Positions 1-64,000 of a DNA stretch of 64,000 nt are shown piece by piece. Each line of letters opens with the position of its first letter. The first letter of the stretch is position 1. The notes under the pieces were generated by a model that was given only the letters and a program-made list of their open reading frames with translations, did no database searches and had not been told where the DNA came from. A program made the position numbers and the translations under genes. Source of the stretch: Methanocalculus taiwanensis (GTDB taxonomy: Archaea; Halobacteriota; Methanomicrobia; Methanomicrobiales; Methanocorpusculaceae); NCBI RefSeq assembly GCF_024372745.1, contig NZ_VOTZ01000004.1, positions 62,001 to 126,000 of the forward strand, in the 5' to 3' direction.

Positions 1-14
1 AAGTAGTCCTCGAT

Positions 15-614
15 ATGGGGCAGGATGATGCAGGCTACATGGCAGATGATGTCGCATCGATACTTGCCCAGGCAGGAGATCTGGATGACGATCTGGTGGA
101 GGAGGGATTTGATCAGCCGCTGGACACTCCATTGGACGATTCATTTGATGGCTCTTTTGATCAGGAGATTCTCACAGGCAGTGATGATCTCGATTCAATC
201 GATCTTGATGAGATTGAAATGGATGAGGAACCGGAACTTCCGGATGACCTGGTGGATCTGGATGAGATGCCCGATCCATTCGCAGATATTCCTGTTGAGG
301 AAGAAAAGAGCCGGGATAAAAAGAAAAAGGATGACTTCGGGTTTGGCGCAGGTGCTGAGGCCATCAGTTCGAATGTCGGATTCCTTGACGCAAAAGAGAC
401 AGAGAAGAAGAGTTCCTTCTTCTCCAAATCCAGCGGTGGAACGGGCTCAGAGGGCGATCTTCTCAGTGAGCTGAAGAGCAGCGCAAAAAATGTCAGAAAA
501 AAACAGGATTTAAGCCTTGTCCGTGATTTAAAGGATGCCGAGGTTTCACCGGAAGAACTGGAAGAAGAGCTATCAAATCTCCTGACCATCCTTGGAGGGA
601 AAAAAGATGAATAA
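15..614 (+). CDS. Acidic low-complexity protein upstream of cheF, possibly 5'-truncated by the window edge
   Basis: I do not recognise a family. The first half (residues 8-100) is extremely Asp/Glu-rich and probably disordered. A short Lys-rich patch follows near residue 102, then a Ser/Gly linker, and the last 50 residues look helical and charged. The reading frame stays open upstream of the ATG to the window edge, so the true start may lie outside; a second possible start is the Met at residue 9. It ends 44 bases before cheF on the same strand and leads the chemotaxis genes. This suggests a role in taxis or in coupling to the archaellum, but that is inference from position only. Confidence 0.55.
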   Translation: MGQDDAGYMADDVASILAQAGDLDDDLVEEGFDQPLDTPLDDSFDGSFDQEILTGSDDLDSIDLDEIEMDEEPELPDDLVDLDEMPDPFADIPVEEEKSRDKKKKDDFGFGAGAEAISSNVGFLDAKETEKKSSFFSKSSGGTGSEGDLLSELKSSAKNVRKKQDLSLVRDLKDAEVSPEELEEELSNLLTILGGKKDE

Positions 615-658
615 TTATCATCCAGCCAGAGAGATGTATAGAGGAAGGGTGATAGTCG

Positions 659-1465
659 ATGGTTAGCGCACCAGTAAAAATCCAGCATAATGATGAATGG
701 ATCAATCTGAAGATTCAAATAGATGATGAAAAAATTGCCATTCCATCACCGGTTAATGCAACGATTCCGCTCAGGCATATACTCGATCTGGAGGAGAAGA
801 AGAAGAATACTCTGACTATTGTCAAAAAAGACGGGAAAACCATCGATCTCGTCTCTGTTGACAAGGTGCTTTTTGTACTGAAGCATAAGATACTGATGAA
901 ATGCAGCGGATATCGGCTGATGGTTCAGTTTATTTCCCCTGCAATACGCGGGGGAGTACTTGTAACAAACGCTACCTGGGAGAAAGGTGCAATCATCGTC
1001 CTCAAAACAGGCATCTGGTGCATTACCCAGAACAAACAGATCTGCATTCCTATCTCTGATGTAACAGGTATTGAGATGACAAAGAGAGAGGTAAACGATA
1101 AGCCGACCGATGTTGTCAAGATCGATCACCTTGAGCACCACGATGTCGTCTCCAGTTTCATCCTCACCCAGGTCTCAACGCTTGAGATACTCCATAATTT
1201 CCTCCAGGAAGCAACAGCGGGCATAAAGATGGAGGGAACCGAACTTGGACCAATGGATCAGCAGATCGCCATGCTCGTGTATTCTGGCATGGACTCCTCG
1301 TCAATCCAGAATATGCTCCAGATACAATTTAAAGAGATTGATCGCGTCTATGAGAAGTTAATCAACCTTAATATGGCTGAAGTCAAAGAGATCAGAAGAG
1401 AGGTTCAGCTCACTGCAAAAGGTGTCCGGTATATCACCGATGCAACAAAAGCTGGTGTGAATTGA
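659..1465 (+). CDS. cheF: Taxis protein CheF
   Basis: CheF is the archaea-specific adaptor (DUF439 family) that links the bacterial-type Che system to the archaellum motor by binding CheY, CheC and CheD. The 268-residue length matches the family. The N-terminal half is beta-rich and opens with a short basic and acidic segment; the C-terminal 80 residues resemble a winged-helix region that follows a Gln/Ile-rich helix. A purine-rich ribosome binding site (GAGGAAGGG) precedes the ATG. It directly precedes cheY, as in other methanogen taxis clusters. The identification rests on sequence resemblance plus this context. Confidence 0.85.
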   Translation: MVSAPVKIQHNDEWINLKIQIDDEKIAIPSPVNATIPLRHILDLEEKKKNTLTIVKKDGKTIDLVSVDKVLFVLKHKILMKCSGYRLMVQFISPAIRGGVLVTNATWEKGAIIVLKTGIWCITQNKQICIPISDVTGIEMTKREVNDKPTDVVKIDHLEHHDVVSSFILTQVSTLEILHNFLQEATAGIKMEGTELGPMDQQIAMLVYSGMDSSSIQNMLQIQFKEIDRVYEKLINLNMAEVKEIRREVQLTAKGVRYITDATKAGVN

Positions 1466-1496
1466 TCTGTAGAAATAGTAATCTACAGAACAAAAC

Positions 1497-1508
1497 TCTA
1501 AATATCGT
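1497..1508 (+). promoter_or_regulatory. Candidate TATA box for the cheY-cheD operon
   Basis: An AT-rich CTCTAAATATCG element lies about 30 bases before the cheY ATG, in the 71-base gap after cheF. Its spacing suits an archaeal TATA box driving a short-leader transcript of cheYBACD. Confidence 0.4.
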
Positions 1509-1536
1509 CCCACACACATATCTGGATGGATGCTGA

Positions 1537-1899
1537 ATGGGTAGAATATTGATTGTTGATGATACATTGTTTATGAGAACTCTTCTCAAAAACATTCTTT
1601 TCTCTGGTGGCCATGAGATCGTTGGCGAGGCAGGAGACGGGACAGAGGCTGTTGAAAAATACCAGGCACTGAAACCCGATCTGGTCACAATGGACGTTGT
1701 GATGCCAAAGATGAATGGAATCGAGGCACTGAAGGAGATTAAAAAGATGGATCCCGGTGCAAAAGTCGTCATGTGTACGGCTGTCGGCCAGGAACAGATG
1801 GTGAAGCTCGCCATAAAAAGTGGTGCACGCGGATATGTGGTGAAACCTTTCCAGGCCCCAAAAGTGCTTGATGAAGTGAAGAACGTCCTGGCATCATAG
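1537..1899 (+). CDS. cheY: Chemotaxis response regulator CheY
   Basis: A stand-alone receiver domain of 120 residues, the usual CheY length. The acidic pair Asp8-Asp9, phosphoacceptor Asp53, Thr81 and Lys103 are all in place. CheY is phosphorylated by CheA and, in archaea, signals to the archaellum motor through CheF. It begins the tightly packed cheY-cheB-cheA-cheC run, with only 3 bases to cheB. Confidence 0.95.
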   Translation: MGRILIVDDTLFMRTLLKNILFSGGHEIVGEAGDGTEAVEKYQALKPDLVTMDVVMPKMNGIEALKEIKKMDPGAKVVMCTAVGQEQMVKLAIKSGARGYVVKPFQAPKVLDEVKNVLAS

Positions 1900-1902
1900 A
1901 CT

Positions 1903-2955
1903 ATGATCACGGTTCTCATTATAGATGACTCCGTCTTCATGCGGACGATTCTGAAGGATATCATCGGCCGTGATCCTGAAATAGAGATTCTTGGAACAGC
2001 AGTGGATGGTATCGATGCACTGGCAAAGATCGAACGGCTGGAGCCCGATATCATCACACTCGATATAGAAATGCCCCGGATGAATGGGATCGAGGTGCTT
2101 CAGAAGCTCAGGCGGGCAAATTTCGCAAAAAAGCCAAAGATCCTTATGCTCAGTTCACTCACCGCCGAGGGAGCTGAGATGACATTAACAGCAATCCGGC
2201 TTGGAGCATCGGATTTCCTCCTGAAACCAACTGACCTCCGAAAAGTCAGGAGCATTGAGGAGGATGTTGTCAGCAAGATCAAACATCTCATCTCCCTGCC
2301 AAAAACGATCGTGAAAAAACCGCAATCACGAACGGGACTGGCTCCATCAGAGGCAAAGGCCGATACGCTTGTGTTGATCGGATCATCTGCAGGGGGGCCG
2401 CAGATGCTTGATACACTCCTTTCGATGTTACCGCCGGATCTTGGGGCAGGGGTTGTGGTCACCCAGCATATGCCGGTTGGTTTTACCGCGGCACTTGCCG
2501 AGCGTTTTAACCGGATCTGTCCGCTTGATGTTAAAGAGACCGAAAATGGAGATCTCATCCAGAATAACCGGGTGCTGCTCTCAAAAGCCGGATACCATAC
2601 GATAATTACCAATGCCCTGACAACACCCGGAAAGATTGCAGGAAAGATCGTTCATTCAAGCGGCCAGCCCATGCACGGGGTCAAACCGGCAGTCGATAAG
2701 ACATTTATATCTGCATCGAAGATCTATGGAAAGAATATTGTATCAGTGATCCTCTCAGGAATGGGAAATGACGGGGGTGCCGGAATGCTTGCCATCAGGG
2801 AGGCAGGCGGGCGGACATTCGTTGTTCGTGAAGACGAATGCCTTGTCTATGGTATGGCACGGTCTGCACTTGAACATAATGCCGTTCAGGAGACATATTC
2901 GCTAAATAAGATGGCAGATGAGATTCACCGGGCAGTCCGGAGAATAGGAGGATAG
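1903..2955 (+). CDS. cheB: Chemoreceptor glutamate methylesterase CheB
   Basis: CheB removes methyl groups from, and deamidates, chemoreceptors during adaptation. The N-terminal receiver domain has Asp8-Asp9, phosphoacceptor Asp54 and Lys108. A linker of about 25 residues leads to the C-terminal esterase domain (from about residue 154), which shows the catalytic triad: Ser162 in GSSAGGP, His189 in TQHMP and Asp290 in GMGNDGG. The length of 350 is normal. One base separates it from cheA. No cheR methyltransferase, the usual partner, is in this window. Confidence 0.95.
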   Translation: MITVLIIDDSVFMRTILKDIIGRDPEIEILGTAVDGIDALAKIERLEPDIITLDIEMPRMNGIEVLQKLRRANFAKKPKILMLSSLTAEGAEMTLTAIRLGASDFLLKPTDLRKVRSIEEDVVSKIKHLISLPKTIVKKPQSRTGLAPSEAKADTLVLIGSSAGGPQMLDTLLSMLPPDLGAGVVVTQHMPVGFTAALAERFNRICPLDVKETENGDLIQNNRVLLSKAGYHTIITNALTTPGKIAGKIVHSSGQPMHGVKPAVDKTFISASKIYGKNIVSVILSGMGNDGGAGMLAIREAGGRTFVVREDECLVYGMARSALEHNAVQETYSLNKMADEIHRAVRRIGG

Positions 2956-2956
2956 T

Positions 2957-5188
2957 ATGGTCGAGTCGGAGTTTGAACAATACAGAGGTCTTTTTGTTGC
3001 CGAATCACGTGAAAATCACGAAGTGATCGTCAGAAACCTTCTCATTCTTGAAGGCGGCGAAGATCCCGGTGCAATCGATGAGATCTTCCGTGCAGCACAT
3101 ACACTGAAAGGTGCCTCCGCCTCGATGGGTTTTGACACGATGGAACATCTCTGCCATGCAATGGAAGATGTCTTCCAGGCGATCAGAAATAAGGATCTCT
3201 CGGTAACCCAGGACTTAATGGATCTCCTCCTCAGCACCGTCGATATCATCGAGGAACAGATTGACGAGATAGAAGAGGGCGGCGATGGGAGTTCGATCAA
3301 TGTGGATGAGATGGTCGAATCCCTCAGGAGAGCCACCGGAAATGGCGGACCCGCTGAAACTCCATTAAAAACAGAGGTTCCAAAAACAACATCTTTACCC
3401 GCTATAGAGACGCTGAATGGCAATCCACACTATACCATTCGGATCACAATCGATGAATCATCCCTGATGAAGGATGTCAGGGCATTAATAGCAATCGGGA
3501 ACCTCGAACAGTTCGGCACAATTATCACATCAGATCCCCCTCTTTTAGTTCTTGAAGATGAAGATGCACCATTTGACGGTGTACTGACTATTGTAATGGA
3601 GAGCGATGCAGGTGCAGAAGCACTCCGATCAGCTGCATCGGGAACCGAGGTTTCCGAAGTCTTCATTGAGGAGATGGGGCATGGGGATACGCCAGCAGAG
3701 AGGAGCACCATACCTGATCTTCCCGGATACCAGATGATCATCAGTGTCGAGGAGGAATCGGCGATGAAAGGACTCCGGGCCTGCATCTCCCTCGAGCGCC
3801 TTGAAGAGTGCGGAACAATCCTCAGTTGCGATCCTCCGCGTGAGGCGGTTGAAGACGGCCTCTTTGATTCAAACTTTCAGCTGACGATCGCAACCGGCCA
3901 GGATCCGGAGGAATTGAAGAAGGCGGCGATGGTACCGGAGATCCGCTCAGTCGACATTATTCCTCTAAAATCACAGGAGCCGGCAGGTAAAAAGGCTTCA
4001 TCTGCACCACAGTCCCGCGAACAGGCTCCGAAGAAGAAAGATGAGTCCAAGAGCCGCGAGATCAAGAACCTGAGGGTTGATATCCAGCAGCTCGATCGGA
4101 TGATGAACTTAATTGAGGATCTTGTGATCAACCGGGGACGCCTCAAGCAGATTGCAGAGAAGAACAAGATGAAGGAGATGGACGAGGCGATCAGCATGAT
4201 CGATCGATCCGTTTCCGATCTCCAGGTCCTGATGATGGATATCAGGATGATCCCCTTAAACCACATATTCAACCGCCTGCCGCGTGTGGTCAGGGATACC
4301 GCCCATTATGATGGCAAGGATGTCAACTTTGTCATGGAGGGGGGTGAGACCGAGCTTGACAGAAGCGTGATGGACGGATTAAATGATCCCCTCCTCCATC
4401 TCATCAGAAACGCCGTCAACCACGGCATCGAATCACCGGAGCGACGCAGGGAAATTGGAAAACCTGAAAAAGGCCTGGTGCAGCTTTCTGCCCGCCGTGA
4501 CCGTGATAATGTCATCATCGAACTAAGAGATGACGGTGCCGGAATTAATGTCGAGAAGGTGAAGGCAAAAGCTATCGAGAGGGGGATTCTTTCCCCGGAT
4601 ATGGCGGATCAACTGACAAAAGAGGATGCGATCAGCTACCTCTTCCATCCTGGCTTCAGCACAGCCGAAACCATCACCGACATCAGCGGACGTGGTGTCG
4701 GACTGGATGTCGTCAGGGGTGCAATCGAATCACTCAAGGGAACGATCCGTGTCACATCCCATGAAGGGAAGGGATCAACATTCGAGCTTCTCCTCCCGCC
4801 AACGATGGCGATCGTTGAGGTGATGATCGTCAGGCTGAACAACCGGAGGATTGCAATCCCAATCAGCGCCATCGTTGAGGTGGCAAGCATGAGGCGGGAG
4901 AATATTCACCGTATCGGAACACAGGACTCAATCCTCCTCAGAGATGAGGTACTGCCCCTGCATATGCTCGAAGAGATGTTCGGACGATCCGATTCAACTG
5001 AGATCCTGATAGTAGTACAGTATAACAAGGTGAAATGTTGTATTGCCGTTGATCTTGTTGAAGGACAGCAGGAGGTTGTGGTGAAGCCACTGAGCAGGAT
5101 TATCGGAGTGATCCGTGGTATATCGGGGATCACCATCCTTGGAGACGGGCATGTAGTTCCGGTATTAGATGTAAATACAATGGTGTAA
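2957..5188 (+). CDS. cheA: Chemotaxis histidine kinase CheA with two tandem P2-like domains
   Basis: CheA autophosphorylates in response to chemoreceptors and passes phosphate to CheY and CheB. Domain order: P1 (His48 in AAHTLKG), two similar segments at about 158-238 and 256-337, a charged linker to about 367, P3 dimerisation helices, the P4 ATPase (N box HLIRNAVNHGIE with Asn486, then DDGAGI and GRGVGLDVV), and a C-terminal P5/CheW-like domain. The two middle segments share the pattern of an alternating strand, E/D-S-x-M, L-x-x-x-G-T-I and DPP. They look like a duplicated P2 (CheY-docking) module; most CheA proteins have one. At 743 residues it is somewhat longer than the typical archaeal form because of this. 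Confidence 0.95.
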   Translation: MVESEFEQYRGLFVAESRENHEVIVRNLLILEGGEDPGAIDEIFRAAHTLKGASASMGFDTMEHLCHAMEDVFQAIRNKDLSVTQDLMDLLLSTVDIIEEQIDEIEEGGDGSSINVDEMVESLRRATGNGGPAETPLKTEVPKTTSLPAIETLNGNPHYTIRITIDESSLMKDVRALIAIGNLEQFGTIITSDPPLLVLEDEDAPFDGVLTIVMESDAGAEALRSAASGTEVSEVFIEEMGHGDTPAERSTIPDLPGYQMIISVEEESAMKGLRACISLERLEECGTILSCDPPREAVEDGLFDSNFQLTIATGQDPEELKKAAMVPEIRSVDIIPLKSQEPAGKKASSAPQSREQAPKKKDESKSREIKNLRVDIQQLDRMMNLIEDLVINRGRLKQIAEKNKMKEMDEAISMIDRSVSDLQVLMMDIRMIPLNHIFNRLPRVVRDTAHYDGKDVNFVMEGGETELDRSVMDGLNDPLLHLIRNAVNHGIESPERRREIGKPEKGLVQLSARRDRDNVIIELRDDGAGINVEKVKAKAIERGILSPDMADQLTKEDAISYLFHPGFSTAETITDISGRGVGLDVVRGAIESLKGTIRVTSHEGKGSTFELLLPPTMAIVEVMIVRLNNRRIAIPISAIVEVASMRRENIHRIGTQDSILLRDEVLPLHMLEEMFGRSDSTEILIVVQYNKVKCCIAVDLVEGQQEVVVKPLSRIIGVIRGISGITILGDGHVVPVLDVNTMV

Positions 5189-5190
5189 CA

Positions 5191-5811
5191 ATGGCATTAC
5201 TGACACCCACACAGATGGATGCGTTGAGCGAACTGGGCAACATCGGGGCATCCCATGCGGCAACAACGCTCTCGCAGATGTTAATGGGCCAGATAGAGAT
5301 GACAGTGCCTCTGGTTGAGGTCGTAGATCTGGCAGATATTTATAAGCACGTAACAGATGAAACCTCCGCTCTTGTGATATTCCAGATGCAGGGCGAGCTC
5401 GAACAGGGGGGGTATGTGATATTTATCATGCCGCTCTCTTCTGCGATGCGGATGACCAATACGATGCTCGGGATGGGAGACGAGGAGCGAGAGCTGAATG
5501 AAATGGACGAGAGTGCATTAAATGAGGTCGGCAACATCATGGTATCTGCATTCCTTGATGCAACCGCAGAACTCCTGGGCGTTGTCATGCTCCCCTCACC
5601 CCCGGTTCTTGTGGTTGATATGGCGCATGCCGCAATCGAACAGCTTCTTGCCGAGGTTGCATTCGATGTCAATGAGGTCGTCTTCTTTCACACAAAACTC
5701 ACATGCGATCAGTATGCCATCAACGGCGACCTCGTGATGCTGCCCGAGATGAACACGCTCTCCCGGATCCTTGAGCTGATGGATGACCTCCTGAAGAAAC
5801 ACGCCTGTTGA
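5191..5811 (+). CDS. cheC: CheY-P phosphatase CheC
   Basis: CheC dephosphorylates CheY-P, and its complex with CheD controls receptor modification. Both phosphatase signatures (E-x2-N) are present: Glu14/Asn17 in SELGNIGASHA and Glu112/Asn115 in NEVGNIMVSAF, so both pseudo-symmetric active sites look intact. The length of 206 matches the family. It starts 2 bases after the cheA stop and is followed 17 bases later by cheD, its binding partner. Confidence 0.95.
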   Translation: MALLTPTQMDALSELGNIGASHAATTLSQMLMGQIEMTVPLVEVVDLADIYKHVTDETSALVIFQMQGELEQGGYVIFIMPLSSAMRMTNTMLGMGDEERELNEMDESALNEVGNIMVSAFLDATAELLGVVMLPSPPVLVVDMAHAAIEQLLAEVAFDVNEVVFFHTKLTCDQYAINGDLVMLPEMNTLSRILELMDDLLKKHAC

Positions 5812-5828
5812 GGTGATGGAGTCTTTGA

Positions 5829-6323
5829 ATGGCTGATACAAACCAGGGCCACAGTCAACGGGCAATCGTAATAGGCATCGGCGAATACCATACCGGAGCG
5901 GAGCCTATGACCTCGATCGGGCTTGGATCATGTATCGGGCTGATTATGCATGATAAAATCCTTGGTATTGGCGGTATGGCCCATATCATGCTCCCGGAGA
6001 GTGGAGGGAAGCGGGATCGCCTCGGAAAATATGCGGATACCGCAATCGATATCCTTTTGCAGGAGCTTTCAAAGAAGGGATCATCGAAAAATATGCTCCA
6101 GGCAAAGATGGTTGGCGGCGCACAGATGTTTGCCAACTTCAGCGGAAATCTCTCTATTGGCGAGCGAAATATTGAAGCTGTCAGAGCAGGTTTAAAACAG
6201 AAAGGGATCTCCCTTAAAGGGGAGGATGTGGGTGGAACAAAAGGAAGAACCATCCTTTACTGCCCGGCAAATAACTTTACCATATCAATCAGGCGTGCAG
6301 ATGGCACCTGTTCTGAAATCTAA
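5829..6323 (+). CDS. cheD: Chemoreceptor glutamine deamidase CheD
   Basis: CheD deamidates glutamines on chemoreceptors and, when bound to CheC, increases CheC phosphatase activity. The thiol active site is visible: Cys35 in GLGSCIGL and His52 in AHIMLPES, with the downstream Gly-Gly-Ala loop of the family. The 164-residue length is normal. It is the last gene of the operon and runs towards the ABCE1 gene. Confidence 0.93.
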   Translation: MADTNQGHSQRAIVIGIGEYHTGAEPMTSIGLGSCIGLIMHDKILGIGGMAHIMLPESGGKRDRLGKYADTAIDILLQELSKKGSSKNMLQAKMVGGAQMFANFSGNLSIGERNIEAVRAGLKQKGISLKGEDVGGTKGRTILYCPANNFTISIRRADGTCSEI

Positions 6324-6346
6324 AAAAAATGTTTTTCCTCTTTTAC
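6322..6346. terminator. A/T-run intergenic terminator between convergent cheD and ABCE1 genes
   Basis: The 19-base gap between the two convergent stops holds an A8 run followed by T5 and T4 runs. It can supply an oligo-T stop for transcription in either direction, the usual archaeal termination signal. No strong hairpin is seen. Confidence 0.45.
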
Positions 6347-8124
6347 TCATCTGATGCTGTTGCGTAATAATATTCTCCACGGGACTTCTGGTCACGGTCA
6401 AGAAATGAGCCGAGCTTATTGATCCTGGGCCTGCCGGTCTTATCCCGCCTGAATGTAATCCCGAGATTGGCAAGGAACCGGTTCATACCATCCTGCATCC
6501 TGAACGGGCCATATGCCGCACCCCGGCTTCCTGGCTCACCCTCAAAGACGAGGAGCCTTTCTGAGAGCATATCAATTGAGTACATATCATGATCGATGAC
6601 CAGAATACCCACCTCTTTTCCCTCAGCAAAATGCTTCATAACAGAAACGGCATTCATCCGCTGTTCTACATCAAGATGGGCGCTGGGCTCATCAAGGATA
6701 TAAAGATCGGCATCCTGCGAGAGGCAGAGAGCGATAGCCACACGCTGGAGTTCTCCTCCGGAAAGCGTATCTGCAGGGGACTGGAGTATGGGTTCAAGCA
6801 CAAGGGGCTCGATGATCTCATGCTGGTAATATGAAGTATCAAACCGCCTTGTAGCTGATCTGAGAAGCTCCTCAACGGTTGCATCTGAACCTGCCCTGAT
6901 GTACTGGGGTTTATATGAGACTTTGATACCTGGTTGCACAGCATCTGATCCTGAATCTGGTTCCTCGACACCGGCAAGCAGTTTTGCAAAAGTACTTTTT
7001 CCGATACCATTTGCACCCACCAGGCCAAGCACCTCGCCTTTGCGGATATCCCCACCCTCAATCGTCAGGCTGAACCCGGGGTACGTCTTTTTCATCGAAG
7101 GGATGGTAAGGAGCGTCTCACGCTCGATGGTCTTCATATGCGATCTCGTCTCAAAGACCACCTGGTTCTTTCTGAACCTGACATTCTCCTCATGGAGGTA
7201 GCCTTCAAGATACTGGTTGATCCCGACACGAACACCCTTTGGCCGGGTGATCACACCAAAGACGGCTGGCTTGCCATACCCGACATGCACAGTATCTGCC
7301 AGAAGATCAAGGATAGCCAGATCATGTTCGACGATCATGATAGGGCGTATTGCCGCAAGCTCACGAATCATCCGGGCAGTTGCCATTCTCTGGTAGATAT
7401 CAAGGAATGGCGTAATTTCATCGAGAAAATAGAAATCAGCTTCGCGGGAGAGGCATGCAGCAAATGCAACCCGCTGGAGTTCTCCTCCGGAGAGAGTATC
7501 GATATTTTTATTGAGAATGCTTGAGAGGGAGAGCTCCCGGATGTAGTGATCCAGCCGGCCGGTCTCATCTGTCCTCCTCAGAAGGTCTTCGACCCTGCCC
7601 TGAAAGACCTTTGGAATTCCGTCAATATATTGTGGCTTGACGGCAACCTTGACACCCCTCTCTGCAACAGCCTTGATATAGTCAAAGAGCTCGGTTCCGG
7701 CGTACTGCTTCAGGATTCGATCCCAGGTTCCTTCGATCTCCTCTTCTTCGCCGAGATTTGGCTTCAGCTGGCCCGAGAGGATTGCAACAGAGGTGCTCTT
7801 CCCAATACCGTTTGGTCCAAGGATACCGGAGACTTTTCCTTCTACCGGGATCGGCAGGCCATAGAGGGCAAAACCGTTCTTCCCGTACCGATGGGTAGGA
7901 TTGTCAAGTTCGACCGGGAGGGTGATGATATCAATCGCTCCAAACGGGCACTTCTTGATACAGATACCGCATCCGACACAGAGCTCTTCTGAGATCTCTG
8001 CCTTCCCATCTTCCCCGATGACGACAGTCTCGTCTCCGGTTCTGACGCGCGGACAGTAGATGATGCATTCGTTTCCGCACTTCTTCGAGTGGCAACGATC
8101 ACGATGGACGACTGCTAGACGCAT
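6343..8124 (-). CDS. ABCE1/Rli1 ribosome-recycling ATPase
   Basis: ABCE1 splits ribosomes after termination or after Pelota-mediated rescue. The N-terminal iron-sulfur domain has all eight cysteines for two 4Fe-4S clusters (Cys11, 16, 20, 24 and 49, 52, 55, 59). Two ABC ATPase halves follow, with Walker A GPNGIGKST and GANGIGKST and two LSGGELQR signatures; a hinge lies between and after them. The length of 593 is standard for the archaeal protein. It starts 6 bases downstream of a small membrane-protein gene. Divergently, RqcH and Pelota genes lie next door, which fits a shared job in ribosome rescue. Confidence 0.96.
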   Translation of the reverse strand: MRLAVVHRDRCHSKKCGNECIIYCPRVRTGDETVVIGEDGKAEISEELCVGCGICIKKCPFGAIDIITLPVELDNPTHRYGKNGFALYGLPIPVEGKVSGILGPNGIGKSTSVAILSGQLKPNLGEEEEIEGTWDRILKQYAGTELFDYIKAVAERGVKVAVKPQYIDGIPKVFQGRVEDLLRRTDETGRLDHYIRELSLSSILNKNIDTLSGGELQRVAFAACLSREADFYFLDEITPFLDIYQRMATARMIRELAAIRPIMIVEHDLAILDLLADTVHVGYGKPAVFGVITRPKGVRVGINQYLEGYLHEENVRFRKNQVVFETRSHMKTIERETLLTIPSMKKTYPGFSLTIEGGDIRKGEVLGLVGANGIGKSTFAKLLAGVEEPDSGSDAVQPGIKVSYKPQYIRAGSDATVEELLRSATRRFDTSYYQHEIIEPLVLEPILQSPADTLSGGELQRVAIALCLSQDADLYILDEPSAHLDVEQRMNAVSVMKHFAEGKEVGILVIDHDMYSIDMLSERLLVFEGEPGSRGAAYGPFRMQDGMNRFLANLGITFRRDKTGRPRINKLGSFLDRDQKSRGEYYYATASDE

Positions 8125-8130
8125 GGTGGA

Positions 8131-8463
8131 TCAGAGAAGACTCGTTGTCAGGAGGATAGTCCAGGTGATGAACCATATGGCAAATGTCATGAATCCCTGG
8201 TAGAACCAGTCTTTCTTGCCAAGTTCGGTGAGATCAATCCCGATGAACGCAAAGATATGTTTCTGAAAGACGATTCCTGCGAGCAGAATGAATACAGCAA
8301 GCATCATATTCGGCTGTATACCTGAAGCATCAGGCACCCCCCCAAGCATATACGAGAGTATGCCTGCGATGAGACCCAGTACGCATGCAATAAGGGTCCG
8401 CTTAACCCTCTTTTTATGCTGCTCCTTCTTCTCAATACGTTTATCTGTGGTATCCTTACTCAT
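8131..8463 (-). CDS. Small membrane protein resembling archaeal EMC6-like proteins
   Basis: A 110-residue protein with a very basic N-terminal tail (about residues 1-24) and three likely membrane helices (about 25-43, 52-70 and 88-108). The last helix holds a YQGFMTFAIWF segment, separated from the second by a polar loop. Its size and layout fit the archaeal EMC6-like family, whose eukaryotic relative belongs to the ER membrane insertase; I make this match from memory of the pattern. It is co-directional with ABCE1, 6 bases apart, suggesting a link between membrane-protein biogenesis and ribosome recycling. Confidence 0.6.
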   Translation of the reverse strand: MSKDTTDKRIEKKEQHKKRVKRTLIACVLGLIAGILSYMLGGVPDASGIQPNMMLAVFILLAGIVFQKHIFAFIGIDLTELGKKDWFYQGFMTFAIWFITWTILLTTSLL

Positions 8464-8476
8464 CTTCGCACCAGTG

Positions 8477-8490
8477 GTGTATTTTTTAGT
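8477..8490. promoter_or_regulatory. Shared AT-rich promoter element between the ABCE1 and RqcH operons
   Basis: Only about 40-60 bases separate the two divergent operons. The single clear AT-rich box (TATTTTTTAG) sits roughly 20 bases from the minus-strand ATG and about 35 bases from the preferred plus-strand ATG at 8520, so it could serve both directions. The assignment is by position and composition only. Confidence 0.35.
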
Positions 8491-8519
8491 CTTCGCATCT
8501 TATGTATCTTGGTATTCAC

Positions 8520-10421
8520 ATGGCAACAGACAAAGGAATGAGCGGGCTTGATCTGGCAGCATTAACCTCAGAGCTTCAAAGCCTTCTTCCTCTGTGGGTA
8601 GGCAAAATATACCAGTACGACAACACATCATTTGGCTTTCGTTTCAATGGAGAAGATAAGGCACGCCACCTCTTTTTTATTGAGATCGGGAGGCGTGCAC
8701 ATCGTGTTCCTGAACTTCCTCCGGCCCCGAAGAACCCCTCAGGATATTCCATGTATCTCAGGAAGTACCTGGACGGGGGAAAGATCCTCTCAGTCAGACA
8801 GAAGAGTATCGAGCGGGTAGTTATTCTCGAAATCGGGAAAGGAGGAGGGACGCTCCACCTCATCATTGAGCTCTTTGACGAGGGGAACCTCATCATCACC
8901 GACGAGAGCTTCATTATCCAGAATGCTCTGAAGAAACGGCGGTTTAGGGAACGGGAGATTGTCAGTGGGGAGAGATATGATCTTGAAGGCATCGATCTCG
9001 CCGATCTGACCCCCGGAGAATTCGGGGAAATCCTGAGATCCCAGGAACGGGATCTCGTCAGGGCAGTTGCCGTCGGTCTGATGTTTGGGGGCGTGATGGC
9101 TGAGGAGCTCTGTCTCCGTGCAGGTGTTGAAAAGGCATTCCCGACTCAATACCTCAACGAAGATATCCTCTCCCGCCTCTATCTGGCATACAGGAGCATC
9201 ATTGGCGATGCACGAACACATACCCATCCTGTGATCGATACACAAGGATGCTGGCCATTCCCCCTCTCAGTTTCAGTAGATCCTGTTTCATATCCGACTT
9301 TCTCGGATGCACTCACCTCATACTATCCGCTTCCGAAGATGGAGGAGAAAGAGGAGGCAAAGCGGGAGGTCATTTCGAGGGAAGAGCGTATACGCCGCCA
9401 GCAGAAAGCAGCGATAGAGAAGTTCGAAACAAAGATCCGTGAATCGGAACGTGCGGCTGAGCTTATCTACGAACACTACACCGATATCCAGCAGCTGATC
9501 AATATCCTCTCTTCTGCATCCGAGAAGATGTCATGGCAGGAGATTGCGAAGGTTATCAGGACAGCAGATCATCCTGCTGCAAAATTGATCGCCTCTGTCA
9601 ACCCCGCAGATGCATCTGTTGTCATCGATCTTGGGATGAAGATCACAATATCGGTTCAGAAAAGTGTCGAGGGGAATGTCGGAGTCTATTATGACCAGAT
9701 GAAGAAGTTCAGATCCAAGCGTGAAGGTGCGATCCGGGCGATGAACCGGACCCCTCCAGAAAAGAAAGAGAGAGCGACTGTTCCTAAGAGGCAGAAGCCG
9801 AAATGGTACCACCGGTTCCGCTGGTTTGAAACGAGTGATGGCGTGCTTGTAATCGGCGGCAGGGACGCAGACCAGAACGAAGATCTTGTCAAGAAATATA
9901 TGGAGGGAGGAGACACCTTCGTCCATGCCGATGTCCACGGAGGGAGCGTAGTCATCGTGAAAGGCAAGACGGATAAGATGGATGAAGTCGCACAGTTTGC
10001 CGCATCGTATTCAAACTTCTGGAAAGGAGGATATGGATCAGGCGATGTCTATGCCGCTGCCCCGGGACAGGTAAGCAAGACACCCGAATCAGGTGAATTC
10101 ATTGCAAAGGGTGCCTTTGTGATCAGGGGAGAACGGCAGTATTACCGGAATGCACCTCTAGAACTTGCCGTTGGCGTTGTCCTTGATCCCGGAGTTGCCG
10201 TCATCGGCGGCCCGGTTGCGGCTGTTGAAAAGAGAGCAAAATATACAGTCAGGATCACACCGGGGACTTTTGAGCCAAATGATATCGCAAAGAAGGTGGT
10301 AAGAATGCTCCGGGACCATCTTCCGGCAACCGATGCCAAGATTCTCAGGAGCATCCTCTCAACCGAAGCAGTCGCCGCCTTCATCCCGGCGGGCGGATCC
10401 GATATCAGTAAAGAGCCATGA
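8520..10421 (+). CDS. RqcH/NEMF (NFACT) ribosome quality control factor
   Basis: Proteins of this family (Rqc2/NEMF/RqcH) bind peptidyl-tRNA on split large ribosomal subunits and add C-terminal tails that mark stalled chains. Visible parts are the N-terminal NFACT-N domain with the GYSMYLRKYL stretch, a helix-hairpin-helix-like middle, a long charged coiled coil (about residues 280-330) and the NFACT-R domain with HADVHGGSVVIVKG. At the position of the Asp-Arg pair needed for tRNA binding in bacterial RqcH, this protein reads Glu-Arg (SIERVV). I prefer the ATG at 8520 over that at 8502, because the only TATA-like box lies about 35 bases before it; 8538 is also possible. The stop overlaps the Pelota start by 4 bases. 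Confidence 0.9.
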   Translation: MATDKGMSGLDLAALTSELQSLLPLWVGKIYQYDNTSFGFRFNGEDKARHLFFIEIGRRAHRVPELPPAPKNPSGYSMYLRKYLDGGKILSVRQKSIERVVILEIGKGGGTLHLIIELFDEGNLIITDESFIIQNALKKRRFREREIVSGERYDLEGIDLADLTPGEFGEILRSQERDLVRAVAVGLMFGGVMAEELCLRAGVEKAFPTQYLNEDILSRLYLAYRSIIGDARTHTHPVIDTQGCWPFPLSVSVDPVSYPTFSDALTSYYPLPKMEEKEEAKREVISREERIRRQQKAAIEKFETKIRESERAAELIYEHYTDIQQLINILSSASEKMSWQEIAKVIRTADHPAAKLIASVNPADASVVIDLGMKITISVQKSVEGNVGVYYDQMKKFRSKREGAIRAMNRTPPEKKERATVPKRQKPKWYHRFRWFETSDGVLVIGGRDADQNEDLVKKYMEGGDTFVHADVHGGSVVIVKGKTDKMDEVAQFAASYSNFWKGGYGSGDVYAAAPGQVSKTPESGEFIAKGAFVIRGERQYYRNAPLELAVGVVLDPGVAVIGGPVAAVEKRAKYTVRITPGTFEPNDIAKKVVRMLRDHLPATDAKILRSILSTEAVAAFIPAGGSDISKEP

Positions 10422-11443
10422 AAGCAACCTTCTGCGACCTGAAGAGAAATACCGGCGAGATAAAACTGACTCCGGAGTCGCTTGACGATCTCTGGCACCT
10501 CTCCCACCTGATCGAGCCGGCTGATCTGGTGTATGCCACCACTCTCCGGTCAGTTGAGCAGTCATCAGATAAGATCAGGCCTGATAAAATAGAGAAGAGG
10601 CCGGTTAGGATCGGACTTGAGGTGGAACGGACCGAATTCGTACCCGAATCACGGCGGCTGCGGGTATCGGGGGTGATCCGTGACGGGCCAGATCCAGGCC
10701 TGCACCACAGCCTGAATGTCGAGACCGGATACGAGATCTCGGTTATACGGCAGTGGAGAAGATCGGATCTGGCCCGGATTGACCGTGCGGTGAAGGCATC
10801 CCTCTACGATGCGATTCATATCGTTGCCCTTGAGGAAGGGGAGGCTGAGATCTGCAGGGTCAGGCAGTATGGTCCCGAGCGGATCACAACGATGACCCAG
10901 GGGAGCGGAAAGACCAGAGGGGAGAATACCCGTCAGGCGCTCTTTGAAAGCCTCTACCAGTTCCTACAACAGGTAACAGGGCCAATTGTCATCGCGGGAC
11001 CCGGTTTCATCAAAGAGGAGTTTGGCACCTATGTCCGATCACGAGCTCCGGATCTGCTTGCCAGGATGGCAATTGTTGATACACAGAGGAGCGGGTATGG
11101 CGCGATCCAGCAGGCGATAGGGGATGGCGTCCTTGAGCGGGTAGCAGAAGATCTACAGCTTGCCCATGAGGTTCGGGCAGCAGATGAGGTCTTCAAACGT
11201 ATAGCACGCGACGATCCGGTTGCATATGGGACCGAAGAGGTGAGGAAAGCTGTTGCATTCGGGGCTGCTGAAGAGCTTATTGTCGCAGATTCTGCCATCA
11301 GAAAACCGGAGATCTCATCCCTGATGGAGGAGGCAGAAGCGATGAATGCAAAAGTCCTTGTCCTCTCAACAGAGTTCGAGCCGGGTAAACGTATCGAAGG
11401 ACTCGGCGGGATAGCCGCCCTGCTCAGGTATAAAATCGCATAA
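10418..11443 (+). CDS. pelA: Pelota (Dom34) ribosome-rescue factor
   Basis: Archaeal Pelota resembles eRF1 without the codon-reading and GGQ motifs. With aEF1A it recognises stalled ribosomes and recruits ABCE1 for splitting. The 341 residues cover the Sm-like N domain (1-130, beginning MKATFCDLKRNTGEIKL), the central domain (about 130-240, with the YGAIQQAI region) and the C-terminal eL30-like domain (about 245-341). The length is typical. It overlaps the RqcH gene by ATGA, so the two are translationally coupled. Its functional partner ABCE1 is encoded divergently about 2 kb upstream. Confidence 0.94.
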   Translation: MKATFCDLKRNTGEIKLTPESLDDLWHLSHLIEPADLVYATTLRSVEQSSDKIRPDKIEKRPVRIGLEVERTEFVPESRRLRVSGVIRDGPDPGLHHSLNVETGYEISVIRQWRRSDLARIDRAVKASLYDAIHIVALEEGEAEICRVRQYGPERITTMTQGSGKTRGENTRQALFESLYQFLQQVTGPIVIAGPGFIKEEFGTYVRSRAPDLLARMAIVDTQRSGYGAIQQAIGDGVLERVAEDLQLAHEVRAADEVFKRIARDDPVAYGTEEVRKAVAFGAAEELIVADSAIRKPEISSLMEEAEAMNAKVLVLSTEFEPGKRIEGLGGIAALLRYKIA

Positions 11444-11506
11444 AAACCCCATTTCCATCAACTCATTGTGATTTTTGGGGAAAAAGTGGATTGCCCGGAG
11501 AGGCAA

Positions 11507-12211
11507 TCAGTTCTCTTCTTCTGGTACTTCTTCGGAAACATCTGCGGGTATTTCGGGCCGCTTGAATGATTCCAGGAAGACGATCTCGGCAACAGATTCG
11601 CTGATCGCAAATAACTCCTGGATGATCGTTCCACGCCAGAGGAACCAGCGCTGATCATAGTTAATTCCGGGTGGAAGGTGGAGAATGAGTTTTGCATCTT
11701 CACGTGTGAGATCGATATCCCGGCCTGAGAACAGGCGGATCATTCCCTTCATCTTCTCTTCGTCATCTTCGACGATCTCTTCAATGGTGAAGGTATAATC
11801 GAGCGTCTTGCCGGCAAGCGGATGGTTGAAGTCCACGATTGCACGCTGGCCGATGATATCAATAACGACACCTTCCTGTTTCTCCATCGTGATCCGCATA
11901 CCGACTACCGGCTTTTTCTCAAATGCCTTTACCGGGTATGCCTTCACCTTCTCTCTGTCATGCGGGCCAAAACCCTTCTCAGGTTCGACGGTGACCGACT
12001 GCTCAACACCAACTTCGGCGCCGGTGAGTGCCTCGTCAAGGCCGGGGATAACATGGGTGCTGCCAACCTTGATGACCATTGGCCCATAGCGGGCCGACTC
12101 ATTGAAGATGCCTGCTTCTTTTGCTATCTCTTCACGTGTCGTGTCAAAGGGCATGCCTCCGATCGATCCTGTATACGAGAGCCGTATAAAAACTCCATTC
12201 TCGATTGCCAT
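11507..12211 (-). CDS. Long-type FKBP peptidyl-prolyl isomerase
   Basis: A cytoplasmic proline isomerase and probable chaperone. The FKBP core (about residues 6-85 and 135-150) is interrupted by an insert-in-flap domain (about 85-135, with the NHPLAGKTLDYTF stretch), as in SlyD-type proteins. A C-terminal domain (about 155-220) of the archaeal long FKBPs follows, then an acidic tail. There is no signal peptide. The 234 residues match the archaeal long form. It stands alone, convergent with Pelota and divergent from the CYTH gene. Confidence 0.93.
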   Translation of the reverse strand: MAIENGVFIRLSYTGSIGGMPFDTTREEIAKEAGIFNESARYGPMVIKVGSTHVIPGLDEALTGAEVGVEQSVTVEPEKGFGPHDREKVKAYPVKAFEKKPVVGMRITMEKQEGVVIDIIGQRAIVDFNHPLAGKTLDYTFTIEEIVEDDEEKMKGMIRLFSGRDIDLTREDAKLILHLPPGINYDQRWFLWRGTIIQELFAISESVAEIVFLESFKRPEIPADVSEEVPEEEN

Positions 12212-12267
12212 AATGATACCTTGTCTTAATTACTGCGCCTGAATAATACTTAAAGAAGAGGTACTTT

Positions 12268-12792
12268 ATGCTTGAGATTGAGATAAAAGTGAGAGTTCCG
12301 GATCTCCAGCCTATCCGGGAGCGGATACGTTCATCCGGGGCAGCACTGCTTGGAGAAGGAGTCGAATATGACGCTTACTATAACAGCCCTGAGAGAGATT
12401 TTGCATCAACCGACGAGGCGCTCCGCCTGAGAAAGGCAGACGATTACGCACTCCTCACCTATAAAGGGCCAAAGATTGGATCCGGCTCTTTCAAGGCGCG
12501 TGAAGAGCTGAATATCAGAGTCGAGTCCCTTGATACCATGGATATGCTCCTCCAGAGGATCGGATTTCAGAAGACTGCACATGTGAAAAAGTACCGGGAA
12601 TCCTACAGGATAGGGCAGGCTACTGTGACGCTTGATACTGTGGAGAACCTCGGCACCTTCGCCGAGATCGAAGCGGCAGCCGAACTATCACAGGAGGAGG
12701 CTGAGCTGGAGATTGAGAAAATAGCAAAAGAATATGGTATTAGTGGTGAGCGGCTCACACTCAGTTATCTTGAACTGCTTCTTGAGGAGTAG
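12268..12792 (+). CDS. CYTH-domain protein, class IV adenylate cyclase (CyaB)-like
   Basis: The family acts on triphosphates inside a tunnel of charged residues, as adenylate cyclase or thiamine triphosphatase. The diagnostic ExExK motif is at the N-terminus (Glu3, Glu5, Lys7), followed by the RLRKADDYALLTYKGP strand pair, a late YRESYRI strand and the acidic FAEIEA strand, all typical CYTH elements. The 174 residues equal the CyaB size. Methanogen versions have no settled function, so I call the fold and leave the substrate open. Its 3' end overlaps the convergent phosphoesterase gene by 32 bases. Confidence 0.85.
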   Translation: MLEIEIKVRVPDLQPIRERIRSSGAALLGEGVEYDAYYNSPERDFASTDEALRLRKADDYALLTYKGPKIGSGSFKAREELNIRVESLDTMDMLLQRIGFQKTAHVKKYRESYRIGQATVTLDTVENLGTFAEIEAAAELSQEEAELEIEKIAKEYGISGERLTLSYLELLLEE

Positions 12793-13429
12793 AGATGAGA
12801 TCAATTGTGATCTCCCCATCTTCATCAGGAATCATAATAATTGCCCCGTAGCCCTCTGAGGCGGGACCCGGGTTAACCACCCAGGTATTTCCTTCCTTCA
12901 CAACACCCCTCTGTTCATGGATATGTGCACAGCAGACGACATCAAAGGCATTGAGGTGCTTTTTGATGCTGACTGATCCGACATGAACATCCGGACTGAC
13001 CTCATCAAGGATGCCAAATGGAGGCGCATGGGAGATAAGAATATTTATTCGATTCTTCTGCATCCTTTTCAGAAGGCTTTCCAGCGTGGAGCCGATCTCC
13101 TCTTCGCTGCATTCAAAAGGTGTATCGAAGGGGGTTGGATTCGAACCCCCAATCCCGGCAATGGTAACCGATCCAATGGTGATTGACGATCCATGCAGGC
13201 AGACAGCATCCGAATCATCAAGGCAGGCAAGCGATTCACGGGGATCGCAGTTACCGGGAACTGCCAGAACAGGGAGGCTGAGACGTTTTGTTAAGGTGGA
13301 GATATCCGTAACAGGGCCAAGATGAGTGATATCTCCAGCGATAAAGAGGCAATCCGGTTCAGTTGCAAGGAGCTGATCGATATGATCGTAGTTCCCGTGG
13401 AGATCCGCAAGGAGCAATGCTTTCATCAT
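12761..13429 (-). CDS. Calcineurin-like metallophosphoesterase
   Basis: A soluble binuclear-metal phosphoesterase. The five metal-binding blocks are visible in order: Asp9 and His11 in ADLHGN, Asp33 in GDITH, Asn60 in PGNCD, the His of SHAPP and the pair in CAHIHEQRG. Length 222 is close to the YfcE-like class. The start overlaps the radical SAM gene by 4 bases (13426-13429), so the two are co-translated; the substrate cannot be read from the sequence. Confidence 0.9.
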   Translation of the reverse strand: MMKALLLADLHGNYDHIDQLLATEPDCLFIAGDITHLGPVTDISTLTKRLSLPVLAVPGNCDPRESLACLDDSDAVCLHGSSITIGSVTIAGIGGSNPTPFDTPFECSEEEIGSTLESLLKRMQKNRINILISHAPPFGILDEVSPDVHVGSVSIKKHLNAFDVVCCAHIHEQRGVVKEGNTWVVNPGPASEGYGAIIMIPDEDGEITIDLISTPQEAVQDN

Positions 13430-14553
13430 ATATCTTCATTATCACGCGGAATACTCAAAAACCTTCGTTCCGGTTCCATCCAGTACCCCGTGATCTTCCC
13501 CGAGAGGGCAAGCGATCCAAATGCCTTCTCGATATCGGGAGGGAGAGGGGTTGGATCTGCACCGGCAAGCGGGGTGCCGGGGAGCGGCTGGAAGTAGTGG
13601 AGGTGTACTTTTCCATGCCTGATGATCGAGCGGATCAGATCCATCGTCATCTCCAGATCCTCTGCCATCTCACCCGGAAACCCGACGATCATGTCAACGA
13701 TCGGGAGGAAGCCATGGGATCTACAGAGATCAAGGGCTTCTTCGGCATCTGTCCGGGTATGCCCCCTGTTAATCGCCGTAAGGATGCGGTCGCTTCCGGA
13801 TTGTGCGCCAAAATGGATCTTCTGTCCGGCAGTATATCGTTGTACCAGCTCCAGTGCCGGATCAGAGATCCAGTCGGGGCGGACTTCAGAGGGGAATGTC
13901 CCAAACCAGATCCGGTTCATCGCCGACAGGCGTTTCAGAAGAGACTCCACACGATCAAGGCGGGGTGTTCTGCCATCTGATCCATATGCAAGCGCATTTG
14001 GAGTGACAAAACGTGCATCAGAGACCCGCTTTGCCGAGTCTGCAATGGAGTCAATGCTCCGGTGGCGCATCCGCCTCCCAAAGAGCCGGGGCGTCTGGCA
14101 GTAGGCACAGCCATGCGGGCATCCCCTTGAGATCTCAAGATATCCCTTGACCTCCAGAAAACAGGGATATCCGTCAAGCAGAACCGTATGATCAGATGGA
14201 GTATACCATTCTCTTGTCGCAACTCCGGGAACAGGATCGGTTGATTGCGAACGGATTGCATCAAGGAGGCGGGGGAGGGTCTTCTCCCCTTCGCCAACGA
14301 TCACATAATCTGCATACCTTGAAACCTCCATGGGGCAGGCTGATGCGTGCGGACCCCCGACAATAGTGATCCCGGGTGCATCCCGGATCTCGGATCTGAA
14401 CTGCGGCTCATTGATGCTGTTTAAGCTGTAGCAGGTGACATCCCCATCCGGAGATCCTGAGATATCAAGCTGATAACCTGACTGCCTGCAGGCGGCATAG
14501 AGTACCGCATAGGTATTCCGGGCAGCCCTGATATCCCGCCATACAACCTTCAT
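13426..14553 (-). CDS. B12-binding/radical SAM protein of the MJ_1487 type
   Basis: The N-terminal part (1-95) looks like a cobalamin-binding domain with GGPHASACP and GEGEKTLP motifs. The radical SAM core follows, with Cys145-x3-Cys149-x2-Cys152 in SRGCPHGCAYC, and then a MIVGFPGE strand and a FQPLPGTPLAG loop typical of the class. The length of 375 and layout fit the TIGR04013 family found in methanogens, whose reaction is not established. It lies between the phosphomevalonate dehydratase small subunit (abutting, 0 bases) and the phosphoesterase (4-base overlap), all on the minus strand. Confidence 0.88.
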   Translation of the reverse strand: MKVVWRDIRAARNTYAVLYAACRQSGYQLDISGSPDGDVTCYSLNSINEPQFRSEIRDAPGITIVGGPHASACPMEVSRYADYVIVGEGEKTLPRLLDAIRSQSTDPVPGVATREWYTPSDHTVLLDGYPCFLEVKGYLEISRGCPHGCAYCQTPRLFGRRMRHRSIDSIADSAKRVSDARFVTPNALAYGSDGRTPRLDRVESLLKRLSAMNRIWFGTFPSEVRPDWISDPALELVQRYTAGQKIHFGAQSGSDRILTAINRGHTRTDAEEALDLCRSHGFLPIVDMIVGFPGEMAEDLEMTMDLIRSIIRHGKVHLHYFQPLPGTPLAGADPTPLPPDIEKAFGSLALSGKITGYWMEPERRFLSIPRDNEDI

Positions 14554-14964
14554 CTATGAATTCGCCCAATCCTTGCAGATCAGCTCGCCCCTGTCACCGT
14601 CAACGGTTACATTCATCCCGCTCTTCAGGGATGAAAGGCCGCCTTCCAGCTGATCGATCATCGGGATTCTGGATATTATGGCTCCAACAGCAATGATCGC
14701 CTCAGCTTCAGCGTTTATCATAGCAGCAGGTGCACAATCATTCTTCTTCAGGCTATAGATCACATAGGATCCAACAGTTGAGCCCTTTCCAAATGGGAAT
14801 GCGAGAATTTTTCCGGCGATTGATATACCCTCCAGAGGATGGCCTTTCTCGATGACGATGCCCGTTTCCGGATCAACGCCTGAGAGGAATGATATCGGAG
14901 CATCTGTTATGATCAGTTCGCCTGTTGCTGTACCTTTTGCAATGGATCGTCCTTTGATTATCAC
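14554..14964 (-). CDS. Phosphomevalonate dehydratase small subunit (aconitase X swivel domain, DUF126)
   Basis: This subunit pairs with the aconitase X large subunit to dehydrate 5-phosphomevalonate in the modified mevalonate pathway, which feeds archaeal lipid synthesis. The 136 residues hold the swivel-domain signature: GRSIAKGTATGELII near the start, LAFPFGKGSTVGSYVIY in the middle and VTVDGDRGEL near the end. The start is GTG, supported by an AGGTGG ribosome binding site just upstream. The large subunit gene is not in this window. Confidence 0.9.
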   Translation of the reverse strand: MIIKGRSIAKGTATGELIITDAPISFLSGVDPETGIVIEKGHPLEGISIAGKILAFPFGKGSTVGSYVIYSLKKNDCAPAAMINAEAEAIIAVGAIISRIPMIDQLEGGLSSLKSGMNVTVDGDRGELICKDWANS

Positions 14965-15008
14965 AATACCACCTAATAAGTGGTGGGAGCATAGAATATA
15001 TTATAGCC

Positions 15009-16190
15009 ATGGATGAATCCCTCATCGACAACCCATGTAGTGACTCGACACTTCAGTCGCAGCAGCTGAAAGAGCTGTATGAAACATTGGTCGAGCTCCG
15101 TGAGAGACTTGAAGCACAGCAGAGAGAGGTCTCAAAACTCAGGGAGGAGAATACCCAGTTAAAGCGGGAGAATACGCAGTTAAAGCGGCTTCCGCTCTTT
15201 GTCGCGGTTGTTATCGAAAAGTTGCCTTGTGGTGAGGTATACCTTCGTCAGCAGGGGAATAACCAGGAGTACATCACCCATGCAAGCGATGATATCTATC
15301 CCCTCCTGAAGGCAGGATCAAAAGTTGCAGTGAATAACGCGCTTTCCATTGTTAAGGTGGTCGGAACGACGTTTGATTCACGCGTGAGGGTGATGGAGCT
15401 GGAGTTGTCCCCGTCACAGACATTCGGCGAGATCGGCGGCCTGACAGATCAGATCGAAGAAGTAAGGGAAGCAGTCGAATATCCTCTCACCCGGCCTGAA
15501 GTCTTCAAACGGCTCGGAGTAGAGCCGCCAAAAGGCATCCTGCTGTATGGGCCGCCCGGTACCGGGAAGACCCTGATTGCAAAAGCAATTGCCCATAATG
15601 CAAATGCAACATTCATCAGGATGTCAGGATCTGAGCTTGTGCATAAGTTCATCGGGGAAGGAGCACAGCTCGTTCGTGAACTCTTCCAGCTTGCCCGTGA
15701 GAAAGCGCCATCTATTGTCTTCATCGACGAGATCGATGCTGTCGGCAGCACACGCACCCATGACGGCACATCCGGTTCGGCAGAAGTTCAGCGGACATTG
15801 ATGCAGCTGCTCGCTGAGATGGACGGTTTTGACAACCGTGGCGAGATCAGGATCATGGCAGCAACAAACAGGCCGGATATGCTGGATCCTGCCCTTCTTC
15901 GTCCGGGGAGATTTGACCGGCTTATCGAGATTCCATTCCCCGATAAAACATCGCGCCAGGATATCCTTAAGATTCATTCAAAGAACCTCAGCCTGAAAGA
16001 TGTCGATCTGAATGTGATCGCTGAAATGACTGAAGGGGCAACCGGCGCAGAACTGGAGGCAATATGCCGGGAAGCGGGAATGATCGCTGTCAGGCAGAAT
16101 GCAGATTATGTTGTAATGGAGAACTTCCAGTCCGCTGTCGAAAAGGTCAGGCATAAGAAGGCCGAACCAGATACACGAATGTACCTGTAA
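15009..16190 (+). CDS. pan: Proteasome-activating nucleotidase PAN, paralog 1 (canonical C-terminus)
   Basis: A hexameric AAA+ ATPase that unfolds substrates and opens the 20S proteasome gate. Order: an N-terminal coiled coil (about 15-60), the OB domain (61-125), then the AAA+ domain with Walker A GPPGTGKT at 181-188, Walker B VFIDEID and the arginine-finger region RPGRFDR. It ends in Met-Tyr-Leu, a good HbYX gate-opening motif. Its coiled coil contains an exact doubled heptad (ENTQLKR twice). An AT-rich TATA-like stretch (ATATATTATAG) lies just before the ATG. A second PAN gene lies 500 bases downstream on the other strand. Confidence 0.96.
   Translation: MDESLIDNPCSDSTLQSQQLKELYETLVELRERLEAQQREVSKLREENTQLKRENTQLKRLPLFVAVVIEKLPCGEVYLRQQGNNQEYITHASDDIYPLLKAGSKVAVNNALSIVKVVGTTFDSRVRVMELELSPSQTFGEIGGLTDQIEEVREAVEYPLTRPEVFKRLGVEPPKGILLYGPPGTGKTLIAKAIAHNANATFIRMSGSELVHKFIGEGAQLVRELFQLAREKAPSIVFIDEIDAVGSTRTHDGTSGSAEVQRTLMQLLAEMDGFDNRGEIRIMAATNRPDMLDPALLRPGRFDRLIEIPFPDKTSRQDILKIHSKNLSLKDVDLNVIAEMTEGATGAELEAICREAGMIAVRQNADYVVMENFQSAVEKVRHKKAEPDTRMYL
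15147..15188 (+). repeat. Tandem 21-bp repeat inside the PAN coiled coil
   Basis: Two adjacent 21-base units differ at one position and encode the heptad ENTQLKR twice. The near identity at DNA level points to a recent duplication that lengthens the coiled coil by exactly one heptad pair without breaking its register. Confidence 0.9.
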
Positions 16191-16209
16191 AACCGCAAGA
16201 GGTCAGAAC

Positions 16210-16683
16210 ATGCGGGTCATCTTCATCCCAAAGCCCGGCATCGACCTCTACCACACTTTTATCCAATCCGAGACGAGCAGATTAATCCTCAGATTTTATG
16301 CGCCCAGACGCCGTTTCGGGGGAGTCGTTGAGGTGCCTGTATCCACACTCGGATCCGGGCTCTCGCTTGCATCCGAACTCAGGTGGTACATCAGGCGTTA
16401 CACACGGGATTTTCTCATTAAAACCGGAGATGGCCATATTCTCTCCCATAAGCTCGCAAAAGAGATCTATGAGCGGAACCTCTCCTATCCGGGGGGAGAC
16501 TGGGAGTTTAGCTACATCTGTAAAATACCAGCAGAAGAGGGAATAACCACCCTCTCAGTCCTCTGCATTGAAGATGAGGCAGGAAAAGAGCATGAGATAG
16601 CCGGGTTTTCAGATCCGGCATGCGAGGCAACAGGAGATGAGATCTCCTGCGCCCCTGAGGAAAAAGAGGATGATAAAGAGTAA
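16210..16683 (+). CDS. Hypothetical protein between the two PAN genes
   Basis: I do not recognise the family. The 157 residues begin with a beta-rich stretch and basic segments (FYAPRRRF, ELRWYIRRYTRDF), and the C-terminus is strongly acidic and probably disordered. There is no membrane segment. It starts 19 bases after PAN 1 with a good AGAGGTC ribosome binding site, so it is very likely co-transcribed with it, and it ends 3 bases short of the convergent PAN 2 stop. A role connected to the proteasome is inference from position. Confidence 0.7.
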   Translation: MRVIFIPKPGIDLYHTFIQSETSRLILRFYAPRRRFGGVVEVPVSTLGSGLSLASELRWYIRRYTRDFLIKTGDGHILSHKLAKEIYERNLSYPGGDWEFSYICKIPAEEGITTLSVLCIEDEAGKEHEIAGFSDPACEATGDEISCAPEEKEDDKE

Positions 16684-16686
16684 TGT

Positions 16687-17931
16687 TCAGGCGAACATCG
16701 TTCCTGTGGCTGAAGAGTACGTCATACGGTTCCGCTCGAAATCCGAGATGACTTTCCGTGTAGCTTTCTCAAAGTCATTCTGAGAAACAGACGGGCGTTC
16801 TTCCCGTATTGCACACATTCCTGCCTCCATGCATATGGCAGCGAGATCTGCACCATTCTTGCCCTCGGTGATCTCGGCAACCCTTCTCAGATCAACATTG
16901 TCTGCAAGGGTAATCCGTTTCGTATGGATCTTCAGGATAGAGAGCCTGCCTTCTGTATCAGGGAGGGGGATCTCGATGATACGGTCAAATCTACCCGGCC
17001 TGAGGAGTGCCATGTCCAGAATATCGATTCTGTTCGTTGCCCCGATGATCTTGACATCACCTCTTGACTCAAAACCGTCCATGTCGGCCAGGAGCTGCAT
17101 CAGCGTTCTGTGCACCTCACGATCACCGGAAGAGGTCTCCTGGCCCCTGGATGCACCGATTGCATCAATCTCATCGATGAAGATGATCGAGGGGGCGTTC
17201 TTCTTGGCGCTCTCAAAGAGTTCACGCACAAGACGGGCCCCTTCACCGATGTACTTCTGGACAAGCTCTGATCCGACAACGCGGAGGAATGTTGCCTCGG
17301 TCTCATGAGCCACCGCCCGTGCAAGTAATGTCTTTCCAGTCCCTGGCGGACCATGGAGGAGGATACCTTTTGGCGGGAGTATGCCGACCCTCTCAAAGAG
17401 ATGGGGTTTTTTCAGTGGAAGCTCTATCGACTCACGCAGTTCGGCGACCTGACGGGAAAGACCGCCGATATCCTCGTAACTCTCGGTCGGTCGGCTTTCA
17501 ACCTCCATACCGTAGACCTGTGCATCATAGGTTGATGGGAGCACCTCAACTATCGCCAGCGTCTGCTGGTTCATTGTGCACCTGACACCGGGTTTGAGCT
17601 CATCAGCATTGATAAATTGTGATGTGCGCACAAGAAATTTCGGTCCTGCACTGCTCCGGACAACAACACGTGTATTGTCGATGACATCCGCAATTGTTCC
17701 GACAATAAGAGGCGGGCTCCTCATCTGCTCAATCTCTGACCGTAGTTTACGAACTTCCCTCTCGTACCTGACCTTCTGGGTTTCGAGGTACTGCCGATCG
17801 GTCTTGGACTGCCGGAGTTCCTCTCTTAACTCCTGGTTCCGTCCCTCAAGCTCGGTAAGACGCTCGAGCACCATCCGGTATGAGTCATCGGAGCGAAGCG
17901 GATCCTCAGGGGCACGGGATTTTACGGTCAT
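16687..17931 (-). CDS. Proteasome-activating nucleotidase PAN, paralog 2 (C-terminus Met-Phe-Ala)
   Basis: A second complete PAN of 414 residues: coiled coil (about 18-70), OB domain (72-135), and the AAA+ domain with Walker A GPPGTGKT at 194-201, Walker B IIFIDEID and RPGRFDR. It differs from paralog 1 at the C-terminus, which ends in Met-Phe-Ala, so the tyrosine of the HbYX gate-opening motif is replaced by phenylalanine. Its N-terminal coiled coil is also different. Two-PAN genomes are known in haloarchaea, where the proteins can form different complexes. A TATA-like CTATATATC box lies upstream in the gap shared with MBF1. Confidence 0.95.
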
Positions 17932-17985
17932 ACTTCTTCAAATAGATATATAGGAAAAAAAGTTATAAAGTTGTTTGGGATATGT

Positions 17986-18507
17986 ATGCAGCCACAACAT
18001 TGTGAAGCCTGTGGAGAGCTTATCAGAGGGCGATCTAAGATTGTACGCATTGAGGGTTCAAAACCGATGAAAGTCTGTGACCGGTGCGCCCGGCTTGGGA
18101 CGGAGGTGCAGGTCCAGACAGGGCCAAGGCCCTCATCCGGCAGGACAGGGGTCGGAGTGTCACAATCATCCGGGCGGACTGCCACTCCTCCTGTCCGCAG
18201 ACGGCGTGATGTCTTCGATCTTATCGGGGGCGATATCGTTGAAGATTACGCTGATCGAATCCGTGAAGCACGTCTTGAAAAAGGGATGAGCCAGAAGGAT
18301 CTTGCCCTCGAGATGAAGGAGAAGGAGCACCTCATTAAAAAGATCGAGAACCGCGAGCTGATCCCTGAAGATTCGGTTCGGAAGAAGCTTGAAGCCGTGC
18401 TCGATATCCATCTGATTGAATCCGAAGGGATGCCGGATGACGGCGGTGGGCATGCAGAGGCCACCGGAACAACGCTTGGGGATGTCATCCAGATCAAGAG
18501 GAAGTAA
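17986..18507 (+). CDS. Multiprotein-bridging factor 1 (MBF1)
   Basis: Archaeal MBF1 is a zinc-ribbon plus HTH protein associated with the ribosome and transcription. The N-terminal zinc ribbon has two CxxC pairs (HCEACG and VCDRCA); a Ser/Gly/Pro linker and the Cro-type HTH follow, with [23 protein letters not shown] use the ATG beginning [10 protein letters not shown] rather than the one 15 bases upstream, because it matches the family start. A TATA-like TTATAAAG box lies close upstream. It is followed one base later by the triosephosphate isomerase gene. Confidence 0.92.
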
Positions 18508-18508
18508 G

Positions 18509-19177
18509 ATGAACTCTCCCTTCATCCTCATTAATTTCAAGACATACCGGGAAGGAACCGGGTATGGTGCCGATCGGATAGCACGGGCGGCGAGCGCGGT
18601 GATGGAGGATACCGGCGTGACGATTGGTATTGCACCTCCCTATACTGACCTTCGTAAAATGGCAAGGCACTTTTCGATTCCAATCTTTGCCCAGCATATC
18701 GATGGTGTAGGAGCAGGGGGTTTTACCGGCCACACTCCTGCGTATATGATGAAGCTGGAGGGCGCTACCGGTTCTCTCATTAACCACTCCGAGCGGCGGC
18801 TGACACTCGCTGATATCGAGGCGTCACTGACTGCCGCAGAGGCAGAAGGATTGACATCCATTATCTGCACAAACAACATCAGAACAACAGCTGCCGCTGC
18901 CGCACTTGGACCCGATTATGTGGCAATCGAGCCGCCTGAGCTGATTGGATCGGGGATCTCTGTTGCGCAGGCTGATCCTGAGATCATTGCCGGATCCGTA
19001 AAGGCTGCTCTGAAACAGAATAATCAGGTTAAGGTGCTCGCTGGTGCCGGGATCCAGTCCGGCGACTGTGTCAGGATATCCCTTGATCTCGGCTGTAGTG
19101 GCGTTCTGCTTGCATCAAGTGTAGTGAAGGCAGAGGATCCCGAGGCTGTGCTCCTGGATCTCGTCTCAAAGATCTGA
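18509..19177 (+). CDS. tpiA: Triosephosphate isomerase, archaeal short type
   Basis: Interconverts glyceraldehyde 3-phosphate and dihydroxyacetone phosphate. The 222 residues match the compact archaeal enzyme. Seen are the NFKTY lysine strand at the start, the catalytic histidine in INHSERR, the catalytic glutamate in [10 protein letters not shown], and the phosphate-binding GAGI and GVLLASSVV strands at the end. The ATG at 18509 is the family start; it lies one base after the MBF1 stop, so the two genes form an operon. It converges with the HTH-CBS gene 2 bases away. Confidence 0.95.
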
Positions 19178-19179
19178 GA

Positions 19180-19737
19180 TTATTCTACAATTAACGAGAT
19201 GAGGTCATGTTTTGTGATGACCCCCTCAACACGCCCTTCTTTCATCACAAGCACCGCATGGTGCTGTTCTAAAATACCGACGACGGTCTCGATCTCTATT
19301 TCGGGGGGAACAGTCGGGAAACTCGATTCCATATAATCGCGGACCGTTGGATGATGCCCTTTCTGGTGCTTCTGCTCGGCGATCGCTGTTAAGATGGCTG
19401 ATTCGGAAATACAGCCTACCGGCACTCCGTCCTGCAGGACAGGGAGTTGTGAGAAGGCCATCCTGTCCATCTTCTCAACTGCCGAGAGAATCGAGTCCTC
19501 TGGTGAGACACTCTCGACAGGAGCGTGCATCAGGTTTGCTGCGGTTACAACAGGCACTTCGGCAGATGTAATGACATCAACAATCCGCCGGAGGGTGCTG
19601 ACACGAGGGTCAACCGATCCCCGCTCGATACGTGCGACCATCGACTGGCTGATCCCGGATCTCCGGGCAAGTTCAGCCTGGGTCATTCCAATACGGCGCC
19701 GTGCAGATCGGATCTCATCTGCGGCAGGAATATGCAT
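19180..19737 (-). CDS. HTH-CBS transcriptional regulator
   Basis: A Cro-type HTH (about residues 8-60, GMTQAELARRSGISQSMVAR) is fused to two CBS domains (about 68-120 and 132-185), which usually sense adenosyl ligands. The 185-residue size matches a well-known archaeal regulator class (MJ_1225-like HTH-CBS). Its start lies 46 bases from the 3' end of the RNase P RNA, which is transcribed in the same direction. The regulated genes cannot be told from the sequence. Confidence 0.9.
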   Translation of the reverse strand: MHIPAADEIRSARRRIGMTQAELARRSGISQSMVARIERGSVDPRVSTLRRIVDVITSAEVPVVTAANLMHAPVESVSPEDSILSAVEKMDRMAFSQLPVLQDGVPVGCISESAILTAIAEQKHQKGHHPTVRDYMESSFPTVPPEIEIETVVGILEQHHAVLVMKEGRVEGVITKHDLISLIVE

Positions 19738-19783
19738 ACTATTACTATCAGTGATATATGAAAAAAGCTGCCCTGGTGCGATG

Positions 19784-20123
19784 ATGAGTGGGAGGAGTAA
19801 GCCCCCTTCTGTTCATTGCGGCATTCAGCTAAGCGCCGTACCCGGGCGGGATCCGGGCATCCCTTCTGCCCTGTTTGGCTTGCACCCGCAGGGATTCACC
19901 GTTCCATCGATCCCTGCCGATACGCTCAACGAGTTGCAGGTATCGCATCACCAAAAGATCGGTGAGGCTCGATCGTTTCATTGCTGGCGGCAGGACGTGT
20001 CGTTTCTGTGTCATTGCCATGACTCTCGCCATCCCCGATTGACCGGGGCTGCGCGCCCGGAGGGTGGGGGGACTTTCCTCAGCAGCCCAAATAGGCCACC
20101 GTCAGCCGCACTCTCCCTCTCAT
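19784..20123 (-). ncRNA. rnpB: RNase P RNA (archaeal type A)
   Basis: The catalytic RNA of the tRNA 5'-processing ribonucleoprotein. On the minus strand the conserved CR-I motif GAGGAAAGUCC is at 20070-20080, a GGUGAA...GCGGGUGCAAGCCAAA segment sits in the middle, and CR-V ACAGAAGGGGGCUUA is at 19798-19812. The ends pair as P1: UGAGAGGGAG near 20122 with CUCCUCCCACUCA near 19785, with one mismatch. That sets the limits to within a few bases. The size (about 340 nt) and GC-rich stem content fit archaeal type A RNA. No protein gene is credible across it. A TATA-like stretch lies on the minus strand near 20150-20165. Confidence 0.92.
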
Positions 20124-20149
20124 CGCTGTACAATAGAGCAGAAAGCACT

Positions 20150-20233
20150 ATGTACAGTATAGATTTATCGATGTATACAGAGATTAAACCTCGTATCATC
20201 GGAGATACCATCATCTTCTCCAAAGGCGATTGA
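20150..20233 (+). CDS. Possible 27-residue leader ORF before the AMMECR1 gene
   Basis: A short frame from ATG encodes 27 residues ending IIGDTIIFSKGD, and its stop lies 5 bases before the AMMECR1 ATG. It fills the gap between the 5' end of the RNase P gene and AMMECR1 and overlaps the likely divergent promoter. There is no family match and no clear ribosome binding site, so it may be chance. Confidence 0.2.
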   Translation: MYSIDLSMYTEIKPRIIGDTIIFSKGD

Positions 20234-20238
20234 TTACT

Positions 20239-20796
20239 ATGATGCTTCTGTCCGAGGAAGACGGGAGGATTGGGGTCTCCCTCGCAAGAGAGGCTCTCAG
20301 GGCGGCAGTACTGCGCACAGAACTGGCGCCGCCGCCCCTTCCACCGGTCTTTTCTGAGAAACGCGGTGTGTTTGTCACCCTCAAACAAGCAGGTGAACTG
20401 CGTGGGTGTATTGGCATCCCCCTTCCGGCATTGCTGCTTAAGGATGCGATTATTGAAGCGGCACACTCTGCTGCGCTCCAGGATCCACGGTTTATGCCGG
20501 TCAGGGCGAATGAGCTCCCAAAGATTACAGTGGAGGTGACAATCCTCAGCATCCCTGAAGAGATCACCTCATCTGCGATTGAAAGAGCGGATCATGTGGT
20601 TGTCGGACGGCACGGCCTGATTGTGAAGGGAAGAGGGCAATCCGGCCTTCTGCTGCCCCAGGTTGCATCGGAATATGAATGGAATGCGGTTGAGTTCCTC
20701 GATCATACATGCGTAAAAGCAGGCCTGTCGCCAGGATGCTGGCGGGATGAACAGGTATCCGTCCTCAGGTTCGAGGGCCAGATCTTCTCTGAGTAA
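20239..20796 (+). CDS. AMMECR1-domain protein
   Basis: The AMMECR1 domain is conserved in all three domains of life and has no settled biochemical role. The family signature is visible: GVFVTLKQAGELRGCIGIPLP with its invariant LRGCIG block, then AAHSAALQDPRF and a Gly-rich QSGLLLPQV loop leading to a cysteine-containing C-terminal region (CWRDEQVSVLRF). The 186-residue length is normal. It is followed 2 bases later by tgtA and then arcS, so a link to tRNA modification is possible by context. Confidence 0.92.
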   Translation: MMLLSEEDGRIGVSLAREALRAAVLRTELAPPPLPPVFSEKRGVFVTLKQAGELRGCIGIPLPALLLKDAIIEAAHSAALQDPRFMPVRANELPKITVEVTILSIPEEITSSAIERADHVVVGRHGLIVKGRGQSGLLLPQVASEYEWNAVEFLDHTCVKAGLSPGCWRDEQVSVLRFEGQIFSE

Positions 20797-20798
20797 CC

Positions 20799-22244
20799 AT
20801 GTCAATACAGTTTGAAGTAATGCACAAGGATATCGCCGGGAGGGTCGGAAGGCTCACAGTCGGCAATAAGCGTATCAGAACCCCGGCACTCCTTCCGGTG
20901 GTAAATCCGCATATCCAGATTATCCCACCTGCCGAGATGGCCGCGATGGGGATCGAAGGGCTGATCACAAACGCCTATATCTTCTCAAAGAGCGCCGATT
21001 TCCGTGAAGAGGCACTATCCCGCGGGCTGCACTCGGTGCTTGGATTTGACGGACTGATCATGACAGACTCGGGATCGTTCCAGCTCTCGGTCTATGGTTC
21101 GGTCGATATCACCAACGAGGCGACCATCTCATTCCAGCGTGATATTGGAAGTGACATCTGGGTTCCGCTTGATATCCCAACCCATCCGGATACCCCCCGG
21201 GAGACTGTCGAGGCGGACCTTACAGTCACCATGAACAGGCTCCGGGAGGCAAAGGAGCTCTTTGGGGATGATGCACCCCTCGCAGGGCCGGTTCAGGGCG
21301 GCCTGCACCCCGACCTGCGAAAGAAGGCAGGACGCGGGGTGAGTGAGCTGGGCTTTGCCTTCTGCCCGATCGGAGCAGTTGTTCCGCTCCTGGAAAGTTA
21401 TCGATATAAAGAACTCGTCAGTTCAGTCATGCCTGCAAAAGAGGGACTCTCATCTGCTGCATGTGTCCACCTCTTTGGTGCCGGCCATCCCTCGATGTTC
21501 GCACTCGCTGTGGCGATGGGCTGTGACATCTTTGATTCTGCTGCATATGCCCTGTATGCACGGGAAGGCCGCTACATCACACCTTCAGGAACCCTGAAGA
21601 TCGCTGAAATGTCCGAGCTCCCCTGTGCCTGTTCTGTCTGCCGGTCCCATACCGCTGAAGAGCTTCGATCTGCTCCGGATAAGGAGCGGCTCCTTGCCTA
21701 CCATAATCTTGCTGTGACCCAGGCTGAGATCTCCCGTATCCGCCTCTCCATCCAGGAAGGCACACTCTGGGATCTTGTCGATGAACGGTGCCGCGCCCAC
21801 CCGAGGCTGCTTGATGGTTACCGTGAACTGCTGAAGAATGCATCGGTGCTCGAACAATCCGATCGTGCAACTAAACGGAGGTTCTTCTACCGTGGCGATG
21901 AATCCTGCAGGCGGACCGAGGTGATCAAATTCCAGCAGATGATTCCCCGGATACAGCTCTCTGCACGCTCGCTCATCCTCTGTGGAGGCCCCCGGCCACA
22001 GGAGTTTGAGGAGGTGCTTGAGCTTCGGCCACCCTTTGGTGCAGTGCCGACAGAACTCTCCGAGACCGCACCGATGGGGCAGTCTGAAGTTCCGGAGTGG
22101 GATGATGCGATGCTCACAACTGCCTTTGCCGGGGTGGAAGCGCTTTTATCATCAAACCCGGATTGCGAGGTGACCTTCTCGGCAACACCTGAACTTGCCG
22201 ATCTGATCCGAAGACGGTTTCCTGATGCAACGGTGATCTCATGA
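20799..22244 (+). CDS. tgtA: tRNA-guanine(15) transglycosylase (archaeosine pathway)
   Basis: Replaces guanine 15 in the tRNA D-loop with preQ0, the first step to archaeosine. The N-terminal catalytic domain shows the TNAYIF strand and the nucleophile region IMTDSGSFQLS, then DIPTHPD and VQGGLHPDLR. The zinc site CACSVCRSH follows at about residue 270. At 481 residues it lacks the usual C-terminal PUA domain, and the downstream ArcS supplies one of its own. The stop overlaps the arcS ATG by 4 bases. Confidence 0.94.
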   Translation: MSIQFEVMHKDIAGRVGRLTVGNKRIRTPALLPVVNPHIQIIPPAEMAAMGIEGLITNAYIFSKSADFREEALSRGLHSVLGFDGLIMTDSGSFQLSVYGSVDITNEATISFQRDIGSDIWVPLDIPTHPDTPRETVEADLTVTMNRLREAKELFGDDAPLAGPVQGGLHPDLRKKAGRGVSELGFAFCPIGAVVPLLESYRYKELVSSVMPAKEGLSSAACVHLFGAGHPSMFALAVAMGCDIFDSAAYALYAREGRYITPSGTLKIAEMSELPCACSVCRSHTAEELRSAPDKERLLAYHNLAVTQAEISRIRLSIQEGTLWDLVDERCRAHPRLLDGYRELLKNASVLEQSDRATKRRFFYRGDESCRRTEVIKFQQMIPRIQLSARSLILCGGPRPQEFEEVLELRPPFGAVPTELSETAPMGQSEVPEWDDAMLTTAFAGVEALLSSNPDCEVTFSATPELADLIRRRFPDATVIS

Positions 22245-23875
22245 GCAGGTTTGAGGTTCGCCACCGTGACGGGCTTGCTCGGCATGGTATCTACACAATC
22301 GGCGATAGAACAATTGAAACCCCGTGTGTGATAGACCCGATTGCCGTCTTCCCGGATCTTGCATCCCGGCCCTTCTCCAATATACCGCTCCAGGCTGATG
22401 AGGCATTTGTGAAAGAGTGGTTTGAGAAGAGTGGCGAAGAGCCAATCCCTGTCCATCCGGTTCTCTCTGAGGGGATCTCTTCAGGTGATGCAGCGATCAT
22501 CTCCTGCTGGCATACCGCCCTGACAAATCCCAGAACCTATGCAGACTGGGTGGAGCAGTTCATCTCAACGCTGCCCCCGGACGCTGCCCGGTATGCACCA
22601 GCCTCCGCACTCCCCTCCAATGCCGCGATGCTGGTTGCGACCGGTTTTGACCTCTTCGATACGATAGCAGTTGACCTGAGAGCTTCACAGGGGCTCTTCT
22701 GCACACCTGAAGGGGTCTATCCAGGATCATGGATCGATGAGGGGGTCTGTTCATGCCCGGGATGCCAGAGTGGCGAACTGAGGGAGCATAACCGCCAGGC
22801 GCTTGTTTCTGAGATCCGGCTAGCAGCTGCACTCCTGAAGCGGGGAGAACTGAGAGAGCTACTCGAGATGCGGTGCAGATCTGACGCAGCCATGGTGGCA
22901 ATCCTCCGCCATCTTGATTCAAGGAAGGCATTTCTCGAGGGTAATACCCCGATTGCCCGGACGACCCCATTCAGGGCATATACAGCAGAATCAATGAACC
23001 GGGTTGAGATCGATCGCTTCGAAAAGAGGGTGATGAACAGGTTCTCACAGGATAGATGGGATGTCTGTGTTCTCCTCCCCTGTGCTGCACGGAAACCCTA
23101 CTCGTTCTCGCAGAGCCATAAGAAATTCCAGGAGGCAGTTGCCGGGAGAGCACATGAGGTGATCGTCACCTCACCGCTTGGCGTCGTGCCGCGTGAGCTT
23201 GAGCTGATCTATCCTGCTGCCCACTATGATGTACCGGTCACCGGCTACTGGGATCGCGAGGAGATGCATATCCTCACCGGCTACCTGGCAGAGTATCTCC
23301 GCACTCACCCGTACCGGCGTGTCATCTCCCATCTTGAGGGCGGGGCCTCTTCCGTGGCGCGTTCCGCAGCTTCAGAGGCTGGCATTCAGCTTGAAGAGAG
23401 CTGCATTGACGGGCGCCCGACATCACGGGAATCATTGAACCAGCTCTATGATGCACTGGCAGGCGAGCGGAAGCGATCTCACGATATCATCAGCGGCACC
23501 ATACAGTGGCAGTTTGGTGAGACGATCGATACGAAAGGGATGCTCATCAAAGGCAAAGGCCCTGAGAAGAAGATCTACCGGGGTCGGCAGCAGCTCTTCT
23601 CCTTTGATCCGAAAACAGGGCTCCTGAGACCGACCTTTGAAGGCTGGAGCCTCCTTTCCGGCTGCTACCAGGTCAGGATAGAAGGCTTTGTTCCGCAGGG
23701 CGATATCCTGGCACCAGGTGTTGCAGAAGCCGATCCGGCTATCCGCGAAGGAGATGAAGTGCTTGTCTATGGAGAGGGCGTGCGTGCGACCGGCAGAGCG
23801 ATGATGTCCGCAGACGAGATGCGCCGTTCTTCACGCGGAGTGGCTGTGAAGGTGCGTAAGGTAAAGAGATCCTAG
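22241..23875 (+). CDS. arcS: Archaeosine synthase ArcS
   Basis: Acts on preQ0-15 tRNA to make archaeosine or its lysine adduct. It is a TGT paralog without the catalytic aspartate region. The ArcS-specific motif PC-x3-KPY-x2-S-x2-H is present as PCAARKPYSFSQSHKKF at about residue 280. A C-terminal PUA domain (about 465-540) is visible from TKGMLIKGKG to the end (GVAVKVRKVK). The length of 544 is in the family range. It overlaps tgtA by ATGA, so the two enzymes of one pathway are translationally coupled. Confidence 0.93.
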   Translation: MSRFEVRHRDGLARHGIYTIGDRTIETPCVIDPIAVFPDLASRPFSNIPLQADEAFVKEWFEKSGEEPIPVHPVLSEGISSGDAAIISCWHTALTNPRTYADWVEQFISTLPPDAARYAPASALPSNAAMLVATGFDLFDTIAVDLRASQGLFCTPEGVYPGSWIDEGVCSCPGCQSGELREHNRQALVSEIRLAAALLKRGELRELLEMRCRSDAAMVAILRHLDSRKAFLEGNTPIARTTPFRAYTAESMNRVEIDRFEKRVMNRFSQDRWDVCVLLPCAARKPYSFSQSHKKFQEAVAGRAHEVIVTSPLGVVPRELELIYPAAHYDVPVTGYWDREEMHILTGYLAEYLRTHPYRRVISHLEGGASSVARSAASEAGIQLEESCIDGRPTSRESLNQLYDALAGERKRSHDIISGTIQWQFGETIDTKGMLIKGKGPEKKIYRGRQQLFSFDPKTGLLRPTFEGWSLLSGCYQVRIEGFVPQGDILAPGVAEADPAIREGDEVLVYGEGVRATGRAMMSADEMRRSSRGVAVKVRKVKRS

Positions 23876-23921
23876 CTGCAACGCATACGAGAGTATTGAA
23901 ATCCATCCGGAGTGGTTACAA

Positions 23922-24761
23922 GTGTATCAGGTAAAATCTGCGCGATTATTAGCAGAAAATGTTTATGAAACATGGATTGAAGCGCCTCACGTCAGCAGAA
24001 ATGCAGAGGCCGGGCAGTTCCTTGTGCTCCGGATCGATGATGAGGGGGAACGAATCCCCCTCACCATCTCGGGGGTGGATGGGGACTGTGTCCGCGTCAT
24101 ATTTATGGCAGTCGGGACAACGACCGAAAAACTTGCTGCCCTGAAAACCGGGGATGCAATTCATGATGTTGTTGGCCCTCTCGGACAGCCGAGTGAGGTG
24201 CACCACTTTGGAAGCTGTGTCCTCGTCGGCGGGGGTGTTGGGATCGCATGTCTTCCTATCATTGCAAAAGCGCTGAAGGAATCCGGAAACAGCGTCATCG
24301 GGATTATCGGTGCACGGAACAAGGATCTCCTGATCCTTGAAGATGAGATGAAGGAAGCCTGTGACGAGCTGATCATCACCACCGATGATGGCTCATACGG
24401 CATCAAGGGCTTTGCCGCAGGTCCCCTGAAGGAGATCTGCGAATCACGACCACCGGATGCGGTCTGGGTGATCGGACCTGCCATCATGATGAAGGTAACT
24501 TCGGGCGTGACAAAACCCTTTGGCATTAAGACATTTGTCTCACTGAACCCGGTCATGGTGGATGGGACCGGGATGTGCGGATCATGCAGGGTTGTTGTGA
24601 ATGGCGAGACGAAATTCGCCTGTGTTGACGGACCGGAATTTGATGCCCATCAGGTGGACTTCGACCTACTGATGAGCCGCCAGCGGTTCTATCATCCCGA
24701 GGAGAAAGAATCCCGGGAACACCACCATTCCGGAGGATGCGGCTGCGGGGGTCACCACTGA
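23922..24761 (+). CDS. NfnA-like ferredoxin:NADP oxidoreductase alpha subunit with His/Cys-rich tail
   Basis: The smaller subunit of the NADH-dependent reduced ferredoxin:NADP oxidoreductase/sulfide dehydrogenase family. An FAD-binding beta-barrel (1-95) is followed by an NAD-binding domain (LVGGGVGIACLPI) and a C-terminal 2Fe-2S site with cysteines in DGTGMCGSCR and KFACVDGPEFD. The start codon is GTG. The last 13 residues (HHHSGGCGCGGHH) form a striking metal-binding tail that I do not regard as part of the usual family. Its stop shares one base with the next gene's start, so the pair is coupled. Confidence 0.9.
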   Translation: MYQVKSARLLAENVYETWIEAPHVSRNAEAGQFLVLRIDDEGERIPLTISGVDGDCVRVIFMAVGTTTEKLAALKTGDAIHDVVGPLGQPSEVHHFGSCVLVGGGVGIACLPIIAKALKESGNSVIGIIGARNKDLLILEDEMKEACDELIITTDDGSYGIKGFAAGPLKEICESRPPDAVWVIGPAIMMKVTSGVTKPFGIKTFVSLNPVMVDGTGMCGSCRVVVNGETKFACVDGPEFDAHQVDFDLLMSRQRFYHPEEKESREHHHSGGCGCGGHH

Positions 24762-26104
24762 TGGCTGACCGTTCTGCTGAAGTCAGGATCAATGACTTCT
24801 CCGAGGTCGACTGCGGCATCTCAGCTGAAGAGGCAGTTATCGAGGCGGAACGCTGCCTCCGGTGCAAGAAGCCTGCATGTGTTGAGGGGTGCCCGGTCGG
24901 AATCGACATTCCCGGATTCCTGAAGTATATCGAAGAGGAAGACTTTAGATCTGCAATCGGGATCATCAAAAATAGCAATATGCTCCCTGCGATATGTGGC
25001 CGTGTCTGCCCTCAGGAGGTGCAATGCGAAGGTGAATGTATCCTCGGCGTCAAAGGTAAGCCGATTGCGATCGGCGCACTTGAGCGATTCCTCGCAGACT
25101 GGGAACGGGAGCATGGCGTTACCGTTCCTGAATCCAAAGAGAAGAGGAAGGAGAGGATTGCCATTGTCGGATCAGGTCCAGCCGGGCTGACCGCAGCGGC
25201 CGAACTTGCACGAAACGGGTTTTCGGTTACAATATTCGAGGCGCTCCATGCAGCAGGTGGAGTTCTCATCTACGGGATTCCCGAGTTCCGCCTCCCAAAG
25301 AAGGTGGTGGCCGCCGAGATCGATGAGGTGAAGCGGCTTGGTGTTTTGATCAGGACCAATCATCTTGTCGGGAGGAGTGTGCCGGTTGAAGAGCTTCTCT
25401 CCTATGATGCAATCATAATCGCCACCGGTGCCGGGCTTCCGGCATTCATGGGGATCCCCGGAGAGAACCTGATTGGTGTTTATTCTGCAAACGAATTTCT
25501 GACCCGCGTGAACCTGATGCATGCAAATGCGTTCCCGCAGTATGATACCCCTGTTAAGCGGGGAGGGAATGTGGTTGTCATCGGCGGCGGAAATGTCGCG
25601 ATGGATTCAGCCCGTGTCGCCCGCAGGATGGGTGCAGACGTGACACTTGTCTACCGGCGCAGGCAGGAGGATATGCCTGCAAGGCTCGTTGAGGTGCATC
25701 ATGCCGAAGAGGAGGGAATACGCTTCCTCACCTGCACAAACCCGACCCGGATCCTTGGTGAGGGAACCGTCACCGGTGTCGAGGTTGTCTCGATGGATAT
25801 GTGCGAGCTCGACGATTCGGGCCGCCCAAGTGCAAAGCCGATTCCAGGCAGCGAGCAGATCATCCCCGCGGATGTCGTAATCGAGGCGATTGGGCAGAGC
25901 CCGAATCCACTCCTGATCAGGATGATCGAGGGGCTTGTCCGTGAGAAGAAAGGAAACCTGAAGGTGGATGAAAAGGGCAGAACAACTGTTCCAAAGATAT
26001 TTGCAGCAGGCGATGTCGCAACCGGTGCGGCTACTGTGATCCTGGCGATGGGTGCAGCAAAAGTCGCCGCAGAGTCAGTTCGAAAGATGTTTGATGGCGA
26101 ATAG
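24761..26104 (+). CDS. NfnB/GltA-like NADPH oxidoreductase subunit
   Basis: Homotetrameric glutamate-synthase-small-chain type flavoprotein and larger subunit of the NfnAB-like complex. The N-terminal domain carries cysteine clusters (AERCLRCKKPACVEGCPVGI and CGRVCPQEVQCEGEC) for two 4Fe-4S centres. An FAD Rossmann motif (GSGPAGLTAAAEL) and a second NADP motif (IGGGNVAMDSARVA) follow. I use the ATG at 24761, which overlaps the upstream stop by one base; 447 residues fits the family. A strong hairpin plus T-run follows directly. Confidence 0.92.
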   Translation: MADRSAEVRINDFSEVDCGISAEEAVIEAERCLRCKKPACVEGCPVGIDIPGFLKYIEEEDFRSAIGIIKNSNMLPAICGRVCPQEVQCEGECILGVKGKPIAIGALERFLADWEREHGVTVPESKEKRKERIAIVGSGPAGLTAAAELARNGFSVTIFEALHAAGGVLIYGIPEFRLPKKVVAAEIDEVKRLGVLIRTNHLVGRSVPVEELLSYDAIIIATGAGLPAFMGIPGENLIGVYSANEFLTRVNLMHANAFPQYDTPVKRGGNVVVIGGGNVAMDSARVARRMGADVTLVYRRRQEDMPARLVEVHHAEEEGIRFLTCTNPTRILGEGTVTGVEVVSMDMCELDDSGRPSAKPIPGSEQIIPADVVIEAIGQSPNPLLIRMIEGLVREKKGNLKVDEKGRTTVPKIFAAGDVATGAATVILAMGAAKVAAESVRKMFDGE

Positions 26105-26136
26105 AGAGTAAAAGACTCTCTCATCGCTTTTTTTTA
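26103..26136 (+). terminator. Hairpin plus T8 terminator after the NfnAB-like pair
   Basis: A perfect 7-bp stem (AGAGAGT/ACTCTCT) with a 5-base loop begins inside the stop codon and is followed 6 bases later by a run of eight T, with more T after it. It closes the plus-strand transcript before the convergent MscS gene. Confidence 0.75.
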
Positions 26137-26171
26137 GTTTTTTCGTTATTTTCCCCTTCACTGGCGAGATA

Positions 26172-27041
26172 TCAGGAGAGTTCAGGCATCTCACCGGGAA
26201 CATAGTATCTTGGCGGGAGGATTCCTTCCTGCTGGAATGCCCTTTTTGTTCTCCGTGAGATCTCTGCCTTACATTCAAATTCATCGCGGAGATCCCAGAC
26301 ATACGCACGTGCCCTGAGCCGGACAGAGTGGAGCTGGTTTTCAGTAAGAATGGTATAAAAGCATCGATCAGAGATATACACATGCCGGGATGTGACAACC
26401 GCCTCCTTGAAAATAGTAATGGCACGATCGAGATCTGCTGAATGATCGATGTAGATATCGATGACAACCATCATCTCGGTGAGGCCTGCATTAGCGCTTG
26501 CGACGCTCTGGGTGATGATCTTAAAGTTTGGGATGGTGACATAGTTGTCATCCGGGGTGACGATGCGGGTATCGAGCATCCCGATTTCTGCAACCTCACC
26601 ATAATGCTCACCCATTGTGATCCGATCCCCAATCCGGAAGGGTTTCTCAAATGCGATGATCACGCCGCCGATGATGTTTGCAAAGACATCTTTTAGCCCA
26701 AAGCCGATTGCAGCACCAAATAAACCGGAGAAGGCAACAATTTCGATTGTCGAAAGCGTTATAATCTGATGAAGCAGGAGCAGGATCGCGGTTGTATAGA
26801 TGATGATATTTAAGATCGGCACAATCATCCTAACAGCAATCCGGGCATGGCCAAAGTGTTCTGAGAGCCTGATCAAAAGGAAACTGATGACTCTGGCGAG
26901 GATATACGCACCTATGAATATAATAACAGCATCCAGTATGAGAGGGAGGATTTCGTTGTAAATCTCCGAAACCGGACCATTCACCAGACCTCCATGAGAG
27001 GAGGTCGTATCGGGTGTAATGCCATCCACCATACAATTCAC
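26172..27041 (-). CDS. MscS-family mechanosensitive channel
   Basis: A small-conductance channel that releases solutes on hypo-osmotic shock. Three membrane helices at about 28-55, 73-97 and 101-125; the third contains the Gly/Ala-rich pore pattern FSGLFGAAIGFGLKDVFANIIGG. The cytoplasmic beta domain follows with the FRIGDRITMGEHYGEV motif, and the soluble C-domain completes 289 residues. Its start overlaps the upstream ATPase gene by 4 bases, an arrangement that is not usual for MscS. Confidence 0.93.
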   Translation of the reverse strand: MNCMVDGITPDTTSSHGGLVNGPVSEIYNEILPLILDAVIIFIGAYILARVISFLLIRLSEHFGHARIAVRMIVPILNIIIYTTAILLLLHQIITLSTIEIVAFSGLFGAAIGFGLKDVFANIIGGVIIAFEKPFRIGDRITMGEHYGEVAEIGMLDTRIVTPDDNYVTIPNFKIITQSVASANAGLTEMMVVIDIYIDHSADLDRAITIFKEAVVTSRHVYISDRCFYTILTENQLHSVRLRARAYVWDLRDEFECKAEISRRTKRAFQQEGILPPRYYVPGEMPELS

Positions 27042-28120
27042 TCCCAGATGATCCTCAGTGATCTGAGGAGATCATGCACCCCGAGGATCGCTTCAGGGCA
27101 GATCTGGTATCCACCATTCTTTTCACTGATAATACCGAGTGTCAGAAGCCGGTACAGTATCGGATTGATATCATATTCAAGAGCCGCCACCTCTTCAAGA
27201 TATTCCTTTGAAGTGATCCCGCTCATGGCAATCACCCCGAGGATGAAGGCATCCTTTCTGATCAAAGGATCATTGACTCTGACCGGCTGATAATCCTTCA
27301 GGTTCACCGTTGGATAGTCAAAGCTCCTCTTCCAGATTGCCTTTCCAATCCCGGGATTTCCCTCGGCCATCTTTGTTATTTTTTTGAATACGACCTCCTC
27401 ATCAGAGAGGGTCTCTTCAGCATTTCGTTTTCGAAATGCAAGGCTGTCGACATTGAACCTGGGGAATGGTACCATCAGGGGTTCTTCTTTGAAGGGAAGA
27501 TGCACCGGATGCCTTTCGGTACGGACAAAGGATGGGAGTTCAACCTCCACTCCGCCGATGAACTGGAGTTCAGCATCAGTGTAATCTTTCAGGATACATT
27601 CCCGCATCTCTGTATCCGAGAGTGGATGGATAAAAATCATCTTTGGAAAGATCCGCTCCACCTCCCGTACTCTCCTGAGATAGTTCCATGCATAAAGGTT
27701 CCATGTGGTGATGAAGAGGGAGTTGGAAATGGCGACTTCGTCGAGGAAATCATCCAGTACGGAAAACCCCCCGATATGCCGGGAGAAGAGGTACTGGCAG
27801 CCATCCATGAGGAAGATTGGCTTTTTTGAACGATAATCCAGAAGATTGCGTTTATTCGTTATCTGTGATTCATATTCTACAAGATAGGTATCGTCCTTAT
27901 ATGTTTCATGAACTGCAGATATCAGGGTACTTTTACCAGAATAGGGAAGGCCGATGATTGCAACATTCTCCCTTTTATGCGAGCGATATGCATCGATTAC
28001 TCCCTGAATCTCTGCAAACTCCTTCTGAAATACCGTACATGATGCAGGAGTTATTACTTCTGAAGAATCAGCCGGATCACCCGTCATCAGACCACACGCC
28101 ACAATATCAGAGGATAGCAA
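27038..28120 (-). CDS. P-loop ATPase translationally coupled to MscS
   Basis: An archaeal AAA-type STAND-like ATPase of unclear role. Walker A is at 57-64 (GLPYSGKST), the Walker B-like strand is KPIFLMDGC near residue 105, and an arginine-rich NLYAWNYLRRVREVERIF segment follows. The C-terminal 70 residues resemble a winged helix (a domain with KEYLEEVAALEYDINPILYRLLTLGII). No membrane helix is seen. It is 4 bases overlapped with the MscS gene and lies upstream of it, so both are made together; a regulatory tie to osmotic response is inference. Confidence 0.75.
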   Translation of the reverse strand: MLSSDIVACGLMTGDPADSSEVITPASCTVFQKEFAEIQGVIDAYRSHKRENVAIIGLPYSGKSTLISAVHETYKDDTYLVEYESQITNKRNLLDYRSKKPIFLMDGCQYLFSRHIGGFSVLDDFLDEVAISNSLFITTWNLYAWNYLRRVREVERIFPKMIFIHPLSDTEMRECILKDYTDAELQFIGGVEVELPSFVRTERHPVHLPFKEEPLMVPFPRFNVDSLAFRKRNAEETLSDEEVVFKKITKMAEGNPGIGKAIWKRSFDYPTVNLKDYQPVRVNDPLIRKDAFILGVIAMSGITSKEYLEEVAALEYDINPILYRLLTLGIISEKNGGYQICPEAILGVHDLLRSLRIIWE

Positions 28121-28240
28121 GATAAAGCTTACTCCTGGAGAAAAAAGTGATCAGGGCAAGACATATCACCGGTAAATGAGAATGGATCTACAGATTTCTT
28201 TATACGATGGCAGATATTCCAGGGAGAAAGGTGGGCGAAT

Positions 28241-29860
28241 ATGACAAACAGCATCTATGTGATCGGGCACAAAAACCCGGATACTGACAGCATATGTAGT
28301 GCAATCGGATATGCCGCATACCTAAACCAGCCGGATCCCGGCAGGTACATCCCCGCACGCTGTGGCGAGATCGGCGCAGAAACAGCTTATGTCCTCTCCC
28401 ACTTCGGAGTTGACGCTCCTGCCCTTGTCGAGTCTGTTGAGCCGACAGTTGCCGACATCCCATTCACCTATACCCACCGTGCACAGATGGATCTCCCGAC
28501 GATTGACGTTGTCGATATGATGGAGGAGCAGGATGTCAGGAATATCCCGATTACCGATACTGAGGGAAAATTTGTAGGTCTTGTCTCAGAACACGGACTG
28601 GCACGGGCATATGTCCGGCGTACCCGGATAGAACCCCTCTCTGTCCTCCCGATAAAAGTCGAGACTCTGGCACGAATCCTCGAGGCTGAAGTAGTTGTAC
28701 GGAATCGTGATCTCCTTGAAGGAAACGTCTATATCTCAATCGATGCGCTGCATGTCACCCTCTCCCGCCTGACAAAGGATGATATCGCCATTGTCGGGGA
28801 TAATGAGCCTTCACAGCTTGCCCTCATCCAGGCGGGAATTGCCCTTTTGATCATCGCTGATGGTGCTCCTGTTGGAGATCGGGCGATCAATGCCGCAAAA
28901 TCACAGGGAGTTTCAGTCTTCTCAACAAAACTCGATGCATTTGGTGTTGCCAAGATGATCAACCTCTCATTGCCGGCAAGCGAAGTGATGGCAACGGATG
29001 TTCCGATCATCCACATGGATGACGGGCTGGATTATGTCAAACAGCTCGTGACAAATTCCAGGTACAGGACCGCCTGTATTATCGATGAGGAAGGGAAGCT
29101 CCTCGGCATGATCTCACGGAACACGTTTGTCTATGATATTCAGAAATCTGTCATCCTCGTTGATCACAATGAGTACAGCCAGGCAGTGGATGGTATTGAG
29201 AATGCCGAGATACTCGAGATCATCGACCACCACCGGCTTGGTGCAATGACGACATTAAAGCCAATCCGGTTCATCATGGAGCCGGTAGGCTCAACCTCAA
29301 CGATTGTTGCCTCAATCTACCAGGAGAGCGGGCGCACTCTCCCCGACACCATCGCCGGACTGCTCCTTGCGGGCATCCTCTCTGATACTCTTGGACTGAA
29401 GATGTCGACGACAACGAAGAAGGATGAAGAGATGGTTGCATGGCTTGCAGAGAGGACCGGGATCGATCCGGTGGAGTTTGGCATCTCGCTTTTCAGGGAG
29501 GGGATGGAGCTCTCAAGCTTCTCGATAGAGGAGCTTGTGAAGAAGGATCTGAAACGCTACAGCCTGTATTCGATGGATGTTGCCATCTCCCAGGTGATGG
29601 CCCCATCTTCTGAGTTTGCCAGGCAGCATGAGGAAGAGATCCGATCCACCATCGAGAACCTCAGGAAGCTGATGGAGGTCGATATCTTTGTGGTTCTCTT
29701 AACAAGCGTCTTTGAGAATGGATCTGATCTCTATGCGGCAGCAGATGACCATACACTTCAGCGTCTGGATTACCTCAATCAACCAGTCCGCCTTACAGGT
29801 GTTATGTCCAGGAAAAAGGATTTTCTCCCGCAGTTTGGCCAGCTGATCAGGGGATTATAA
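28241..29860 (+). CDS. Family II manganese inorganic pyrophosphatase with CBS and DRTGG domains
   Basis: Hydrolyses pyrophosphate, with activity controlled by adenine nucleotides. The DHH catalytic part starts with GHKNPDTDSIC (His10, Asp14, Asp16) and continues with DHNEYSQ and IIDHHRLG after an inserted regulatory block: a CBS domain at about 70-130, a DRTGG-like region at about 140-240 and a second CBS domain at about 245-300. The C-terminal DHHA2 domain ends the 539 residues. A TATA-like TTTATACG box about 40 bases upstream and a GGGAGAAAGGTGGG site support the start. Its stop overlaps the convergent Usp gene by 6 bases. Confidence 0.94.
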   Translation: MTNSIYVIGHKNPDTDSICSAIGYAAYLNQPDPGRYIPARCGEIGAETAYVLSHFGVDAPALVESVEPTVADIPFTYTHRAQMDLPTIDVVDMMEEQDVRNIPITDTEGKFVGLVSEHGLARAYVRRTRIEPLSVLPIKVETLARILEAEVVVRNRDLLEGNVYISIDALHVTLSRLTKDDIAIVGDNEPSQLALIQAGIALLIIADGAPVGDRAINAAKSQGVSVFSTKLDAFGVAKMINLSLPASEVMATDVPIIHMDDGLDYVKQLVTNSRYRTACIIDEEGKLLGMISRNTFVYDIQKSVILVDHNEYSQAVDGIENAEILEIIDHHRLGAMTTLKPIRFIMEPVGSTSTIVASIYQESGRTLPDTIAGLLLAGILSDTLGLKMSTTTKKDEEMVAWLAERTGIDPVEFGISLFREGMELSSFSIEELVKKDLKRYSLYSMDVAISQVMAPSSEFARQHEEEIRSTIENLRKLMEVDIFVVLLTSVFENGSDLYAAADDHTLQRLDYLNQPVRLTGVMSRKKDFLPQFGQLIRGL

Positions 29861-31093
29861 ACCACCTGGCTTTCGCATCATAGGGACAACGCCTGATCCT
29901 TCAAGATTACCAAGTGCAAAAGCATACCGCTCCCGGATCGTCTTTGGGAGAGCATCTTCTGGGATCTTCTCAAAGCCATACCTGCCATACCATCCGACAA
30001 GCACCTTTGTTGAGTGCATGTACAGCCATTCTTCTTTGCAGGAATCGATCAGGGCATCCATTGCATATTTTGCAAAACCGTGGCCCCGGTATGCCTCGGG
30101 TGTGAAGACGGAGTCGACTTCACAGCCATCAGAGTGACGGCGGCATCTCGCAAGAGAGACGAGTATGCCCTCTGCAAAGGCTCCAAACACCCGGTCCATC
30201 TCTGGATTTGCCGTCTGTTGGTGGTACGTCTCCCATAGTTTTTCCGCAAGGGGGAATTCAGAGGGGAGCAGTTCACGCCCCTCCATCCTGAGCGTAAACT
30301 CAGGGTAGCGGATATACACAGGAATACTGGCCTCTGCAGCAACACCTGCAACGGTTGATCCGATCTTCGCCTGCTTCAGGTAATCAAGATGTCCGAACCT
30401 TGAGAGGAGGATCATGGTTGCCTGAAGTGTCTCTGCAACAGATAGGATCGTTTTGACACGCTCTCCATGCAGTACAAGAACAGATATCGAATACCGTTCC
30501 TCTCCATTCCTCATGAGATCAGCAGCATCCTTCAGCTGCTCACGGAGCAAGCGGATTTTCGCATGATCTGCTGAATCAGCGACATGCAGCAGCGTGATCT
30601 GCCCTTTGATATTCAGGCTCTTCACAAAAGCCATGATCTCATAGGAGATGCTGGAGAGCTCAATCGGAATGAGCACATTATCAAAAATCTCCGGTTGGCT
30701 GCTGTTTTTGAGATACCGGGAATACTGCATGATCAGGAGATCACGGCTCACATTGAGGAGCAGGTTATCTGACACCGATCCGAGGAGGTATTTCCCGACT
30801 TTTCCCTTCCCCCTTGCACCGACCACGATTGTGTCTATCCGCTCATCTTCTGCAACGGATCTGATCGTTGTTTCTATTGGCTGCGCAACCTGCTCTTCGA
30901 TCCTGATCCGGGTAGAGATGCCATGGGATGAGAGGAGGATGCGATACTCCTCCAGCTTTCCGGCGGCTTTCCCGCCTGCTTTTCCTTCTGCCACATGGAG
31001 AATTATGGCGTCAGTGATCCCCGGCAGTTCAGAGGCCATCCGGAGGGCCGCCTCGGAATAGTCTGAAAAATCAGTTGGTATGAGTACCCGCAT
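29855..31093 (-). CDS. Fusion of two universal stress (UspA) domains and a GNAT acetyltransferase
   Basis: Two UspA domains (about 1-137 and 138-262) are seen. The first has the ATP-binding pattern GARGKGKVGKYLLGSVSDN, and the second has its end motif SRFGHLDYLKQAKIGSTVAGVA. They are followed by a C-terminal GNAT-like region (about 290-400) with the acetyl-CoA signature YRGHGFAKYAMDAL and a C-terminal VGWYGRYGFEKI. Usp proteins bind nucleotides in stress, and GNAT enzymes transfer acetyl groups. The triple combination is uncommon, and the target of acetylation is unknown. No signal peptide or membrane segment is present. Confidence 0.85.
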   Translation of the reverse strand: MRVLIPTDFSDYSEAALRMASELPGITDAIILHVAEGKAGGKAAGKLEEYRILLSSHGISTRIRIEEQVAQPIETTIRSVAEDERIDTIVVGARGKGKVGKYLLGSVSDNLLLNVSRDLLIMQYSRYLKNSSQPEIFDNVLIPIELSSISYEIMAFVKSLNIKGQITLLHVADSADHAKIRLLREQLKDAADLMRNGEERYSISVLVLHGERVKTILSVAETLQATMILLSRFGHLDYLKQAKIGSTVAGVAAEASIPVYIRYPEFTLRMEGRELLPSEFPLAEKLWETYHQQTANPEMDRVFGAFAEGILVSLARCRRHSDGCEVDSVFTPEAYRGHGFAKYAMDALIDSCKEEWLYMHSTKVLVGWYGRYGFEKIPEDALPKTIRERYAFALGNLEGSGVVPMMRKPGGL

Positions 31094-31732
31094 GCTTCAT
31101 CTACCAGATGAAAGTGATAGAGGGCATAGGATATAAGGTGGGGGGATTTGGGTTTTAAGATTTATTCTGGCTCTTCTCCATATTTCTGAAGGCCATTACT
31201 ATAGGAAGAATATAATAATATGTGAATAGTCTTAATTTGCTATTTTCTGACCAATGGAGATAGTAAAATGTCACAATATATTTTGACACTCATACAGTTT
31301 ACTTCATCTTCATTTTTTAAAGCTTATTGGTGGTAAAAGAGTCAGAGACAAGCATGGAGTTACGCCGGGATAGGGGGCTCTGGTACTCGTGTGGCAAAAG
31401 CCCCCACCGCCCACTGCCCCGTCCGCACATGCTTCGCAAGGGAGGTTGTACTGGGCGGCCGCAGATGCTGGCGCGGGGAGGGGCGAGGATGCTCCGTCTG
31501 GCTTTCAGAGGAGATATGCCCCGATTCCTTCGGAATCGCCTTTCAGGTTGCTCTGATGAGCAAGGGCTTATCACCTCTGCCAGCCTGTTTCTTTCCCTGA
31601 CCCCGCCCCCCGATACCCGCGCCGCACCTGCTTTCGTCACTCCTGATTATTTTGGTTGCTGCAGCGGGATCTTTTCCCACGTTCCGAAGAATTCAGAAAA
31701 AATCTGGTGATCAGAATTTTGGAGAAGAGTCT
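31094..31732. other. 639-base gene-free interval holding a GC-rich, probably structured element
   Basis: From 31094 to about 31330 the DNA is AT-rich with nothing recognisable except a TATA-like TTTTTTAA at 31312-31320. From about 31370 to 31640 it switches to high GC. Paired arms are seen: GGGGGCT/AGCCCCC around 31375-31410, an eight-base arm at 31470-31477 matching 31616-31623, an inner six-base arm at 31480-31485 matching 31604-31609, and a small hairpin with arms CGATTCC/GGAATCG near 31520. Long frames exist on both strands but look like random GC-rich translation. It may be a non-coding RNA or a decayed insertion. Confidence 0.5.
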
Positions 31733-31957
31733 TTATTCTGTCCCGGTAGTGATGATCCGCTCAACCTGCTCGATAAAAGCATGAGCCTGTGAGATAACGA
31801 TTGATACATCTTCCATGGTTATCCGGTTGAAGATCGTATAATCGACTTCTTCTCTGAGGATCTCAATGCGGTTGAGTGCACGGCCATGTTCAACTGCTAG
31901 CTCACCAGTCCGAATATAGTGTAATCCGATTGCAGAAATATCGTCTTGTTTCATCAC
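31733..31957 (-). CDS. HEPN-domain protein lacking its N-terminal half
   Basis: Residues 4-74 match the C-terminal part of HEPN RNase toxins (HYIRTGELAVEHGRALNRI, then LREEVDY and a closing helix AFIEQVERII). Typical partners of MNT proteins are about 120-135 residues and begin with the R-x4-6-H catalytic segment; here that region is absent and the gene begins directly after the MNT stop. It is therefore probably inactive as a nuclease, or works only as a binding remnant. Confidence 0.65.
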   Translation of the reverse strand: MMKQDDISAIGLHYIRTGELAVEHGRALNRIEILREEVDYTIFNRITMEDVSIVISQAHAFIEQVERIITTGTE

Positions 31958-32275
31958 TCATACCGCAATTGCGTCAGCATAGACGTTCCTGAAGAACAGA
32001 TGATGACGTCGTTCTTCAACCAGAGCTCTTGGGATTACTTTAACTGAGATGTATTCCTCAGTCTCAAGCAGGAGATCAAAAGCAAGATCGATGAGCTTAC
32101 TGCGGACTTCCCGGTTATCAGCCTGGGTAATGACAAGAATATCGATATCAGAGTCCTGATGATCGTCTCCCCGTGCGACAGATCCAAAGAGAAGGATCTC
32201 TTCAATCGCACCACCATATGCGGCTCGTGCCCTGTCTGCATATAACTTAATAACCGGACGGATCTGCCGTATCAT
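31958..32275 (-). CDS. MNT-type nucleotidyltransferase (antitoxin-like)
   Basis: A minimal nucleotidyltransferase of 105 residues. The signature GSVARGDDHQDSDIDI holds the metal-binding aspartates, and the C-terminal strand has the usual basic finish. In HEPN/MNT toxin-antitoxin pairs this protein adenylylates its HEPN partner. The HEPN gene follows immediately on the same strand, but it is truncated, so the MNT may be an orphan antitoxin. Confidence 0.85.
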   Translation of the reverse strand: MIRQIRPVIKLYADRARAAYGGAIEEILLFGSVARGDDHQDSDIDILVITQADNREVRSKLIDLAFDLLLETEEYISVKVIPRALVEERRHHLFFRNVYADAIAV

Positions 32276-32409
32276 AGGATGAAAGATAGTACTCCTGATG
32301 AGTATATGTGGTATTCCCAGTATCAGACTTAAAATAAGACTAAAGTTTCTTATTTTCGATCAGTTCTTCCCGATCTGAGTAAATGGAGAGATTGATCCGG
32401 GTCACCCCC

Positions 32410-33498
32410 TCACGCCGGGGGGATCACCTTCACACCCTCGTTATCGATTTCGGTTGTAACCGCAATCTCAAGGCCGATCTGCTGCACAATTGCCTGCATC
32501 TCCTCTTCTGTCCTGTCAGTGATGATCGCAACGGCGGGGCCGACCGAGCTCATCGCGACAAACTCAAGCCCGGCTTCGCGGAGGCGGCTCATGTACTCGT
32601 AGAGGGCGAAGCTGTGGTGTTCAACCTCGGCCCGTTTTGAGCCCCTAAACTCGATCTCCCACATGATATCGCCCATCGCCTTTAAGTCACCGCGTTCAAC
32701 TGCCGGGATGAAGTCCATCAGCATCATGTAGGATTTCAGTTCGCGATCCCGGTAGTCGAGTGTCCGGGCTTTTGTCATCAGGAGATCGAACTCGTGTTCG
32801 CCTGCACTGGAGACTCCGGATGGCGGGATGACGATATAGACGTTCTTGTCTTCTGCAAAGGAATGGTGGTAGACAAGAGTGAGGCAGTCACCCATCACAC
32901 CAATACCGCCGTGCGTGGAGACAGCGGGCCCGACGCCGGTCTCAAATCCATAGACCACATCGCCAGTGTCGGTCTCCTCGACATAGTTATTACCGATAAG
33001 CATCCTGATCTGGTCAGCGGTGAGTGGAGAGCCGAGGGCTGCATTTGCCGCATGGCCGACGACCGTGAGGAGCGTGCTTGTCGAGCCGAGCCCCACATGC
33101 TCCTTTCCATGATCGGCTGCGGTGACCGAGAAGCCGCCCGTGTAGCCGACTGCTTTTGAAAAGGCAATGAGGAAGTGGCGGATGATCGCCTCACGCGGAT
33201 GGTTGATGGCAATTCCTTCAGGCTGACATGCAATCTTTGCTTCGCAATAGAGTTTGAGTGCAAATCCAAGACCTCCGCCACCGGGGTGGCCGGGTGCAAA
33301 CCGGTTCATATCAAAGACGGTCAGGTGAATCCGGGCAGGGGCAATTGCTGTGAAGGTGCCTTTCTGTGGCGAGGGGGTCACCGTTCCTTCAAGATCGCAT
33401 GTCCTGATCTCCTCTCCGGGAGCAAATGCCATGAACTCATACTCGACAAGGTCAAGGTCACCCCCACGGATCTTCATCGTTGGCATGGTATATCCCAT
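32410..33498 (-). CDS. GHMP-family enzyme similar to beta-RFAP synthase
   Basis: beta-Ribofuranosylaminobenzene 5'-phosphate synthase makes the first committed step of methanopterin synthesis. Seen are an N-terminal extension of about 50 residues, then APARIHLTVFDM and GGGLGFALKL, the phosphate-binding loop GLGSTSTLL in the middle, and a C-terminal GPAVAIITD strand. The general pattern matches beta-RFAP synthase better than kinases of the GHMP class, but the loop differs from the one I know (GLGSGTQ), so substrate is uncertain. It is alone on its strand in an accessory stretch. Confidence 0.65.
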   Translation of the reverse strand: MGYTMPTMKIRGGDLDLVEYEFMAFAPGEEIRTCDLEGTVTPSPQKGTFTAIAPARIHLTVFDMNRFAPGHPGGGGLGFALKLYCEAKIACQPEGIAINHPREAIIRHFLIAFSKAVGYTGGFSVTAADHGKEHVGLGSTSTLLTVVGHAANAALGSPLTADQIRMLIGNNYVEETDTGDVVYGFETGVGPAVSTHGGIGVMGDCLTLVYHHSFAEDKNVYIVIPPSGVSSAGEHEFDLLMTKARTLDYRDRELKSYMMLMDFIPAVERGDLKAMGDIMWEIEFRGSKRAEVEHHSFALYEYMSRLREAGLEFVAMSSVGPAVAIITDRTEEEMQAIVQQIGLEIAVTTEIDNEGVKVIPPA

Positions 33499-33551
33499 TA
33501 CGATTCCCTATTCAGGATGATAGTCTTTCTGATATGGTCTTTACGGGGTTC

Positions 33552-33632
33552 TGATCACTTTCGCCCCCCGTTCTCTGACATTATATGGGTCGGGATAAGA
33601 ATAATCAACAGGATGTCAGAACAGCTCAGGAA
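33552..33632 (+). repeat. Copy A of a duplicated promoter and gene start
   Basis: About 70 bases before the start codon at 33613 match 34861-34921 almost exactly, including a TATTATATGG-like TATA element, and resemblance continues into the coding part until about 33745. The second copy belongs to the intact radical SAM gene at 34922. Confidence 0.9.
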
Positions 33633-33843
33633 ACTCCATCGCCTTTCGATGACCTGTTTTGATGTCACACTGACTGAAGGTGAGAATGGATGCAGGAGAT
33701 TTAATAGCAGGTATCTGAAGATGCTCCTCTCTGGATCCTGGATATCAAGTGCGAATGCTTCGAAAGTGCACGAGGCGTGTGATGCGGGAGGAAATAGACT
33801 GACTGACACAATGCATATCTCAACGGTCAATCTGTTGATATGA
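33613..33843 (+). pseudogene. Decayed 5' copy of the radical SAM gene at 34922
   Basis: The frame encodes 76 residues starting MSEQLRKLHRLSMTCFD, parallel to MSEQLRKLQALSRSCFD of the intact gene. Resemblance lasts to YLKMLL (about residue 40); the CxxxCxxC iron-sulfur motif that follows in the parent is missing and replaced by unrelated residues. So it cannot be a working radical SAM enzyme. The preceding promoter-like segment is nearly unchanged, so a short transcript or peptide might still be made. Confidence 0.8.
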
Positions 33844-34068
33844 AGATCGGTCGAGACTGTTCGTCTCCGCTGCACTTCGTTTTGCTCCGCTCACAGACTC
33901 TTCCCTGCTCTTCCGGAGTTGCCCTGCTGGTAGGATAGGATGACGCCTCATGCTTGTTCGGCAATATACGGCGATAGTAAGTGATATATCCATGGGGGAT
34001 ATGAGTTTCAGAATCGATCTTGTGGAGATATTCATTTAACAGGAGGTTTGTTCATATTTTATGCTTCT

Positions 34069-34404
34069 TTATGAATAACCAAAACGCCGATCATTAGCTG
34101 TGTGATCTAACCATTCGATGATCACCACGATTGTATCTCCATCACTTGCAACTGTGTAAAGTAATCGTAAGGAACGATTGAGATTATATTTCCAGAGATT
34201 TTTCAATGCTCCATTTCGTTTCCGATAGGTCTTGGGAATCAGTCCTTTTGGAACCTGTACTCCACAGAATGCATTTTCAGATAAAGCATCAAATGCATTC
34301 TCAAGGAGAGTAAGCAGCTCCCTATCACAAGATTTTGAGGATGTCTTCAATTTATTGAAAGCATTTTTGACCTTCTCATCAGCAAAGAAAAGGGTTGCTT
34401 TCAT
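34069..34404 (-). CDS. RelE-like toxin candidate
   Basis: A 111-residue basic protein with the topology of RelE/ParE-type proteins: an N-terminal strand, two helices, then strands with NLWKYNLNRSLRLLYTV and VVIIEWLDH, where Arg and Tyr residues sit as in the RelE core. The start overlaps the 3' end of an upstream small gene by 4 bases. Family assignment is by pattern only; RNase activity is not shown. Confidence 0.65.
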   Translation of the reverse strand: MKATLFFADEKVKNAFNKLKTSSKSCDRELLTLLENAFDALSENAFCGVQVPKGLIPKTYRKRNGALKNLWKYNLNRSLRLLYTVASDGDTIVVIIEWLDHTANDRRFGYS

Positions 34405-34673
34405 CGAATCCGTAATTCTTCACGCGCCATGTAATATCGGGCGAGTTCAGGATCAAAGATCCAGCAGACCGCATTATTGGCATCAAGGGCAATCTTGTTT
34501 GATTCAATCAGGTAATCAATTGCTGTTTTGAAGGTCTGGTACATCATTTTCCGTGGAAGAGAGGACCAGAGGGCTCGCCGCCGGTATTCACCGCTATGCT
34601 CCTGAACGAACTCCTCGATCATCCGGATCGTATCAAGTGTGGGGGAGTGTGTCGAGGAACGTACAGCTGACAT
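34401..34673 (-). CDS. Small winged-helix-like protein, probable antitoxin partner
   Basis: Ninety residues with helices and a beta-hairpin consistent with a winged helix (FVQEHSGEYRRRALWSSL then an IDYLIESNKI helix and AVCWIFDPELARYYM). It precedes and overlaps the RelE-like gene by ATGA, the usual order for an antitoxin. The start at 34673 lies just under a very strong TATA box, which supports it over the longer frame upstream. No family name can be given with confidence. Confidence 0.65.
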   Translation of the reverse strand: MSAVRSSTHSPTLDTIRMIEEFVQEHSGEYRRRALWSSLPRKMMYQTFKTAIDYLIESNKIALDANNAVCWIFDPELARYYMAREELRIR

Positions 34674-34686
34674 ACAGAATTGTGTG

Positions 34687-34705
34687 ATATATACATATAT
34701 ATAAC
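34687..34705 (-). promoter_or_regulatory. Strong TATA box of the toxin-antitoxin-like pair
   Basis: The minus strand reads TTATATATATGTATATATC, centred about 23 bases before the ATG at 34673. This is the typical spacing for a leaderless archaeal transcript. The element is nearly palindromic, so it could also bind a regulator, perhaps the small protein itself. Confidence 0.6.
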
Positions 34706-34860
34706 CAATACCCGATACACCGGAATGCTGCAAGGGTATGTGAAATATGGTGATACAGGAGCCAGTAGCAGCCCTTTTCCGGCTCCACTTCACGTTTTTT
34801 TTCAATGGGATGAATCTCCCGAACAATTTTCCGCGAGAGATAGCATTTCTGATCTGATCC

Positions 34861-34921
34861 TGATCACTTTCGCCCCCCGTTCTCTGACATTATATGGGTT
34901 GGGATAAGAATAGTCAACAGG
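34861..34921 (+). repeat. Copy B of the duplicated promoter, in front of the intact radical SAM gene
   Basis: The block from TGATCACTTTCGCCCCCCG to the start codon matches 33552-33612 with about two changes, and contains the TTATATGG TATA-like box about 30 bases upstream of the ATG at 34922. Confidence 0.9.
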
Positions 34922-36007
34922 ATGTCAGAACAACTCCGAAAACTTCAGGCACTCTCCCGATCCTGCTTTGATCTGGCAGCAGCAGATTCCGGGAGAGAGT
35001 CCGCCATGGTGAGAGGCGGGTACCTGAAGATGCTGCTGCATGGCAGATGCAGCTTCGACTGCGCATACTGCGGGATCTGCCAGAGGGAGAATGCGCCGGC
35101 ATTTGCCCCGAAGGAGCTGGCAGAGCTGATATGTACACTCTGGAAGAGCGGCAGGATCACCGGCCTCTTCCTCTCAACCGGGATCCCCCGCGACTGCCAG
35201 GAGAGCATGGATGACCTGATCGAGGCTGCCACCCTCATGCGGCGGGGAGGGTTTGCCGGCTACCTGCACCTAGAGGTGGTGCCAGGCGCCCTCCGGACCG
35301 ATATCAATGAGGCGGCGAAGCTCGCAAACCGGATCAGCATCAATCTCGAAGCGGTGAGTAAGGATAGACTCTCTGAGATCGCATCTGTGAAGAACTATGA
35401 ATCAGATCTGCTGCGGCGGCATGCATGGGTAGCCGAGGCCGCCCCGGGCCGCCATACCACCCAGATTGTTGTCGGAGCGGCAGCCGAGACAGATGATGAA
35501 ATTATCTCCTTCATGCACCGCGAGTACCGGGATTTATCACCTGCCAGCATCTACTATTCGGGGCTTGTACCCCTCCCCGGCACTCCGCTTGCCGCAGCTG
35601 CCCCGGCAAACCCCGCCCGGATGAAAAGCCTCTATGCGGTCGATGCGCTGGTGCGGGACTATGGGTATTCGCCGGATGAGACCGCTTCTGCCATTGACGA
35701 GGAGGGGAGGCTCCTGCCGGGCGATCCGAAGATCAATTGTGCCGGAAGAATCAGGATCGATCCATTGTCAGCATCAAGGGAGGAACTGATCAGGGTACCC
35801 GGGATCGGCCCAAAGGCAGCTGAGAGGGTTATCACCATGAGAAGTGCCGGGCGGACGGTGACAGAAACGATGCTCAGGGAGGCGGGTGTTGTGATGAAAC
35901 GGGCAGGGGCGTATCTGGTGGTTGGGGGGAGTGTGCAGGGGCGGCTCTCCTCCCTCACTTATACTCCCGCTTCGAGTACTGGTACTTCTCGTCATCCCCG
36001 CCCTTGA
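34922..36007 (+). CDS. Radical SAM protein with C-terminal helix-hairpin-helix, putative DNA modification/repair type
   Basis: The iron-sulfur motif is Cys43-x3-Cys47-x2-Cys50 (SFDCAYC), followed by LFLSTGIPRD and a GYLHLEVVPGA strand. The C-terminal part (about residues 279-315) is a helix-hairpin-helix (VPGIGPKAAERVI), which often binds DNA. The general layout matches the putative DNA modification/repair radical SAM family (TIGR03916), although at 361 residues it is shorter than the members I know, which are over 400. It overlaps the 3' end of the convergent glycosyltransferase by 53 bases. A damaged copy of its 5' end lies 1.3 kb upstream. Confidence 0.8.
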   Translation: MSEQLRKLQALSRSCFDLAAADSGRESAMVRGGYLKMLLHGRCSFDCAYCGICQRENAPAFAPKELAELICTLWKSGRITGLFLSTGIPRDCQESMDDLIEAATLMRRGGFAGYLHLEVVPGALRTDINEAAKLANRISINLEAVSKDRLSEIASVKNYESDLLRRHAWVAEAAPGRHTTQIVVGAAAETDDEIISFMHREYRDLSPASIYYSGLVPLPGTPLAAAAPANPARMKSLYAVDALVRDYGYSPDETASAIDEEGRLLPGDPKINCAGRIRIDPLSASREELIRVPGIGPKAAERVITMRSAGRTVTETMLREAGVVMKRAGAYLVVGGSVQGRLSSLTYTPASSTGTSRHPRP

Positions 36008-36653
36008 TCGTGATGTACAACCACTCATACAGCGACTTCAGTGTCCCAAACTGCACGTACCGCCGCATCGAGAACTTCACCCTGAGCTTCCCATCCAGCT
36101 TCACGCGTCCAAGGAGGCGCATCCGGCGTGCAATCTCAAGATCGTCTCCGGCATCGATGGTGCGGTACATCCCTGCCTCGAAGAACGCTTCCCGCCGGAA
36201 TGCCGTATTGCAGCCGAGGGTGTAGTAGAGAGTGTGGGTATAGTAGCCGAGCCGTGAGAAGGCATTTGCAAGGGCAAGCGATATCTTGTGCCTGATACCG
36301 GGCTCGATCGGCTCGACAAGCCCGTAGAGCTGGACAACTGCCGGATCAGAGAAGCCTTTCCCGATCCTGGCAATCCAGTCCCGTGGAATGATACAGTCTG
36401 CATCGGTGGTTGCAATGATCTCACCCTTTGATGCCTCCGCACCGTCGTTTCGTGCACCACCTACCTTTTTCGAGGTCTGGATGAAGACGAGATCCGCATA
36501 TTTTTCTGCAATCTCCCGTGTCCGGTCTTTTGAGTTCCCGTCGACGACGATGATCTCATATTCGGAACGGGGAATTGACTGGTTGGAGAGGCTCTGTAAA
36601 CACCCCTCGATATTCGACTCTTCATTATAGGTTGGAACAATAACCGAGATCAT
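35955..36653 (-). CDS. Family 2 glycosyltransferase
   Basis: A GT-A fold sugar transferase: nucleotide-sugar site VIVPTYNEESNI at the N-terminus, a VVDGNSKDRT loop, and the metal-binding ATTDADC. The 232 residues hold no membrane helix. Its start overlaps the GT4 gene by 4 bases, and the 3' end overlaps the convergent radical SAM gene. It is the last gene of a three-gene sugar-transfer operon; substrate unknown. Confidence 0.9.
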   Translation of the reverse strand: MISVIVPTYNEESNIEGCLQSLSNQSIPRSEYEIIVVDGNSKDRTREIAEKYADLVFIQTSKKVGGARNDGAEASKGEIIATTDADCIIPRDWIARIGKGFSDPAVVQLYGLVEPIEPGIRHKISLALANAFSRLGYYTHTLYYTLGCNTAFRREAFFEAGMYRTIDAGDDLEIARRMRLLGRVKLDGKLRVKFSMRRYVQFGTLKSLYEWLYITIKGGDDEKYQYSKREYK

Positions 36654-37630
36654 GCTTCCTCTATGAGCCTTCTATAGGTATTCAGGTGTTCATCTGCAAT
36701 GCGTCCGATATCAAAGCGCTCGGTAAAGGGGCGGGAGATACCCTTGAGCCGCCGGAGAGCGGTCTCATCTCTCATGAACCCTGCTGCTTCATGAATATCA
36801 GAAAAGAGGAGTGACGCATCGCCAAATACTTCCCGAAACTCAGGGATATCCCGTGCCACCACCGGCACGCCGGTTGCAAGCGCCTCAAGGAGCACCATCG
36901 GCATGATTTCAGCATATGAGGGGAGCAGGAAGATATCCGCACCAGCATATGCCTCGGTGATATCGGGCACAAAACCGGTGAAGATCACGTTCTTCCCCGA
37001 GCTCCGTTTCATCATCTCGATCTTTGCATAATCCTTTGATAATACGCTGTATGGATAGCCCCCCACCCAGACAAAGGTGATATCCGGCATCATCCGTGCA
37101 AGCTTCAGGAAGTCATAAATCCCTTTCCTCGGTGTCTCCTGGGCAACCGTCAGGACAACCGTTGCCTCATCAGAAACGCCGATGCATCGACGGAACCGTC
37201 TTCCCTTCTCATTATCAGGATAGAATTTCTCCCGGTTCACCCCGTTTGGAATGAGGGTTGTCGGCATATCAGGGAGCATCTCCTGGATCTCACGGAGGCT
37301 TGGGGGCGTTATTGCAATGATGTGATCGAATTTGCCATAGATCTTCGGATACTGGTTATTAATGAAGGTGGAGAAGGCAACGTTTCCATCATTCAGCCGC
37401 GGGGTGGAGTGTGCGGTTAAGACCTTCACTCCCTTGGTATAGGAGCGGTGGGTCAGCGCCATCGGGCCGAAACTATGGTAGTGCACCAGATCGAAATCTG
37501 CATTATAGGAGTTCCATGAGATCTCATGGTGAACACGATGATCGATCTGCCGGTACAGGGTCTTTGCAAGTGTTGAACAGCCGATGTATTTAAAGAAGAA
37601 GATATCCTCGACAAAGATGTTTGCTCTCAT
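36650..37630 (-). CDS. Family 4 (GT1-type) glycosyltransferase
   Basis: A GT-B fold transferase with a PNGVNREKF loop, a VGGYPYS strand in the C-terminal domain and the EIMPMVLLEALATGVPVV segment carrying the E-x7-E pattern that binds the donor nucleotide. The ATG at 37630 is chosen because it overlaps the preceding stop by ATGA; an earlier in-frame Met exists but lies inside the FAD gene. The protein is 326 residues, somewhat short for the family. Confidence 0.88.
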   Translation of the reverse strand: MRANIFVEDIFFFKYIGCSTLAKTLYRQIDHRVHHEISWNSYNADFDLVHYHSFGPMALTHRSYTKGVKVLTAHSTPRLNDGNVAFSTFINNQYPKIYGKFDHIIAITPPSLREIQEMLPDMPTTLIPNGVNREKFYPDNEKGRRFRRCIGVSDEATVVLTVAQETPRKGIYDFLKLARMMPDITFVWVGGYPYSVLSKDYAKIEMMKRSSGKNVIFTGFVPDITEAYAGADIFLLPSYAEIMPMVLLEALATGVPVVARDIPEFREVFGDASLLFSDIHEAAGFMRDETALRRLKGISRPFTERFDIGRIADEHLNTYRRLIEEA

Positions 37631-38940
37631 GAATGTCGCTCCATAAACGAAAAGGCGCTCTGGATGCACCCATCCATATTCAGATACTCAAACTCAGAGA
37701 ACCGCCCGACGAGATCGATCCCCTGCTCCTTCAGGAACGAACGGACAACGGAGATATTCTCCAGGTAATCGAGATCATAGACCACATAGGCAAATTTCGA
37801 CCTATACACCGAACTATGGGCGATACTGGCATCTGCTGGTATGACACCCATCTGCACGAGGCTCCTGATCGTATCATCAAGAATCTCCATATCGGTGAGC
37901 CTGGAGATGGCATCCCCTTCATTATAGGTGATCTCGGCGAGCACTGATGCATGCCCTGCCGGGGCAACAGCATCGCTGTAGTTTGAGGGGAAGGAGATCC
38001 GGTTGAAATAACCGCTTTCAGCATCCGGGATATACACCCAGGAAAGGGGTGGCGCAGAACCGGAAAACCCGATACAGACGCTGATAAGCGAATTATATCT
38101 CAGCGCATCGCAGGCCCTCTGCACCTCTTCCGGAACATAATCCAGGCATGGTAGAAGATGCTGGAGCGGGATTGTGGATATCACCCGATCAGCGGTATAA
38201 TCGGTTGTTCCATCGCTGATCACCCACTGTCCGTCCCTCTTCCGGAGAGACGAAACAGAATAGCCTGTCACAATACAATCCTGCACAGGCTCAGAAATAG
38301 CCTTCACAATCGATTCTATTCCCCCCTCAATCGGGTACGTGAAGACCGACTGGTGGGTGTACCCTTCAGTCGGGATGCCGATTGCAGATCTGATGATATC
38401 ATCAACCGGCGGCCGGGGCACCCGTCCCTCCATCCAGTGCGCTGACATCCGTTCAGTCGGGAAATTCCAGATCTTCTCGTTATACGGATTCAGGTAGCAG
38501 TCTGCGATTCCACGTCCGAAGGTGCCAAGAATCCAGTCCCTGAAGTTCCGAGGTGCCGGGATCTCGCCCTTCTCCGCGGCGATGATCGTTTTGATATATT
38601 CGCTGATGCAGTAGAAGAGATCCTCTTTTGGAAGTTCATAGAGGCCGTTTTCAAATGGATAGGTGACCATCAGGCCTTTATAGAAGATTTTGGTATTCCT
38701 TTTTCGCTCTGCCTTGTTTGAAGAGAGGAGATCATTCATAAACGAGAGCACAGTCTCGTTCCGCGAGAAGATGATATGCGATCCGCCGATGTCAAAAGTA
38801 AATCCATCCGCTGATTCCGAGCGGCATAAACCGCCGATCCTATCCTCTTTCTCGAAAACGATTGCCTCTTCCCCTGCCTGCTGCAGGAGCCGGGAGAGTG
38901 TGACGCCTGTGAGCCCACCACCGAGAATAGCCCATCTCAC
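37627..38940 (-). CDS. FAD-dependent protein of the protoporphyrinogen oxidase/UDP-galactopyranose mutase-like group
   Basis: The Rossmann fingerprint GGGLTGVTLSRLLQQAG and a second FAD site (FEKEDRIGG) open the protein, followed by GGSHIIFS. The middle part has NPYNEKIWNFP and PIEGGIESIV, as in mutase-like and amine-oxidase-like enzymes. The 437 residues fit the group. Its place as the first gene before two glycosyltransferases suggests that it edits a nucleotide sugar or a glycan intermediate; that is inference. Confidence 0.8.
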   Translation of the reverse strand: MRWAILGGGLTGVTLSRLLQQAGEEAIVFEKEDRIGGLCRSESADGFTFDIGGSHIIFSRNETVLSFMNDLLSSNKAERKRNTKIFYKGLMVTYPFENGLYELPKEDLFYCISEYIKTIIAAEKGEIPAPRNFRDWILGTFGRGIADCYLNPYNEKIWNFPTERMSAHWMEGRVPRPPVDDIIRSAIGIPTEGYTHQSVFTYPIEGGIESIVKAISEPVQDCIVTGYSVSSLRKRDGQWVISDGTTDYTADRVISTIPLQHLLPCLDYVPEEVQRACDALRYNSLISVCIGFSGSAPPLSWVYIPDAESGYFNRISFPSNYSDAVAPAGHASVLAEITYNEGDAISRLTDMEILDDTIRSLVQMGVIPADASIAHSSVYRSKFAYVVYDLDYLENISVVRSFLKEQGIDLVGRFSEFEYLNMDGCIQSAFSFMERHS

Positions 38941-38987
38941 ACTATATCATATGATGAGGTCGCTAATATGGATTTGTCCGAAATCAC

Positions 38988-40748
38988 CTATCGTCTCCTG
39001 AAGAGGTGCTCAAGATCGGCTGACCCGAACCTGACAAGAGCGGGCCGTCCATGTGGACAGGCGTAGGGCGGCCCTGCAAGAATGAGCTGGTGTACAAGCC
39101 GTTCCATCTGTTCCTGCGAGAGACGGGTATTCCCTTTGATGGCAGCCCGGCATGCAATGGTTTTGAAGACACGCATCCTCCGCTCCCCGGCCGGTCCCCG
39201 GATACCCTCGATCACCTCGAGGAGAAGTGATGTAACCTCACCTGGATCATCCAGCTTCACCGGACCTGCAGGCACCGCCTGTACTGCAAAGGTATCGCCG
39301 CCAAACTCCTCGATCACAAAACCTGCCGATCGGAGATCCTCACTGGCATCCATTACGAGTGCGGCATCCTTTCTTGAGAGCGACACAATCACCGGAACGA
39401 GAAGATGCTGGAATGCAGAAGACTCACCATCTCTCTGCTGGAGCTGGTCAAAGACGATCTTCTCATGGGCAGCATGCTGGTCGATGATAACAAGCTCTTC
39501 ATCTGCTCCAGTGGCAACGATATACGTCCCATCCACCTGCCCGAGTACCCTGTAGACCGGCGTGGCATCCGCGGGGACAGGTGCGGGCGATCCGGTAAGC
39601 GCAGTCTGGCGGAGCTGGCGATCGGATCTGCCATAGGTAGCTGATCCTTCTGATACAACCGGCTGGGATATGGTCAGCTGGGGAGCCGCATCCCTCTCTC
39701 CCGATAGAGGCCTCTGAATGGCTGCCTGAATAATCTGCTGTTCCTGGCCCTTCTCCGTCACCGCAGACCAGACGGTCGTCCTCACCGCATCCACCACCTG
39801 CCTCTCTGATGAGAATTTTACCTCACGCTTCGTTGGATGCACATTCACATCCACTTCACCCGGATTAATCCTGCAGTCGATCACGGCAAACGGGTATTCG
39901 CCTTTCGCAAGGCTTGTTCCAAATCCATCCCGTATCGCCCTGACAAGGGATGGAGAAGCAATCTGTCGTCCATTCACCGAGATGTAGATCTGATTCCTGG
40001 TTGTCCGTGATCCGAGTGGATATGCGACATATCCCACAACCGGCATTTCACCTCTGAGCGGAGAGAGGGTGATGAGAATACGTGCGAGATCGCCACCAAA
40101 AAGGCTCTGGATCGTGTCAGGCAGATCCCCTCTGCCGGAAGTTGCAAACTTCTCTTTCTCCTGATGCATCAATTGAAATGAGATCTCCGGGTGAGAGAGA
40201 GCTGATCGCTCCATCAGGTCGAAGACATGCGCAAGCTCTGTTGAGACAGTCCTCAGAAATTTCCTGCGTGCCGGAGTGTTAAAGAAGAGAGAACCAACCT
40301 CGATCATGGTACCAGGCGGGGCGGCACATTCAGAGAGATCGGTGATCAACCCCCCGGAGAGCGTTATTTTGATCCCGGCGACATCCTCCCGCCTCCTGCT
40401 CGTAAGAGTGACTTCAGAGACTGCGGCGATACTCGCAAGCGCCTCACCTCTGAATCCAAGAGTGCTGATCTCCGCGAGATCCCCGGCAGTCCTGATCTTA
40501 CTGGTTGCATGTTGCCGGAATGCAAGCGGTGCATCTTCCGGCGACATTCCCCTGCCATCATCAATCACGGTTATCCGCCGGATTTCTGTACTATCGCTCT
40601 TTATATGGACACGGATGCGTGTTGCTCCTGCATCAATTGCATTCTCCACAAGCTCCTTCACAACAGATGCCGGCCGCTCCACCACCTCTCCTGCCGCGAT
40701 ATGGGAGATCGTCTCTTCATCAAGGAGATGGATTGTCGGGTCTGCCAT
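38988..40748 (-). CDS. mutL: DNA mismatch repair protein MutL
   Basis: Couples MutS mismatch recognition to strand incision. The GHKL ATPase motifs are at the N-terminus (ENAIDAGAT, DDGRGM, GFRGEAL). The C-terminal domain has the nuclease-type motifs DQHAAHEKIVFD and CPHGRP. In the first motif the final glutamate of DQHA-x2-E-x4-E is an aspartate. The length of 586 is normal. It starts at the base after the mutS stop. MutSL is patchy in archaea and is thought to have been acquired from bacteria. Confidence 0.95.
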   Translation of the reverse strand: MADPTIHLLDEETISHIAAGEVVERPASVVKELVENAIDAGATRIRVHIKSDSTEIRRITVIDDGRGMSPEDAPLAFRQHATSKIRTAGDLAEISTLGFRGEALASIAAVSEVTLTSRRREDVAGIKITLSGGLITDLSECAAPPGTMIEVGSLFFNTPARRKFLRTVSTELAHVFDLMERSALSHPEISFQLMHQEKEKFATSGRGDLPDTIQSLFGGDLARILITLSPLRGEMPVVGYVAYPLGSRTTRNQIYISVNGRQIASPSLVRAIRDGFGTSLAKGEYPFAVIDCRINPGEVDVNVHPTKREVKFSSERQVVDAVRTTVWSAVTEKGQEQQIIQAAIQRPLSGERDAAPQLTISQPVVSEGSATYGRSDRQLRQTALTGSPAPVPADATPVYRVLGQVDGTYIVATGADEELVIIDQHAAHEKIVFDQLQQRDGESSAFQHLLVPVIVSLSRKDAALVMDASEDLRSAGFVIEEFGGDTFAVQAVPAGPVKLDDPGEVTSLLLEVIEGIRGPAGERRMRVFKTIACRAAIKGNTRLSQEQMERLVHQLILAGPPYACPHGRPALVRFGSADLEHLFRRR

Positions 40749-43373
40749 TTATTCACCAGCCTTTTTCTTCAGTTCTGCTAACCGGTTCAATGCTTCGATC
40801 GGGCTCATCGTATCGATATCGAGAGACGAAAGCTCAGAGAGGACCGGATGATTCTGCTTCTCAACTGAACCGGAATCCATCAGGAGAAGTTGTGTGTAGC
40901 GGGGCTTTTGTTTTCCAGGTGCCTCAGCCCGCTCCTCTTCGGCTAGTGTCTCCCGGAGGATGGTGCGGGCCCGATCAAGTACCTTCCCGGGCACTCCGGC
41001 GAGCCGGGCGACATGGATACCATAACTCCGGTCGGTTGCACCGGGGATCAGCTTTCTGAGGAAGGTGATCTCATCATCAGTCTCCCGTACCGCGAAATGG
41101 TAATTCCTGACCCGCTTCAGCTCGCTCTCGACCTCGACAAGCCGGTGAAAGTGGGTGGCAAAAAGTGTCTTTGGACCGGATGAACGCCTGCCATGGAGAA
41201 ACTCAAGCACGGATCGTGCAATGCTGTATCCGTCAACGGTGCTTGTGCCCCTCCCGATCTCATCCAAAATCACCAGGCTTCTTTCGGTCACATGCCTGAG
41301 GATGTATGCGAGTTCAACCATCTCCACCATGAAGGTGCTCTGCCCCCCTGCAAGATCATCTGATGCACCGACACGGGTGAAAATCCGGTCACAGAGGCTG
41401 ATCTCTGCAAGATCTGCAGGGACAAAGGATCCCGACTGTGCCATGATACAGATGAGGGCAACCGAACGCATATAGGTCGATTTTCCTGCCATATTGGCAC
41501 CAGTCAGAATCAGGATCTGATCGCCTTCACTATCCATTTCGGTATCATTTGGAACAAAACCGGACTGCACACTCTCCTCAACCACCGGATGCCGCCCGCC
41601 CCGGATCACAATAGAGGAGCCGTCTGTTAAAGCAGGGCGCACATAGCCCCTTCTGGCAGCAGCATCTGCAAAGGAGAGGAGGAGATCGATCATCCCGACT
41701 GCCCGTGCCGCTGCCTGAAATGAAGGCACCTGCGGCCGGAGTTGCTCAATCAGATCGAGATAGAGTTCGGCCTCACGGGCTAGCGCCCGGTCATCTGCAG
41801 TCGCGATCGTCCGTTCATACTCACGGAGAGAGGGGAGGGTGAACCGCTCACCTGACGCTGTCGTCTGTTTCCTCTCATATTCGGGCGGAACACGGCTGAG
41901 GTTTGGTTTTGTCACCTCGATATAGTACCCAAAGACCTGGTTATAGGCGATCTTCAATGATTTTATCCCGGTCCGTTCGCGCTCGGACTGCTGGAGCGAG
42001 AGGATCCAGTCACGCCCGGATCCTGCCGTATTCCTGAGAGAATCCAGATCCGGATCATATCCATTGCGGATGACACCCCCGTTCCTGACAAGAAGGGGCG
42101 GATCATCCGCTATTGCGGATCTGATGAGGGAAATAGTCTGATCAAAGCTCCCAATCTCCCCGGCAAGTTCTTCCATCAGGGGAGGGATTACACCTTCCAG
42201 AGCGCACGCGATCCCCCTGACAGCATCAAGGGAAAGAGCCAGTGAAATCAGATCGCGTGGAGAGGCATTTCCAATTGCAATCCTACCTGATATCCGTTCG
42301 ATATCACCGCAGCTCGCAAGATAGTCGAGAATATCGGCCCTGATCAACGGCGATCCAATCAGCCATTCCACCATATCCAGCCGGTCATTGATCGCCTTTT
42401 TGCTGGTGAGAGGGGCTGTGATCTCAGAGGAGAGTGCCCGTCTCCCCATCGGAGTCTTTGTTGAGTCAAGGGTTGAAATCAGGGTTGCTTTTGATCGCTC
42501 CCCTCCAATTGAACGGGTGATCTCAAGGTTTCTCTGGGTAACAGCATCCAGAATCATACGATCTGATGCATGCATGAGCCTGATCTCAGAGAGATGGGGA
42601 AGAGCGTTCTTCTGGGTGGCAATTGCATAGGAGAGGGCAGCACCAGCTGCTCCCACGGCAAGCGGCATCTCAACAATCCCAAAGCCTTCAAGGGTTGCAA
42701 CACCAAAATGGCGGCAGAGAAGAGAGTTTGCATCTGATGGATCAAATTCTCCGGGATGCCGATTTGTTGCCAGAACAAAATATGATTCGAGAAGACGGAG
42801 AATCTCCGGATCTGTTCTCTCCGGAATCAGGCATTCTGCCGGTCGCGAGGACTCGATGACAGACGCAATCCCCTCATATCCTTCGCGTTTTGAAATCTCG
42901 CGGAGAGAGAACTCACCGGTTGTTATCTCAAGGATCGCAATACCAAAGGATTCGGCTTTCCGGTCAGGGAGGAGCGCCATCAGGTACCGGGAATCAGGTG
43001 CATCGACAATCGATGGATCGACTGTGCATCCCGGTGTATGGACACAGACGACATCCCGTTTCACCACCCCTTTTGCTTTCTTTGGATCTTCAACCTGTTC
43101 ACAGACCGCAACCCGGTACCCTCTCCGCACCAGGCGGGGAATGTATGCCTCTGCTGCATGATAGGGTACGCCAGCCAGTGGAATTGGCTTGCCATCCGGA
43201 TCAGCTGACCGTGAGGTCAGAACAATGCCAAGCTCCCGGGCACAGATCTCCGCATCCTCGTAAAAGGTCTCATAAAAATCACCCATCCGCATAAAGAGGA
43301 TACAGCCCGGGTACTGGTTCTTCATATCCTCCACCTGCTGCATGGCAGGTGTCAGCCGTCTGGGCTTCGACAT
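40749..43373 (-). CDS. mutS: DNA mismatch repair protein MutS
   Basis: Recognises base mismatches and small loops. The N-terminal domain includes the mismatch-reading Phe-x-Glu of MGDFYETF, then the connector, lever and clamp domains, and the ATPase with Walker A GANMAGKST and the LDEIGRGTST Walker B region. The start at 43373 (MSKPRRLTP) matches the family; an upstream in-frame Met would extend into the divergent promoter. It has 874 residues. It forms an operon with mutL. Confidence 0.95.
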   Translation of the reverse strand: MSKPRRLTPAMQQVEDMKNQYPGCILFMRMGDFYETFYEDAEICARELGIVLTSRSADPDGKPIPLAGVPYHAAEAYIPRLVRRGYRVAVCEQVEDPKKAKGVVKRDVVCVHTPGCTVDPSIVDAPDSRYLMALLPDRKAESFGIAILEITTGEFSLREISKREGYEGIASVIESSRPAECLIPERTDPEILRLLESYFVLATNRHPGEFDPSDANSLLCRHFGVATLEGFGIVEMPLAVGAAGAALSYAIATQKNALPHLSEIRLMHASDRMILDAVTQRNLEITRSIGGERSKATLISTLDSTKTPMGRRALSSEITAPLTSKKAINDRLDMVEWLIGSPLIRADILDYLASCGDIERISGRIAIGNASPRDLISLALSLDAVRGIACALEGVIPPLMEELAGEIGSFDQTISLIRSAIADDPPLLVRNGGVIRNGYDPDLDSLRNTAGSGRDWILSLQQSERERTGIKSLKIAYNQVFGYYIEVTKPNLSRVPPEYERKQTTASGERFTLPSLREYERTIATADDRALAREAELYLDLIEQLRPQVPSFQAAARAVGMIDLLLSFADAAARRGYVRPALTDGSSIVIRGGRHPVVEESVQSGFVPNDTEMDSEGDQILILTGANMAGKSTYMRSVALICIMAQSGSFVPADLAEISLCDRIFTRVGASDDLAGGQSTFMVEMVELAYILRHVTERSLVILDEIGRGTSTVDGYSIARSVLEFLHGRRSSGPKTLFATHFHRLVEVESELKRVRNYHFAVRETDDEITFLRKLIPGATDRSYGIHVARLAGVPGKVLDRARTILRETLAEEERAEAPGKQKPRYTQLLLMDSGSVEKQNHPVLSELSSLDIDTMSPIEALNRLAELKKKAGE

Positions 43374-43475
43374 ATGTACCTGATCGCATCTCTCTCCAGA
43401 AATAATCAACGATCAGTGATCACCAATCCGGATCCTATGCGAAGAATTATCGCCTTCCATGCCATGATTTCTCAT

Positions 43476-44831
43476 ATGGGCAGCATTGGATTCTTCAGAA
43501 AAGCAATCGAGACGATGCCTCGTGATGATCTTGACGCAGTCATCGACGAGCGTGTCCGGTATACCATACAGTATGCAAATGACAATTCGCCATTTTATAG
43601 AAAATGGTTCCGGGAACATTCGATCAATATTTCAGATATCCGGGAACATGAGGATCTGCTACAACTCCCGATCATCTCCGGCCATACGATTAGAAACAAC
43701 CAGCCTCCACTGACCGATTCCTTCCAGTTCCTCTCAGCAAAGATGAATGAGATCTACACAATCCATGAGACGAGCGGCACAACCGGCAACCCCAAGGCAT
43801 TCTTCTTAACCTGGCAGGACTGGCTCCGCTACTCGGAAAAATATGCCAGGATCTTCCGTTCATATGGCATATCAAAAGGTGATCGCGTCGTCGTCTGTGC
43901 CAGTTATGGGATGAATGTCGGGGCAAACATGATGACCCTTGCAGCACGCCGGACAGGCACGACCATCATCCCCGCAGGAAAATGCACATTTCCGATCAGG
44001 ATAATCAGGAACTACAAGCCGACTGTTGTGATCGGGTCGGTTTTTAAACTGATCAGGCTTGCACGGCGGCTTGAGGCGGATGGGATCGATCCAAAAGAGT
44101 CCGGTATCGAGCGGCTTGTCGTCGGGGGAGAGAGTTTTGCCGAGGCTTCGCGGAAATACCTCAGCACACTCTGGGACTGTGAGGTCTACAATACCTACGG
44201 GAGTACCGAGGGGACGATGTGCGGGGAGTGTGTGGCAAAAGCCGGCCTCCATGTGCCAGAAGATCTCATCCACATGGACCTCTACAATCCCCGGATGGAC
44301 CAGTTTGTTCCTGATGGAGAGTACGGACGGATCATCCTGACAAAACTTCTGCCTGTCGGAGAGCGGTGCGGAACACTCCTGATCAACTATGATACCGAGG
44401 ATGCAACCGCAGTCGTCTCACGGGAGAAGTGCTCCTGCGGGAGGACATCGCTTCGGATCAAGACACCCGAGCGGGAGGGGGAGCGGTTCTTTGTGGAAGA
44501 TCTCTCCTTCAATCGTGTCGATATCGAGCGGGGAGTCTTCCAGCCGGATAATATGCAGTACCTCACCGGAGAGTATGAGGCATTCCTCTATGGTGGGAGG
44601 GAGACAGACTCAACAGTTCTCCGTGTCAGCCTTGAATGCACTGATCCTGCAAATACGGATATCTCACTCATTCAGGAGACATTCAGGAAGGCATTCTTCA
44701 GGTTCAAGCCAGAGCTCCGTGAGTCATATATCAATGGATCGCTTGAGATGCTCTTCCACTTCACAGGACCCGGGGAGCTGGAGCTCTATAAGGTGCAGGG
44801 GAGGCCAAAGCGGGTCGTTGACAGGCGCTGA
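43476..44831 (+). CDS. Coenzyme F390 synthetase-like adenylate-forming enzyme
   Basis: F390 synthetase adenylylates the methanogen coenzyme F420, proposed to signal redox state. It belongs to the phenylacetate-CoA-ligase branch, with HETSGTTGNPKAFFLT as the nucleotide motif and NTYGSTEG in the middle. A Cys-rich loop (CSCGRTSLRI) sits before the C-terminal domain. I use the ATG at 43476 because an earlier start would leave no room for the divergent mutS promoter; earlier in-frame Met codons exist at 43374 and 43437. It has 451 residues. Confidence 0.75.
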   Translation: MGSIGFFRKAIETMPRDDLDAVIDERVRYTIQYANDNSPFYRKWFREHSINISDIREHEDLLQLPIISGHTIRNNQPPLTDSFQFLSAKMNEIYTIHETSGTTGNPKAFFLTWQDWLRYSEKYARIFRSYGISKGDRVVVCASYGMNVGANMMTLAARRTGTTIIPAGKCTFPIRIIRNYKPTVVIGSVFKLIRLARRLEADGIDPKESGIERLVVGGESFAEASRKYLSTLWDCEVYNTYGSTEGTMCGECVAKAGLHVPEDLIHMDLYNPRMDQFVPDGEYGRIILTKLLPVGERCGTLLINYDTEDATAVVSREKCSCGRTSLRIKTPEREGERFFVEDLSFNRVDIERGVFQPDNMQYLTGEYEAFLYGGRETDSTVLRVSLECTDPANTDISLIQETFRKAFFRFKPELRESYINGSLEMLFHFTGPGELELYKVQGRPKRVVDRR

Positions 44832-44878
44832 ACCAAAACCATCTGATTCAAGATGAATAATAACGAATACATCTGTTC

Positions 44879-46543
44879 ATGTTGAATATGGAGCCGAATA
44901 TGCCCGATTACGAAACGGGCTACACGGACTTTCGCGTCGAAGTGCCGGAATACTATAACTTCGGGTTTGATGCAATTGACGCAATGGCAGAAAAAGACAG
45001 GAATAAACTCGCAATGATCTGGGTGAACCAGAATGGGGAAGAGAAGTACTATACCTTCCGCCACCTGATGAACCTCTCCAACCAGATCGCCAATATGTAC
45101 ATCAAGCGCAACCTTGGAAAAGGCGACCGGATCCTGATTATGCTCCCGAGGATCCCGGAATGGTGGACATTTGCGCTGGCTGCAATTAAACTCGGGGTGA
45201 TATTCTGCCCATGCCCGACAATGCTCACTCCAAAGGATCTGAAATACCGTGTGAACCTCGGCAAGTTCAAGATGATCATAACAGATGTCGAGAACGCCTG
45301 GAAAGTGGAAGAGATCTGTGAAGACTGCCCTTCGCTTGAATTGAGATTTGTTGTTGATGGGGAGCTTCCAAACTGGATCAGCTATCCTGTGGAGCTGAAT
45401 TACCCAGCACCGGCATCGTACCGCCTCGCTCCTTTCTCTGGCGGCAGAAAGACCAAATCAACCGATCCGATGGTGATATACTTCACCTCCGGCACAACCG
45501 GTGAGCCAAAGATGGTGATCCACGATCATGGCTATCCGCTCGGGCATGCGATCACAGGTAAGTACTGGTACGATCTCCGGGACAATGATCTCCATCTGAC
45601 GCTTGCCGATACCGGGTGGGCAAAATCCTCGTGGGGGAAGTTCTTTGGTCCATGGATCTGCGGTGCATGCGTCTTTGTCTACGATATCAGGACAAAATTC
45701 AATCCCACAGAGATCATCCCGCTGCTCGAGAAGTACGAGATCACCACCTTCTGTGCACCACCGACGATCTTTCGGATGATGATCCTCGCAGACCTTGATG
45801 CATTCGATCTCTCGCAGCTTCGGCATTGTGTCAGTGCCGGAGAAGCATTGAATCCTGAAGTGATCAAGGTCTGGAAAGAGGCCACCGGGGTGACGATCTA
45901 CGAAGGATACGGACAGACCGAAACAGTGCTCTGTATCGGAACCTTCCCCTGCATGGAGCCAAAACCAGGCTCAATCGGAAGGCCATCACCCGGATGGGAG
46001 ATCGAACTTCATGATGAAGAGAACAAGCCTGTTGCTCAGGGTGAGATCGGAACGATAGCTATTCGAACAAATCCACGTCCAATCGGGCTCTTCAAAGGCT
46101 ACCTCGATAACGAGGAGGCAACAAAAGATGTCTTTATCGGCGATTTCTACTACACCGGAGATAAGGCGACGATGGATGAAGACGGGTATTTCTGGTTTGT
46201 CGGAAGGGACGATGATGTCATTAAGAGTTCTGGGTACAGGATCGGTCCTTTTGAAGTGGAATCAGCCCTCCTTGAACACCCGGCTGTGAAAGAGTCTGCG
46301 GTTGTTGGTGTGCCCGACCGTGTCAGGGGAACAATCGTAAAGGCGTTTGTTATCTTAAATGACGGATTTGAACCTTCAGACAAGCTCATCCGTGAGATCC
46401 AGAATTATGTGAAGCACGTCACTGCACCATACAAGTATCCCCGTGCCATTGAATTTGTAAACGATCTCCCAAAGACAATCTCCGGAAAGATCAAAAGGAA
46501 AGAACTCAGGCAGATGGAGCTGGAGAAATACAACTCCAACTGA
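44879..46543 (+). CDS. AMP-forming acyl-CoA synthetase (medium-chain type)
   Basis: Makes acyl-CoA from a carboxylic acid, ATP and CoA. Motifs: YFTSGTTGEPKMVIHDHGYP for ATP, YEGYGQTETV, TGDKATMDEDGYFWFVGR and the C-terminal catalytic lysine region KTISGKIKRKEL. The 554 residues match the MACS group. It follows the F390 synthetase-like gene by 47 bases on the same strand. The acid substrate is not visible; in methanogens a fatty or branched acid is plausible. Confidence 0.9.
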   Translation: MLNMEPNMPDYETGYTDFRVEVPEYYNFGFDAIDAMAEKDRNKLAMIWVNQNGEEKYYTFRHLMNLSNQIANMYIKRNLGKGDRILIMLPRIPEWWTFALAAIKLGVIFCPCPTMLTPKDLKYRVNLGKFKMIITDVENAWKVEEICEDCPSLELRFVVDGELPNWISYPVELNYPAPASYRLAPFSGGRKTKSTDPMVIYFTSGTTGEPKMVIHDHGYPLGHAITGKYWYDLRDNDLHLTLADTGWAKSSWGKFFGPWICGACVFVYDIRTKFNPTEIIPLLEKYEITTFCAPPTIFRMMILADLDAFDLSQLRHCVSAGEALNPEVIKVWKEATGVTIYEGYGQTETVLCIGTFPCMEPKPGSIGRPSPGWEIELHDEENKPVAQGEIGTIAIRTNPRPIGLFKGYLDNEEATKDVFIGDFYYTGDKATMDEDGYFWFVGRDDDVIKSSGYRIGPFEVESALLEHPAVKESAVVGVPDRVRGTIVKAFVILNDGFEPSDKLIREIQNYVKHVTAPYKYPRAIEFVNDLPKTISGKIKRKELRQMELEKYNSN

Positions 46544-46545
46544 TA

Positions 46546-46875
46546 TTACTCTTTTTTATCAAAGGTCCGCGCCCGAAGGGCGACGACGATCGCAGCAATC
46601 GGAATGATTCCTGCCGTATAAATGAAGAATATGAACAGTGCATACTCTGGAAGGAGCAGAAGCAGAAGAAAGATGGCAGCAGCAGCCACAGCAAGTGCGA
46701 GCAGGCTGTTTCCGATCCATGCGATCAGTCCATCCGGGTCAGCAGTGGTCTTTCTATCAAAACCGGCAATCAGGCTCGTCTGCTTCCGGTATTTGATCAG
46801 GTACCCAAGAGCAAAGAAGACCACTGCGATGAACTCGATGATAAGCAGGAGGAGGAGAGGTGCATCACCGATCAT
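46546..46875 (-). CDS. DUF3784-like small membrane protein
   Basis: 109 residues with three probable membrane helices (about 4-24, 52-72 and 74-98). The polar loop after the first helix (LIAGFDRKTTADPDGLIAWIGNSLL) resembles the DUF3784 family signature. The function is not known. Its start lies 3 bases after the stop of the next small membrane gene, and it ends 2 bases from the acyl-CoA synthetase stop. Confidence 0.6.
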   Translation of the reverse strand: MIGDAPLLLLLIIEFIAVVFFALGYLIKYRKQTSLIAGFDRKTTADPDGLIAWIGNSLLALAVAAAAIFLLLLLLPEYALFIFFIYTAGIIPIAAIVVALRARTFDKKE

Positions 46876-46878
46876 ACC

Positions 46879-47088
46879 TCACTCCTGCTGTGCCGCGACA
46901 TAGGCATCGTACATGCTGTAGAGCCAGACGATGATGTAGAATGGAATGCCGATGATGAGTGTTGAAAGGCCGGCAAACAATACCGCCAGAATAAAAAGGG
47001 CGATGGCCTTTAAGAGCTGTCCTGTATAGAACTGCCCAAGGCCTGGAATAAAGAAAGACAGGATTACTGCCAGTATGGGGGATGCCAT
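46879..47088 (-). CDS. TM2-like small membrane protein
   Basis: 69 residues with two membrane helices separated by a short turn, opening with a PGLGQFYTGQ motif that is typical of TM2-like and related small proteins. Its stop lies 3 bases upstream of the DUF3784-like start, so the two make a small operon. Function unknown. Confidence 0.7.
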   Translation of the reverse strand: MASPILAVILSFFIPGLGQFYTGQLLKAIALFILAVLFAGLSTLIIGIPFYIIVWLYSMYDAYVAAQQE

Positions 47089-47120
47089 GGTAGTAACTTT
47101 CCACTGCTAAGAGAAAAATC

Positions 47121-48638
47121 TTATGCAGGGTGCCGGTAGTGGCTGATATCGCCAAACACAACAAGCTTTCCGTCTTCCAGTACAGATACCGCGCCATGCC
47201 CTCCGCAGATGAAACATCGCGCACCAATCTTCTTCATATCCGAATCAATCTCTTCGGCAAGGGCCATGAGTGCATGCCGCTCCTGCCTCGCCAGATCCGA
47301 ATCGACATTCACCGAGGTGACTAAAAAATCCGCGATTGAGTTGTATTCCTGCCGGTCAGAAGTCAGGCTTCTGAAGTTCATCAGAGCATCGCTTGTGAAG
47401 AGGAGGCCGATATCCGGCGCCAGCAGGAAGACCTGTCCATAGATATGCCCGCCAAGACTCTCAAGCACCTCGAACCGAAAGCCTCCGATCGAGAAGGTAT
47501 CGATGATCGGAAAGATCCCGCGCCTCCCCATCGGGTTCTCTGGAAAGATGACCCGCTCCACAGGCGGAGTACATCGTGAGAAGAGGTTAATTATCACCGT
47601 ATAGACGGCTTCGAGGATCAGATCCTGGCTCCGGGAGCCATATCCCCGGTTGTTGCATTCGATGATCGCATCAGTGCCATGGTGGAGGTATGAGGGGATC
47701 GGAAGAAGACCCGCGGCACCGCAGTGATCGGCATCTGCATGGGTGCAGATGACCCGTGATATACCTCTGTACCCCGGCAGTCCAATCTCATGAAGCATCC
47801 GCTCGATATCCGCATGATAGATCCCATATCCCGTATCGATCATCAGCCGATCAGATCCGGCATCAAAGATGAAGATACTCCCCCCGCCCGGTGGCTGGAT
47901 ACAGGAGAGGGATGAACCATCTGGAGTTTCAATCTGCTGGTAATCGGCATAAAACCCATCGCCGGATGTTTCTGTCAGGAATGTTCCTATCCGCTCGATC
48001 TGGTTGAATACCCTCCGCGGATCTTCTCCCCGGTTTGTGAGCTCCTGAACGACGTGGTTTAGATCGCCAAGTAACGAGAGGAGGAACTCATCATTTGCCT
48101 CACCGATGAAGGGCCGGATCTTCTGTGCAAAACAGATATAGAAGATCGTTTCGTCAAGTGCTCCCCCGAGGCTCTCATATTCAAGGATCTCAAGCCGGTA
48201 CCGGCTCTTGATGGAGTCGATGACCTCCTGAATCCTGGGAGATTCAATAACATTTAAGCGCAACGTCAGCCGATCAGGATGTCTGCCGGTATCATCAAAA
48301 TCGATCTCCGCAACATCAGCGCCTGCCTTTGCACAGGCAGTGAGGACATCATAGAGGGCTCCGGGGCGATGCGGCGTCGGGAGATAGATATGAAAGAGGA
48401 GGATGTTAACCGGAGGGATATTCGACTGAAGATAGCCGATCTCACGGAGCCCTTCACGGATCTGGCGGTAGTTCTCTTCGCCTGCAGTCATCTCAAAGAA
48501 GACAGTATTCTTATCGATCCGCCGGTTGAACTGGATACGGTTGATGTTGCCGTTGTGCCGCCTGATGATATCTGCGGCTTTGAGAAGCGATCCCGGCTCA
48601 TCAGGCATCCGGGCAATGAATGAATGTTTCTCTTCCAT
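47121..48638 (-). CDS. Two ACT domains fused to a metallo-beta-lactamase-fold domain
   Basis: Residues 5-70 and 78-150 look like two ACT domains (FIARMPDEPGSLLKAADII and YLPTPHRPGALYDVLTACA), which bind amino acids to control an attached enzyme. The C-terminal part (about 240-505) is a metallo-beta-lactamase fold with MIDTGYG and the metal motif CTHADADHCG. The canonical HxHxDH reads His300-x-Asp302-x-Asp304-His305, so the second histidine is an aspartate. Later His residues (GGHIYGQ, GGHGAVS) are present. The reaction and the ligand of the ACT domains are not known. Confidence 0.85.
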   Translation of the reverse strand: MEEKHSFIARMPDEPGSLLKAADIIRRHNGNINRIQFNRRIDKNTVFFEMTAGEENYRQIREGLREIGYLQSNIPPVNILLFHIYLPTPHRPGALYDVLTACAKAGADVAEIDFDDTGRHPDRLTLRLNVIESPRIQEVIDSIKSRYRLEILEYESLGGALDETIFYICFAQKIRPFIGEANDEFLLSLLGDLNHVVQELTNRGEDPRRVFNQIERIGTFLTETSGDGFYADYQQIETPDGSSLSCIQPPGGGSIFIFDAGSDRLMIDTGYGIYHADIERMLHEIGLPGYRGISRVICTHADADHCGAAGLLPIPSYLHHGTDAIIECNNRGYGSRSQDLILEAVYTVIINLFSRCTPPVERVIFPENPMGRRGIFPIIDTFSIGGFRFEVLESLGGHIYGQVFLLAPDIGLLFTSDALMNFRSLTSDRQEYNSIADFLVTSVNVDSDLARQERHALMALAEEIDSDMKKIGARCFICGGHGAVSVLEDGKLVVFGDISHYRHPA

Positions 48639-48729
48639 TTTACGTTATTCTTCGATTGTATTCAACGTTATATCTTCTCCTTTGGTTCCGATCACCACTA
48701 TTATCTGATCATACCCTGGATCTCTCTGT

Positions 48730-50166
48730 ATGCAGATGATGATTGGCGATCAGTTCACCGAATCTGTTTCAGGAGAACGCACCAGTATCACCAACCCGGC
48801 AAAGGGCATTCCCGCGGGTGAAGTTCCATCAGGGGGAAAGGAGGATGTCGATCTCGCGGTGGAGGCTGCCTTTGAAGCATTTGGAAGATGGAAAGAGCTG
48901 CCCAACTCCCACCGCGGGGTTGCCCTCTTCAGATCTGCGGGGCTGATCAGGCAGGAGGCAGACCGGATCGCCCATATACTGACCACCGAGCAGGGGAAGC
49001 CGCTTCGTGAAGCAAAAGATGAGGTGCTTGGTGCAGCAGCAGTCTTTGAATATTATGCAGGATCGGCATCCCTCATCACATCCGGATATTCGGACACATT
49101 GCCGCGGTATGGATACGGCGTGGTGCAGAAGAGGCCCCTTGGGGTTTGCGGTGCGATCATCCCCTGGAATATGCCCATATTGATTGCTGCCTGGAAGATC
49201 GGAGCAGCACTTGTTACGGGAAATACACTCGTACTGAAGCCATCGATCCAGGCGCCGATGGCGGTGCTCGCACTCGGCGAAGTGATGGAGCGAGCTGGAC
49301 TGCCCCCGGGGGTGCTGAATATTGTAACCGGAAAGGGGACAGATGCGGGCGATCCACTTATCAGGCATGATGCAGTCAGGAAGATTTCATTCACCGGCAG
49401 TATCCAGACAGGCCAGGCGATTGCCAGGGCGACCGCCGGCACCATGAAGCGGCTGACACTCGAGCTTGGTGGAAACGATCCGATGATCGTCTGTTCCGAT
49501 GTTGACCCGGTTGCAGCCGCAGATGCAGCGCTTGCACTCAGGCTCTATAACTGCGGCCAGATATGCACCTCTCCAAAACGGATGATTGTAATGGATGAGA
49601 TCCATGATGCATTCGTATCCCGCCTTCAGCAGACAATACCGGAGGTTGTCATCGGTGACGGCATTGATCCCGCATCCCGGATCGGCCCCCTGAATAATGA
49701 AGCTGGGAGAGTCGGTGTGGAAGAAGCAATCCAGATGCTTGAGGACGAAGGGGCACACATCTTCCGTGGGAAACTCTCCGCCGGGCTTTCAGAACAAGGG
49801 TTTTTCTGCCCACCAGCCCTTGCTACAGGATGTGCGGCTGATTCAAAGGTGCTTATGGAAGAGATCTTCGGTCCCCTCATCCCGGTTATCCGGGCTAATG
49901 ATCTGGATGAAGCCATTGAAATTGCCAACAGCACACGCTTTGGACTGGGTGCCTCGATATGGACACAAACGATCAACACTGCGGAACAGGTAGCAGAAGA
50001 GCTACAAGCCGGTATCGTCTGGGTGAACCAGCATATGAAGCTCCCCCCGGAAGTGCCCTTTGGCGGGGTGAAGGGAAGCGGCTATGGACGTGAGAACGGC
50101 CTCTCCTTCATTGATGCCTATACAGAGGAGAAGACGATCCTCATTGCCCGGCAGGGGCTTTTTTGA
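48730..50166 (+). CDS. NAD(P)-dependent aldehyde dehydrogenase
   Basis: Oxidises an aldehyde to an acid. Catalytic residues are in place: Asn147 (PWNMP), Glu245 (ELGG) and Cys279 (NCGQIC). The Rossmann-type FTGSIQTGQ motif is at 221-229. The 478 residues and overall pattern resemble succinate-semialdehyde or lactaldehyde dehydrogenases, but the substrate cannot be read. In-frame Met codons at 48736 and 48739 are also possible starts. The 3' end overlaps the convergent sensor kinase gene by 26 bases. Confidence 0.9.
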   Translation: MQMMIGDQFTESVSGERTSITNPAKGIPAGEVPSGGKEDVDLAVEAAFEAFGRWKELPNSHRGVALFRSAGLIRQEADRIAHILTTEQGKPLREAKDEVLGAAAVFEYYAGSASLITSGYSDTLPRYGYGVVQKRPLGVCGAIIPWNMPILIAAWKIGAALVTGNTLVLKPSIQAPMAVLALGEVMERAGLPPGVLNIVTGKGTDAGDPLIRHDAVRKISFTGSIQTGQAIARATAGTMKRLTLELGGNDPMIVCSDVDPVAAADAALALRLYNCGQICTSPKRMIVMDEIHDAFVSRLQQTIPEVVIGDGIDPASRIGPLNNEAGRVGVEEAIQMLEDEGAHIFRGKLSAGLSEQGFFCPPALATGCAADSKVLMEEIFGPLIPVIRANDLDEAIEIANSTRFGLGASIWTQTINTAEQVAEELQAGIVWVNQHMKLPPEVPFGGVKGSGYGRENGLSFIDAYTEEKTILIARQGLF

Positions 50167-52096
50167 GCCTGATGATAAATGATACGCCCTCCGAGGGATC
50201 GCCCGGCACCCGATCTTCAACTGAAACAGAACCACCATACCTATCGACAATCAGGGTATGGACGATGAAGAGGCCAAGCCCCTTCCCCTTCACCCTCTCA
50301 GTTCCCCGTGTATATTTTGTGAAGATAACCGGTTTCATCGCGTCCGGGATGCCGGGTCCGGTATCGTTGATTGTTATCCTGACATGATCGTCCTCTGTCG
50401 AAACAGAGATTGTGACGCGGACATCGTCACCCCCAAACTTCAGGCTGTTAGATATGATATTTGAAATTGCCTGGGTGAGAAGCGAGTCTGCAAAAACAGA
50501 AATTTCTTCATCCTCCATGTGTAGATCGATCCGATCATCAGCTTTGGCTTCTTTTCTGAGGATTGGGGCGATTTCAACAGGCATCAGTGATGCCTCTGCA
50601 TCCTGGATCTCACGCAGCGTGGCGACATTATCGATGATCTCATCGCTCTTCTTCAGGGAAGCCCTGAGTGGCTCGATATAGGGCGCAAGGGAGGGAGCAG
50701 CCTCTGATTCCAGAAGTTCAAGATACAGCATTGATGTATGGTTTGTGTTGTTGATATCATGGGTGATCAGGTCTAAAAAGAAGCCAACCCTCGCATGGGC
50801 TTCTGTGAGATCAGCAGTCCGCTCAAGTACCCGCTCCTCAAGCTCCTCGTTCTGAACCTTCAACTCTTCTTCAGATGCCTGGAGCCGGCTCATCATATCC
50901 TTCAGCCGATCCATCATCTGCTGGATGGAAAGGGAGAGCGACCTGAGCTCCGGGGGGCCTGCGATCTTAATTGGGTGATTGAGATCACCTCCGGATATGA
51001 TTTTTGTATCATTGACGAGCCGGTGAATGGGCCGAGTAATCGTTTCTGCCACAGCATACGCAAGAATGCCGCCGATCAGAATTGCGATGACAGCAATGAG
51101 GAGATGCAGCATCAGGAGATTATGGAGCTGCTGTTTGATCGGAGCCGTGTTGTAGGTCATCTCTGCAACAAGATTCATCTCAGGAGGATTTTCATTTGAG
51201 GAGAGATCGATTAAAAGGAAGCGGGTGTAGATATCTGATCGATAATCCCCAATCTCGACCGTCTCTTTGGTTCCAGTCACAGTGGAAATGATCTCAGAAC
51301 GCCACTCTTCGGGGGTGTAGCTCGAATTGCCCACCTCATCCCCGATAAAATTGAATATGCGGATCGAAGTGAGGTACGGGTTCAGCTGATGAATTCTTCC
51401 TGCAGCCTCGGTGTACCTGAGTGCCGATCGCATCTCCTGGATCTGATCATCCATATAGCTGATCTCCAGGATATAGCAGTGATCAGGGGTTGGATGATAG
51501 ACAAATTTCCTGAACATGCCGGTTGAGAAATCCTTGGTAATGCGATCCGAAGTAAATACATTTCCTTCACGGATCTGTGTAAGGCGGCGATAGAATTGCG
51601 GATACTCTGAAAAGTCCATGAGGTGATCGGGGGGATAGGTAGTATACTCAATCACCCCTGCCTCATTGATGATATAGAGTTCATATCCTTTTCCAAATGA
51701 TGCTTTCAGCCCTTCAAGGTCGATTTTGGCTGGATCTCCCTCACTTTTTTCATATTCCTGAAGAAAGAGATCCATTGGATCTTTGAGTTTGTAATCAAGG
51801 GACTGGTCAAAGAGGAGGAGGCCCCGATCAACAAGGATCATCGACTGGATGAGCCCTTCTTCATTCTTCTCCTGTTGAAGGAGCATGGTGTTTTCGAGCT
51901 GAACGCGTGAGGAATGGTAATTGACATTGATGACAACTGCGGTGATGATGAGGATAATCAGGACTATGCTTCCAAAAAGAAGCCAGCTGAACGGTATTTC
52001 TTCTGTTAATGAGGATCTGGTCACCAAATATCCACCAAAAAGGTCTGTATCAATACCAGGACATGAACCCGAATAAAGGTTATTGTTCCCTCTCAT
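50141..52096 (-). CDS. Membrane sensor histidine kinase with extracytoplasmic domain
   Basis: A large periplasmic-type sensor region (about 60-328) lies between two membrane helices (about 37-57 and 329-350). HAMP (about 351-403) and a coiled coil lead to the H-box with His446 (LITHDINN) and a HATPase domain with ISNIISNSLKFG, NDTGPGIP and GKGLGLFIV. The LITHDINN form of the H-box is typical of methanogen kinases. No response regulator is adjacent. The signal is unknown. Confidence 0.92.
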   Translation of the reverse strand: MRGNNNLYSGSCPGIDTDLFGGYLVTRSSLTEEIPFSWLLFGSIVLIILIITAVVINVNYHSSRVQLENTMLLQQEKNEEGLIQSMILVDRGLLLFDQSLDYKLKDPMDLFLQEYEKSEGDPAKIDLEGLKASFGKGYELYIINEAGVIEYTTYPPDHLMDFSEYPQFYRRLTQIREGNVFTSDRITKDFSTGMFRKFVYHPTPDHCYILEISYMDDQIQEMRSALRYTEAAGRIHQLNPYLTSIRIFNFIGDEVGNSSYTPEEWRSEIISTVTGTKETVEIGDYRSDIYTRFLLIDLSSNENPPEMNLVAEMTYNTAPIKQQLHNLLMLHLLIAVIAILIGGILAYAVAETITRPIHRLVNDTKIISGGDLNHPIKIAGPPELRSLSLSIQQMMDRLKDMMSRLQASEEELKVQNEELEERVLERTADLTEAHARVGFFLDLITHDINNTNHTSMLYLELLESEAAPSLAPYIEPLRASLKKSDEIIDNVATLREIQDAEASLMPVEIAPILRKEAKADDRIDLHMEDEEISVFADSLLTQAISNIISNSLKFGGDDVRVTISVSTEDDHVRITINDTGPGIPDAMKPVIFTKYTRGTERVKGKGLGLFIVHTLIVDRYGGSVSVEDRVPGDPSEGVSFIIRLKKAPAGQ

Positions 52097-52161
52097 TGAA
52101 CCAAAATTCTAAAGGAAAAATAACGGATATAAGGGAGGAGTAGTCGTCTGTAGGAAGTGTT

Positions 52162-52677
52162 TTAAGCATCCTCTCCTGCCTTAAAAAAACCTTTTGGCAC
52201 CAGAATCTCAAATTTCGCCCCCTCACTATATACCCCGATCTCACGAATGGCAATCCCGGTTATTGCGAGGATCTCACGAGCAAGGAAGAGCCCAAAACCT
52301 GTATTTTGACCAATACCAGGTTTGAATATCAGCTCTTTATCATCATCCGAAATGCCGTACCCATCATCCTCATAGAGGATCACAAGGCCGTCTTCTGTCT
52401 CATTACAGCTAATACGGACCTGTGTTGCTTTACCTGCATGCCGGAGCGTATTATCCATCAGGTTTGAAAAAACCTTCTCAATCATCGGATCGGCATAGAT
52501 GGCAACTCCCGGGCAGTCATTTATCACAGGCAGCAGACCCCCACACATTCGTCCGATCAGCCCGGATAGTGAGAGCCATGCCGGTTCATAAGCCCCCAGT
52601 TTCTCATATTCCCTTGCAAAGGCAAAATGATAGTTGTTCTGAGGGTGAGAGATAGTATAATTGTTCCTATTTCCCCC
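52162..52677 (-). pseudogene. 3' remnant of a histidine kinase gene
   Basis: An open frame from 52677 reads a kinase tail: FAFAREYEKLG, then the N box MIEKVFSNLMDNTLRHAG, G1 EDDGYGIS, and GFGLFLAREI with a closing VPKGFF. The H-box and everything upstream are missing, and the first ATG (52548) lies well inside the conserved region. The stop codon that bounds the frame is at 52678-52680. It is 17 bases from the stop of the SSF transporter. I take it as a 5'-truncated fragment. Confidence 0.75.
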
Positions 52678-52697
52678 TCACTCGTGGTAATCAAATC

Positions 52698-54218
52698 CTA
52701 CTTTTTTCTGAAGATGTACCACCCGGTCATCGTCTCATCCAGTACCTTCTCGCTGTTCTTTGTGGTGAAAAGACTCACAATGATTAATGCAATCAGTGCC
52801 AGTGTCACCGAATACAGGCTGAAGTGAACCGGGAGCTTTGCCACGTACTGGTGGTAATACCCGAAGACACCGGATCCGATAAGTCCACATACCATTGCCG
52901 CAAGTGCGCCTTTTGTCGTTGCTCCGCGCCAGTAGAGCCCTCCAAGGATCGGGATTGCAAACGTTGAAAGCATAACACCAATCCCCATCCAGATCAGCCA
53001 GGCAAGCATCTCCGGGGGATTGATGGCAAGGATTAGCGATATAACGGCTGCTAAGAAGACAGAGGCTTTTGATATGGTGAGGACTTTCTTTGTTGACGCT
53101 TCCGGATGGAGGATGTTTTTATAGATATCCCAGGAGAAGATCGTCCCGATGGTGAGCATCAGGCGATCGGTTGTTGACATCACAGCAGCAAGAACAATAA
53201 CCGCAAAGAATGCCCAGATAAGCATATTTGGTGCGGCGAACTCGACTCCAAGGATGAATGAAAAGTCCTGCGCATTGATAGCTTCGGGGAGGATGATCTG
53301 GCCTTCTTCGACAAGTACGCGGACAGCGAACCCGACAAATTTGACAAGGAACATCACCACAAGATAGATAAGAAACGCAATCAGGGGAGACCATTTGAAG
53401 TATTTCGTCTCTTTTGCAGCAAGGACATTATTGATCACATGCGGAGCACACGCAAGCCCCACCATCAGGAGGATTGCAAATGAGAAGAGGAACTCGGGTG
53501 TTGCAAAGGCATATCCTGCATAGACAGGGGTTGGGTACCACGGGGCAACAAGATTTGGATCAATGGTGCTGAGCACCTCATTGATATGGGTTAATCCTCC
53601 CGCCCGCATGATCAGGAAAGGTGCAATCGCAACGACACCAAAAATCAATATCAGTCCCTGGATAAGGGTTGTCCATGAGACCGCATAGAGGCCCCCAATA
53701 ACCGTGTACGTCGTTATGATGATACCAGCGATAATAAGAGCCTGCCAGTGCTCTATCCCAAAGAGCCAGATAAGGACGATGCTGATTGCGGTATACTGCC
53801 CTACAAGGTAAATCAGTGAAACAGTAATCCCGGCGATGGCAGAAAGGCCGCGAAGGTGCTTCACACTCTCGAACCTGTGAGCAAAATAATCCTCAAGCGT
53901 AAGATATCCGTTCTCACGCCCGACAGTATGGAGTTTCATCCCAAAGATCGTGATACAGAAGGCTGCGGCCGCAGGAACAAAGATCTGCTCCCAGATTGTC
54001 GGCCAACCGGAGGCATATCCAAGCCCGGATACCCCGAGAAGGGTCATCCCGCTGCAGATGGAAGCGACCATCAGGATAGTAAATACCCAGAAGCCGAGTG
54101 ATCGGCCCGCGAGAATATAGTCCTCGGTATTCATGATCTTCCGTGATGCCCAGGCACCAATACCGATCAACACAAGGAAATAGAAAATGATTATGACAAA
54201 CGTCATCGGATCAGCCAT
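52698..54218 (-). CDS. SSF-family sodium:solute symporter
   Basis: A Na+-coupled symporter with about 13 membrane helices in 506 residues. The N-terminal region has the YILAGRSLGFW motif followed by SGMTLLGVSGLGYASGWP, as in the proline/pantothenate-type branch. The cytoplasmic C-terminus is short. Its start lies 2 bases after the stop of a tiny membrane protein gene (54221-54328), which is likely an accessory. Substrate uncertain; an organic solute is probable. It shares the strand with the isoprenoid-synthase-like and BCCT genes. Confidence 0.9.
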   Translation of the reverse strand: MADPMTFVIIIFYFLVLIGIGAWASRKIMNTEDYILAGRSLGFWVFTILMVASICSGMTLLGVSGLGYASGWPTIWEQIFVPAAAAFCITIFGMKLHTVGRENGYLTLEDYFAHRFESVKHLRGLSAIAGITVSLIYLVGQYTAISIVLIWLFGIEHWQALIIAGIIITTYTVIGGLYAVSWTTLIQGLILIFGVVAIAPFLIMRAGGLTHINEVLSTIDPNLVAPWYPTPVYAGYAFATPEFLFSFAILLMVGLACAPHVINNVLAAKETKYFKWSPLIAFLIYLVVMFLVKFVGFAVRVLVEEGQIILPEAINAQDFSFILGVEFAAPNMLIWAFFAVIVLAAVMSTTDRLMLTIGTIFSWDIYKNILHPEASTKKVLTISKASVFLAAVISLILAINPPEMLAWLIWMGIGVMLSTFAIPILGGLYWRGATTKGALAAMVCGLIGSGVFGYYHQYVAKLPVHFSLYSVTLALIALIIVSLFTTKNSEKVLDETMTGWYIFRKK

Positions 54219-54220
54219 AC

Positions 54221-54328
54221 TCAGTCATCCTCCGGGAATCTCAGAGCCCATATGATCAACAAAACGATGATGACAAGTATCGTCCCCAATACGGAGAAAA
54301 AAGTCAGGTCAGGTAATCCAAACATCAT
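54221..54328 (-). CDS. 35-residue single-helix protein upstream of the SSF symporter
   Basis: The minus-strand frame encodes MMFGLPDLTFFSVLGT and then a hydrophobic helix of about 20 residues, ending in an acidic FPEDD tail; 35 residues in all. It ends 2 bases before the SSF start. Tiny one-helix accessory proteins of this kind precede other SSF genes, so it is very likely real and co-translated with the symporter. Confidence 0.75.
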   Translation of the reverse strand: MMFGLPDLTFFSVLGTILVIIVLLIIWALRFPEDD

Positions 54329-54394
54329 ACAATGCTAATGTGTGACATGCTAGCATATAACATGCTCGAATTGAATCGTGTACCAGACAATCAT

Positions 54395-55876
54395 TTACGT
54401 GAGATCGGAGATTGTATCTTTCATTTCAAGAGAGAAATCACGGCATTTTGCTGCAATCTCGGTTTCAAAGTCACGAGTCATGGAGTAATAATGCCCGGTG
54501 CAGCAGAGATGCCGGGTGATCGGAAGATCTGGGATATGAATATCTTCAAAAAGAGCACAGAGATCCCCAGTTCCCTCTTTGAGGTACAATTTTTTCAATG
54601 ACTGATATATGCAGGACATATACAAATCAGTTGCATCCTTCATCCCCGGGTAATCAACAGATGAGATTCGGGAGACGGCAATAAGCAGAATGATCAATGG
54701 ATGATACTGGATCCGGTTTGCTCCCAGATAGTAATAATTGAATGGTGTGACATTTCCATTCTCTCTATCATCGAAGATATCTCGGAGATCATCTGGCAAT
54801 TGGTATAGATATCCCGATCGAAAGACGTGCCTGAGGAAACCCCCGGTTATATCCATTCCCCCTAAAACGGCAGCGATAATCCGGGTATAGGCTCCCTTCA
54901 GGGCTGCCTGAACATACAGATCCTCATCTGAGAGAGTATCCTGAAGGCTCCATTGCCCACCCTTTAATGATGAAATGGCAAGTACCGAAAATGCCATTGA
55001 AACCATAGTCCATCTCATTGGAGGAAGCATATCCCGTAATCTGACAAGCGCCTGCTCGGTGAAAGCCATGAGCAAATCGTCAGAAAAGACGAACAACTCA
55101 CCCCTCCTGCTCTCAAGTATCTGCATAATACGGCTGTAATAACGTTCTTTTTCAATACCCGAATAGCCAGGATCATCAATTATCTCATCGAAAAGATATT
55201 CAACCCCAAAACACCCGCCAATCTCAATTATTTGGTGCAGATCAAGCCCGTGACTTTCATAACCATACCGGTACACTCCCATGAGAGAACCAAGATATTT
55301 AGCAAATAAACCTCGCTCAAGATATCGTTTCGGACAGAAATCAATGAATGTGATAATCCCGTCACGTAACATTTCTGCCTCTTTACCATTACAGCCGGTT
55401 ACCTTCCGGAATATGTGGGTAAATGTATCGATAGTGAAAAAATCTTCATCTGATGATGCTGAAGACCTGATTCGAAATGAAAGGGCCATCATCTGAAGCT
55501 TTCTTTTAAAGATCTTTATATCAGCTGAGCTTCGGATAACTCCTTTATCCCGGAGAGAGGCATACCGATAATATGAGAGAGCGTCTCTATACAATTCATA
55601 ATTGGTAATATAACGCTCAATTATTTCTTGGATCGAGCCATTGCTGCGTCGTAGAAATCGATGAATACGATACCGTCTCTTCAGTCTCCTTTTATTTTCA
55701 CTGATGCTTCGAATAAGGGTATCCGGATCATAACCCCCTGCTCCAAAATGTAATAAATCCCAAAAATCATGCTGAAGGTATTCATATGAAAGATCGTACA
55801 GATGCTGATTTGATATTCTTCCATAGAGACAATCGAGCACCCTCTGCAGCCTGTACCCCTCAATTGATTGATACAT
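54395..55876 (-). CDS. Isoprenoid-synthase-like protein, paralog 2 (unusual N-terminal half)
   Basis: 493 residues. The C-terminal half carries class I isoprenoid synthase signatures: the first motif reads DEIIDD (Asp230, Glu231, Asp234, Asp235) and the second YQLPDDLRDIFDD (Gln359, Asp362, Asp363, Asp366). The N-terminal half (1-200) is helical and basic (RRLKRRYRIHRFLRR) and matches no family I know. The first motif has a Glu in place of the second Asp. Known trans-prenyltransferases are about 300-350 residues, so this is a large variant. The start lies 72 bases after the stop of its paralog. Confidence 0.7.
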   Translation of the reverse strand: MYQSIEGYRLQRVLDCLYGRISNQHLYDLSYEYLQHDFWDLLHFGAGGYDPDTLIRSISENKRRLKRRYRIHRFLRRSNGSIQEIIERYITNYELYRDALSYYRYASLRDKGVIRSSADIKIFKRKLQMMALSFRIRSSASSDEDFFTIDTFTHIFRKVTGCNGKEAEMLRDGIITFIDFCPKRYLERGLFAKYLGSLMGVYRYGYESHGLDLHQIIEIGGCFGVEYLFDEIIDDPGYSGIEKERYYSRIMQILESRRGELFVFSDDLLMAFTEQALVRLRDMLPPMRWTMVSMAFSVLAISSLKGGQWSLQDTLSDEDLYVQAALKGAYTRIIAAVLGGMDITGGFLRHVFRSGYLYQLPDDLRDIFDDRENGNVTPFNYYYLGANRIQYHPLIILLIAVSRISSVDYPGMKDATDLYMSCIYQSLKKLYLKEGTGDLCALFEDIHIPDLPITRHLCCTGHYYSMTRDFETEIAAKCRDFSLEMKDTISDLT

Positions 55877-55948
55877 CAGTCATAACACCCATATTCTGAA
55901 TCCGTAGATTAGATGCCAGGCTTTTCCGCACAATTGTTTCCTTTGTTG

Positions 55949-57508
55949 TCAATGGCCATATACTGAGGCGTTACTACACCCGCAACGGAGCATAACAGCA
56001 CAATCTGAAAATGCCTTTGCAGCTTCTGCTTCAATATCTACGATCAGATCACTACATGCCGCAATCAATTCAAGCTCTTTTAAGCAACAATTCATGGGAA
56101 ATTTCATATCCAGAAGGAAACCTTGCGTATTATTTCCTTTGTTTTTAAGGGTGAGCTGCCGTATCGAATGAGTGAGGCGCATTATCCAGAGCCTCCGTGC
56201 ATCAGGAATAGCCAAAAGATTTTCATCTGATATCCGGCTGATTGCTGCAAGAAACAGAGAGATTGGATGGATTTTTGGATCTGTTTGGTTCAGGTAATAG
56301 TACGTGAATGGAGTGATTGTCAGATTATGTAGATCATCGGTAATATCACGGAGATCATCTGTCAATTGATAGATAAGCCCTGCCCTCATACAAAAAGAGA
56401 GAAAAACATCATCAATTGTATATCCGGCTAAAATTGCTGGAATAATACGGGTATAGGCTGCTTTAATAGTGGCGATTGAATAGAGCTCCACACCAGTTAA
56501 TGTATCTGAGGGAGCCCATTGTGATCCGATATATGTCGCCCTTGCAATGGCAAGATATGAACGCGACACCATTCTGGCACGCTCTTCATCAAGGATCATA
56601 CGAATCCCGGAAAAAGCCGCTTCTGAAAATGCCATTAATGGATCATCTGAATAATGTGGGCATGTAACATCTTCTGACTCCAGAATACTAAATACATTCC
56701 GGGCATACAGGTCTTTCTCAGTTTGATTATACATCGGATCATCGATGATATCATCATAGAGATATGTTGTTGCGAAATATCCGGAAAGACGTGCAATATC
56801 ATGATAATTCGTTTTTCCACTCCTCTTCGAATACGCAAAGACCCCAAAAATGGATCGCATGAATTTACCAAAGACCCCGTTTTCGAGGTATTTTTCAGGG
56901 CAGACAGAGATAAATTCCCTGATATATGAATAGAGGGAAAGAAAGGGTTCCTCCTCATCGGTTCTTAAAAATTGTTGCGCAATCCGGAGAAATAATGCTG
57001 GAGATTCTATCAGATTTTGCTGAAAATCACGCTCCATCCCTTTCAGGACATCTGACCATTCCGGGATCTCCGCTCCAATCATGAGAGCGGATGCATCAGC
57101 ACCAAAATCCCTCATCATTGAAAAACGGATTAGTTTCTCTTCTGCCGATCGGATCTCCTCTGATCGCATTTTATATTCAAAACCAGTCTTCAGTAATCTG
57201 TCAATAGTTTTTAAAACTGTTTTTATCCTCATCAGATGCTGAAGTCTTCTCCTCTCTGACCGAATCTCCCAATATATTGCATCAGGATTATAACCAACCA
57301 TTATGAAGTCACAGAGTTCCTCATAATCCTTTTGCGCACATGTATATGAGATAGAAAAAATATCAGTATTTGGCGTTTTTTCGGTAAGGGAATGCATCAG
57401 ATCCTGAATAGTCATAAATTGCACATCCTTTGAGAGGGTGTATTGATGGTATGCCGGTTGATCTGTCGGTGACCACCTGTTCTCTCCTGGAAAACAGTGC
57501 ATTGTCAT
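55949..57508 (-). CDS. Isoprenoid-synthase-like protein, paralog 1 (intact aspartate motifs)
   Basis: 519 residues. The first motif is a full DDxxD (DDIIDD, Asp252-253 and Asp256-257), and the second YQLTDDLRDITDD has Gln381 and Asp384-385, Asp388. These bind the diphosphate through magnesium in the isoprenoid synthase fold. The N-terminal 200 residues parallel those of paralog 2 (GYNPDAIYWEIRSERRRL against GYDPDTLIRSISENKRRL), so the two arose by duplication. The homologous part begins near Met32, so the start could be 57415. Substrate and product are not known. It precedes paralog 2 and follows the BCCT gene on the same strand. Confidence 0.7.
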   Translation of the reverse strand: MTMHCFPGENRWSPTDQPAYHQYTLSKDVQFMTIQDLMHSLTEKTPNTDIFSISYTCAQKDYEELCDFIMVGYNPDAIYWEIRSERRRLQHLMRIKTVLKTIDRLLKTGFEYKMRSEEIRSAEEKLIRFSMMRDFGADASALMIGAEIPEWSDVLKGMERDFQQNLIESPALFLRIAQQFLRTDEEEPFLSLYSYIREFISVCPEKYLENGVFGKFMRSIFGVFAYSKRSGKTNYHDIARLSGYFATTYLYDDIIDDPMYNQTEKDLYARNVFSILESEDVTCPHYSDDPLMAFSEAAFSGIRMILDEERARMVSRSYLAIARATYIGSQWAPSDTLTGVELYSIATIKAAYTRIIPAILAGYTIDDVFLSFCMRAGLIYQLTDDLRDITDDLHNLTITPFTYYYLNQTDPKIHPISLFLAAISRISDENLLAIPDARRLWIMRLTHSIRQLTLKNKGNNTQGFLLDMKFPMNCCLKELELIAACSDLIVDIEAEAAKAFSDCAVMLRCGCSNASVYGH

Positions 57509-57512
57509 AACT

Positions 57513-57531
57513 GATACTATTTCTTAGTATC
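57513..57531. promoter_or_regulatory. Inverted repeat directly before the isoprenoid-synthase-like genes
   Basis: GATACTA and TAGTATC form a perfect 7-bp inverted repeat with a 5-base spacer (TTTCT), ending 5 bases before the ATG at 57508. It could be an operator, or a hairpin in the mRNA leader that limits translation. Confidence 0.5.
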
Positions 57532-57648
57532 GGTTGTTCACATAACAGCCATAACAATCACTGATCTCTATGCATGGTGCTCTTCGCCAGGATATCGGTT
57601 GGAATCATCACTCTTTGATTGTGGGGGGTTTTGCCGGATGCAAACAAT

Positions 57649-59151
57649 TCACTCAGAAACCCTCTCCTCCTCCTGTGACACCCCGATCCAGAGCGTATAG
57701 CAGAGGATGATCATCACGATCATGAAGGGGAATGCAGCAGTAATTGCCATCTTCTGCAGTGCATCAAGCCCCCCCGTCATGAGAAGAATAATTGCAACTG
57801 CCGAAAGAGAAAAACCCCATATTGCCTTCTTGTACATCGGAACGGCCAGATTTCCACCAGCGGTAAGTGAACCGAGCACCACCGTTGCCGAATCTGCCGA
57901 GGTGACAAAGAAGATAGAAAGGAGGAGGATTGCAAGCAGCGAAAGCACCCCGGCAAACGGGTAGTGCTCAAAAAAGACAAACAGGGCAAGCGATACATCC
58001 TCTCCGGCAACCGACGCCAGGTCAACACCTGTGTTCAACTCAAGATACAGCGCCGATCCCCCAAAGATCGAGAACCAGATGAAGGTAAATAGAGTCGGCA
58101 CGGTGAGCACCGTCATGACAAACTCCCGGATCGTCCTGCCCCGTGAGATCCGTGCGATAAAGAGCCCGACAAACGGGGACCATGAGATCCACCATGCCCA
58201 GTAGAAGACCGTCCAGTCACGGCTCCATTCATATCCGGCAAACGGGTATGCCTGAAGGCTTAGGTCAATGACGTTGTTGATATATCCACCGAGTGCTGAG
58301 GAGAAGACATTCAGGATATATGGGGTTGAACCCAGAAGAAGGATGAAGATAAGAAGCACGATCGCAAGCAGAATATTGATTTTAGAAAGGACCTGGACAC
58401 CTTTCTCAATACCGAGGATGGCTGAAGCCATGAAAAAGGCGGTCGCAACCACAATGATTCCGATGGTAACAGAGATCGCAGATGAGATCCCATAAAGGTG
58501 GGTTAAACCCGAGTGGATCTGGAGTGCTCCAAACCCAAGCGAAGTTGCTGTTCCAAAGACGGTTGCAAAGACAGCAAGGATATCCACCACCTTTCCCGGC
58601 ATCCCATAGATCCGATCCCCCAGTACCGGATAGAAACAGGAGCTGATCAACGCAGGCATACCCCGCCGGAACGAGAAGTATGCAATTGATAGGCTGACAA
58701 CCGTATATATCGCCCATGGATGCACCCCCCAGTGGAAGAATGCATACCTCATCGCAAAAGCTGCCGATTCGGGGGAGAGCGGCTCAAGAAACGGAGGGGG
58801 CGTGAGGAAGTGAACCAGTGGCTCTGAAACACCCCAGAAAAGGAGGCCAATCCCCATACCAGCAGCAAACAGCATCGCGACCCAGCCAAAGAAGGTATAC
58901 TGCGGCCGCTCTGCATCATATCCGAGCCTGATAGTTCCATACTTCGATAATGCAATGGAAATGACGAATATAAGGAAGAAGAATGCGGATATCAGGTAGA
59001 GCCAGCTGAAGTTGTCAAGAATTCCTGAATGGATGGCAGATGCTGCTGCATCAAGAAGATCCGGCTGCAATACCCCGGCGATAATAAAGAGGAAAATGAT
59101 CCCTGAAGAGAGGAGAAAAACTGTTTCCTTTCTGAAATATGACCGATTCAT
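57649..59151 (-). CDS. BCCT-family transporter (betaine/choline/carnitine type)
   Basis: A sodium- or proton-coupled carrier for quaternary ammonium compounds, probably osmoprotectants such as glycine betaine. It has about 12 membrane helices in 500 residues. The family core GWVAMLFAAGMGIGLLFWG and the WVSEP-like GVSEPLVHF are visible, as is the aromatic WAWWISWSPFVGLFIARISRGRT motif that forms the substrate box. The long N- and C-terminal tails that sense osmolality in some members are absent. It lies 12 bases after a Usp gene and upstream of the isoprenoid-synthase-like genes. Confidence 0.94.
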   Translation of the reverse strand: MNRSYFRKETVFLLSSGIIFLFIIAGVLQPDLLDAAASAIHSGILDNFSWLYLISAFFFLIFVISIALSKYGTIRLGYDAERPQYTFFGWVAMLFAAGMGIGLLFWGVSEPLVHFLTPPPFLEPLSPESAAFAMRYAFFHWGVHPWAIYTVVSLSIAYFSFRRGMPALISSCFYPVLGDRIYGMPGKVVDILAVFATVFGTATSLGFGALQIHSGLTHLYGISSAISVTIGIIVVATAFFMASAILGIEKGVQVLSKINILLAIVLLIFILLLGSTPYILNVFSSALGGYINNVIDLSLQAYPFAGYEWSRDWTVFYWAWWISWSPFVGLFIARISRGRTIREFVMTVLTVPTLFTFIWFSIFGGSALYLELNTGVDLASVAGEDVSLALFVFFEHYPFAGVLSLLAILLLSIFFVTSADSATVVLGSLTAGGNLAVPMYKKAIWGFSLSAVAIILLMTGGLDALQKMAITAAFPFMIVMIILCYTLWIGVSQEEERVSE

Positions 59152-59163
59152 CTGAACATCTCC

Positions 59164-59973
59164 TTATGGTACAAGAAAGATGGATGCCTTCGATCCGCTG
59201 ACGATCCTCTCAGCCGTATCTCCCATCGGTGATGAGAGAAATGCTGGTCTGCGTCTACCGAGGATGATCACATCGGCCTTTATCTGATCTGATACAAAAA
59301 GGACTTCGTTTGCTGCATTGCCGATCCTCTCCTCTGAGGTGACACGCCCATAGTACGGACGAAGCTCCTCCTCAAGACTGGAGAGTTTCTCTTTCACTTC
59401 AGAACTTTTCCTCTTCTCGGATCCCGGGTCTGCCCGCCTTCCCCGGATATGGAGAATATGGCACCAGCCGCCCTTGAACTGCATCACATATGGCAGTGGC
59501 CGGTTTGATGCCTCGTCAAAGTCAGTCGCGTAGAGAACGATCAGATCATCACGGGTGATCGTCCCCTCTCCCTCTCCCGGCAGAAGTGGCCGGATCTTAT
59601 GGACAAAGACGGGGGTGTCGGCAAGCCTGAGGAGATCCCGTGACACGCTTCCAAGGAGTATTGAGCGGAGTTGCCAGCGCCGTTTTGCCTTCAGGTAGAT
59701 CTCATCTGCACCTTCCAGAAGTGCCGCCTCTGCAATGGCTGATGCGATATGGTCGCTTCCTGTCCAAATCCGAACATTAAGCCCGATCTCCTCAAGTGCC
59801 TCCTTTAACAGCATAAGCCATGAGAGATCCGATCCGCCGAAGAATGAGTCGGTGTCACTCACATGGAAGAGGCAGATCGATTCAGAGCCAAGACTTTTAA
59901 GGATGCGTCCGATCTTTCTCAGCTCATCCGGCCTCTCCCCATATGCAACCGGAATCAGTGTCTTCTCAAACAT
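59164..59973 (-). CDS. Universal stress protein with two Usp-like domains
   Basis: Two tandem domains (about 1-135 and 140-269). The first has KRRWQLRSILLGSVSRDLLRL, and the second ends with the ILGRRRPAFLSSPMGDTAERI glycine motif typical of nucleotide-binding Usp. It lies between the PAS-HTH regulator gene (42 bases away) and the BCCT transporter (12 bases), so the three are probably one transcript. Usp proteins with transporters often act in their control, but no direct evidence is seen. Confidence 0.85.
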   Translation of the reverse strand: MFEKTLIPVAYGERPDELRKIGRILKSLGSESICLFHVSDTDSFFGGSDLSWLMLLKEALEEIGLNVRIWTGSDHIASAIAEAALLEGADEIYLKAKRRWQLRSILLGSVSRDLLRLADTPVFVHKIRPLLPGEGEGTITRDDLIVLYATDFDEASNRPLPYVMQFKGGWCHILHIRGRRADPGSEKRKSSEVKEKLSSLEEELRPYYGRVTSEERIGNAANEVLFVSDQIKADVIILGRRRPAFLSSPMGDTAERIVSGSKASIFLVP

Positions 59974-60015
59974 CTCTCATATCCCGCTTTTTCCTGTTAG
60001 TGTCATCCCATGGCA

Positions 60016-61446
60016 TTATGAATCTGCTGGCATCGTCTCGTCAATACAATCGTCCTTATCCTCAAGCGGCCTGGCAATCGAGCAGAAGTACATCTGATCA
60101 AGGAACCGGACAAAGGTTCGGGACACATCCACATTCAGGATCCTGCCGTTTTTCATTCTGTGGATTGAACGGGTGCGCATCCGTTTTCCCGGGTACCCGT
60201 CTTTCCAGATCTTGTTCCATGCAGATCGTGTGATTGAGGGGTTGATTACGGAGACATGGAGTTCCTGGAGTTCTTCAACCATATAGCCAAGGAGGGTGGA
60301 TGCCGTCTGGTTCGCCCTGATGATCTGCCCCTCCTCATTAAGAAGAAGGATCGAATCCGAGGCATGATCGAAGGCGAACTGTATGAAGAGCAGGTCCCTT
60401 TCAAGCTCCTCTTTCTCCCGGATTGTTGCCATCAGCATCCTGTTTGCCTCCTGGAGGGATCGGGTTCTGTCCTCGATGAGGTCTTCAAAATTCCTGTGGT
60501 ACTGCTCAAGCTGCTCCCTGCACCGTGCCAGCTCGGTGATATCCCTGCCTGTTGCATGGTATGCAGTGATCCCCCCCTGCTCGTCAAAGATGGCCCTAAG
60601 GTCCCATTCTTCGTGGCCGAGGGTTCCATCATTTCGGATCATCATCAGTTCAATAGAAGCCGATTGATTTGAAATTGTGATCTCCGAAAGGAGCTCCTCT
60701 ATCTCATGAAGGATCTGTGCCGGGAAAAGTGAGGTAAAGGGGATTCCCTCCGCCTGCTTCCCACTTCTCTGGGTGCGGGCTGCAAATGGGGTGTTGAGGT
60801 ATGTAATACGGAGTTTGTTGTCCAGATGGGCGATATATTCTCTCTGTCCGGTCTGGAGGGCTGCATATTGCTGTTTCAGCAGATCAAGTTCCTTTGAAGT
60901 GGACTGGTGCGCTGTTTCATCAAAGAAAGCGAGTGCCGCTCCATCCCGTCCTGTATCAAAGACGACCGGAATCCCCTGGATCCGAAGAAGCAAATCCTTC
61001 TTTCTGACAGTTGCCCTGAAGGTATGTGTCCGTGTCTCTCCCTGGACGGCATTATGGCAGATCTCCCGTATCCGGGGATCTTTAAACAATGAGATCGGGA
61101 TCTCATCGATTGGAACGCCATACATCACATCCAGTGAGCACTCAAGGAGGGAGAGTATCCCCTCTGTCACCATCACTGTATTCAGGCGAAGATCACAGAT
61201 GATCAATGGGGCGGGCCAGTATGGGAGCAGGGAAGAGACGGGGATTCTCTGTACAAGAAAGTAATTTCGTGCGGTTCCAATCTCTTTTCTATCCACATCG
61301 CCCCTGAGCTTGAGCGTGTCAAGGTATTTGGCAGCAGTGTTTCTGTGGAGATGCAGTGCAGAAGAGATCTCTGTTATACTCATTCCACGTGGATTTCTCT
61401 TCAATAACTCCTTGATCTGGATCATTTCCCCGGATTGGCCTGTCAT
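60016..61446 (-). CDS. PAS-domain HTH regulator
   Basis: The N-terminal winged helix-like domain (about 8-65) has GMSITEISSALHLHRNTAAKYL. Two to three PAS-like domains follow (about 72-180, 195-320 and 350-460), joined by a coiled coil at about 325-355 (LIEDRTRSLQEANRMLM). No kinase domain is present, so it is probably a single-protein sensor and DNA-binding regulator of the kind common in methanogens. It is divergent from acetyl-CoA synthetase, and an inverted repeat lies in the gap, so it may control acs and itself. Confidence 0.88.
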   Translation of the reverse strand: MTGQSGEMIQIKELLKRNPRGMSITEISSALHLHRNTAAKYLDTLKLRGDVDRKEIGTARNYFLVQRIPVSSLLPYWPAPLIICDLRLNTVMVTEGILSLLECSLDVMYGVPIDEIPISLFKDPRIREICHNAVQGETRTHTFRATVRKKDLLLRIQGIPVVFDTGRDGAALAFFDETAHQSTSKELDLLKQQYAALQTGQREYIAHLDNKLRITYLNTPFAARTQRSGKQAEGIPFTSLFPAQILHEIEELLSEITISNQSASIELMMIRNDGTLGHEEWDLRAIFDEQGGITAYHATGRDITELARCREQLEQYHRNFEDLIEDRTRSLQEANRMLMATIREKEELERDLLFIQFAFDHASDSILLLNEEGQIIRANQTASTLLGYMVEELQELHVSVINPSITRSAWNKIWKDGYPGKRMRTRSIHRMKNGRILNVDVSRTFVRFLDQMYFCSIARPLEDKDDCIDETMPADS

Positions 61447-61479
61447 TTTCCATAATCTCCGTTTAAGGCATTGATCTGC

Positions 61480-61490
61480 TTATGCAGTGC
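61480..61490 (+). promoter_or_regulatory. Operator-like half-site 1 (acs/regulator promoter)
   Basis: TTATGCAGTGC is an exact inverted match to 61549-61559. With flanking bases it forms the short palindrome ATGCA-G-TGCAT. It sits near the PAS-HTH start, a good place for autoregulation. Confidence 0.55.
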
Positions 61491-61548
61491 ATATGTGTTC
61501 AGCAAATATAAGGTTTATCTATATTGCATTCTAATTTGTGTATGTAAA

Positions 61549-61559
61549 GCACTGCATAA
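61549..61559 (-). promoter_or_regulatory. Operator-like half-site 2 (acs/regulator promoter)
   Basis: GCACTGCATAA is the reverse complement of the 11-base site at 61480, 58 bases away. It lies about 50 bases before the acs ATG and just after AT-rich TATA-like sequence (TTTATCTATAT, near 61514), so binding there could affect acs transcription. Confidence 0.55.
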
Positions 61560-61597
61560 GGGCCCTTCGGGTTCTATGGTTCCATGACTTTGTGCAT

Positions 61598-61604
61598 GGA
61601 GGAG
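61598..61604 (+). promoter_or_regulatory. Shine-Dalgarno site that fixes the acs start
   Basis: GGAGGAG lies 6 bases before the ATG at 61611. It decides the start in favour of MSESFDVK over the in-frame Met codons at 61584 and 61596. Confidence 0.8.
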
Positions 61605-61610
61605 AAGATT

Positions 61611-63503
61611 ATGTCCGAATCTTTCGATGTTAAACTCGAAGCTAAGACCTACAAGCCGGATTCCTCCTATATGGAGAATTCGAATATCGGTGACTGGGAG
61701 ACGGCGTACAACCGCTATCTGAAAGATCCCGATGGCTTCTGGGACGGTATTGCAAAAGAGCTCAGCTGGTTCAAGCCATGGGATGCAGTAAAGGAGTGGA
61801 AACACCCCTATGCGAAATGGTTTGTCAATGCAAAGACAAACATCACATTCAACTGCCTTGACAGGCATGTCAACAGCGAGCTCAGAAACAAGGTCGCATT
61901 GATCTGGCGTGGTGAGGAAGAGGAGCAGGAGCGGATATTCACCTATCGCCAGCTCCACCGCGAGGTGCAGCGGTGTGCAAATGCCCTGAAGAACCTGGGC
62001 ATCAAAAAAGGCGATACTGTCTGTATCTACATGCCGCTCATCCCTGAGCATATCGTTGCAATGCTCGCATGTGCCAGAATCGGTGCTGTCCACAGTATCG
62101 TCTACGGAGGGTTTGGAGCAGCCGCATTACACACCCGCATCCGCGATGCATCGGCAAAAGTCGTCATCACCGCAGATGTCGGATACCGCCGCGGCAAGCA
62201 TGTCCCCCTCAAATCAATCGTTGGTGAGGCCGTCGTCAATGCTCCGAGTGTCGAGAAGATCGTCGTTGTCAGGAGAACCAGGCCACAGGTTGAACTCGTC
62301 TCCGAAATGGAGATCGATTACTACGAGCTCCTGAATGAGGCTGGAAAGGAATGCGAACCCGAAGTCATGGATGCAGAAGATCCGCTCTTCATCCTCTATA
62401 CCTCAGGGACCACCGGCCAGCCCAAAGGTATCGTCCACACAACCGGGGGGTACATGGTCGGGACGTACTACACGACAAAGTACATCTTCGACTTAAAAGA
62501 GAACGATGTCCACTGGTGTACTGCCGATCCCGGCTGGATCACCGGGCACAGCTACATCGTCTACGGCCCGCTTGCCGCAGGGGCGACGATCCTGATCACC
62601 GAGACAGTCCCTGATTATCCGGACCCAAGCGTCTGGTGGAAGATCATCGAGGAGTTTGGGGTCACGATCTTCTATACTGCACCGACTGCAATCCGGATGT
62701 TCATGAAATTCGGTGAAGAGTGGCCGAATAAGGCAAACCTGGACTCACTCAGGATCATCGGATCGGTCGGAGAGCCGCTTAACCCTGAAGCATTTGAGTG
62801 GTACCATCGTGTCATCGGCAAATCCGTATGCCCGATCCTGGATACCTGGTGGCAGACCGAGACCGGGATGCACATGATCACAACCCTCGTCGGCGAGCCG
62901 ATGAAACCCGGCTTTGCTGGAAAAGCGATCCCGGGCGTCCAGGTTGACGTCGTCGACAAGGAAGGCAACCCGACCCCGCCGAATGTCGGGGGGCTGCTTG
63001 TCATCAAGGAGCCATGGCCCTCAATGATGCGGACGGTTCATAAGAACGACGAGCGGTACCGCCAGTACTGGTCCACAATCGAGCCTTTCTATACTGCAGG
63101 CGACCTTGCAGTGAAGGATAAGGATGGCTATATCATGGTGCTGGGCCGATCTGACGACATCATCATCGTTGCTGGCCATAATATCGGAACCGCTGAAGTT
63201 GAGAGCGCTCTCGTCTCTCATGAGGCGGTCGCAGAATCGGCAGTCATCGGCAAACCCGATGCGATGAAAGGGCAGGCGATCAAGGCATTCGTCATACTCA
63301 GGCTTGGATATGAGCAGAGCGAGAAGCTGAAGAACGAGCTTATCTATCATGTAAGGATGAGCATCGGGCCGATCGCCATGCCATCTGAGATCGAATTCGT
63401 CTCCTCGCTGCCAAAGACGAGGAGCGGCAAGATCATGCGTCGAGTCTTAAAAGCACAGGAGATGGGAATCGACCCGGGTGACATATCCACCCTGGAAGAA
63501 TAA
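61611..63503 (+). CDS. acs: AMP-forming acetyl-CoA synthetase
   Basis: Activates acetate to acetyl-CoA for carbon assimilation. Motifs: YTSGTTGQPKGIVHTTGGY for ATP, the acetate-pocket TWWQTETGMHM and the C-terminal lysine motif RSGKIMRRVLK, whose Lys is a known acetylation site. The 630-residue length is normal. It is transcribed away from the PAS-HTH regulator, with two inverted 11-base sites in the gap. The 5' leader has a small CCC-TTC-GGG hairpin near 61564-61572. Confidence 0.96.
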   Translation: MSESFDVKLEAKTYKPDSSYMENSNIGDWETAYNRYLKDPDGFWDGIAKELSWFKPWDAVKEWKHPYAKWFVNAKTNITFNCLDRHVNSELRNKVALIWRGEEEEQERIFTYRQLHREVQRCANALKNLGIKKGDTVCIYMPLIPEHIVAMLACARIGAVHSIVYGGFGAAALHTRIRDASAKVVITADVGYRRGKHVPLKSIVGEAVVNAPSVEKIVVVRRTRPQVELVSEMEIDYYELLNEAGKECEPEVMDAEDPLFILYTSGTTGQPKGIVHTTGGYMVGTYYTTKYIFDLKENDVHWCTADPGWITGHSYIVYGPLAAGATILITETVPDYPDPSVWWKIIEEFGVTIFYTAPTAIRMFMKFGEEWPNKANLDSLRIIGSVGEPLNPEAFEWYHRVIGKSVCPILDTWWQTETGMHMITTLVGEPMKPGFAGKAIPGVQVDVVDKEGNPTPPNVGGLLVIKEPWPSMMRTVHKNDERYRQYWSTIEPFYTAGDLAVKDKDGYIMVLGRSDDIIIVAGHNIGTAEVESALVSHEAVAESAVIGKPDAMKGQAIKAFVILRLGYEQSEKLKNELIYHVRMSIGPIAMPSEIEFVSSLPKTRSGKIMRRVLKAQEMGIDPGDISTLEE

Positions 63504-63545
63504 CTATTCCTTCTCCTTTATTGAAATGAAACCCCTGGTTGAACC

Positions 63546-64000
63546 ATGAATGATACACATCTATTCGGGCTCCCACTCGAGAAAGGTCGATGGATCTTTG
63601 TACTGTCAGGTCTGATCATCAACCTCTGTCTTGGGAGTATCTATGCATGGAGTGTTTTTGTGACACCCCTCACAGAGTACTTCATGACAGATCTCGGAAA
63701 GACGGTGACCGCTGGTGAGGTGCTGATGCCCTTCTCCATATTCCTTGCCGCTTTTGCAATCGCAATGCCGCTTGCCGGGAAATATATAGATATATGGGGT
63801 CCGAGAAAGACGACTATCGTAGGAGGCCTTCTCACGGCACTTGGCTGGCTTCTTGCATCGACTGCAACATCTGTTGAGATGCTCTATATCGTCTACGGGG
63901 TGATCGGCGGTGCAGGTGTCGGCATAGCCTATGGCGTGCCTGTGGCCCTTGCCACACGCTGGTTCCCGGACCGCCGGGGGCTGGCTGTTGGCCTTGCACT
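63546..64000 (+). CDS. MFS transporter of the oxalate/formate antiporter type, 3' cut by the window end
   Basis: The first 151 residues show four helices and the start pattern KGRWIFVLSGLIINLCLGSIYAWSVF, then the GKYIDIWGPRKTTIVGG loop, characteristic of the OFA family of MFS carriers. It follows acs by 42 bases on the same strand and may import or export a small carboxylic acid such as acetate or formate; that is inference. The rest of the gene lies outside the window. Confidence 0.85.
   Translation, partial: MNDTHLFGLPLEKGRWIFVLSGLIINLCLGSIYAWSVFVTPLTEYFMTDLGKTVTAGEVLMPFSIFLAAFAIAMPLAGKYIDIWGPRKTTIVGGLLTALGWLLASTATSVEMLYIVYGVIGGAGVGIAYGVPVALATRWFPDRRGLAVGLA

Follow-up and report, generated by a model that had tools for sequence, protein, structure and literature searches.

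In methanogens, isoprenoid synthases serve to make membrane lipids, and geranylgeranyl diphosphate (GGPP) is the main prenyl diphosphate of archaea. Heteromeric prenyl synthases have a second subunit that helps to support or shape the active site. Examples in which one subunit is non-standard have been described (PMC7839719). In elongating enzymes, the arginine of the first motif, GKxxR, probably contacts IPP, and its counterpart in fungal IDS-like terpene synthases influences whether the activity is coupling or terpene synthase/cyclase (PMC7484799). Class I terpene synthases are recognized by a metal triad, N/DDxxS/TxxxD/E, as their second motif (PMC7484799). The literature that we searched on archaeal, viral and heteromeric enzymes does not contain the family described here, and in the literature searched we found no report of Methanomicrobiales with a dedicated terpene-type enzyme.

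The window (the whole 64,000-nucleotide stretch of Methanocalculus taiwanensis DNA that was analyzed) carries two adjacent minus-strand open reading frames, arranged head to tail. A preliminary description had singled them out as a tandem pair of large paralogs at 54395-57508, and the ORF list of the window places them exactly there. The two proteins, here called A (upstream) and B (downstream), are 32% identical over 492 aligned positions (E = 4e-77).

Paired genes and their motifs

The genes and the features discussed below are as follows.

55949-57508, minus strand: gene A, upstream paralog, open reading frame of 519 aa from the first ATG at 57508
55949..57415, minus strand: probable true coding sequence of gene A, about 488 aa from ATG 57415 (from ortholog starts, AAGGATG and low pLDDT)
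54395..55876, minus strand: gene B, downstream paralog, open reading frame of 493 aa, 72 bases after A
56951..57415, minus strand: A residues 32-186, all-helical N-terminal region by predicted secondary structure, without a library match
56855..56869, minus strand: A residues 214-218, GKFMR, aligned to the IPP-binding GKRxR of isoprenyl diphosphate synthases (hhalign, motif table)
56738..56755, minus strand: A residues 252-257, first aspartate-rich motif DDIIDD, with invariant positions, in register with isoprenyl diphosphate synthases
56462..56464, minus strand: A K349, invariant in A and B, aligned to the lysine of the K-T motif of isoprenyl diphosphate synthases
56333..56368, minus strand: A residues 381-392, second aspartate-rich motif QLTDDLRDITDD (profile alignment, motif table)
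55952..55966, minus strand: A C-terminal end ...VYGH; V-x-G-H ends 7/7 A proteins and is absent from B
55289..55303, minus strand: B residues 192-196, AKYLG at the GKxxR position, Arg to Gly in 5/5 full-length B proteins
55172..55189, minus strand: B residues 230-235, first motif DEIIDD, the E fixed in 5/5 full-length B proteins
54767..54802, minus strand: B residues 359-370, second motif QLPDDLRDIFDD (motif table)

A and B are real genes, since full-length orthologs of both are present in other genomes and the two closest pairs have dN/dS values of 0.19 for A and 0.25 for B; both are under purifying selection. Together they form a probable operon. Translation of A probably begins at ATG 57415 (residue 32 of the longer frame), because a Shine-Dalgarno-like AAGGATG lies ahead of this codon at 57430-57424, most A orthologs start at the corresponding place (those of L012, L013 and G058 have 486-487 aa), and residues 1-25 of the longer frame are predicted to be disordered (pLDDT < 50). 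The B gene of genome G033 was considered as a pseudogene and this was rejected, as the apparent in-frame TAA sits upstream of the start of the gene.

Both aspartate-rich motifs of class I isoprenoid synthases had been reported for each protein, and both are indeed present: A carries YDDIIDD and YQLTDDLRDITDD, and B carries FDEIIDD and YQLPDDLRDIFDD. The family alignments are shallow (12 sequences, namely seven A and five full-length B), and within them the positions of the metal-binding aspartates are invariant across A and B. The first motif reads DDI[IL]DD in every A and DEIIDD in every B, so that positions 1 and 5 of DDxxD are kept throughout. The second, of the FQxxDDxxD type, is [YF]QL[TP]D[DE]LRD in all members, being QLTD[DE]LRD in A and QLPDDLRD in B. 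At the GKxxR site, GK[FW]MR is found in 7/7 A proteins and AKY[LI]G, from which the arginine is gone, in 5/5 B proteins. The altered first motif of one copy, to which the preliminary description drew attention, is thus a genuine asymmetry of the pair, but not the decay of a single copy, since every one of the five full-length B proteins has DExxD. Because DExxD and the Arg-to-Gly change are fixed together in these, B is an old, specialized lineage, and the motif differences between A and B are fixed lineage differences rather than decay.

Other elements of elongating synthases are missing. RRG after the first motif is absent from 12/12 sequences, with an invariant EK nearby, and GK...KKT after the second motif is replaced in every member by [VI]T[PA]FxY. 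The N/DDxxS/TxxxD/E triad of class I terpene synthases is likewise not found at the second motif, which reads DDLRD and has Asp where Ser/Thr is expected. The loss of RRG and of the lysines distal to the second motif could also mean that catalysis has been lost.

Kinship with isoprenoid synthases

Searches of Pfam, NCBIfam, PHROGs, PADLOC and PDB sequences gave no family above its cut-off for A or B. The commonest weak Pfam match across the family is PF00348; A stays below its gathering score with 15 bits (E = 0.014) and B has no match, and the best ortholog, A of G058, reaches 25.9 bits against a cut-off of 27 (E = 6.5e-6). In a profile-profile comparison by hhalign, the 12-sequence family aligned with 32 archaeal isoprenyl diphosphate synthases at a score of 46.7 over 174 columns (E = 2.8e-5 for that pair of alignments). 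The maximum in 100 column shuffles was 24.3, and the reversed alignment scored 20.5. GKxxR, the first aspartate-rich motif (FARM, DDxxD), the lysine and the second aspartate-rich motif (SARM, QxxDDxxD) fall in register in this alignment. The family profile also detects the canonical GGPP synthase of genome G417 (E = 3.3e-5).

The AlphaFold2 models have a pLDDT of 81.0 and a pTM of 0.84 for A, and of 85.6 and 0.87 for B. In the model of A, the first motif lies on a short helix, 250-255, and the second at the end of helix 367-387. The best 50 PDB matches listed for each model are all class I isoprenoid synthases, mostly with a Foldseek probability of 0.9-1.0. Proteins of the all-helical class I fold, BjKS, trichodiene synthase and CyS, are among the top matches (probability 1.00, E above 1e-3). 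The E-values of the PDB matches are modest, none being < 1e-3, and the best TM-score, 0.60 by target length, denotes a loose superposition. In the viral library BFVD, the top matches of the A model are uncharacterized proteins of Pithovirus LCPAC403 (A0A481ZCB8, E 1.1e-4) and Cedratvirus kamchatka (A0A6G8MX44, E 8.7e-4), and an orpheovirus protein named terpenoid synthase comes next; the pithovirus and cedratvirus matches are the strongest structural ones of A, with E-values that are not strictly comparable between BFVD and the PDB.

The profile-profile score, the PDB matches of the AlphaFold models and the near-cut-off PF00348 score of one ortholog together support homology of A and B to trans-isoprenyl diphosphate synthases, and the kinship to class I isoprenoid synthases proposed beforehand is supported. 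The models support the fold class; with modest E-values and low TM-scores, they are compatible with either the elongating synthase or the cyclase branch.

Both proteins share an additional N-terminal part, which the preliminary description put at 200 residues unlike anything known. That it is common to A and B and has no match in any library searched was borne out; its size is nearer to 155 residues, since residues 187-218 already contain the first core helix of the synthase and GKxxR. It has no similarity to isoprenyl diphosphate synthases. An origin by internal duplication was rejected, as the region has no similarity to the C-terminal part of its own protein.

Distribution and probable horizontal spread

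The family was found in 7/232 genomes of the class, always in Methanomicrobiales and always in the order A-B. Named carriers are Methanocalculus, Methanoculleus sp. FWC-SCC1 (L013) and two Methanomicrobiaceae MAGs. In five genomes A and B stand in tandem, so that the pair is conserved in other methanogens. In a second Methanocalculus (G006), A stops 53 bases short of a contig end, and another contig has a B-type C-terminus at its edge; this genome therefore probably has both genes. In genome G461 (84% complete), a histidine kinase follows directly after A, without a tandem B. A 394-genome sample of the phylum gave no further carrier; of its weak matches, those in G278 and G296 were rejected as unrelated proteins or frames, and that in G417 as an ordinary GGPP synthase. 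Scanned with a single sequence, about 85,000 species genomes gave no match; scanned with an alignment, they gave four loci. No relative was found among the viral contigs and plasmids searched. A and B each form one clade (support 100/100); these clades are old and separate.

A canonical PF00348-matching synthase is present elsewhere in 7/7 carrier genomes (fragmentary in the incomplete G451), and therefore the pair is not the housekeeping enzyme but accessory. The GC3 values of the pair, 0.37 and 0.41, are the two lowest in the window, 4-5 SD below the 0.575 +/- 0.045 of the 45 other ORFs; A of G006 (locus L014) is equally deviant (z of -4.7, with only three other ORFs as reference). The GGPP synthases of the two Methanocalculus are 93% identical, whereas their A proteins are 49% identical, less than either the 52% to A of Methanoculleus or the 54% to that of L012. 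These GC3 outliers and the discrepancy in identity indicate that the pair was probably acquired horizontally, and the simplest reading is that Methanocalculus acquired different versions of it independently. In Methanoculleus sp. FWC-SCC1, an IS21-type transposase with an ATPase-like partner lies directly upstream of the pair (L013:7638-9874, minus strand). The unit is best read as mobile and non-essential.

In the window, the pair does lie between osmolyte-type transporters, as first noted, namely a sodium:solute symporter (PF00474) and a BCCT betaine-type transporter (PF02028), but neither of these neighbours recurs in any other genome. A functional context in osmolyte transport was rejected, as no ortholog has it. 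The flanking genes differ in every genus among the carrier loci compared, and the osmolyte setting is hence incidental. The flanks are a transposase and glutamine synthetase in Methanoculleus and PAS or kinase proteins in other carriers, and both g3 genomes have a methyltransferase/D-Ala-D-Ala-ligase fusion downstream of the pair. No terpenoid-modifying or lipid gene recurs near the pair in the carrier loci.

Some further observations concern these surroundings. The fusions (L010:6011-7960 and L009:4856-6829, both minus strand) join a methyltransferase to a D-Ala-D-Ala-ligase C-terminal domain, which is odd for an archaeon. At 52162-52548 (minus strand) the window has a 128-aa frame that resembles a histidine kinase reduced to its C-terminal ATPase part and is possibly a remnant. 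Beside the B-type fragment of G006 (L031, contig C171), a nuclease-type short frame and an AAA-ATPase-like frame were seen by eye, and the latter recalls, again by eye only, abortive-infection genes; the pair may be part of a variable island. A Methanocalculus without the pair has a squalene/phytoene synthase family gene (G007:C4:25544-26287), and the genome of the window has none.

Proposed function and comparison with known systems

We give about even weight, for and against, to the reading that the pair is a horizontally spread class I prenyl-diphosphate enzyme, with A catalytic and B a specialized partner, which ionizes its substrate and then takes it to a non-elongating fate. The family would have been derived from trans-isoprenyl diphosphate synthases with the gain of an N-terminal helical domain. 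A would be the catalytic subunit, in which Mg2+ held between DDIIDD and QLTDDLRDITDD would ionize an allylic prenyl diphosphate, probably GGPP supplied by the separate housekeeping synthase. As the pair lacks the RRG and GK...KKT of elongating enzymes, ordinary chain elongation is probably not what quenches the cation; cyclization, elimination or its transfer to a second substrate may do so instead. B, with its fixed DExxD and AKxxG, may be a specialized partner, with the same role in supporting or shaping the active site as the second subunit of heteromeric prenyl synthases. Catalysis, the substrate, the heteromer and the division of labour between A and B are all points that we infer. A further-reaching version is put forward tentatively: the pair may be the founding example of an archaeal family, new to science, whose members are heteromeric class I terpene cyclases or irregular prenyltransferases and have an N-terminal domain without precedent. 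Methanogens would then have a secondary (non-lipid) terpenoid pathway that is passed from lineage to lineage.

It is unlikely that the pair is instead a heteromeric chain-elongating prenyl diphosphate synthase (HexA/HexB- or HepS/HepT-like), adding IPP to a specific polyprenyl chain. Both aspartate-rich motifs are kept, there is precedent for heteromeric synthases with one non-standard subunit (PMC7839719), and A keeps GKxxR, whose arginine contacts the IPP pyrophosphate and whose equivalent decides between coupling and cyclase activity in fungal IDS-like terpene synthases (PMC7484799). However, every member lacks RRG after the FARM and GK/KKT after the SARM, B is not a truncated, motif-less subunit, and no quinone- or polyprenyl-using gene is linked. 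Slightly less likely still, in our judgement, is a class I fold without catalysis, for example prenyl-diphosphate-binding sensors tied to PAS/histidine-kinase proteins. Some catalytic basic residues are gone, and PAS, receiver or kinase genes adjoin the pair or A upstream in G058 and L014, downstream in L012 and directly downstream of A in L015. No such gene directly flanks the pair in the window, G033 or L013, though, and the aspartates at every metal-ligand position are invariant, a constraint with no obvious reason in a protein that merely binds. Moreover, HATPase_c genes number 35-53 in 6/7 carriers and 18 in an incomplete one, so that chance neighbours are likely; with such genes this common in carrier genomes, their proximity is a weak lead.

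Two other explanations fared worse. Head-to-head condensing enzymes of the squalene/phytoene synthase type are suggested by the resemblance of QLTDDLRDITDD to the QLTNxLRDxxED of that family and by the lack of PF00494 in 6/7 carrier genomes, yet PF00494 matches no family member, and the SQS_PSY profile scored 28 over 49 columns, within the shuffled range (maximum 33), against 46.7 over 174 for isoprenyl diphosphate synthases. We rejected this kinship on the profile comparison and regard the explanation as very improbable. That A and B are decaying, non-functional isoprenyl diphosphate synthase paralogs would account for the loss of several canonical residues and the low similarity to any family, but full-length frames persist in several genera with fixed lineage-specific motifs, and the purifying selection seen in the dN/dS values refutes it in substance; we attach next to no probability to it.

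On the favoured reading of an ionizing, non-elongating enzyme, the pair, being mobile and separate from the housekeeping synthase and having its catalytic aspartates conserved, would be a candidate terpene-type enzyme of Methanomicrobiales. The residue that separates coupling from cyclizing enzymes in fungi is one at which A and B differ, so the pair would also be a compact system in which to follow the conversion of an elongating enzyme to another use, and the family is small enough for one expression experiment to reveal whether it has enzymatic activity.

Compared with squalene/phytoene synthases (PF00494), the pair shares the fold superfamily and a similar-looking QL..LRD..D string, but differs in a profile comparison that stays inside the shuffled range and in the failure of PF00494 to match any member. 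Class I terpene synthases of bacteria, fungi and viruses (BjKS, trichodiene synthase, CyS and the fungal IDS-like enzymes) match in fold with similar scores, and the absence of the IPP-handling RRG from A and B is as expected of ionizing, non-elongating enzymes; the second motif, however, is DDxxD rather than the N/DDxxS/TxxxE triad, and no Pfam terpene-synthase model matches A or B above cut-off. The heteromeric prenyl synthases (HexA/HexB, HepS/HepT, the plant GPPS large and small subunits) likewise consist of two paralogous subunits, one with canonical and one with altered motifs. In contrast to them, B is as large as A and has nearly complete aspartate motifs, quinone genes are not linked, there is no sequence closeness beyond the fold, and the A/B complex is a putative one, suggested by co-occurrence of the genes in tandem. 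Trans-isoprenyl diphosphate synthases (PF00348; archaeal GGPP synthase) are the best profile-profile match of the family and share with it the class I fold, the FARM and SARM, the invariant lysine, an FQxxDD-type motif and, in A, GKxxR. The pair differs from them in scoring under the Pfam cut-off, in having no RRG, K-T threonine or GK...KKT, in its extra N-terminal helical region, and in being a patchy, apparently mobile tandem pair and not the housekeeping copy. A and B are a new, small and divergent family inside a known superfamily, and not a new kind of system.
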